A DNA stretch of 34,263 bases, from the NCBI GenBank assembly GCA_019114545.1, contig DXFG01000335.1:1-34263 (forward strand). The letters run 5' to 3'. Source of the stretch: Candidatus Blautia pullistercoris (GTDB lineage Bacteria > Bacillota > Clostridia > Lachnospirales > Lachnospiraceae). The translations under genes were made by a program, and so were the position numbers. This document shows, one piece after another, positions 1-34,263 of this stretch. Positions within the stretch are counted from its first letter, which is position 1; every line of letters begins with the position of its first letter. Below the pieces are notes generated by a model, which searched no databases, was not told where the DNA came from, and saw nothing but the letters and a program-made list of their open reading frames with translations.

Positions 1-372
1 GATACCAGCAATGTCCGTGTCCGCAGGATCATAACTGAAGAGGATAATTCCAGCGTTATGGCTTTGGCAGAAAGGGCCAGGGATGATATTTCCAGGTCAG
101 AAGACGGAACTTACTCCGAAGATGAGGAAGAAGAAACCGGAGCAGGACAGGATCTTCCTGACAGCGGCGTTGAGGTAGAATCTACCCGTCAGACTGCCTA
201 TGTGGTCAGCTCTGTCAATGTGCGGGCCGACGCCCAAAGCGGCTCAGAAATCCTGGGAGTTCTGGACGGAGGGGACTCCGTAACTGTCACCGGAATCTGT
301 GCCAATGGCTGGTACCGGGTGATCTACGAAGGGGAAACCGGGTATGTGTGGAGAGATTATCTTTCTCTGTAA
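1..372 (+). CDS. C-terminal part of an SH3b (bacterial SH3) domain protein; reading frame is open to the window start
   Basis: Frame stays open from nt 1 (DTSNVRVRRIITEEDNSSVMALAERA...). C-terminus VVSSVNVRADAQSGSEILGVLDGGDSVTVTGICANGWYRVIYEGETGYVWRDYLSL is a typical SH3_3 repeat. Confidence 0.8.
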   Translation, partial: DTSNVRVRRIITEEDNSSVMALAERARDDISRSEDGTYSEDEEEETGAGQDLPDSGVEVESTRQTAYVVSSVNVRADAQSGSEILGVLDGGDSVTVTGICANGWYRVIYEGETGYVWRDYLSL

Positions 373-396
373 GCATATATTTCCGCTGAAAAAAGA

Positions 397-433
397 AGGA
401 CCAAAAGGCGCTGCACCTTTGGTCCTTCTTCTT
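397..433. terminator. Bidirectional intrinsic terminator between convergent genes
   Basis: GAAGGACCAAA-ggcgctgca-CCTTTGGTCCTTC stem-loop followed by T-rich sequence, located between a + gene and a - gene. Confidence 0.75.
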
Positions 434-490
434 CGTTATCCGTATTTTCTTTTCGAAGACTTGCTTTAAGCCTCTGTCTTTGAGGAAGTT

Positions 491-2773
491 TTATTTTACC
501 AGATATACATCTGCGTAATTCACGCCCAGAGCATTGGCTCTGTCATGATCATTCACATAAATGTCGATCCGGTTGCCTTTGATGGCTCCACCGCAGTCTT
601 CTGCTGTAAACACATGGCCGTTAATGATCACCTGGGTACCATAAGGAATCACGCTTGGGTCAACGGCAATGGTCTGTCCTTCCACTACGGGAGTTCCCGT
701 AGCCGTAATACCTGTCTCCACATCACAGCACAACTCGCAGGAACAATAATAGGTCAGCTTATAATTTCCCAGATAATCGCCGTACATATCCTCGGTAGCG
801 TTAACTTCTGCAATGTCTCCGCTGGAGTATACATAATTGGTGTCATCCAGCACTCTTGTAGCCCACACTGCATTCGCTGTATTCAGATTGCCCTGAACAA
901 TGCCGTATTTTGTGCCCATGGCCTCAACCGTCTTGCCATTTCCTGCGTAGATTACCACATGGTAAACATATCCGTCTCTGGCATAGAAGATCAGGTCTCC
1001 CGGCTGAGCGTCTTCCACAGCGATCTTTGTTCCATACTGGGCCTGATCAGCAGCCACCCTTGGAAGGTCTACGCCGTATTCCTTATAAACGCTCTGAACA
1101 AATCCGGAACAGTCTGCTCCTTCTGTCAGGCTTGTACCGCCCCAGACGTAAGGATTTCCAATAAACTGAGACGCAAACTCCACAACAGAGCTTCTGACCT
1201 CTCCTCCCGGTACTCCTGATTTCACAGATGTAAGGGTATAATAGCAGGCCTGGTTGTCACTGGGCTCCACCAGCTTATTTGCCGTAGTGTAACTTTCCTC
1301 TCCGGCCTGTTCCACAGCAGCCTTTACAGACTCGTCATACGCAATATACTGTCTGCTGACAAATCCCCGGACGTCTCCGGATTCTATGTATACCCAATCC
1401 TGATCCTTGTCTGCCAGAATATAGCAGAGGCTTCCCTGAGGAAGAGTACCTACGATCCTGGTATCTGTGCCTTTTCCTTCTCTCACATTCAGAAGGCTTG
1501 CCGTGGTAACTGCATAGTCTTTATCCACAACCGTCTGATTTACCGTAGCTCTCAGATATAAAAACGCATTGTTTTCCAGCCACGAAACTAATTCCTGAGC
1601 CATAGGTGCTGTTCCTTCGATACCGGTATACTCAACACCCTCTGCAGCGGCTTTTTCCTTAGCCTGTTCCTGATATTTTGTAAGAAGTTCCTGAGCTGTA
1701 TCGCCGGTCAGTACCTGTTCTGTCTGTACAAAACCTCTGACTCTGCCAGACTCCACATACAGCCATCCGTCCTCTTCCTTAAGGATATAGCACAATCCGT
1801 CTTTTGCCAGGCTTCCGATACTTCTGGACTCCTGGTTCATCTCTTCTTTGATCTCAATGTTATCAACGGCAAAAGCATATTTTCTGGCTACTGTCCAGAA
1901 ACGGAAGTCTTCCACCATTACCGGGAGCTGTACGATCTGCTGATTGGCTACAAGCTCTTCATTTGTAGAAGGTGCTTCTTCACTTACCGCTTCAATCTGG
2001 GGAGAACCGTTCTCCAAAAGGATCACGAAGCCGTTTTCATCCAATACATACTGATATCCTTCCGGCAGTGCATAGCCGGTTCTGGCCTCATAAGCCTCCG
2101 GCGTCTCGTTCTGCGGCTCTTCTGACACCGGTTCCTCTGTATTTTCTTCCGGAGTCTCTCCTGTTTCTTCTCCTTCCGGTGTCTCTGTATCGGTTTCCTC
2201 TCCCTCTGGTACTTCAGGAACAGTTTCTTCTGGGTTTTCGGTATCCGTTCCCTCGGGTACATCTGTTCCAGGAGTCTCGCTGTCCGTATTCCCAGTTCCA
2301 TCACCTTCCGGTTCAGATTCCCCTGGCTCTTCATTCCCCGGCGTTTCCGGAGCTGGATCTTCAGTTCCTTCTTCCGGTGTCTCCGGGGCTGGATCCTCGG
2401 TTCCTTCTTCCGGCGTCTCCGGGGCCGCATCCTCGGTTCCTTCTTCCGGTATCTCCGGGGCCGGATCTTCAGTTCCTTCTTCCGGCGTCTCCGAGGCCGG
2501 ATCTTCAGTTCCTTCTTCCGGCGTCTCCGGGACTGGATCTTCGGTCTGTACTACCGCATCCGCCTCCATAGCTGCACTGCCATCCTCCAGAATCGTCACA
2601 AGTCCGTTTTCATCTAATATGTAATGATAGCCTTCCGGAAGAGATCCCCCTCCAGCTTCATATTCCCCTACTGATATCTTTTCTCCCGGTGCCGCCGCCC
2701 AGACGCTTCCGGGAACCGCCATGGACACTGCGACAGAAAGGGCCAGTACTTTCTTTAGTTCTTTCAATTTCAT
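491..2773 (-). CDS. Secreted cell-wall hydrolase: acidic/proline repeat linker, two SH3b domains, NlpC/P60 domain and C-terminal 3D (Asp-Asp-Asp) domain
   Basis: Signal peptide MKLKELKKVLALSVAVSMAVPGSVWA. NlpC/P60 core NPYVWGGTSLTEGADCSGFVQSVYKEYG...PGDLIFYARDGYVYHVVIYAGNG. 3D domain ATGTPVVEGQTIAVDPSVIPYGTQVIINGHVFTAEDCGGAIKGNRIDIYV. Start placed at 2773 (RBS AGGAGGT) rather than the upstream ORF start at 2878. Confidence 0.9.
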   Translation of the reverse strand: MKLKELKKVLALSVAVSMAVPGSVWAAAPGEKISVGEYEAGGGSLPEGYHYILDENGLVTILEDGSAAMEADAVVQTEDPVPETPEEGTEDPASETPEEGTEDPAPEIPEEGTEDAAPETPEEGTEDPAPETPEEGTEDPAPETPGNEEPGESEPEGDGTGNTDSETPGTDVPEGTDTENPEETVPEVPEGEETDTETPEGEETGETPEENTEEPVSEEPQNETPEAYEARTGYALPEGYQYVLDENGFVILLENGSPQIEAVSEEAPSTNEELVANQQIVQLPVMVEDFRFWTVARKYAFAVDNIEIKEEMNQESRSIGSLAKDGLCYILKEEDGWLYVESGRVRGFVQTEQVLTGDTAQELLTKYQEQAKEKAAAEGVEYTGIEGTAPMAQELVSWLENNAFLYLRATVNQTVVDKDYAVTTASLLNVREGKGTDTRIVGTLPQGSLCYILADKDQDWVYIESGDVRGFVSRQYIAYDESVKAAVEQAGEESYTTANKLVEPSDNQACYYTLTSVKSGVPGGEVRSSVVEFASQFIGNPYVWGGTSLTEGADCSGFVQSVYKEYGVDLPRVAADQAQYGTKIAVEDAQPGDLIFYARDGYVYHVVIYAGNGKTVEAMGTKYGIVQGNLNTANAVWATRVLDDTNYVYSSGDIAEVNATEDMYGDYLGNYKLTYYCSCELCCDVETGITATGTPVVEGQTIAVDPSVIPYGTQVIINGHVFTAEDCGGAIKGNRIDIYVNDHDRANALGVNYADVYLVK
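2341..2550 (-). repeat. 36-bp tandem repeat (about 5-6 units) encoding ETPEEGTEDPAP
   Basis: Units gcgtctccgggg(c/a)(t/c)ggatc(t/c)tc(a/g)gttccttcttccg repeat in a 36-nt register inside the NlpC/P60 gene. Confidence 0.85.
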
Positions 2774-2864
2774 TTTTTTACCTCCTGCCATTCTGTCTGC
2801 AAAATATAACTCATTCCGCCATACCGCCGTAGCTGGCAAGTCATCACTTATGGCCGAACAATCC

Positions 2865-3872
2865 CTATAAAATTTCAATTCCTGCCTCTTCGCAGATTTT
2901 CATTGTCTTCTCATCCCAGATTGAAGACTGTACTTCTCCGATATGTGCCTTTTTCAAAAGCAGCATACAGATTCTGGACTGACCGATCCCGCCGCCGATA
3001 GTAAGAGGAAGTTTCCCCTCCAGCAGCATCTTGTGGAAAGGCAGCTTTCTTCTCTCATCGCAGCCTGCCTTGGTAAGCTGTTCGTCCAGAGATTTCTCAT
3101 CTACCCGGATTCCCATGGAAGAAATTTCTAATGCACACTGGAGAGGCTCATGCCAGAACAGCAGGTCCCCATTCAGTTTCCAGTCATCATAGTCCGGCGC
3201 CCGGCCGTCGTGTTTCTGGCCGGAAGCCAGCAGATCCCCAATCTGCATAACAAAGGCGGTCTTATGCTCTTTTACATAGAGATTTTCCCTTTCCTTTGGA
3301 GAAACATCCGGATACAGATCTTCCAGCTCCTGAGAAGTAATAAACGAAACCTCCCGGCATAACTCTGTATCCAGATCTTCATACTGATATTTTATTTCGT
3401 CAAGGGCATTGCAGATAGCCCCGACAATGCGGTTGACTGTATTTTTCAGGTATTCCAGGTTCCGGTCAGCTCTTGTTATGACCTTTTCCCAGTCCCACTG
3501 ATCTACATATACAGAATGAAGATTATCCAGTTCTTCATCTCTTCTGATCGCATTCATATCTGTGAGAAGTCCTTTTCCCACATGGAAATCATAGCGGTAC
3601 AGCGCCATACGTTTCCACTTTGCCAGAGAGTGGACTACCTGAGCCTGGGTACCCGCATCCGGAATATCAAAAGTAACCGGTCTTTCCACGCCGTTCAGGT
3701 CATCATTTAATCCGGAAGCCGGATCTACAAACAGCGGAGCTGTCACTCTTTTCAGTTTCAAGGCCATACACAGCTTTTTCTCCATCACATGCTTGATCAC
3801 TCCGATAGCCTCCTGGGTTTCATACCTGGACAGACAGGAATGATAGTGTTCCGGTATTATCACATTGCTCAT
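2865..3872 (-). CDS. asnA: Aspartate--ammonia ligase (asparagine synthetase A)
   Basis: MSNVIIPEHYHSCLSRYETQEAIGVIKHVMEKKLCMALKLKRVTAPLFVDPASGLNDDLNGVERPVTFDIPD and LPLTIGGGIGQSRICMLLLKKAHIGEVQSSIW match the AsnA family. Start at 3872 has an AGGAGGA RBS. Confidence 0.95.
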   Translation of the reverse strand: MSNVIIPEHYHSCLSRYETQEAIGVIKHVMEKKLCMALKLKRVTAPLFVDPASGLNDDLNGVERPVTFDIPDAGTQAQVVHSLAKWKRMALYRYDFHVGKGLLTDMNAIRRDEELDNLHSVYVDQWDWEKVITRADRNLEYLKNTVNRIVGAICNALDEIKYQYEDLDTELCREVSFITSQELEDLYPDVSPKERENLYVKEHKTAFVMQIGDLLASGQKHDGRAPDYDDWKLNGDLLFWHEPLQCALEISSMGIRVDEKSLDEQLTKAGCDERRKLPFHKMLLEGKLPLTIGGGIGQSRICMLLLKKAHIGEVQSSIWDEKTMKICEEAGIEIL

Positions 3873-4034
3873 ATTCTCTCCTCCTGTAACCGGTTCAGAC
3901 CAGATGTCCATATCCGTCTGATATATCTCAACAACCATTAGTATCCTTTTCATTCGCTGCTATAGCGCAGCCAGATCCTGTCTTTTATTTTATTACAAAA
4001 GCTTTGTGATGTAAATATAAACTTTTTCTTATGT

Positions 4035-4063
4035 TTGAACTTCCCCTGGAAATATGATATCCT
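4035..4063 (+). promoter_or_regulatory. Candidate sigma-A promoter for the DtxR-like regulator
   Basis: TTGAAC - 17 nt - TATCCT upstream of ATG 4097, with AGGAAGGAG RBS. Confidence 0.45.
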
Positions 4064-4096
4064 ATTATAAATAGATTTTAGGAAGGAGCCACTGTC

Positions 4097-4495
4097 ATGA
4101 AGATACAGGAATCAGCAGAAAATTATCTGGAAACTATTCTGATCATCGGAAACCGAAAACCTCAGGTGCGATCTATCGACATTGCCAATGAACTGAATTT
4201 TTCCAAGCCCAGCGTCAGTGTCGCCATGAAAAACCTCCGTCTGAACGGATATATCCAAATGGATCATGATGGGTTTATTACCCTTACCCCTTCCGGGAAA
4301 GCGATCGCTGATAAAATATATGAACGTCACCGTCTTCTCAGTTCCTGGCTTGAACAACTGGGGGTTGATCCGAAAATAGCCGCAGAGGATGCCTGCCGTA
4401 TGGAACATGTGATAAGTGCAGAAAGTTTCGAGGCCATTAAACGGCATACTCATCTTATGGAGAAAAAGCTCCAGGAGGCAGAAGAAAATTCTTAA
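4097..4495 (+). CDS. DtxR/MntR-family metal-dependent transcriptional regulator
   Basis: MKIQESAENYLETILIIGNRKPQVRSIDIANELNFSKPSVSVAMKNLRLNGYIQMDHDGFITLTPSGKAIADKIYERHRLL: winged-helix plus dimerisation segment typical of MntR/IdeR-like proteins. Confidence 0.9.
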   Translation: MKIQESAENYLETILIIGNRKPQVRSIDIANELNFSKPSVSVAMKNLRLNGYIQMDHDGFITLTPSGKAIADKIYERHRLLSSWLEQLGVDPKIAAEDACRMEHVISAESFEAIKRHTHLMEKKLQEAEENS

Positions 4496-4501
4496 TTTCA
4501 G

Positions 4502-4554
4502 AAAAGCCGTTCCGTAAAGTCCGGACAGAATCTGCTCTTTACGAAACGGCTTTT
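4502..4554. terminator. Bidirectional intrinsic terminator
   Basis: AAAAGCCGTTCCGTAAAG...CTTTACGAAACGGCTTTT, 18-bp stem with one mismatch, between convergent genes. Confidence 0.85.
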
Positions 4555-4581
4555 CCTTTATTTTATTGCTCTGTTTTTTCC

Positions 4582-5220
4582 TTATGCAGGGTCAGTTTCT
4601 TCACCCTGTTTTTTCTCCTGGATCACTTCTTTCTCAATCTTTTCGATCTGCTCTGCGATCCGTTTTTTAATACTATTCATATCCTGATAGGTTCCCGCCA
4701 GTTTCTGCTGGGTTTTATTCAGAATATTCACATATTCAGCGATCTTATACTGAACTTCAGATACCGCACTGCGTACTCCCTCATAATCCGCTTTGCTTCC
4801 GATATTCTCCTCCGCCTCTTCCAGTTTTTTCTTCAGATCCTTGTTTTCCTCTCTCAGGCGAAGAATCTCCCTGGCCAGTTTGTCCTTGATCATATTTTTC
4901 ATCTGTTCTGTCTTCTGATAATCCTGCTGAGTCAGTCTCTGCTTTTCTTCTGCAACTGCCAGTTCATCCTGAAGTCGGCTGTTTTCTTTCGCCAGTCCTT
5001 CCAGACGTTTATCCTGATCTTCTGCCAGTGCAGCGCTGTTTTCCTCTTCCTGTTTTAACAGTTCCTCCAGCTCTTTGATCCGGTTCTGATATCCCTTCGT
5101 TTCTTCCTCATGAGCCCGGGTCATCTGATCAAGCTTATCATTCATATTTTCCACATATTCCAGAACATCATCTTTCTTGTAACCGCCTACTGCAGTTCTG
5201 AATTCCAACTCTGCTCCCAT
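4582..5220 (-). CDS. DivIVA-like coiled-coil protein
   Basis: N-terminus MGAELEFRTAVGGYKKDDVLEYVENMNDKLDQM is DivIVA/GpsB-like, followed by a long coiled coil. Confidence 0.75.
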   Translation of the reverse strand: MGAELEFRTAVGGYKKDDVLEYVENMNDKLDQMTRAHEEETKGYQNRIKELEELLKQEEENSAALAEDQDKRLEGLAKENSRLQDELAVAEEKQRLTQQDYQKTEQMKNMIKDKLAREILRLREENKDLKKKLEEAEENIGSKADYEGVRSAVSEVQYKIAEYVNILNKTQQKLAGTYQDMNSIKKRIAEQIEKIEKEVIQEKKQGEETDPA

Positions 5221-5245
5221 TATTTGTTCTCCCCTTTCTTCCCTG

Positions 5246-5920
5246 TTACTGTCCGTTTTCCTGACCGGAATGTCTCTTAATCCAGTCATCTCTTAAAACT
5301 GCATAAAGTTCTGCATTGGTTGCCGCCTGATAAGGCGAAGTCCAGAAAAGGCCCAAAAGCCCGCAGGTAAGTGCAGACCCGAACCACCAGCCGATAAAAG
5401 AAAGGTCCAGTCCGAAAGCTTCCAGTTTCTGTCCCATCATCATTTCTTTGCTGATAGCAAAGGCATCTGTACTGCTGATATCCGGCTGTTCCGCCAGAAT
5501 ATAGGGGACCATCCTGTACTCATAGCTCTTTACAATTCCCGGAACGATCAGAAGCAGCGTCCACAAAAATGTGAACAGATTTCTGAGAAACATGACAAAC
5601 ACTACATTTCCGTAATGACCGGACTGGAACCCAAAAAGGATCTTAGAAACCCCCGCCTGATAATCCCTGTTCTCTACATAAAACCTGCAGGCTCCCATTT
5701 CCAGGACCGAAAACACCAGAATCTGTACTAAAATGACCACTGCTCCGGGAATAAGAAACCATAAAGCAAATGTAGTATCCTCCAACCATCTTTCTATATT
5801 GACAGTCCCTCCGGTCCCTGTTATCAGACCAACGATCAGGCTGACTAAAACGCAGCTTCCATAATTCCTGCGAAATTTCTCTTTTCCATCCGTTTTCAGT
5901 CCTATACGATCCCAAAACAT
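5246..5920 (-). CDS. DUF975 family integral membrane protein
   Basis: Hydrophobic multi-pass protein with ...LLLIVPGIVKSYEYRMVPYILAEQPDISSTDAFAISKEMMMGQKLEAFGLDLSFIGWWF, the characteristic DUF975 motif. Start MFWDRIG at 5920 has a GGAGGG RBS. Confidence 0.85.
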   Translation of the reverse strand: MFWDRIGLKTDGKEKFRRNYGSCVLVSLIVGLITGTGGTVNIERWLEDTTFALWFLIPGAVVILVQILVFSVLEMGACRFYVENRDYQAGVSKILFGFQSGHYGNVVFVMFLRNLFTFLWTLLLIVPGIVKSYEYRMVPYILAEQPDISSTDAFAISKEMMMGQKLEAFGLDLSFIGWWFGSALTCGLLGLFWTSPYQAATNAELYAVLRDDWIKRHSGQENGQ

Positions 5921-6008
5921 AACGTTCCCTCCTCTCAAATCGTATACTACGGTTTTATTCTATCATGTATTGTCATAGTATAAAAGTGAATTTTTTAAAA
6001 ATTTCTTA

Positions 6009-6037
6009 TTGACATTTCTGACTTTATCCCTTATAAT
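6009..6037 (+). promoter_or_regulatory. Consensus sigma-A promoter for tRNA-Arg
   Basis: Exact TTGACA - 17 nt - TATAAT immediately upstream of the tRNA gene. Confidence 0.9.
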
Positions 6038-6071
6038 TGTTTCTGTTGCTAAGGAAAACAACAAATCATAT

Positions 6072-6145
6072 GTGCGTTTAGCTCAGCTGGATAGAGCGTT
6101 TGACTACGGATCAAAAGGCCGGGGGTTCGAATCCTCTAACGCACG
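6072..6145 (+). tRNA. tRNA-Arg(ACG)
   Basis: Acceptor GTGCGTT/AACGCAC, GCTCAGCTGGATAGAGC D-arm, anticodon loop CTACGGA, GGGGGTTCGAATCCTC T-arm. Confidence 0.95.
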
Positions 6146-6149
6146 GTAC

Positions 6150-6184
6150 TAACCCTTATGTCTTCAGGACATAAGGGTTTTTGT
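6150..6184 (+). terminator. Intrinsic terminator downstream of tRNA-Arg
   Basis: AACCCTTATGTC-ttca-GGACATAAGGGTT followed by TTTGTTTT. Confidence 0.9.
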
Positions 6185-6219
6185 TTTATACATAAAAGCC
6201 TATGTGAAAGGAGTTCAGT

Positions 6220-7911
6220 ATGTTTACATCCACACAGCTTCGACAGCAGCTTTCTTCTATAAACAGAAAAAGCTATCCTGCCTATAAAAGCCTGAAAGGA
6301 GTCTATCGCTTTCCGGACTATCTTTTGTCCATTGATCACGTACAGGGAGATCCTTTTGCCTCCCCTTCTCATTTGAGTGTCTCAGTTTCCAGGAAAAAAG
6401 CCGGTTTTCCGGATTTCTGCTTCCGATCTCCGGTAACAAGGATCGCTCTTCAGGATCTTCTTACCAGAAAATTTGAAGAGCAGATCTCCGTTTACAGTTT
6501 CCGGGCAAAAGGCTCCGGAAAAAGCGGTCTGATCTCCATCACCCGCTGCGGCCAGGAGGTCCTGGAACGGACGGCCTGTGAGATCACAGATGATGACATT
6601 TTTCTCCGGTTTACCGTAGGATTTCCTGCAAACGGAAGAACCATAAATGCTCCGGAGCTGGAAAAGATCCTTTTTGATTTTCTTCCTCTCTGTGTGTCCA
6701 AAAGCCTGTACTATAAAAATCTTTCCGCCAAAACTGTAGAAGATACAATCTTTCTGGCTGAAGATCAGGAATATATCCGCCAGGAACTTCCCAAAAGGAG
6801 TCTGGCCGCCTTTGTGGCAGATCATTCTATTCTTCCCAGGCAAAGCGGTGTTTCTCAGAAACCCATGAAAGGAAGTATTCCCTTCCTGGCTCCGGAATCT
6901 CTCCGGGTAGAAATAGATCTTCCCCACAAAGGGCGGATCCGGGGCATGGGAATCCCAAAGGGCATAACCCTTATTGCCGGAGGTGGGTACCACGGAAAAT
7001 CTACCCTGCTGAATGCTCTGGAAAGAGGGGTTTACAACCATATTGCCGGCGACGGAAGAGAATATGTAATCACAGATTCCACTGCACTGAAGCTCCGGTC
7101 TGAAGACGGCCGTTTCATCAAGGACGTGGATATCTCCCTTTTCATCAATGATCTTCCCAACAAAAAGGATACTCACTGTTTCTCCACCCTGGACGCCAGC
7201 GGAAGCACTTCCCAGGCCGCCGGGATCGTGGAAGGCATGGAAGCCGGAACCAGGCTTCTTCTCCTGGATGAGGATACCTCCGCTACCAACTTCATGGTCC
7301 GTGACGCCTTTATGCAGGAAGTGATCAGCAGGGAAAAAGAGCCTATCACACCTTTCCTGGAACGGGCCCGGGACCTCTATGAAAAAGCCGGTATTTCCAC
7401 CATTCTGGTAGCCGGCAGCTCCGGAGCTTTCTTCCACATTGCAGATACGGTAATTCAGATGGACTGCTACCGGGTTCTGGATATCACACAAAAAGTAAAA
7501 GATCTGTGCAGGAAATACCCTCTTTCCTCTGGTCATGCCCCTGCCTTTGTCATGCCCGGATTCAACCGGATCATGACCGCACCCCCGGTGAAAGGGGACG
7601 GATATAAAGATCTGAAACTGAAGGTCCACGGCAAAGACTCCTTTTCCCTTGGAAAAGAAACCATAGATTTAAGATACATCGAACAGATTGCAGATTCTGA
7701 GCAGACTGCGGCACTGGGACAGCTGCTGAAATATGCCAGGGAACATCTCATCGATAACAAAAAAAATCTTTCTAAGGTCATCGAACTTTTAGAAAAGAAA
7801 CTGGAAAAAGAAGGGCTGTCAGGCATCTGTTCCTCTTCCTATACGCCCTGCGGTCTTGCCATGCCAAGGAGACAGGAAATCTATTCCTGCTTTAACCGGT
7901 ACCGGAGATAA
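6220..7911 (+). CDS. Predicted ATPase of the ABC class (COG3044-like)
   Basis: Walker A-like GGGYHGKSTLLNALERGVYNHIAGDGREYVITDSTALKLRSEDGR; Walker B-like LLLLDEDTSATNFMVRD; overall architecture matches the COG3044 family. RBS AAAGGAG. Confidence 0.85.
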   Translation: MFTSTQLRQQLSSINRKSYPAYKSLKGVYRFPDYLLSIDHVQGDPFASPSHLSVSVSRKKAGFPDFCFRSPVTRIALQDLLTRKFEEQISVYSFRAKGSGKSGLISITRCGQEVLERTACEITDDDIFLRFTVGFPANGRTINAPELEKILFDFLPLCVSKSLYYKNLSAKTVEDTIFLAEDQEYIRQELPKRSLAAFVADHSILPRQSGVSQKPMKGSIPFLAPESLRVEIDLPHKGRIRGMGIPKGITLIAGGGYHGKSTLLNALERGVYNHIAGDGREYVITDSTALKLRSEDGRFIKDVDISLFINDLPNKKDTHCFSTLDASGSTSQAAGIVEGMEAGTRLLLLDEDTSATNFMVRDAFMQEVISREKEPITPFLERARDLYEKAGISTILVAGSSGAFFHIADTVIQMDCYRVLDITQKVKDLCRKYPLSSGHAPAFVMPGFNRIMTAPPVKGDGYKDLKLKVHGKDSFSLGKETIDLRYIEQIADSEQTAALGQLLKYAREHLIDNKKNLSKVIELLEKKLEKEGLSGICSSSYTPCGLAMPRRQEIYSCFNRYRR

Positions 7912-7954
7912 TTTTACAGTTTCTAAGAGACTGGTTCCATTTCTTTTCATCAAA

Positions 7955-8010
7955 AAACCGCTGTATTTCCAAACTCCTGAATTCAGGCTGTGAAATACAG
8001 CGGTCTCTTT
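7955..8010. terminator. Intrinsic terminator between convergent genes
   Basis: ACCGCTGTATTTC...GAAATACAGCGGT, 13-bp perfect stem, flanked by A/T-rich tracts. Confidence 0.8.
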
Positions 8011-8023
8011 TGACTTTCTGATT

Positions 8024-8920
8024 CTAAATTTCCGCTTTTTTCAGGATTCCCACCCCCATAGGATATGGCCCTGTATGTACCCCTATCGTGGCTCCGATCT
8101 GGATCTGCACCCATTCTTTTACCGGGTATCCTTTTTCCAGCAATCTCTCTTTCAGATACTCTTTAAAGGTCTTATACTCCGGCACATCCAAGCCCACGCC
8201 GGTTACCAGCAGATATTCTTCCAGATTTATTTTCTTCTTCTCCAGATACTCTATAAACATATCCACTACCTTGAGAAGAGATTTTTTTCGCCCTCGGCAC
8301 AGTTCTGTAGGCCCCAATTCCCCGTCATAATACTGGAGAAGAGGTTTGATGTTAAGAACGCTGCCTGCCAGAGAAGCTGCTTTCCCTATCCTTCCTCCGT
8401 GTTCCAGATATTTCAGATCTTTTGTACTAAAGAATATATGGCCGGTATTCCTGATCTTTTCCAGAGCTTTTACCGCCTCTTCCAGAGAAAGCCCCTGATC
8501 CCTGAGTCTCACTGCTTCCTGGACAAAAAGCCCTTGTATGGCTGTGACCAGCTGAGAATCCATTACATAGATTTCAGCCTGAGGATAGTCTTCCATAAGC
8601 TCCTCTTTAGCGTTTATAGCAGACTGCATAGAGCCGCTGAATTTTTTTGTCAGACAGATACACAGCACCGGCATTCCTCTTTTTACCAAAGGCAGAAAGG
8701 CGTCTATGTAATCCTGAACCGACGGCATAGAGGTCTTGGGGTAACACCCCTGATTATCTGCCATCTCCTGGTAGAAATCAGTAACCGCAATATCCTTTCC
8801 CTCTCTCAGATACTTTTCCCCATCAAAGGATACATAAAATGATACAATCGTGATCTGCTCCCGCTCTGTATACTTAGGCGATAAATCGCAGGAGCTGTCA
8901 CTGACAATCCCAAATTTCAT
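8024..8920 (-). CDS. DegV family (fatty-acid binding) protein
   Basis: MKFGIVSDSSCDLSPKYTEREQITIVSFYVSFDGEKYLREGKDIAVTDFYQEMADNQGCYPKTSMPSVQDYIDAF is DegV-like. Confidence 0.93.
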   Translation of the reverse strand: MKFGIVSDSSCDLSPKYTEREQITIVSFYVSFDGEKYLREGKDIAVTDFYQEMADNQGCYPKTSMPSVQDYIDAFLPLVKRGMPVLCICLTKKFSGSMQSAINAKEELMEDYPQAEIYVMDSQLVTAIQGLFVQEAVRLRDQGLSLEEAVKALEKIRNTGHIFFSTKDLKYLEHGGRIGKAASLAGSVLNIKPLLQYYDGELGPTELCRGRKKSLLKVVDMFIEYLEKKKINLEEYLLVTGVGLDVPEYKTFKEYLKERLLEKGYPVKEWVQIQIGATIGVHTGPYPMGVGILKKAEI

Positions 8921-8955
8921 TTTTCATCCGTCCTTGTCTTACTTTTTAATATCTG

Positions 8956-8990
8956 TTACTATCTATAGTAAATGTTACAATTGTAACATT
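8956..8990. promoter_or_regulatory. Two adjoining palindromes; candidate operator between degV and the TetR-type gene
   Basis: TTACTAT-CT-ATAGTAA (8956-8971) abuts AATGTTACAA|TTGTAACATT, a perfect 20-bp palindrome (8971-8990). Confidence 0.65.
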
Positions 8991-9049
8991 TTATTTTCAC
9001 AAAAACAAGACAGCGAACCCGAATTGTTACAAAAAGGAGAATTTTGTTC

Positions 9050-9607
9050 ATGAAAAACTTATCAAAAAATACCGCAAAAGAATTCACCAAAAATTGCATT
9101 ATGGATGCACTCCTTCAGCTCATGCACACCAAAGACTATGAACAGATCACAATATCTGAACTGACCCGGAAAGCCGGAGTTTCCAGAATGTCCTACTACC
9201 GCAGTTATAGCAGCAAAGACAGCATCTTGACAGACTATATGCATCGGATTTTAAAAGAATATGCAGAGGAACTGAAGGGGCCTGCCTTCCAGGCTGATTT
9301 CCAGACCTATGAACATATCCTTTGGAGTCTGAAATATCTGCAGAAATACAAAGATTACGTCCTCTGCCTGAAGAAAGCCAACCGCTCAGAAATTCTCCTC
9401 CATGGCCTGGATCTGTATATGCTCTCCGTTACAAAACCCCTGGATAAATCTGCCTTGGAAAGATATGAGCTTTATTATTATTCCGGCGCTCTTTATAATA
9501 TTTTCATGCACTGGATCGAAGACGATATGAAAGAAGACATAGAAGTTATTGCCTCTATTATATATGAACATGTACGGCACAGCCGGTTTAATGACCGAAA
9601 AAAATAA
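9050..9607 (+). CDS. TetR/AcrR-family transcriptional regulator
   Basis: MKNLSKNTAKEFTKNCIMDALLQLMHTKDYEQITISELTRKAGVSRMSYYRSYSSKDSILTDYM is a TetR HTH. ATG 9050 has an AAAGGAG RBS. Confidence 0.9.
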   Translation: MKNLSKNTAKEFTKNCIMDALLQLMHTKDYEQITISELTRKAGVSRMSYYRSYSSKDSILTDYMHRILKEYAEELKGPAFQADFQTYEHILWSLKYLQKYKDYVLCLKKANRSEILLHGLDLYMLSVTKPLDKSALERYELYYYSGALYNIFMHWIEDDMKEDIEVIASIIYEHVRHSRFNDRKK

Positions 9608-9656
9608 AAATGGCACCCTATACCGACTAAGGTTAAGGATGCCATTTCTGTTCGCC

Positions 9657-10730
9657 CTATTGATTAATCTCTACGTCTCCCAGACAGCCTTCTGTTGACT
9701 GTTCCGGAGCTGCCGGTGCCTCTTCTGCCGCAGGCTGATTAATTTCCACATCACCCAGGCAGCCTTCTGTTGACTGTTCCGGTGTCTCTGGTACTGCAGG
9801 TGCTTCTTCTACAGGTGCTTCTACAGGTGCCTCTTCTACTACTGGTGCTTCTTCCACTGCAGGTGTTTCCGGTGCTGAAGAAACATAAGAATTATCTGTA
9901 TAGGAAGATTGGTCTGCTGTCGTATTATTTGCTGCTGCTTCTGCTGCTGCCTGCTCAGAAGCAGCCTGTTTTAATTCTGCCAGTTTCTGTTCTGCATCTG
10001 TTAATTTATTTAAGTTTGTTACTTTTGTTTTCTGTGCGTCAGACAGCGCATCATATGCTGCCCTGGCACTCTGTATGTTGGATTCTGACTCTACAGTCAC
10101 TTCGCCAATGGCATCAATCTGTTTTACTACTGCATCTGCTTTTTCATTGTCCGCTTTTACCATTAATTCCATTTCTTTGGTTGTAACTTCTGTATTTTCA
10201 GAAACGCTGGTATATTTCAGAAAATATACATCATCTTCAAAGCACAGAGAAGCTTCTTCCATATCTTCTATGGCAAAGGAAGAAAACTCAGCAACCGTTT
10301 GATCCTCAAAAGTCACTTGTAAGGTATATGTGAGATTAACAAGTGCATCCGCAAGCTCTGACTCCTGCTCTTCATTATTATTCTCAGCAGTAGCCTCTTC
10401 GTCCTCTAACATATAATAGAAATCAAATTCTTCGTTATTCTCTATTTTCTGTTCTGCCTTCATCATATTTGCAGGGTACTCTGCTTCATCTGAACGTTTT
10501 ACAGACAAACCTGTAATATTTTTTCCTGTTAAATTTGTCATAAGTACATGGCAGGCATCTGCACTTTCGTTACCCACGATCTGAAGTGTTTCTTCTTCTG
10601 ATGCTTCTGTTCCTTCTACTGCCTGGGGCTCCGTTTCAGATACAGCCTTCTCCTCTTTGTTTCCGCAGCCGCTGAAAACAAAGCCTGTACACAATAATAC
10701 AGCAAGTACTTTTGTAAATTGTTTTTTCAT
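9657..10730 (-). CDS. Putative lipoprotein with Pro/Val/Glu-rich linker and duplicated Cys-containing C-terminal tail
   Basis: Lipobox-like MKKQFTKVLAVLLCTGFVFSGCGNKEE; internal AVVKQIDAIGEVTVESESNIQSARAAYDALSDAQKTKVTNLNKLTDAEQKLAEL segment; terminal PEQSTEGCLGDVEINQ present twice. Confidence 0.85.
   Translation of the reverse strand: MKKQFTKVLAVLLCTGFVFSGCGNKEEKAVSETEPQAVEGTEASEEETLQIVGNESADACHVLMTNLTGKNITGLSVKRSDEAEYPANMMKAEQKIENNEEFDFYYMLEDEEATAENNNEEQESELADALVNLTYTLQVTFEDQTVAEFSSFAIEDMEEASLCFEDDVYFLKYTSVSENTEVTTKEMELMVKADNEKADAVVKQIDAIGEVTVESESNIQSARAAYDALSDAQKTKVTNLNKLTDAEQKLAELKQAASEQAAAEAAANNTTADQSSYTDNSYVSSAPETPAVEEAPVVEEAPVEAPVEEAPAVPETPEQSTEGCLGDVEINQPAAEEAPAAPEQSTEGCLGDVEINQ
9660..9782 (-). 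repeat. Two 48-nt direct repeats, 75-nt period, encoding PEQSTEGCLGDVEINQ
   Basis: Copies at 9660-9707 and 9735-9782: identical peptide, six synonymous codon differences. Confidence 0.9.
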
Positions 10731-10744
10731 GTGATTACTCCTTC

Positions 10745-12142
10745 CTATTCTTCTAACGATATATCTTCTGATGCAACAATTGCAGCATTTTCGCCATTTT
10801 TACAAATCACATTAATATGTAAAAAATCAGATGGGAGTTCTGCATAATTCAAATACATGGAATAGCCATTCCCGTTCCCGTCTTCTGTCAATGTATAGAA
10901 GGGCTTATAGGTTTTCATATTCGTCCGATCGGCATCGCTTACACAGACTACAATTTCTGTATCGTCTTCCACCAATTCCTGTTCGATACTTCCGTTAATT
11001 TCCAGATAACCGCCGCTTTTTCTGCATTCGATGGTGGAATTTGTCTGTCTTTCAGCAGCAGCCACATTATCTGTCTCCGGAGCTTCCATAATGGGAATCT
11101 CTGTAGCAAGTGCAGATATATTCCGTTCTACCCTTTCTATAATCACCACATCCGGATGATATTGGATAATATTTCCAAAATTATATGGAACCAATCTGGA
11201 AAAATATGCATTTCCATATTCCTCTGCCAAAAATGGGAGAATACTTTCTCCAAAAGAATCCCGATACATTAATAGGGATCCTTCTTTTTGAGCATTGACC
11301 GTTTCAATCCATGCATCCATATTATCAGTAACATCATTTACATACTGATACTCCCAGTCTTTCTCATAATAAAAATCTTCTTCTTTTTCTGCAGCCAGGG
11401 GATACAAAATCTCATCAATATCACCTACATGATCTGTGCGCACCTCATATGGCACATTTAAATAAGTCTCATGGTCTTTGCCGAGATAATCCAATATCTC
11501 GTTGTATGCCAGGACTGCGCCTTTATTATTCCAGTGGCTGTCTCTCTTGAAATACAAAACTTCCTCTTCATTCTGGAATGCTTCTTTCAGATCAATGAAA
11601 TGAATGTTATTTTGTTCCAGCAGTTTATTTAATCTGTCAAGATTACTATCTGTTCCCGGTTGATAATAATATGGCATATGATCGCCATACAAAGTATTCT
11701 TATTTGGTATCAACGCCAGTAAAAACTGCGAACCATTTTTTTCCATAGACTCCTGTACCAGGGATAAGTTATACACTATATTGTATAATTCCCTGTCAGA
11801 GAGTAAATCTCTTCCTGTATAATCGTTAGCTGTGCCTCCATAATATAGCCAGTCGTCTTCTCCAACGATTACCTGGTCTGTTGTACTGGTATGGAATATT
11901 TTTCCCCATATGGCAGAATTCGCAGTCAGCATCTGCAAACGAAAAGCCATATGTTCTTCAAAATAAGTACCTGCCTCTTCCAGATAGTCTGTATTATAAT
12001 TTCCATCTTCTATCAACTGCGGCCATCGGCTCATTTCTTTATTCTCTGTTGTCTCTGTAGTCATCCAAAAGCTCATCCCAACAAAGGGAACCATCAAAGC
12101 TATGATAATTAATGCAATATATGCTATATAACCTTTCTTCAT
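10745..12142 (-). CDS. DHHW/AlgX-AlgJ-like SGNH-type protein, putative extracytoplasmic O-acetyltransferase partner
   Basis: N-terminal TM anchor; VIVGEDDWLYYGG, YFKRDSHWNNKGAVLAYNEIL (D-H-W motif) and LLMYRDSFGESILPFLAEEY (Ser motif). Start MKKGYIAYIALI at 12142 has a GAGGTG RBS. Confidence 0.88.
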   Translation of the reverse strand: MKKGYIAYIALIIIALMVPFVGMSFWMTTETTENKEMSRWPQLIEDGNYNTDYLEEAGTYFEEHMAFRLQMLTANSAIWGKIFHTSTTDQVIVGEDDWLYYGGTANDYTGRDLLSDRELYNIVYNLSLVQESMEKNGSQFLLALIPNKNTLYGDHMPYYYQPGTDSNLDRLNKLLEQNNIHFIDLKEAFQNEEEVLYFKRDSHWNNKGAVLAYNEILDYLGKDHETYLNVPYEVRTDHVGDIDEILYPLAAEKEEDFYYEKDWEYQYVNDVTDNMDAWIETVNAQKEGSLLMYRDSFGESILPFLAEEYGNAYFSRLVPYNFGNIIQYHPDVVIIERVERNISALATEIPIMEAPETDNVAAAERQTNSTIECRKSGGYLEINGSIEQELVEDDTEIVVCVSDADRTNMKTYKPFYTLTEDGNGNGYSMYLNYAELPSDFLHINVICKNGENAAIVASEDISLEE

Positions 12143-12183
12143 GTAACACCTCTTTCGCATCAGCCATATAAATCTTTCTTTCA

Positions 12184-13590
12184 TTAAAACCTAAAATAAA
12201 TAAATGGATTATATGTACCGCTGGCAAGAGACAACATACATAAGAACAATAGTATCACAGTAAAAACATAACTTGCCGGCTGAAGAATGATTCCTATTGA
12301 CGGTTTTCTGGTCCAACACTTCTGTACCTTTTCTACCCACGGGGTACTTCCGGCAACAGCAATTATAAACATAAAAATAAACATCGGGGTCAGCTGTTCC
12401 AGTGTAAGTATCATTTTCGCAGAAGAAAAGTCCCAGCCCCAGAACATCTGTCCGATAATCTGCAATCCCTGAGTTATGGTTTCCGCACGGAATATCACAA
12501 ATCCTATACACACTACCAGAAGGGTATAAACATGCCTGAGAACCTGGGGTAATTTCTTTAAAGGCAGAATCATTTCAAAAAGCAAAAACAACCCATGGAA
12601 AAGTCCCCATATCACAAAGGTCCAGCTTGCCCCATGCCATAACCCTGTACAGAAAAACACGATAATTTTATTCATACAGGTTCGAAACATTCCCTTGCGG
12701 TTTCCGCCCAGGGGAATATACAAGTATTCCTTAAACCATGAGGACAAAGAAATATGCCATCTGCGCCAGAATTCCGTCACGCTGGCAGATATGTATGGAT
12801 AGTTGAAGTTTTCCTGAAAATGGAATCCAAACATATGGCCCAACCCTATAGCCATATCACTATATCCGCTGAAGTCATAATAAATCTGCAGCATATATGC
12901 ACCGGCACCGATCCAGGCACTGCATATATTCAATTCTGCTGGTGCTGCGTTAAATACAGCATCAGCAGTTAAGGCCATAACGTTTGAAATTAAGACTTTT
13001 TTCCCCAGGCCTATAATAAATCTATGCAATCCTTTTGCCACTTCTGTATATTCCATTTTTCTTGTGTCAATTTGCTTTTGGATGTCATAATATTTTACAA
13101 TAGGACCTGCAATTAATTGCGGGAAAAAAGAAATGTATAAAACTACATTCAAATATTTTTTCTGAGGCTCCACTTCTCTGCGATATACATCAATTACATA
13201 GGACATCGCCTGGAATGTATAAAAGGAAATACCTATAGGTAAAATAATCCCCGACTTTGGGACCGAGCTGTGGAAGATCCAGTTTCCTGTACTGATCACC
13301 ATATCGGTATATTTAAAAATCCCCAGAAATACAAGATTACATATCACAGCTGCTGCAAGCACACGTTTTCTGAATTTCTCCTGATCCCTGTCCATCAGCT
13401 TTCCAAACAGAAAATTCAGCCATGTACTTGCGAGCAGCAGCAGCACATAAACCGGTTCCCCGTATGCGTAAAACAGCACACTGGCAAAAACCAGAAAAAC
13501 GTTTTTAATTTTAATAGACGGTAAAATGCAGTATGTAAGAAAAACAATCGGTAAAAACACGCATAAAAACGTCATTGAGCTGAAAACCAT
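12184..13590 (-). CDS. MBOAT-family membrane-bound O-acyltransferase (AlgI-like)
   Basis: MVFSSMTFLCVFLPIVFLTYCILP; FFPQLIAGPIVKYYDI; GYSDMAIGLGHMFGFHFQENFNYPYISASVTEFWRRWHISLSSWFKEYLYIPLGGNRKG; catalytic-His motif TGLWHGASWTFVIWGLFHG. Confidence 0.95.
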   Translation of the reverse strand: MVFSSMTFLCVFLPIVFLTYCILPSIKIKNVFLVFASVLFYAYGEPVYVLLLLASTWLNFLFGKLMDRDQEKFRKRVLAAAVICNLVFLGIFKYTDMVISTGNWIFHSSVPKSGIILPIGISFYTFQAMSYVIDVYRREVEPQKKYLNVVLYISFFPQLIAGPIVKYYDIQKQIDTRKMEYTEVAKGLHRFIIGLGKKVLISNVMALTADAVFNAAPAELNICSAWIGAGAYMLQIYYDFSGYSDMAIGLGHMFGFHFQENFNYPYISASVTEFWRRWHISLSSWFKEYLYIPLGGNRKGMFRTCMNKIIVFFCTGLWHGASWTFVIWGLFHGLFLLFEMILPLKKLPQVLRHVYTLLVVCIGFVIFRAETITQGLQIIGQMFWGWDFSSAKMILTLEQLTPMFIFMFIIAVAGSTPWVEKVQKCWTRKPSIGIILQPASYVFTVILLFLCMLSLASGTYNPFIYFRF

Positions 13591-13603
13591 ATCTATATGT
13601 ACC

Positions 13604-14947
13604 TCAACGAATATAACTCAGCAAAGCATTTCCTTTTGGCATCATATAGAAGTTTAAGTATGGACTGATTTCAGCCTGTCCTTCTGGGTCACAAATATAT
13701 CTTCCGTCAATTTCTACCCATCCGTGAGGTGTATATCCTCCGCCTCGTCTCGTCACCTGACCTTCTACATATTCCGCATCATATCCCAGGTATTTTGCAA
13801 GATAATAAAATGCACCTGCATAACTGTAGCAATTGCCTCTATGATTCTGGAATGCCATCATTGAATACCACTGGCATCTTGTATAACCGTCTGGCGGTGT
13901 TATGTGCCCATTATGGCGCTCATAAGACATATTATTTACTACCCAGTTAAAGCAGGCTCTCAAATCTCTTCCTACTTCGGAGTAAACTTGTTCTGTGTAT
14001 TCACGAAGCTTAGCCTCTTCCGGATCAGATTCAGACCAATTCACCTTACCGTTTACTATATAATGAGAACCATTGGCATCTTCCATTAATCCGGTATAAC
14101 CGCTGTTAAGTCCTCCGTTTTGAATATACCATTGGCCATCTTCTTTCTCAGCCAAGCCTGTATAGTTCCAATCCAGAGCTCCGTTTTGAACGTACCACCA
14201 GCCGCTTTCATTTTCTACTAAGCCTGTATAGTTCCAGTCCAATGCGCCCTGATTAATATACCACCAGCCATTCTCATTCTGGGCCAAGCCTGTATAGTTC
14301 CAATCCAGGGCTCCATTATTGATATACCACCAGCCGTACTCATTCTGGGCTACTCCTGTGTAATCCCAGTTCAACCAGCCATTGTTGATATACCACCAGC
14401 CATACTCGTTCTGGGCTACTCCCGTATAATCCCAATTCAGCCAGCCATCGTTAATATACCACCAGCCGTTCTCGTTCTGGGCCACTCCCGTATAAGTCCA
14501 GTCCAATGCGCCGTGATTAACATACCACCAGCCATTCTCGTTCTGGACCACTCCCGTATAATTCCAGTCTAACGCACCACAATTAATATACCACCAGCCG
14601 TTTTCATTCTCTACCAAACCTGTATAGGTCCAGTCCACCGCTCCGTGGTTAATATACCACCAGCCATTTTCATTCTCTGCCAAGCCTGTATAATCCCAGT
14701 CTAAATAACCATCTCGGATATACCACCAGCCATTTTCATTCTGGGCTACTCCCGTATAGCTGGTATTTACCTGGTCGCCATTTTTCACACACCAGTTGCC
14801 GCTGGCATCATCCCAAACCACAACATTCGGATTTTCAGATGATTCTGTGCCTTCCGCTCTTACCTCATCGGCACAGCACCATATGATGCCGATGGATGCT
14901 GCAAGAGTACTGCAGATCATAAAGTTCTTCATCATGTTTTTTTTCAT
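13604..14947 (-). CDS. Secreted transglutaminase-like (Cys-His-Asp) protein with tandem GWWY cell-surface repeats
   Basis: Signal peptide-like N-terminus; eleven repeats of YTG(L/V)(A/V)(Q/E)NENGWWYINxGxLDW(N/T/D); C-terminal HRGNCYSYAGAFYYLAKYLGYDAEYVEG...YTPHGWVEIDGRYICDPE with Cys/His/Asp triad spacing. Confidence 0.9.
   Translation of the reverse strand: MKKNMMKNFMICSTLAASIGIIWCCADEVRAEGTESSENPNVVVWDDASGNWCVKNGDQVNTSYTGVAQNENGWWYIRDGYLDWDYTGLAENENGWWYINHGAVDWTYTGLVENENGWWYINCGALDWNYTGVVQNENGWWYVNHGALDWTYTGVAQNENGWWYINDGWLNWDYTGVAQNEYGWWYINNGWLNWDYTGVAQNEYGWWYINNGALDWNYTGLAQNENGWWYINQGALDWNYTGLVENESGWWYVQNGALDWNYTGLAEKEDGQWYIQNGGLNSGYTGLMEDANGSHYIVNGKVNWSESDPEEAKLREYTEQVYSEVGRDLRACFNWVVNNMSYERHNGHITPPDGYTRCQWYSMMAFQNHRGNCYSYAGAFYYLAKYLGYDAEYVEGQVTRRGGGYTPHGWVEIDGRYICDPEGQAEISPYLNFYMMPKGNALLSYIR
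14033..14758 (-). repeat. Eleven 66-bp (22-aa) tandem repeats within the transglutaminase-like gene
   Basis: Consensus YTGVAQNENGWWYINNGALDWN; aa 64-305 of the 447-aa ORF. Confidence 0.9.
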
Positions 14948-15015
14948 CTTTTTCTTCCTCTCCTTATTTTTGGCAGCGTCAAAACTACCGGTTTTTTATA
15001 ATAAAATATAATAAA

Positions 15016-15031
15016 CCCTTCATTTTAAGGG
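15016..15031 (-). terminator. Possible short terminator or attenuator upstream of the four-gene operon
   Basis: Minus strand CCCTT-aaaatg-AAGGG followed by TTTATTATATTTTATT. Confidence 0.4.
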
Positions 15032-15168
15032 AAGTCTGCAATAAAAAAAGCATTGACCTCCCTTTTCTGATATAATGTCCGTGATAAAACTTCAATCAAA
15101 TCAAAGGTGGTAATGCTCATGGGCATTATACAATATTTACTCTCTATCATCCAAATCTGACACAAAAG

Positions 15169-15255
15169 TGCCGCAGACCGGAATCGAACCGGTACGGGAG
15201 TATAAGTCCCGCAGGATTTTAAGTCCTGTGCGTCTGCCAGTTCCGCCACTGCGGC
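15169..15255 (-). tRNA. tRNA-Leu(TAA)
   Basis: Minus strand GCCGCAGTGGCGGAACTGGCAGACGC...CAGGACTTAAAATCCTG...GGTTCGATTCCGGTCTGCGGCA; long variable arm; anticodon TAA. Confidence 0.95.
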
Positions 15256-15325
15256 ATTTTGTACTTTCGGTTTACCGCAAAGGGCATACGCACAAAGTAC
15301 TGTCCCTTTTAACTTACTTGTACAA

Positions 15326-15407
15326 TGGGCGATGGTGGATTCGAACCACCGAAGGCTTTGCCAGCAGATTTACAGTCTGTCCCCTTTGGCCACTCGGGAA
15401 ATCGCCC
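15326..15407 (-). tRNA. tRNA-Tyr(GTA)
   Basis: Minus strand GGGCGATTTCCCGAGTGGCCAAAGGGGACAGACTGTAAATCTGCTGGC...GGTTCGAATCCACCATCGCCCA; anticodon GTA. Confidence 0.95.
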
Positions 15408-15502
15408 GTATTATTTTTGATTTTCACACAAAAAAATTATAGCATACCCTTACAAAATTGCAAGTATTTTTGCCTCCCATTTACAGAGGAATTTACAGAT
15501 TG

Positions 15503-15526
15503 ATCCCCGCTGCCGGCAGCGGGGAT
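15503..15526. repeat. 24-bp perfect palindrome 3' of the GH13 gene
   Basis: ATCCCCGCTGCC|GGCAGCGGGGAT; no T-run follows on the minus strand. Confidence 0.8.
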
Positions 15527-15544
15527 ATTGGTTTCTGCGCTTCT

Positions 15545-17662
15545 TTATTTTTCCTGGTCCAGCACACATCTTACGATGATAGCTCCATGGGAAGGTACTT
15601 CCAGACGAATCACACCTGCTTTGCACTCATGGATCTTCTTTACCAGGCTGTATCCGAAATCTCCCGTCACCATAAGCTGTCTGAATTTACAGGTTCTGGA
15701 TCTTGGGATTCCCAGCTCCCATACGGAAAGCTCTACCATCTTAGTCTCATCGCTGTTATTAATAGTCACCACCGTTTTTTCTCTATCTGTAAATCTTCCG
15801 TAGCTGATCTGCTGATAATCATTGGCCAGAAACTTTACAGAGCCTCTCAGCAGCTCATAATTTTCTTTATGGATTCTGATCATATCCCTATGGAAGCTGA
15901 TCAGCTCTTGATCCTCTCTTCCCCAGGGATAGGTCCTTCTGTTATCCGGATCCGTAAAGCCGCAAAGCCCTGCCTCGTCTCCATAGTAAATGGTGGGGGC
16001 TCCAGGCCAGGTCATCTGGATCACTACCGCTTCCCGAAAAACAGCTTTGTTAATGTCCTGTTCAGCCGCCTCACTGCCCAGGTTTTCTACCCGTCCTACC
16101 TTATGATTGGTCCTGGTAAGGAAACGGGAATGGTCATGATTGGATAACTCATTCATAGCTGTCATCAGAGACGGTGCATAAAAGCTGGCCATATGGTATT
16201 TCATAGAGCCGATAAAGCAGTCGCTGTTTCCCAGCATACCCTCGTTAAATTCATCACTGTGCTTTTCCATTCCCGTAAGGAACCAGGTCACAGGCTCCAT
16301 AAAAGCGTCATAATTCATGACCGTATCCCACTGGTCTCCTTCCAGCCAGGATTTTGCCTCTCCATAATGCTCTGCAAGGATCAAGGCATCTGGATTGGCC
16401 TCTTTCACATTTTTCCGGAATTCTCTCCAGAACTGGTGATTATATTCATTGCTGTGACCCAGGTCCGCAGCTACGTCAAGACGCCAGCCATCAACATTAT
16501 AAGGGGGAGATACCCATTTTTTTGCAATGCTCATAATATAATCATAGAGCCTTGGGGATTCTTCATAATTCAGTTTCGGCAGGGTATCATGTCCCCACCA
16601 TCCGTCATAAAACTGATTATAAGGCCAGCTATACTCATTGTGAAAGCGGAAAAACGTTCGGTAAGGACTATCCTGGTCTATATAGGCCCCTTTCTCATAT
16701 CCGGTCTGGTTCTCATAAATCTTTTCCCGATCCAGCCATTTATTAAAGGATCCGCAATGATTAAACACTCCGTCCAGGATTACCTTCATTCCTCTTTTAT
16801 GGATTTCTTCCACAAGACAGACAAAAAAAGCATTGCTGGCTTCCAGGTTCACCTTATCTGTCACCCGCTCAATATATTTTGTAGCATGGGCGTTATCTTT
16901 ATCTCCTTCTGCCAGGACCTCTCCTGTGTCCTTTACGATCTTCCCATAATGGGGGTCAATATAGTCGTAATCCTGGCTGTCATACTTATGGTTGGAAGGA
17001 GATACAAACAACGGGTTAAAATAAATCACGTCTACGCCGAGATCCTTCAGATAGTCCAGTTTATCCAGTACTCCCTGAAGATCCCCGCCATAGAAGTCCC
17101 GGACATCCATGGCCTGAGGAGGCCGGTTCCAGTCTTCTACCTTTTTTACATGTTCATCAATATACGTATATTCTCCTGTGACCACATCATTGGAAGGATC
17201 TCCATTACGGAATCTGTCCACAAAAATCTGGTACATGACTGCGCCTTTCGCCCAATCCGGTGTTTTAAACCCGGGTACAATTCCAAAGCAGTAGTGTTCG
17301 TCAATCTCCCGGGTAACTCCTATCTGTGTATAATAACAATGGATCTTACCGGAAATGATTTCAAAATAATATCGAATAGTCTCATCTCCAAGCTTCACAT
17401 TCGCCCCGTAATAATCAAAGCCGTCTTTAGACTCCACCCATTCCATAGGCTGTCTCACGTCATCATATACTAAAAAAATAAAGTCCACATTATTTTTCTT
17501 TGTGCGGATACGAACATTAACCGTATCTCCTGCCTCCGGCTCCGCCGGCGTCCTGTAATTTTCTGTCTCATCGCTGAAGACTGCACGTTTATTGAAAGTT
17601 GGCCTCATATTGGTCACATATTCCTGAATTTTCCTTGCATCATTAAGATTTTCGTAATTCAT
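15545..17662 (-). CDS. Glycoside hydrolase family 13 (neopullulanase/cyclomaltodextrinase-like) with N-terminal starch-binding-type domain
   Basis: AVMYQIFVDRFRNGDPSND; GVDVIYFNPLFVSPSNHKYDSQDYDYIDPHYG; GMKVILDGVFNHCG; VDGWRLDVAADLG; LILAEHYGEAKSWLEGDQWDTVMNYDAF; NHDHSRFLT: the conserved GH13 regions. Confidence 0.95.
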   Translation of the reverse strand: MNYENLNDARKIQEYVTNMRPTFNKRAVFSDETENYRTPAEPEAGDTVNVRIRTKKNNVDFIFLVYDDVRQPMEWVESKDGFDYYGANVKLGDETIRYYFEIISGKIHCYYTQIGVTREIDEHYCFGIVPGFKTPDWAKGAVMYQIFVDRFRNGDPSNDVVTGEYTYIDEHVKKVEDWNRPPQAMDVRDFYGGDLQGVLDKLDYLKDLGVDVIYFNPLFVSPSNHKYDSQDYDYIDPHYGKIVKDTGEVLAEGDKDNAHATKYIERVTDKVNLEASNAFFVCLVEEIHKRGMKVILDGVFNHCGSFNKWLDREKIYENQTGYEKGAYIDQDSPYRTFFRFHNEYSWPYNQFYDGWWGHDTLPKLNYEESPRLYDYIMSIAKKWVSPPYNVDGWRLDVAADLGHSNEYNHQFWREFRKNVKEANPDALILAEHYGEAKSWLEGDQWDTVMNYDAFMEPVTWFLTGMEKHSDEFNEGMLGNSDCFIGSMKYHMASFYAPSLMTAMNELSNHDHSRFLTRTNHKVGRVENLGSEAAEQDINKAVFREAVVIQMTWPGAPTIYYGDEAGLCGFTDPDNRRTYPWGREDQELISFHRDMIRIHKENYELLRGSVKFLANDYQQISYGRFTDREKTVVTINNSDETKMVELSVWELGIPRSRTCKFRQLMVTGDFGYSLVKKIHECKAGVIRLEVPSHGAIIVRCVLDQEK

Positions 17663-17810
17663 ACTGCATCCTCTCCATATTTTAGCAAAACCTATCCGTG
17701 TTTCCTGCTTTGCTGAATTACTTCATATTATTATTCTATCCTACCAGGTCCATATATACAACCACTATTTCCACAGATTTTTCATACTTTTTTTGTTATT
17801 TTTACAAAGT

Positions 17811-17840
17811 AAAACAGCCAGTCTGCTGACTGGCTGTTTT
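17811..17840. terminator. Stem-loop downstream of ftsH and upstream of the GH13 gene
   Basis: AAAACAGCCAGT-ctgctg-ACTGGCTGTTTT perfect 12-bp stem. Confidence 0.75.
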
Positions 17841-18037
17841 GGAGAAGGTATTTCTTCTTATGGGGTGTAGCAAAAACTATATAATGTATTGGGGGGTTTT
17901 TACAGTAATTATAATAGCATGTCATCCGAAAAAAGTGTGCACAATCTTGAGTTTTTTTCGTAATTTTTTTTGATCAATTTTAACATGACTGGTCCTTCCA
18001 CTTTTCGGCCCCCTATGATAATCTGCATAAAAACCTG

Positions 18038-19846
18038 CTAAAACAGGGCTTCAAACTCTTCCCTGCCGATTTTTTCCTTCTCGATCAGCAGCGCCGCACA
18101 TTTATGAAGTACTTCCTCATTCTGAGAAAGGATTTCCTTCGCTCTCTCATAGGCTTCATCAATAATTCTCTTAACCTCGCTGTCGATAAGCGCAGCTGTC
18201 TGGTCAGCATAATTCTTCGTATGGCCGAAATCTCTTCCAATAAACACTTCCTCTTCGTCGCCGCCATACTGGATCATGCCTACTTTTTCAGACATCCCAT
18301 ACTGGGTCACCATAGCTCTGGCCATCTGCGTAGCCTGCTTAATGTCCTGAGAAGCGCCAGTGGTAATATCATGGAAGATCAGCTCTTCCGCTACACGACC
18401 ACCTAAATCTACCACAATATTTTCCAGCATTTTCTTTTTGCTGTTAAACATCTCGTCCTGTTCAGGCAGAGGCATGGTATAACCTGCCGCTCCCATTCCT
18501 GTAGGAATGATGGAGATAGTGTGGACAGGTCCCATCTCCGGCAGCAGATGAAAAAGAATAGCATGGCCTGCCTCATGGTAAGCAGTGATCTTCTTTTCTT
18601 TCTCAGAAATCACCCGGCTCTTCTTCTCTGCACCGATTCCCGTCTTTATAAAGGCCTGACGGATATCACTCTGGTTAATAAAAAATCTGCCGTCCTTGGC
18701 AGTGATGATAGCCGCTTCGTTCATAAGATTTTCCAGATCAGCTCCGGTATAGCCTGCAGTAGTTCTTGCAATTTCCTTTAAGTCCACATCCTCTCCCAGA
18801 GGTTTCTTTGCTGCATGGACCCTGAGGATGTCTTCTCTTCCCTTAATATCAGGCCTTCCTACTCCTACCTTCCGGTCAAAACGGCCGGGACGCAAAATAG
18901 CCGGATCCAGGATATCCACCCGGTTGGTAGCCGCCATAACAATAATTCCCTCGTTAACACCGAAACCGTCCATCTCTACCAGAAGCTGATTCAACGTCTG
19001 CTCTCTCTCGTCATGGCCCCCGCCCATGCCGGTGCCTCTTCTTCTCGCCACGGCATCGATCTCATCGATAAACACAATACAGGGTGCATTCTTCTTGGCT
19101 TCTTCAAACAGATCCCGTACACGGGAAGCACCTACACCAACGAACATCTCCACAAAGTCTGAACCGGAGATAGAAAAGAAGGGAACCCCTGCCTCCCCTG
19201 CAATGGCTTTTGCCAGAAGGGTCTTACCTGTTCCCGGAGGTCCTACAAGAAGTACGCCTTTGGGGATTCTGGCTCCTACCTTCACGTATTTCTGAGGTTC
19301 TTTTAAGAAATCCACAATCTCTTCCAGCTCCTCTTTTTCTTCCTGTAGACCTGCCACATCTTTGAAAGTTACTTTTTTATCTGCATCTGTGGACATTTTC
19401 GCCCTGCTTTTGCCGAAATTCATCATCTTGGCATTGCTTCCTCCGGACATCTGCCGGTTCATCATATTCATAATAACCAGGACCAGCACTACCGTGAGGA
19501 TCAGGGGAAGCACAGAAGCCATAAAGACATTATCTCCCGGTACATCCGCCACCTGTATGGCAACATCGCTTTCCGCCTCCAGAGTATCCTGAAGTTCTTT
19601 CACATCCAGAGAATAAAAGTTGTGCTCCTCTCCGTTTTTCATACGGACCGTTACCTGACCGGTAGGAATCTCTCTGTTTGGCTGGATGTATACCTGAGAT
19701 ACCTCTCCCTCCTCTATGTCCTGCTGGAATGCCTGCTCTGTGTAGCTGTAGTCCCTGGTCATCTGCCTGGAAATAAACCAGAACCCGAAAACAACCAGCA
19801 ATAAAAGCACCAGAGCCGGCACCCAGTTTCTTGCCTGCTTATTCAC
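18038..19846 (-). CDS. ftsH: ATP-dependent zinc metalloprotease FtsH
   Basis: [58 protein letters not shown] start at 19846 with GGAG RBS ([17 protein letters not shown]) preferred; the ORF stays open to 19936. Confidence 0.95.
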
Positions 19847-19950
19847 GTCTTTGTTTCTCCTCTCTTTCCATAATTCCTCTGTCGTCCTGTCAGTCCATGC
19901 CTCAGGACAAACTTTCTTTTCCGTCTGGCAGTCCAACTGCCGACTGTCAC

Positions 19951-20472
19951 TTAAAATTCCACAACACCGATATAAGGCAGATTTCTGTATTTCTGCGCAT
20001 AATCCAATCCGTACCCTACTACAAATTCATCGGGAATGTTAAAACACACATAATCAACTTTCACATCCTTCACCCTTCTCTCAGGTTTATCCAGAAGGGT
20101 ACACAGATGAATACTGGCAGGATGTCTCTGCTTCAGAATCTCAATGAGATAGCTCAGAGTCCTTCCGGAATCGATGATATCCTCCACGATAAGCACATCT
20201 TTTCCTTCTATGGGTTCATCTAAATCTTTTACGATACGTACCACTCCACTGGAACTGGTGTCATTGCCATAGCTGGATACAGACATAAAGTCAAGACTTA
20301 CCGGAACCGTCACACGCTTTGCCAGTTCGCAGGTAAAAAATACGCCGCCTTTCAGCACGCATATCATATGAACCGATTTTCCTTCATAATCTCTGCTGAT
20401 CTGCTCTCCGATCTGGCAGATCCGACGGTTTACTTCCTCTTCACTTAACAGTTGGCGGATTCTTTCACTCAT
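19951..20472 (-). CDS. hpt: Hypoxanthine phosphoribosyltransferase
   Basis: [38 protein letters not shown] PRTase motif; [20 protein letters not shown]. Confidence 0.95.
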
Positions 20473-21826
20473 CTTCCTTTACTCCTTTTACTTGTACTTC
20501 TAACACTCGTTTTGTCTGACTGGTAATCTTATAATACGCACTGATACGCAGGCCCACCGCCCACAGGATATGGGAGCCCTCAGCCAGAAGCGTGATCCTG
20601 TCTCTCTCCTGACGTGGAATCTTACAGTCAATAAAATAATCTTTCAGTTTCTTCCGTCCTCCCTGGGCATTTATGGTAATATAATCTCCCGGTAAGCGGA
20701 ACCTTACTTCAAGACTGTCTTTTATTTTATCATAATCAAACCATTTCGTATATGTTTTTTCTGGAATTTGCTGTTTTTCATAGGGAAAAATCCGGAATTT
20801 CAGAGAAGCTTTTTCCCTCTCCTCTTCTTTTGCTCTTCCAATGACAAGGTTTCCGTATTCCTGCCAAGCCTGCAGACCATAAGGAAGAAATGCTCTGGAT
20901 CCCGTATCCGCCAGAAGAAGCATCTTAACTGTCTCAATGTGGATTCTGGAAATATCCTTCCGCTTTCCTGCTGCCACAGTCAGGACCTTCCTAAGAACAT
21001 ACTCCTGCATAATATCCTTTTCGCCGGAAAGTTCGCGCTTCACCACATACTGTTCTTTCTGTTTCTTCACATAGTTCCCATAGAGTTTATCCGCCTGTTC
21101 CTCCAGATATTCCTCTATTTTTCCCATATAACCGGCGGTGGTTCCTATATGGCTTACCACCCGGGGATTCATCTGTTCCATCTGGGGTATCAAGATCTGA
21201 CGTATCCTGTTTCTGGTATAAGAAAGATCCTGGTTACTGCTGTCCTCTACCCAGGAAATGCCCTTCTCCTTCAGATATTCCCGTATTTCCTCTCTTGATA
21301 CACACAGAAGTGGACGGATATAGCTCTTCATTTCCTCTTTCTGCACCGGACGGATTCCTGCCAGTCCCCCTGCTCCCGTTCCCCGGATAAGGTTGTGGAG
21401 CACTGTTTCTGCCTGATCATTCTTATGATGAGCCAGGGCAATACAGAATTTTTCCGGATCAGCCTCCCAGGCCCTGCCCTCTTCCTCAAAAGCCCGGCGC
21501 CTTGCCAGTCTGCCTGCCTCTTCCAGAGACAGCTTCTGTGCAGCGGCCATCTCAGGCACCGGACAATACCGGACTGTAAGGGGAACTGCCAGTCTTACAC
21601 AGAGTTCTCTGGTAAACTCCTGATCTCTCTCTGCTTCTTCCCCACGGATCCCATGATTTATATGAATGCCCCGAAGAGCAAAATCCTTTCTTTTCTGATA
21701 TTCTTTTAACAAAAACAACAGGCATACCGAATCTGCTCCTCCCGAAATTCCAAGAAGCACCTGGCTGCCCGTTTCTATCATCTTGTATTCTTCTATATAG
21801 GAAAATACCTTCTCTTCTATCTTCAT
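20465..21826 (-). CDS. tilS: tRNA(Ile)-lysidine synthase TilS
   Basis: VLLGISGGADSVCLLFLL PP-loop; GIHINHGIRGEEAERDQEFTRELC; ALAHHKNDQAETVLHNLIRGTGAGGLAGI. Confidence 0.95.
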   Translation of the reverse strand: MKIEEKVFSYIEEYKMIETGSQVLLGISGGADSVCLLFLLKEYQKRKDFALRGIHINHGIRGEEAERDQEFTRELCVRLAVPLTVRYCPVPEMAAAQKLSLEEAGRLARRRAFEEEGRAWEADPEKFCIALAHHKNDQAETVLHNLIRGTGAGGLAGIRPVQKEEMKSYIRPLLCVSREEIREYLKEKGISWVEDSSNQDLSYTRNRIRQILIPQMEQMNPRVVSHIGTTAGYMGKIEEYLEEQADKLYGNYVKKQKEQYVVKRELSGEKDIMQEYVLRKVLTVAAGKRKDISRIHIETVKMLLLADTGSRAFLPYGLQAWQEYGNLVIGRAKEEEREKASLKFRIFPYEKQQIPEKTYTKWFDYDKIKDSLEVRFRLPGDYITINAQGGRKKLKDYFIDCKIPRQERDRITLLAEGSHILWAVGLRISAYYKITSQTKRVLEVQVKGVKEDE

Positions 21827-21836
21827 CTTCTTGTAT

Positions 21837-23324
21837 CTATTTCCTCCATAAACCTGCCGCCAGCACTGTCATATCATCTGTGGCCTTATATTCACAGTAT
21901 GTAAGAACTCTTTCCAGGATTCCCTTTCCCAGCTCCTGGGCCGCAGTAGTATTCACTTCCATTATGATTTCCTTCATCGTCTCTTCCGGATCCTCCCCAG
22001 GCAGGGCATCCAGGACCCCGTCCGTGACCATGATCAGAAAATCTCCCTCATAGAGTTTTTTGGTGGAAGACTCGAAATCGGCCTGCTGCACCAGTCCCAG
22101 AGCCAGGCTTGTGGATGAGATTGCCTCCACCCAGTGGCTCCTTTTAATAAAAGTGGTAGATGCCCCGGCTTTCAAAAAATGGCACGTACCGGAATACAGG
22201 TCCACAATGGAAATATCCACTGTGGAAAAACGGCCGTCACGATTTTTCAGATTCAGCACCGAATTGACCATTTTCGCAGCAGTCTCCCCGGAAAATCCTG
22301 CTTCCACAAGTTGTTCCAGCGTATCCACCACTGTCTCGCTTTCCCTGGATGCCTCCAGACCGGAACCCATACCGTCAGAGAGACAGATAAAAAACTGGCC
22401 ATTCTCTTCTGCAGCACAGGTATAGTTGTCTCCTGAAACATTTTCTTTATCCTTGGTGATCTTGGCTGCTCCGTAAAGGATCTTGAAATTTACCTCCTCC
22501 ATAAAGCCCAGGACCCCATAATCTTTTGTGATCAGGGTTTTTCCTTCGGATTTTACTGCCATTGGACAGCCGCAGATCTGGGAAAGAGCCTCTGCCGCTT
22601 CCCCTGCCGGGATGCAGGTACCTCCCCTGGTACACAGTTCCGCATAATACCGCTGCTTCCCGTCAGGCTGTTCTAAAGTCCACATATTCCGTACCCGGAT
22701 ATGCCGCCTCTTCAGCTTTCTGGCAAAATCATCCCGAAACTGCATGTCCACCTCCGTCAGGTCGAAAAGATCTTGGGATAAAAGTTTCATAAGCTGGGCC
22801 ATCTCCCCCAGCTGCTGTGCCACTGCCATCCGGTTTTCCAATAGTTTATTATTCCATATAAGATTCTGCCGTTCTCTGTCCATGATCCGCTGAAGCTCCT
22901 GAACCAGTTTCCCCTGGTTCACACATACTCCGGTGAGATCCGCCCTGGCTTTTCTCAGTTTTTCCTCGTCCTTTTCTTCCAGGATCCGTAAAAGCCCGTA
23001 AAGCCTCTGATATGTCTGAGGATAATGCTGGGTCCAGCATACCTGGTTCAGGCTGCACTTTCTGCATACCTCTTCTTTGGCCTCCTCTATCAGATCTTTC
23101 AGTTCCGAGCTGGAAAGATAGTCCTTTCTGCAGGGCATGCCATAGAAGCTGTTTGCCAGCTTTTGGAAGGATTCCGCATAGCGCTGCATTTTTTCTTTCT
23201 GTGGATGCCGGTCATAGTCCAAAGCCGCTGCACTTTTTTTCATCTCTGAAAAAATAGTTTTTGCCATGTCACGTAATAACAGCAGTACGCCGATTACGAG
23301 CATGGCAATGATCCATTCCTGCAT
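21837..23324 (-). CDS. spoIIE: SpoIIE-type PP2C phosphatase with only one predicted N-terminal TM segment
   Basis: Cys-rich CRKCSLNQVCW segment; VSGDNYTCAAEENGQFFICLSDGMGSGLEASRESETVVDTLEQLVEAGFSGETAAKMVNSVL; LIMVTDGVLDALPGEDPEETMKEII; ATDDMTVLAAGLW. Located in the yabPQ-divIC-tilS-hpt-ftsH neighbourhood. Confidence 0.85.
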   Translation of the reverse strand: MQEWIIAMLVIGVLLLLRDMAKTIFSEMKKSAAALDYDRHPQKEKMQRYAESFQKLANSFYGMPCRKDYLSSSELKDLIEEAKEEVCRKCSLNQVCWTQHYPQTYQRLYGLLRILEEKDEEKLRKARADLTGVCVNQGKLVQELQRIMDRERQNLIWNNKLLENRMAVAQQLGEMAQLMKLLSQDLFDLTEVDMQFRDDFARKLKRRHIRVRNMWTLEQPDGKQRYYAELCTRGGTCIPAGEAAEALSQICGCPMAVKSEGKTLITKDYGVLGFMEEVNFKILYGAAKITKDKENVSGDNYTCAAEENGQFFICLSDGMGSGLEASRESETVVDTLEQLVEAGFSGETAAKMVNSVLNLKNRDGRFSTVDISIVDLYSGTCHFLKAGASTTFIKRSHWVEAISSTSLALGLVQQADFESSTKKLYEGDFLIMVTDGVLDALPGEDPEETMKEIIMEVNTTAAQELGKGILERVLTYCEYKATDDMTVLAAGLWRK

Positions 23325-23441
23325 CTTCTTCCCTCCCTGAATAAGCAACCGCTATCAGAAGAGTATTATAGATGCTTTTCACTCTGAACTTTGTCAAAAA
23401 CCGTCTCCCGGGGAAAAAAATTTTCAGACAAAAATCTCCAT

Positions 23442-23954
23442 TTATCCCTCTGCTTCTTCAGAGCTGCTTCCAGTCTCCCTGGAAGTGTTCCCGTTCCGGG
23501 AATTCCCGCTGGACTGAGAGTCTCCGCCACTCCGGGAATCTTCATTACTCCGAGAATCCGTGCTGCCCTGAGAATTCTCATTATTTTCACTGTTCTGTGT
23601 ATCCTGGGAGTTCTGTGTACCCTCGGAGCTGTCTGTATCCTGGGTATTCTCCTCTGTATCCCCTTCTTTAAAGACGATCTCGTTCTCCTTGACCAGTCCC
23701 AGCTTTTCTCTGGCTGTCTCCTCCACATATTCATCTGTCTTCATATATTCTTTCAGATCATCAATCTCTGTGGTCCGTCCTTCTTCTTCCTCGATCTGCT
23801 GATCCAGTTCCTTTATCTGGGAATCATAGGAGGAAAGCTGGTTTTGCAGAGCAACACTTTTCCCCATCATTCCCACAAACAGGACACCTACCACAAAAGT
23901 AATGCTAACCATTGCGATTCTGGTTTGTGATTTTCTTTTCTTTGCTTTTTTCAT
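23442..23954 (-). CDS. FtsB/DivIC-family septum formation initiator with long Ser/Asn/Asp-rich C-terminal tail
   Basis: MKKAKKRKSQTRIAMVSITFVVGVLFVGMMGKSVALQNQLSSYDSQIKELDQQIEEEEGRTTEIDDLKEYMKTDEYVEETAREKLGLVKENEIVFKEG. ATG 23954 has an AGGAAG RBS. Confidence 0.85.
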   Translation of the reverse strand: MKKAKKRKSQTRIAMVSITFVVGVLFVGMMGKSVALQNQLSSYDSQIKELDQQIEEEEGRTTEIDDLKEYMKTDEYVEETAREKLGLVKENEIVFKEGDTEENTQDTDSSEGTQNSQDTQNSENNENSQGSTDSRSNEDSRSGGDSQSSGNSRNGNTSRETGSSSEEAEG

Positions 23955-24393
23955 TCCAACGCTTCCTGATTCTTTGTATGGGCTTTTGTTCATATAGGGC
24001 AATTTTAACTCTGACCAGCCAAAATTTCAACCTTTTTCTGCATATTCTAATAGGTGTTCCCATAATTCCCAGGAACCTTCCTATTTTCCTCAAAATAGCA
24101 GAAATATATTTCACCAAAATCATACTGGGACCGGCATGATACAGCAAAGCTCCCAATCCGGTAAATAAAAGAACGTAAATGCGTATCATACCATCATTTT
24201 CCCTATAAATCAGGTTAAACAAATATATCCCTGAAACACACCAGTACAGAATATCCTCTATTCCAATCCAAAATGAGCTGTGATCTGCAATGTTTCTGAA
24301 AATACGGAGAATATCATAACAGACTGCCAGAAAGACGCCTGCCAGGAAGGCATCTGCAGCAAGCAGCAGTTCTCCATGCATATAGCTGCTCAT
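23905..24393 (-). CDS. yabQ: Spore cortex biosynthesis protein YabQ
   Basis: Multi-pass; AVCYDILRIFRNIADHSSFWIGIEDILYWCVSGIYLFNLIYRENDGMIRIYVLLFTGLGALLYH; sits between yabP and divIC. Confidence 0.9.
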   Translation of the reverse strand: MSSYMHGELLLAADAFLAGVFLAVCYDILRIFRNIADHSSFWIGIEDILYWCVSGIYLFNLIYRENDGMIRIYVLLFTGLGALLYHAGPSMILVKYISAILRKIGRFLGIMGTPIRICRKRLKFWLVRVKIALYEQKPIQRIRKRWNEKSKEKKITNQNRNG

Positions 24394-24398
24394 AGGTC

Positions 24399-24683
24399 TT
24401 ACTGAAACAGCCTTTTTAGCATTCCTTCTCCCCCCTTGGCTTTGGTAATCCCCTGGCTGTATATAAGACTGTCCACTTTCCCCTCTATATCGACCTCCTG
24501 TCTCTCCAGATCCAGACGGGTTACATGAAGTCCTTCCCCTTTTATGGAAAGAGTCCCCGCCTCAGTCACCAGACTGATTTCTTTTTCATCAAAGGAATTC
24601 ACATCTCTCACGCCCTGTATGCAGCCCTTTTCTCTGTTGGCAAGCTGCAGCCTGTGAATCTTTCCGCTCTGTTTTTCTTCCAA
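24399..24683 (-). CDS. yabP: Sporulation protein YabP (apparent TTG start)
   Basis: LQLANREKGCIQGVRDVNSFDEKEISLVTEAGTLSIKGEGLHVTRLDLERQEVDIEGKVDSLIYSQ is YabP-like; the ORF-track Met corresponds to a TTG codon. Confidence 0.88.
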   Translation of the reverse strand: MEEKQSGKIHRLQLANREKGCIQGVRDVNSFDEKEISLVTEAGTLSIKGEGLHVTRLDLERQEVDIEGKVDSLIYSQGITKAKGGEGMLKRLFQ

Positions 24684-24692
24684 AAGAAAATC

Positions 24693-24736
24693 AATCCCCC
24701 ATATTCTCTTCCTTATGAAAGATTATATGGGGGATT
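24693..24736. repeat. 12-bp perfect inverted repeat upstream of yabP
   Basis: AATCCCCCATAT ... ATATGGGGGATT with 20-nt loop. Confidence 0.8.
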
Positions 24737-24751
24737 AATCCTTAATATGCA

Positions 24752-24819
24752 TTTTCATGTTTTGGCGGGCCTCAAATTCTTGGATCTTCATGCAGGCATG
24801 AAATCCATGACCTTTCGGC
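24752..24819. repeat. Intergenic repeat copy A1 (68 bp)
   Basis: ttttcatgttttggcgggcctcaaattctTggatcttcatgcaggcatgaaatccatgacctttcggc; one mismatch to 24914-24981. Confidence 0.95.
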
Positions 24820-24913
24820 ATTCTTCCGGCAAGTTATGTGACACCACGAATTTCTCCGCCCTCCGGGCTCCCGAAATTCTGAAAACATTCAAAATCCGCC
24901 CTATCGGGCTCCT

Positions 24914-24981
24914 TTTTCATGTTTTGGCGGGCCTCAAATTCATGGATCTTCATGCAGGCATGAAATCCATGACCTTTCGGC
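24914..24981. repeat. Intergenic repeat copy A2 (68 bp) containing a hairpin
   Basis: 67/68 identical to 24752-24819; CATGGATcTTCATG-cagg-CATGAAATCCATG hairpin with one bulged C. Confidence 0.95.
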
Positions 24982-24989
24982 CCTGGGTG

Positions 24990-25229
24990 TCACAGGTACT
25001 TGAACAGCTCGCTGGCTGCTTCTTTTTTGACGGTTTCCTGTACGTCTAATACCTCTACCCGGACATTTCTGCTCCCGAACTGGATTTCAAGGATGTCTCC
25101 TGCTTTTACCTGGGCAGAAGCCTTGGCAGGTTTTCCGTTGATCAGCACACGGCCTGCATCGCAGGCTTCGTTAGCCACGGTTCTTCTCTTGATCAGTCGG
25201 GATACTTTTAAATATTTATCAAGTCTCAT
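24990..25229 (-). CDS. rqcP: S4-domain RNA-binding protein (RqcP/YabO-like)
   Basis: MRLDKYLKVSRLIKRRTVANEACDAGRVLINGKPAKASAQVKAGDILEIQFGSRNVRVEVL. Confidence 0.92.
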   Translation of the reverse strand: MRLDKYLKVSRLIKRRTVANEACDAGRVLINGKPAKASAQVKAGDILEIQFGSRNVRVEVLDVQETVKKEAASELFKYL

Positions 25230-25235
25230 TTTCTA

Positions 25236-25511
25236 TTATGCGTTCACTAAATCCTTTAAAGCTTTTCCTGCTTTGAACTTTGGAGTTTTGGAAGCTGCGA
25301 TTGTCATAGTCTCTCCTGTCTGGGGATTTCTGCCTTCTCTTGCAGCTCTCTCGGAAACTTCAAAAGTTCCGAATCCGACTAACTGAACCTTTTCACCTTT
25401 CTTCATTTCTTCAGATACAACATCAACGAAGGCCTTTAAAGCTGCTTCTGCGTCTTTCTTGGATAACTGTGTTTTCTCTGCCATAGCAGCAACTAATTCT
25501 GTTCTGTTCAT
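25236..25511 (-). CDS. hup: HU-family DNA-binding protein
   Basis: MNRTELVAAMAEKTQLSKKDAEAALKAFVDVVSEEMKKGEKVQLVGFGTFEVSERAAREGRNPQTGETMTIAASKTPKFKAGKALKDLVN. Confidence 0.97.
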   Translation of the reverse strand: MNRTELVAAMAEKTQLSKKDAEAALKAFVDVVSEEMKKGEKVQLVGFGTFEVSERAAREGRNPQTGETMTIAASKTPKFKAGKALKDLVNA

Positions 25512-25618
25512 GAGTATTTCCTCCTAAATATAAATCACGCTAAAAGTCTACCGCTACTGCGGTCTACAGTTATTTATACCGTGTTTCCTATGGTTTGTCA
25601 AGCATATCCGGAAATTTC

Positions 25619-26599
25619 TCAGGCCACAAAAACACTTTCCACAAAGTTTCTCCATTTATCTTTCTGTTCCCGTAATTTTTCCAGTTTTTCCAGGTTTTTC
25701 TCCGAAATCCAGGCCTTATTGTGGGTATAATAATAGTTTGCCAATTTCCAGTATTTCTCCGGATAAGCAAACCGGATCCTGAGATTTTCCACCTCTTCCC
25801 GGGAAAGAGGCCGTACCTGCTGGTAGGCCAGAAGGAGCTTTCTTCCCAGATCCAGATCCCACTGATGTTTTTCCAGGATCTTTCTCATAAACCGGTAGAG
25901 ATCTCCCACCTGGATATCAAAATTCCACTTGTCAAAATTCGTCACAGCTCTGACTTTTCCCTCAGAAAAAAGAATATTATGCTGGTTAAATTCCCCGTGA
26001 CAAACCGCTCCTCTTGCAAGCTCCTGTTGACGCAGCTTTTCATATTCGGAAGCCTCCAGCCTTTCCAGCGCTTCCTCCCCATGTCCCAGAAAACTGCAGA
26101 TTGTATCTAAAAGCTCCTGTTCAAAAGGATTTTTCCGCCGTTTTCCCAGTATAAATTTCCGGATTTTTCTCAGCTCCCGGTTATGACGCTGAAATTCACT
26201 GCACAGGGATTCCCTCACATAATGATTCTGTACCGGCATATACATCGTTTTATGTAAACTTGCCAGAGCAGAAACCCCTTTACAGATTTCTCCTTCACTG
26301 CGGGTATCACACTCCTTTCCCTCATACCATTTCTTCACGATATAGGGAATGTTTTCACTATCTCCCGATATATAGGAACCTTCCTTATTGCTCAGGATCT
26401 GGTCCGTCCATATGGGAGAGGTACCGGAAATTTTCTCCAGAAGCTTTGCCTGGTACTCCAGCTTCCTGGGTGTTCCACAGAATTCGCGAATCAGCACCAG
26501 CCCCTCCTGGGTCTCGCAGATCAATGCTCCCCTCCCCCGGTATACGGCCCCGGCTTCCAGCCCGTACTGTTCCAACACGCTCAGACCACGGTCATACAC
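25619..26599 (-). CDS. CotS-like spore coat / aminoglycoside-phosphotransferase-fold protein
   Basis: CETQEGLVLIREFCGTPRKLEYQAKLLEKI; kinase-like loop AVCHGEFNQHNILFSEGKVRAVTNFDKWNFDIQVGDLYRFMRKI. Confidence 0.85.
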   Translation of the reverse strand: MYDRGLSVLEQYGLEAGAVYRGRGALICETQEGLVLIREFCGTPRKLEYQAKLLEKISGTSPIWTDQILSNKEGSYISGDSENIPYIVKKWYEGKECDTRSEGEICKGVSALASLHKTMYMPVQNHYVRESLCSEFQRHNRELRKIRKFILGKRRKNPFEQELLDTICSFLGHGEEALERLEASEYEKLRQQELARGAVCHGEFNQHNILFSEGKVRAVTNFDKWNFDIQVGDLYRFMRKILEKHQWDLDLGRKLLLAYQQVRPLSREEVENLRIRFAYPEKYWKLANYYYTHNKAWISEKNLEKLEKLREQKDKWRNFVESVFVA

Positions 26600-26665
26600 A
26601 TTGTTCTCCCCCTTTTTTTCATGTCCCTTTCATTGTATGCGGGGGGATCCAGGGTTAGAAGGGTT

Positions 26666-27982
26666 TCAAAGAAGGGACAGGAGATATTCTTTTGTATTTT
26701 TTTCCGGTTCTTCTAAAACGATTTCCAGAAATCTGTCCAGGGTTTCCCCGATCTCTTTTCCCGGTTTCATACCAGCCTGAATCAGATCCCTTCCGGAAAC
26801 TGCCAGATCCTTTAGAGAAACACATTCCTTTTTCTGAAGGATTTCCCGGTAGATTTCTCCAAGCCGTTCCAGCCAGTCCAGCTTTTCTTTCCGATGGTAG
26901 TCGCTCTGAGCCATAATATCTCCTCTTCGCACTTCCAGAAGAAGAGGAAACAATTCCGTACCTGTCTTAGAAAGGGCTCTGCGGACAGACCGGGGGGCTG
27001 CCTGCCAGGGACATTCATGCCAGTATACCAGTTTTCCTACCTTATTGATCGTATCATTATCAAAACGCAGCCTTTTCAGCACGGTTCTGGCAATTTTCTC
27101 ACTCTGTGCCGGATGACCGTGGAAATGGTCAATTCCATTTTCATCTCTTGTCCGTGTCTCTGCTTTTCCCAGATCATGAAACAAGAGGGTCAGCCGCAGA
27201 ATCCGGTCACCACGCACAGCTTCCATAGCTTTCAAAGTATGTTCTCCTACATTATAGCAATGGTGGGGATTTTCCTGGGGAGTCTCCATGGCCTTATCGA
27301 ATTCCCACAGAAAAATCTTCGTCAGCCCCAGTTCCCATGCCTTCTTCAGGTATTGGGGATGGGGAGAGATAAGAAGCTTTACCAGTTCTGTCTGAATCCG
27401 CTCTGCGCTGATCTTTTCCAGAGTTTCTCCCAGTTCCCTGGCTGCCCCGGCAGTCTTCTCTTCAATGGAAAAGCCAAGCTGGGCAGAAAAGCGCACTGCC
27501 CGCAGGATACGCAGGGCATCCTCTGTGAATCTTTCTCTGGGATCTCCCACACAGCGGACCACCTTATTTTTCAGATCTTCTACCCCTCCGAAAATATCCA
27601 CCAGACCGGTCCGGTGATTGTAGGCCATGGCATTGATGGTAAAATCCCGGCGCCTTAAGTCTTCTTTCAGGCTGGGGGTAAAAATCACCTCTTTTGGATG
27701 ACGGCCATCTTCATATTCTCCGTCAATCCGGTAAGTGGTTACTTCAAACCCTTCTTTTTCCATAAGCACTGTTACAGTTCCATGCTGGATTCCTGTATCC
27801 ACGGTTCTCGGGAAAATCTTTTTGACCTCTGCCGGAGTAGCAGAGGTGGTAATATCCCAGTCCGCCGGTGAACGGTGAAGGAGGCTGTCACGAACACAGC
27901 CTCCTACTACATAAGCATCATATCCATGTTCCTGTAAAGCATCTATGATCTTTTCTGCCTTTTTTGGAACCTCAATTCTCAT
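26666..27982 (-). CDS. cca: CCA tRNA nucleotidyltransferase / polyA polymerase family with HD domain
   Basis: MRIEVPKKAEKIIDALQEHGYDAYVVGGCVRDSLLHRSPADWDITTSATPAEVKKIFP; RRDFTINAMAYN; LLFHDLGKAETRTRDENGIDHFHGHPAQS. Confidence 0.95.
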   Translation of the reverse strand: MRIEVPKKAEKIIDALQEHGYDAYVVGGCVRDSLLHRSPADWDITTSATPAEVKKIFPRTVDTGIQHGTVTVLMEKEGFEVTTYRIDGEYEDGRHPKEVIFTPSLKEDLRRRDFTINAMAYNHRTGLVDIFGGVEDLKNKVVRCVGDPRERFTEDALRILRAVRFSAQLGFSIEEKTAGAARELGETLEKISAERIQTELVKLLISPHPQYLKKAWELGLTKIFLWEFDKAMETPQENPHHCYNVGEHTLKAMEAVRGDRILRLTLLFHDLGKAETRTRDENGIDHFHGHPAQSEKIARTVLKRLRFDNDTINKVGKLVYWHECPWQAAPRSVRRALSKTGTELFPLLLEVRRGDIMAQSDYHRKEKLDWLERLGEIYREILQKKECVSLKDLAVSGRDLIQAGMKPGKEIGETLDRFLEIVLEEPEKNTKEYLLSLL

Positions 27983-27984
27983 AA

Positions 27985-29424
27985 TTAATAAGCACGCCCC
28001 CAGTAAACCATTTTCTTGGCCGGTTTTCCACATACCACACATTTGTCAGACAGGTTTTCCTGTGCAAAAGGTATGCACCTTGCCGTAGCCTGAACATCTT
28101 CTTTTACCTTGTCTTCACATTCTCTGCAGCCGCACCACATAGCCTTTACAAAGCCCGGTTTCTCGTTGATGGTCTTTTTGAAAGACTCATAATCAGTTGC
28201 CACATAGGTATGGGCATCTCTATGTGCCCGGGCTCTCTCCAGCATTTCCTTCTGCATGATATCCAGGATCTCCTGTACTTTCTTATCCAGTTCATCCAGA
28301 GAAACAATGGTTTTCTCTCTGGTATCTCTGCGGACAACCACTGCCTGATTTGCCTCAATGTCCTTTGGACCGCATTCAATACGAACCGGGATTCCTCTCA
28401 TCTCCTGTTCTGCAAACTTAAATCCGGGACTCTTGTCAGTCTTATCCGTTTTCACACGGATACCTGCCGCTTTTAACTGAGCCTCTAATTTTTCTGCTGT
28501 CTCCAGGACTCCTTCCTTTCTCTGCTGGATCGGTATGATCACTGCCTGTACCGGTGCGATCCTGGGAGGCAGTACCAGTCCGCTGTTATCACCGTGGACC
28601 ATGATCAGAGCTCCGATCATACGAGTAGTCATACCCCAGGAGGTCTGATGGACATACTGGAGTTTATTCTCTTTGTCTGTATACTGAATGTCGAAAGCCT
28701 TTGCAAAACCATCCCCAAAGTTGTGGCTGGTTCCTGACTGAAGAGCCTTGCCGTCATGCATCAGGGACTCAATCGTATAAGTAGCCTCTGCTCCGGCAAA
28801 TTTCTCCTTTTCTGTCTTCTTTCCTTTGATCACCGGGATCGCCAGTACTTCCTCGCAGAAGTCAGCGTAAAGGTTCAGCATCTGAATGGTCCTCTCTTCT
28901 GCTTCTTCTGCTGTGGCATGAGCGGTATGTCCTTCCTGCCATAAGAATTCTCTGGAGCGGAGGAAAGGCCTGGTAGTCTTCTCCCACCGAACTACCGAGC
29001 ACCACTGGTTGTACACCTTAGGCAGATCTCTGTGGGAATGAATCTCCTTAGAATACAGATCACAGAACAATGTTTCAGAAGTAGGACGTACACAGAGTCT
29101 TTCCTGAAGTGGCTCCAACCCTCCATGGGTCACCCAGGCCACCTCAGGGGCAAAACCCTCCACATGATCCTTTTCCTTCTGGAGAAGACTTTCCGGAATA
29201 AACATGGGAAGATACACATTTTCTACTCCGGTCTCCTTAAACCTTCTGTCCAGCTCATGCTGAATATTTTCCCAGATCGCATATCCTGCCGGTTTGATCA
29301 CCATACAGCCTTTTACGCTGGTATAGTCAATCAATTCTGCCTTTTTCACTACATCTGTATACCACTGGGCAAAATCCTCCTCCATAGAAGTGATTTCCTT
29401 AACAAGTTTCTTATCCTTTGCCAT
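27985..29424 (-). CDS. proS: Prolyl-tRNA synthetase
   Basis: [102 protein letters not shown]; ...MVYWGRAY C-terminus. Confidence 0.97.
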
Positions 29425-29494
29425 TTTTCTACTCCTTTTTCTCTTATTCTTTCTTCTATAGGGCAGTCCGAGGGACTTTCCTCCAGAAGAAAAA

Positions 29495-29730
29495 GACACC
29501 GGATCCCCATCCAGGGACCGATGTCTTGCTTCGGCGGTACCACCCTAATTGACGGCTTTTCGCCATCCACTTTCAGCTCTTCTAACGCCAGAGACTGCGT
29601 CCTGCTCCTCGCAGGCAGCTCCAAGGCGGGTTCCCCTTCTTCCGGGAAGGATCTCTCACCGCTGATCCTCTCTCTGTGCCCTTCCGTTCAGGTACTTTTC
29701 CTCTTCATCGCCATTTTCTTCTTTATCTGG
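29495..29730 (-). ncRNA. T-box leader controlling proS
   Basis: Minus strand contains GGTGGTACCGCC (29533-29544), the T-box antiterminator element, followed by terminator GACATCGGTCCC-TGGATG-GGGATCCGGTGTC + TTTTTCTT (29495-29525). Upstream AAGTACC and GCGGTGAGAG fit stem I AG-bulge/GNUG motifs. Confidence 0.92.
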
Positions 29731-29777
29731 AAACATTTTATTGGAATTTTTCCTATTTGTCAAGGCTGAACCGCTCC

Positions 29778-30263
29778 TTATAATTCCAGCTCCACCTTTC
29801 TCCCTGTAGGACTGTACTGGTAATAGCGTACCCCTGCCGCATCCAGCATCCTTTTGGATGCCTTTACCGCCGGCGTATCCCCGTACTTGTCACTTCCGTA
29901 TACAATCGTCTTGATCCCTGCCTGTATGATGGCCTTTGCACATTCATTACAGGGAAACAGAGAAACATACAGCTTTGCTCCTTCCAGAGATCCGCCCCTG
30001 TAATTCAGGATCGCATTCAACTCACTGTGGGTCACATAAAAATATTTGGTATCAAACTCCTCCCCTTCCCTGGCCCAGGGGAATTCATCATCTGAGCAGC
30101 CCATTGGGAACCCATTATATCCCATAGAAAGGATTTTATTGTCCTGGCTGACAATACAGGATCCCACCTGAGAGTTGGGGTCCTTTGACCGCATTCCGGA
30201 CAATTCGGCAACACCCATAAAATACTCATCCCAGGATATATAGCCCTGTCTTTTTCCTGACAT
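29778..30263 (-). CDS. dCMP deaminase / ComEB-like deoxycytidylate deaminase
   Basis: SWDEYFMGVAELSGMRSKDPNSQVGSCIVSQDNKILSMGYNGFPMGCSDDEFPW; THSELNAILNYRG; SLFPCNECAKAIIQAGIKTIVY. Confidence 0.93.
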   Translation of the reverse strand: MSGKRQGYISWDEYFMGVAELSGMRSKDPNSQVGSCIVSQDNKILSMGYNGFPMGCSDDEFPWAREGEEFDTKYFYVTHSELNAILNYRGGSLEGAKLYVSLFPCNECAKAIIQAGIKTIVYGSDKYGDTPAVKASKRMLDAAGVRYYQYSPTGRKVELEL

Positions 30264-30317
30264 CTGTCTCACTCCTATTCTTAGCAACAGGCATCTGTCA
30301 TAGAACACATCTGCTGC

Positions 30318-30947
30318 TTACTTTGTACCAAAGATCCGGTCTCCCGCATCTCCAAGACCTGGAACAATATATCCATGGTCATTTAAATGGTCATCTAAAG
30401 CCCCGATATAAATATCCACATCCGGGTGGGCTTCTGCAAGGGCTTTTACCCCCTCAGGGGCAGCGATGATACACATAAAACGGATATTTTTCACGCCCTT
30501 TTCCTTCAGCATGGAAATTGCTTCCACTGCTGATCCCCCTGTAGCCAGCATGGGATCTGTGACAAACACTTCTCTCTCCCCGCAGTCTGCGGGAAGCTTA
30601 CAGTAATATTCCACCGGTTTTAAGGTCTCGGGGTCACGGTATAAACCAATATGGCCTACCTTTGCGGCAGGCACCATGGTCAGCATCCCTTCCACCATAC
30701 CAAGACCGGCACGGAGGATGGGGACTACCGCCATTTTCTTGCCTGCCAGTTCCTTGGCAGTCATTTTTGTAATAGGAGTCTCAATCTCCACATCCTTCAG
30801 TTTCAGATCCCGGGTTGCCTCATAGGCCATAAACATGGCGACTTCACTTACCAGTTCCCGGAATTCTTTCGAGCTTGTCTCTTTTCTCCGGATGATTCCG
30901 ATTTTGTGCTGGATCAGCGGATGTTCCATTACTAATACTTTTCCCAT
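30318..30947 (-). CDS. upp: Uracil phosphoribosyltransferase
   Basis: [82 protein letters not shown]. Confidence 0.97.
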
Positions 30948-30986
30948 ATGATTTCTCCTCTGTATCTGCGGTGTAAAGGCAAATCT

Positions 30987-31421
30987 TTACTCTTCATGCT
31001 CTATAAGATCGATCCTTCTCTGATGTCTTTCCTCATGGGAAAATTCCGTATGAAGGAAAGTATCTACAATCTTCACTGCCAGTCCGGGGCCTACTACCCG
31101 TCCTCCCAGCGCCAGGATATTGGCATCGTTGTGAAGTCTGGTAGCTTCTGCACTGAAGCAGTCTGTACATAGGGCCGCCCGGATCCCTTTCATTTTATTC
31201 GCTGCTATAGAAATACCGATCCCCGTTCCACAGATCAGAATCCCTTTGTCACAGACTCCATTCTGGATCGCCCTTCCTACTTTTCTGGCATAGACAGGAT
31301 AATCTACGGATTTTGTGCTGTCACAGCCAAAGTCTTGATAGGGAATCCCTTTTTCCTCCAGATATTTTATAATTTCCTGTTTCAGTTCATAACCGCCATG
31401 GTCACAACCCAATGCTATCAT
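30987..31421 (-). CDS. rpiB: Ribose-5-phosphate isomerase B
   Basis: MIALGCDHGGYELKQEIIKYLEEKG; DKGILICGTGIGISIAANKMKGIRAALC. Confidence 0.96.
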   Translation of the reverse strand: MIALGCDHGGYELKQEIIKYLEEKGIPYQDFGCDSTKSVDYPVYARKVGRAIQNGVCDKGILICGTGIGISIAANKMKGIRAALCTDCFSAEATRLHNDANILALGGRVVGPGLAVKIVDTFLHTEFSHEERHQRRIDLIEHEE

Positions 31422-31463
31422 TAAAAAACCTCCTTTGCATAATAATCTTCTCCTTTTTCATTC

Positions 31464-32513
31464 TCACAGCCGTATGATGTGATGGCCTGCCGCTTTCAGC
31501 AGCCGGTTCATAATCGCCTGTCCCATTTTCGGGGTATCGAAAGACTCTGAAAAAATAGCGTCCACCTTTTCTTCATCAAATTCCCGGAGAATCCCAAAAA
31601 GATGGCGGGCAATCCCTTCTTCGTCCCGCCTGGTACCGATGCTCTTTACCACAGCGGCCTGATACCTTCCTCTGGTCTCGTCTGTGGCGATAACCCCTGC
31701 CCCTTTTCCTTCTGCTTTCAGCTTTGCGCATTGTGTATTGATATATGCAATGGTATCCTCTGCTTTCCCTTCTACTATAGTAAGAGATGCCTGCGGAGCA
31801 TAATGGCGGTACTTCATCCCCGGCGCCTTTGGCCGGACATTCTCATCTGTAATAAGCAGTCCTCTGTCTACCTTTACCTGCCCGATCACATCCTCCATCA
31901 TTTCCTGGTTAATATAGCCAGGGCGAAGGATTACCGGCTCGTCTTCTGTAAAATCTACAATGGTGGATTCCAGTCCGATTCCCACACTGCCCCCGTCTAT
32001 GATCATATCGATCTTTCCCTCCAGGTCTTCCCGGACATGAGAAGCCCGGGTGGGGCTGGGCCTCCCTGAAGTATTGGCGCTGGGAGCCGCAACATACCCT
32101 CCCCCTGCCCTGATCAGAGCCGCCGCTACCGGATGGCTGGGCATCCGCACCGCTACGCTCTCCAGTCCCCCTGTGGTTTCATAAGGCACCACAGAGCTTT
32201 TTTCAAATATCATAGTCAATGGCCCCGGCCAGAAGGCTTCTGCCATCTTCCTGGCCTTTAAAGGTATTGCTTTTACGATCTTATCCAGGCTCTCCATATC
32301 TGCGATATGTATGATAAGGGGATTATCTGAAGGCCTTCCCTTAGCCTGGTAGATTTTCCGGGAAGAGTCTGGATTCAGTCCGTCTCCTCCCAGACCATAA
32401 ACGGTTTCCGTAGGAAAGGCTACCAGACCGCCCTCTTTTAGGACCCTGCCGGCCTCTTCCATCACTTTTTCATCCGGATGTTCTTTATCTACTGTGACTA
32501 CTGTTGTATTCAC
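31464..32513 (-). CDS. sua5: L-threonylcarbamoyladenylate synthase (Sua5/YwlC)
   Basis: EAGRVLKEGGLVAFPTETVYGLGGDGLNPDSSRKIYQAKGRPSDNPLIIHIADM; APSANTSGRPSPTRASHV; C-terminal Sua5 domain RPKAPGMKYRHYAPQASL. Confidence 0.95.
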   Translation of the reverse strand: MNTTVVTVDKEHPDEKVMEEAGRVLKEGGLVAFPTETVYGLGGDGLNPDSSRKIYQAKGRPSDNPLIIHIADMESLDKIVKAIPLKARKMAEAFWPGPLTMIFEKSSVVPYETTGGLESVAVRMPSHPVAAALIRAGGGYVAAPSANTSGRPSPTRASHVREDLEGKIDMIIDGGSVGIGLESTIVDFTEDEPVILRPGYINQEMMEDVIGQVKVDRGLLITDENVRPKAPGMKYRHYAPQASLTIVEGKAEDTIAYINTQCAKLKAEGKGAGVIATDETRGRYQAAVVKSIGTRRDEEGIARHLFGILREFDEEKVDAIFSESFDTPKMGQAIMNRLLKAAGHHIIRL

Positions 32514-32555
32514 CTTAAAACCTCTTCTCCCTTAGTTTCTTACAATTCAGCCTTA

Positions 32556-33266
32556 TCATACCACATCTGCGCCTTCCTTTTCCACAATTTTTAGAAATTT
32601 TAAGATTCCTGAAGAAATTGCCCGGGCACATTTTTTCTGATACTCTTCTGTCTGAAGAAGTTCTGCTTCTCTGGGATTGGTAAGGAAGCCAGTCTCTACA
32701 ATGTTTACAATCCCTTCGCTTTTCTTCAGAAGATAATAAGAATCATTGGCTTTTGCCTTTCGGGGCCTTTGGATCTCCAGTTCTTCATTCAAAGCTTCCT
32801 GGATATACTCTGCCAGTTCCCCTCCTTTTTCTGAACCGGTGTAATAAAACACCTGAGGTCCACAGACACTCTGGTCCTGATAACTGTTCTGATGAATACT
32901 CACGGTAAGAAGGGGATCTGTTTCTTGAATGATCTCACAGCGTTTCTTCAGATCCTGGTTTTTCTTGTTCGGGCTGTCCTCCTCGTAAAGCCCCCGGTCA
33001 TCTTCCCTGGTGAATACAACCTGAACCCCTTCCTCTTCCAGATATTCCCCCAGATATCCGGCAATCTTCAGGTTGATCCCCTTTTCTTCCAGCCCGTCAA
33101 TTCCCACAACTCCCGGATCAATCCCTCCGTGTCCGCTGTCTATCACGATCACTTTTGGCTCCTGAAGCTGCTCCTTTCCTGCCAGAACGGCCCCTTCTCT
33201 GGACAAGAAATATATGGCGAAAAGCATTCCTACAGCCATGAGCCTCTTTATCCAGCGTTTCCACAT
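32556..33266 (-). CDS. cwlD: N-acetylmuramoyl-L-alanine amidase, CwlD-like
   Basis: VIVIDSGHGGIDPGVVGIDGLEEKGINLKIAGYL; LLTVSIHQNSY; NIVETGFLTNPREAELLQ. Start 33266 has a GGAGAA RBS. Confidence 0.9.
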   Translation of the reverse strand: MWKRWIKRLMAVGMLFAIYFLSREGAVLAGKEQLQEPKVIVIDSGHGGIDPGVVGIDGLEEKGINLKIAGYLGEYLEEEGVQVVFTREDDRGLYEEDSPNKKNQDLKKRCEIIQETDPLLTVSIHQNSYQDQSVCGPQVFYYTGSEKGGELAEYIQEALNEELEIQRPRKAKANDSYYLLKKSEGIVNIVETGFLTNPREAELLQTEEYQKKCARAISSGILKFLKIVEKEGADVV

Positions 33267-33324
33267 AAAAGTTCTCCTTGCTTTTCCCTCTGTAAAATAT
33301 ATGCGGAAAAAAAGGCAAAAAGAA

Positions 33325-33368
33325 GACTGCCCCTTGGAAGTGCAGCGCACTTAAGGGACAGCCTTGAA
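33325..33368 (-). terminator. Intrinsic terminator of the ABC permease gene
   Basis: Minus strand GGCTGTCCCTTAAGTGC-gct-GCACTTCCAAGGGGCAGTC followed by TTCTTTTTGCCTTTTTTT. Confidence 0.75.
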
Positions 33369-33376
33369 TTTTTTCT

Positions 33377-34228
33377 TTATTTAACAGCGCCGTTTACAAC
33401 ACCGTTGAGGATCTGTTTCTGGCATACCAGGTAGAAGATCAGGATCGGAATCAGGGCCAGCAGGTAAGATGCAAAGGCCAGGTTGTAGTTTGTACCGAAC
33501 TGTGTCTGGAAGTTTAACTGTGCCAGCGGCAATGTGTTCACATTGGTACCGGACAGGATAACCAGCGGAGTCATAACATCATTCCATGTACCAAGAGCAG
33601 TCAGGACTGCTACTGTTGCATGCATGGGTTTCATAACCGGGAAGATAATGCTCCAGTAAGTTTTCCATGTGGTTGCTCCATCAACTCTTGCCGCTTCTTC
33701 AAGAGCCAGCGGGATATTCTTCAGATAGCCGGAATACAGCAGCAGGTTCATAGGCATATAGAATACCGTATACAACAGGATAACGCCCACTCTGTTTGCC
33801 AGCCCCATCTGTGCCGTCAGTTTTACAACCGGCATCATCAGGATTGCGAATGGTACGAACATACCGCTTACAATGTAAAGATAGATGAAACTGTAGGCCT
33901 TGCTGTGTGCCATGCTTCTGCCTATAGCATATCCTGCCAGAGAATGGATGATTACTGCCAGGACAATAGCAATCACTGTGATCAGTACACTGTTTGCCAG
34001 AGAGTTCCAGAAATCGGTAACTTCCATAGCCTGAGCAAAGTTGCTGAAGCTCCAGGAGCTTGGGAACGCCAGTGCTCCTGCAATGTCATTAGTCATTTCA
34101 GAAGGCTGCTTAAAAGCAATAATGATGGTCATATACAATGGAAAGAAAATGGTTAAGCAGCCGATGATCAAGAGAATGGTAATCGGCCAGTTTGTACGTG
34201 CCGTCTGTTTATTTCCTTTTCTATTCAT
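33377..34228 (-). CDS. Carbohydrate ABC transporter permease (MalG-like)
   Basis: GCLTIFFPLYMTIIIAFKQPSEM; EAA loop LEEAARVDGATTWKTYWSIIFPVMKP; C-terminal ...FYLVCQKQILNGVVNGAVK. Confidence 0.95.
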   Translation of the reverse strand: MNRKGNKQTARTNWPITILLIIGCLTIFFPLYMTIIIAFKQPSEMTNDIAGALAFPSSWSFSNFAQAMEVTDFWNSLANSVLITVIAIVLAVIIHSLAGYAIGRSMAHSKAYSFIYLYIVSGMFVPFAILMMPVVKLTAQMGLANRVGVILLYTVFYMPMNLLLYSGYLKNIPLALEEAARVDGATTWKTYWSIIFPVMKPMHATVAVLTALGTWNDVMTPLVILSGTNVNTLPLAQLNFQTQFGTNYNLAFASYLLALIPILIFYLVCQKQILNGVVNGAVK

Positions 34229-34263
34229 TATAACTGCTCCTCCTTACTTCCTGTAAATTTCAT
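34228..34263 (-). CDS. Extreme C-terminus of an upstream gene, probably the partner permease; truncated by window edge
   Basis: Minus-strand frame ...MKFTGSKEEQL* ends in TAATG overlap with the MalG-like start; sugar permease genes are usually paired. Confidence 0.4.
   Translation of the reverse strand: MKFTGSKEEQL

What the first reader, a model, noticed from the sequence alone, without database searches (positions are those of the whole stretch)
9660..9782. Duplicated lipoprotein tail PEQSTEGCLGDVEINQ under apparent peptide-level constraint
The last 16 residues of the lipoprotein are repeated 75 nt upstream. The peptides are identical but six of 16 codons differ, all synonymously (TGT/TGC, GGA/GGT, GAC/GAT, GTA/GTG, GAG/GAA, CAA/CAG). 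This is what conservation of a functional peptide would look like, not a recent copy. The motif has one Cys and flanking Gln residues at the very C-terminus, exposed after a long Pro/Val/Glu linker. Inference: it may be a recognition tail (processing, disulfide, thioester or isopeptide chemistry, or substrate of the operon's transglutaminase-like enzyme).
Basis: partly seen in the sequence, partly recalled or inferred. Interest (0 to 1): 0.68.

Follow-up and report, generated by a model that had tools for sequence, protein, structure and literature searches.

The report
Conserved cysteine tail on acylation-locus lipoprotein
A membrane-anchored surface protein of a gut bacterium ends in a short peptide with one cysteine that, in all 21 compared relatives beside acyl-transferring enzymes (nearly always with a transglutaminase-like wall enzyme too), is kept while the protein around it changes; this suggests an undescribed chemical handle, perhaps a carrier arm for acyl groups.

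Summary
The lipoprotein (9657-10730, minus strand) ends in PEQSTEGCLGDVEINQ twice; six of 16 codons differ, all synonymously. The duplication predates a species split: Ca. Blautia stercorigallinarum has both copies. Homologues in 20 other loci show that the invariant residue is the cysteine, preceded mostly by Gly and followed by Leu/Ile/Val, 3-19 residues from the C-terminus. The Gln is not invariant (16 of 23 tails). In 18 diverse homologues the tail Cys is one of six invariant columns, although the linker before it is unalignable. The tail tracks a locus: a wall-binding transglutaminase-fold protein with an intact Cys-His-Asp triad, plus a membrane acyltransferase, which may be MBOAT+DHHW, MBOAT+DltD-like with its own AMP-ligase and carrier protein, or a standalone Acyl_transf_3. 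Homologues away from such loci (6 of 6) lack the tail. Two loci carry a lipoprotein with no core domain: lipobox, linker and Cys tail only. Neither tail nor lipoprotein core has a Pfam or NCBIfam model. I infer that the tail is a thiol swinging arm carrying acyl groups from the membrane acyltransferase to the wall-bound transglutaminase-fold enzyme. The association is shown; the chemistry is not. Rival: covalent anchoring of the tail by that enzyme.

The parts
9657..10730 (-). Lipoprotein CDS (357 aa), called LP here
   Evidence: lipobox FSGC at residues 19-22; homologues; no Pfam or NCBIfam model covers it
9660..9707 (-). Tail copy 2, PEQSTEGCLGDVEINQ (aa 342-357), Cys349, extreme C-terminus
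9735..9782 (-). Tail copy 1, PEQSTEGCLGDVEINQ (aa 317-332), Cys324
   Evidence: Cys324 is an invariant column of the 18-sequence alignment A4
9783..9902 (-). Disordered Pro/Val/Glu/Ala linker, variable in length and sequence between species
   Evidence: Low pLDDT, no secondary structure; alignments
9903..10178 (-). Predicted helical stalk (aa 185-276), present in window, L022 and L023, replaced by Ala/Gln-rich linker elsewhere
   Evidence: AlphaFold2 model
10182..10583 (-). Beta-sandwich core domain (aa 50-183)
   Evidence: pLDDT above 90 over most of it; conserved in homologues
10665..10667 (-). Lipobox cysteine (Cys22), membrane anchor
   Evidence: Sequence; invariant in A4
10745..12184 (-). 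AlgX/DHHW-type SGNH O-acyltransferase
   Evidence: Pfam ALGX 6.5e-22, DHHW 2.9e-8
12184..13590 (-). MBOAT O-acyltransferase ending NPFIYFRF, the FxYxxF acyl-shuttle motif
   Evidence: Pfam MBOAT 2.8e-30; motif in all 26 MBOATs of the loci
13604..14947 (-). Secreted transglutaminase-fold protein with about 11 choline-binding repeats
   Evidence: Pfam Choline_bind_4 and Transglut_core
13607..14065 (-). Transglutaminase-fold catalytic domain, Cys-His-Asp triad intact
   Evidence: AlphaFold2 pLDDT 91.5; Foldseek

Best explanation
The tail is the working end of the lipoprotein of an undescribed cell-envelope acylation locus. Proposed mechanism: MBOAT moves an acyl group from acyl-CoA across the membrane onto its C-terminal Tyr (FxYxxF) and on to the SGNH (DHHW) serine; in other loci an Acyl_transf_3 protein, or MBOAT with a DltD-like protein fed by an AMP-ligase and carrier protein, does this job. 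The thiol of the lipoprotein's tail Cys then accepts the acyl group as a thioester. The long disordered linker, lipid-anchored at the other end, swings the acyl group out into the wall, where the transglutaminase-fold enzyme, held on the wall polymer by choline-binding, SLH, ChW, GBS_Bsp-like or ricin-type modules, takes it onto its own catalytic Cys and passes it to the final acceptor. Two or three tail copies mean two or three loading sites. Shown by sequence: the locus, the invariant Cys, the intact triad, the shuttle motif, the swapping of acyltransferase classes. Inferred from studied relatives: MBOAT to Tyr to SGNH transfer. Inferred only: loading of the tail Cys and transfer to the transglutaminase-fold enzyme.
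For: Cys is the only tail residue present in all 23 tails compared and one of six invariant columns in 18 homologues. All 21 tailed loci compared have a membrane acyltransferase within 10 kb; 20 of 21 also have the transglutaminase-fold gene, and the exception (L071) has one elsewhere on its contig. In five of the six Acyl_transf_3 loci the lipoprotein and acyltransferase genes overlap or abut. Tail and transglutaminase-fold gene persist while the acyltransferase class changes; the tree needs at least six class changes, but many of its branches are weak. Six of six homologues without such neighbours lack the tail. L114 and L115 have lipobox, linker and Cys tail with no core. The transglutaminase-fold profile's best PDB sequence hits are GdmF and arylamine N-acetyltransferases, which take acyl groups from thioesters. 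Precedents: acyl-Tyr shuttle at MBOAT C-termini (PMC12148441); SCWP O-acetylation by the DHHW enzyme PatB1 (PMC9487903); C-terminal Cys of SoxY as an extracytoplasmic carrier (PMC6067878).
Against: No direct evidence of acyl loading. MBOAT-SGNH pairs elsewhere work without a lipoprotein or transglutaminase-fold partner. By fold the nearest structures are transglutaminase-like cysteine proteases, S. pyogenes TglA and pseudomurein endoisopeptidases, ahead of N-acetyltransferases. Co-occurrence rests on few independent contrasts: the tree needs only three changes of tail state, and two or three independent pairs, all concordant, cannot reach significance. Acceptor polymer unknown.
Confidence: 0.37

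Rival explanations
1. Covalent anchoring or cross-linking. The wall-bound transglutaminase-fold enzyme recognises the tail and joins it, through the Cys thiol or the Gln at -5, to a wall polymer or protein, tying the membrane lipoprotein to the wall, much as sortases or L,D-transpeptidases anchor other proteins. The acyltransferases merely modify the polymer to which the enzyme binds.
For: Tail and transglutaminase-fold gene are the constant pair while the acyltransferase class changes. Gln at -5 in 16 of 23 tails. Wall-binding modules on the enzyme. Nearest folds include transglutaminase-like proteases and endoisopeptidases. Lipobox plus linker plus tail suffices in L114 and L115.
Against: Gln is absent from most Acyl_transf_3-locus tails and several others, while Cys is never absent. 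The close tie to acyltransferases, including overlapping genes in Acyl_transf_3 loci, is left as a side matter.
Confidence: 0.28
2. Docking or regulatory tail. The tail binds the enzyme non-covalently or by a reversible disulfide to its catalytic Cys, recruiting or inhibiting it near the membrane; the lipoprotein is an adaptor like AlgF/WssG in alginate and cellulose acetylation.
For: Short conserved peptide ending in a hydrophobic segment on a disordered linker; catalytic Cys in the partner; accessory proteins exist in related acetylation systems (own knowledge).
Against: A docking motif need not keep one Cys invariant while every neighbour varies; disulfides are uncommon in strict anaerobes (own knowledge).
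Confidence: 0.2
3. Proteolytic processing site or released peptide: the enzyme or another protease cleaves at the tail, freeing a Cys-containing peptide for signalling or maturation.
For: Transglutaminase-fold proteases are among the nearest structures; tail at the extreme C-terminus; two or three copies.
Against: Residues after the Cys vary in length (3 to 19) and sequence; no receptor or transporter recurs in the loci.
Confidence: 0.08
4. Lineage artefact: the tail is an ordinary conserved C-terminus of one operon family with no special chemistry.
For: Few independent gains and losses of the tail on the tree.
Against: Within the same proteins the linker is unalignable and the core has drifted to 23-30% identity, yet the Cys never changes; coreless lipoproteins with a Cys tail occupy the same place in the locus.
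Confidence: 0.07

Closest known systems
MBOAT-SGNH envelope acyltransferase systems (Dlt pathway with DltX; PatA/PatB; Bacillus PatA1/PatB1 acting on secondary cell wall polysaccharide)
   Same: MBOAT with C-terminal FxYxxF motif beside a DHHW or DltD-like SGNH enzyme; Dlt-like AMP-ligase and carrier protein in L062/L064; a C-terminal extracytoplasmic peptide as the proposed carrier
   Different: Adds a wall-bound transglutaminase-fold protein and a lipoprotein with a C-terminal Cys tail; the same pair also occurs with Acyl_transf_3 instead of MBOAT
Arylamine N-acetyltransferases and the amide synthase GdmF
   Same: Transglutaminase-like fold, Cys-His-Asp triad, weak but best sequence similarity in PDB
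   Different: Cytoplasmic, use CoA or carrier-protein thioesters; the locus enzyme is secreted and carries wall-binding modules
S. pyogenes TglA (9crn) and bacterial transglutaminase-like proteases (3isr)
   Same: Nearest solved folds
   Different: About 18% identity; no described Cys-tailed lipoprotein partner known to me; TglA's paper was not in the held library
SoxY of the SoxYZ complex
   Same: Extracytoplasmic protein with a single Cys near the C-terminus on a Gly-rich arm carrying an intermediate (PMC6067878)
   Different: No detectable homology (Foldseek match not significant); carries sulfur; not a lipoprotein with a long disordered linker
Streptococcal thioester domains and sortase or L,D-transpeptidase anchoring
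   Same: Cys/Gln chemistry or enzymatic anchoring at a surface protein's end
   Different: No thioester-domain fold, no LPxTG; tail is disordered

Membership tests
MBOAT-SGNH polymer acylation system | MBOAT with C-terminal FxYxxF acyl-shuttle motif | tested here: met
   26 of 26 MBOATs in the loci end in FxYxxF
MBOAT-SGNH polymer acylation system | Partner SGNH enzyme (DHHW, AlgX or DltD type) encoded nearby | tested here: met
   Window: ALGX/DHHW. One MBOAT locus (L061) has none nearby, and Acyl_transf_3 loci use no MBOAT
MBOAT-SGNH polymer acylation system | Acyl-Tyr intermediate and acylated polymer | not testable with these tools
   Needs biochemistry
Transglutaminase-like superfamily | Transglut_core match with Cys-His-Asp triad | tested here: met
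   Pfam 1e-8 above cut-off; triad in 37 of 38 (Cys) and 38 of 38 (His, Asp) aligned domains
Protein-cross-linking transglutaminase (Gln donor) | Conserved substrate Gln in the partner tail | tested here: not met
   Gln at -5 in 16 of 23 tails; absent in 5 of 6 Acyl_transf_3 loci
Arylamine N-acetyltransferase | Pfam Acetyltransf_2 as best match over the full NAT fold | tested here: not met
   Transglut_core is the better Pfam match; Acetyltransf_2 only partial and in 2 of 10 scanned
Bacterial lipoprotein | Signal peptide with lipobox Cys | tested here: met
   Lipobox Cys invariant in A4
Sortase substrate | LPxTG-like motif, hydrophobic segment, basic C-terminus | tested here: not met
   Tail PEQSTEGCLGDVEINQ has none of these
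Internal thioester domain | Cys and Gln both invariant within a folded domain | tested here: not met
   Tail disordered in the model; Gln not invariant

The most novel reading that the evidence does not exclude
A lipid-anchored extracytoplasmic acyl-carrier protein: a C-terminal Cys on a long disordered arm carries acyl groups as thioesters from any of three classes of membrane acyltransferase to a wall-bound transglutaminase-fold acyltransferase, a long-range counterpart of the DltX tyrosine shuttle.
Probability: 0.33. Interest if true: 0.9.

Novelty: new variant of a known kind. Interest (0 to 1): 0.7.

Why it matters
It points to an undescribed locus for modifying the Gram-positive cell envelope in gut Lachnospiraceae and Enterococcus, and to an invariant C-terminal cysteine whose chemistry one mass-spectrometry experiment could settle. 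If the tail carries acyl groups, it would show how acyl chemistry reaches wall polymers beyond the membrane surface; if it is an anchor, it would be an unknown way of tying lipoproteins to the wall.

Tried and rejected
Literal motif search (GCLGD[IV]E[IM] codons) in 397 family genomes: only the window's two copies plus one hit in a reading frame without a protein, so the exact motif is lineage-specific and a profile was needed. Weak hits of the lipoprotein profile at class level (L122-L126) matched mainly the signal-peptide region and are unrelated. Same-genus hits L003-L015 share only a common surface-protein repeat (ARAAYDALSDAQK...). The recent-copy explanation of the repeat was rejected. 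Internal thioester and sortase-type tail were considered and rejected. PDB fold search with the lipoprotein core gave one marginal match (2mca, E 1e-3) and no function. Literature searches found no description of the locus. The DHHW family alone is common (205 of 387 genomes), far more so than the tailed lipoprotein, so it is not diagnostic.

Full report
Observation. The ORF 9657-10730 (minus) encodes a 357-residue lipoprotein with lipobox FSGC. PEQSTEGCLGDVEINQ stands at residues 317-332 and 342-357, 75 nt apart, with six codon differences, all synonymous. The closest relative, Ca. Blautia stercorigallinarum (L002/L022), has both copies. Copy 2 of the two species differs by 3 nt, copy 1 by 7, while the copies within one genome differ by 6 and 12. 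The duplication is therefore older than the split and the peptide has been held constant. Between the species the tail codons show 9 synonymous to 1 replacement change, the linker 7 to 10 (p = 0.018).

Homologues. A scan of GTDB contigs found nine loci. In all nine the lipoprotein is the fourth gene after a transglutaminase-fold gene, an MBOAT and a DHHW/AlgX gene (in Enterococcus a second, tailless paralogue is inserted). Tails: SQGTGGCLDDVILN, PEQSADNCLDGVVINQ, PEQGSEGCLGGGAAIN, PEQSSEGCLDPGELGL, PAQTTEGCLTEGGGPVFN and, in Enterococcus sp. BWR-S5, PDQGTDGCLDL. In L026 the gene is split by an in-frame stop and the tail lies in the continuing frame. A profile search of 397 family genomes and of 391 class genomes added more, with neighbourhoods fetched. 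In an alignment of 18 the invariant columns are the lipobox Cys, G53, N66, T184, E188 and the tail Cys. Over 23 tails: Cys 23/23, Gly before it 17/23, Leu/Ile/Val after it 21/23, Gln at -5 16/23; the C-terminus follows 3 to 19 residues later.

Locus. One search lists every homologue with its neighbours on the same strand within 10 kb. All 21 non-redundant tailed loci have a membrane acyltransferase: MBOAT+DHHW in most; MBOAT without a DHHW gene in L061; MBOAT with a DltD-like protein in L062 and L064, where an AMP-ligase and a phosphopantetheine carrier protein lie beside them; standalone Acyl_transf_3 in L060, L065, L071, L111, L116 and L127 (the L127 protein assigned by similarity to the others), overlapping or abutting the lipoprotein gene in five of them. 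Twenty have the transglutaminase-fold gene nearby; in L071's genome it lies about 120 kb away on the same contig. Six homologues in other neighbourhoods (L067, L072-L076) lack a Cys tail. The one exception on the other side is the tailless paralogue inside the Enterococcus locus beside the tailed one. Fisher's test gives p = 2e-5, but rows are related: on the tree the tail changes state only three times, always together with the locus, and two to three independent pairs cannot reach significance. The strength therefore lies in the invariant Cys and in the swapping of acyltransferase classes (at least six changes on a tree with many weak branches), not in the p-value.

Modularity. In L114 and L115 (transglutaminase-fold, MBOAT, DHHW) the lipoprotein is nothing but lipobox, Glu/Ala/Thr-rich linker and a second kind of tail, YIEDCGEDSGYWEIIYSDGSVEYIDD; L117 has a similar tail on another lipoprotein, and L113 and L070 carry related tails on the usual core. 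Lipid anchor, disordered linker and terminal Cys are thus the shared minimum. AlphaFold2 gives a confident beta-sandwich core and stalk and a disordered linker and tail.

Partner enzyme. The catalytic triad is intact. The N-terminal modules vary: choline-binding repeats (window; L111, L117), SLH and GBS_Bsp-like (L025), ricin-type (L030), GBS_Bsp-like (L063), ChW (L064, L119), DUF5648 (L065). Most are known or plausible surface-binding modules, so the enzyme probably sits on the wall. By sequence its profile best matches GdmF and arylamine N-acetyltransferases in PDB; by fold it is nearest to transglutaminase-like proteases, S. pyogenes TglA and endoisopeptidases, with N-acetyltransferases next. 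This does not decide between acyl transfer, cross-linking and proteolysis.

Mechanism. MBOAT-SGNH pairs pass acyl groups from acyl-CoA to a C-terminal Tyr (FxYxxF) and then to the SGNH serine (PMC12148441); DHHW enzymes acetylate secondary wall polysaccharide (PMC9487903). All 26 MBOATs here keep FxYxxF. The simplest reading that uses every constant part (membrane acyltransferase of any class, lipid-anchored arm with a terminal thiol, wall-bound thiol enzyme) is an acyl relay: acyltransferase to tail Cys to transglutaminase-fold Cys to wall acceptor. SoxY shows that an extracytoplasmic C-terminal Cys can serve as a carrier (PMC6067878). The last two relay steps are inference. Anchoring or cross-linking by the enzyme is almost as likely; Gln-donor chemistry as a rule is disfavoured because Gln is not invariant.

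Novelty. No Pfam or NCBIfam model covers the lipoprotein core or the tail, and no paper found describes the locus, within an open-access library only. The parts belong to known kinds; the combination and the invariant Cys tail appear undescribed.

Noticed in passing
L059 (G122), about 9794-10800: The lipoprotein gene changes frame inside its Ala/Gln-rich linker; the other frame ends in three tandem tails EQSTESCLGGAEQSTEGCLGGAEQSTEGCLGGV. Assembly error or slippage in repetitive codons; not resolved.
   Followed up: partly
L026, about 8442-8445: An in-frame stop splits the lipoprotein gene of Mediterraneibacter agrestimuris; the continuing frame still ends in PEQGSEGCLGGGAAIN.
   Followed up: no
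L025, L026, L058 around the locus: Large secreted proteins with SLH-like C-termini follow the lipoprotein, and polysaccharide export and glycosyltransferase genes precede the locus in L026 and L058, suggesting that the acylated polymer is an S-layer-binding wall polysaccharide.
   Followed up: no
L062 and L064: Dlt-like operons with their own AMP-ligase, carrier protein, MBOAT and DltD-like protein joined to the transglutaminase-fold gene and Cys-tailed lipoprotein; the activated acid is unknown, and L062 also encodes a protein that looks like a PLP-dependent decarboxylase or racemase (by eye only).
   Followed up: partly
L057, L072, L074, L109: Some tailless homologues end instead in a domain GxxMxxLxxAxG...YYYYxxFxVST; related domains with a Cys (SCNGPGxD, SCLGPGxD) occur next to transglutaminase-fold genes in L109.
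   Followed up: no
window 9608-9656: An inverted repeat AATGGCA...TGCCATT lies between the convergent TetR gene and the lipoprotein gene, a likely shared terminator.
   Followed up: no
lipoprotein core model (window 10182-10583): Third Foldseek hit is the human lysosomal membrane acetyltransferase HGSNAT (E 0.03, low TM-score); probably chance, but it too moves acetyl groups across a membrane.
   Followed up: no
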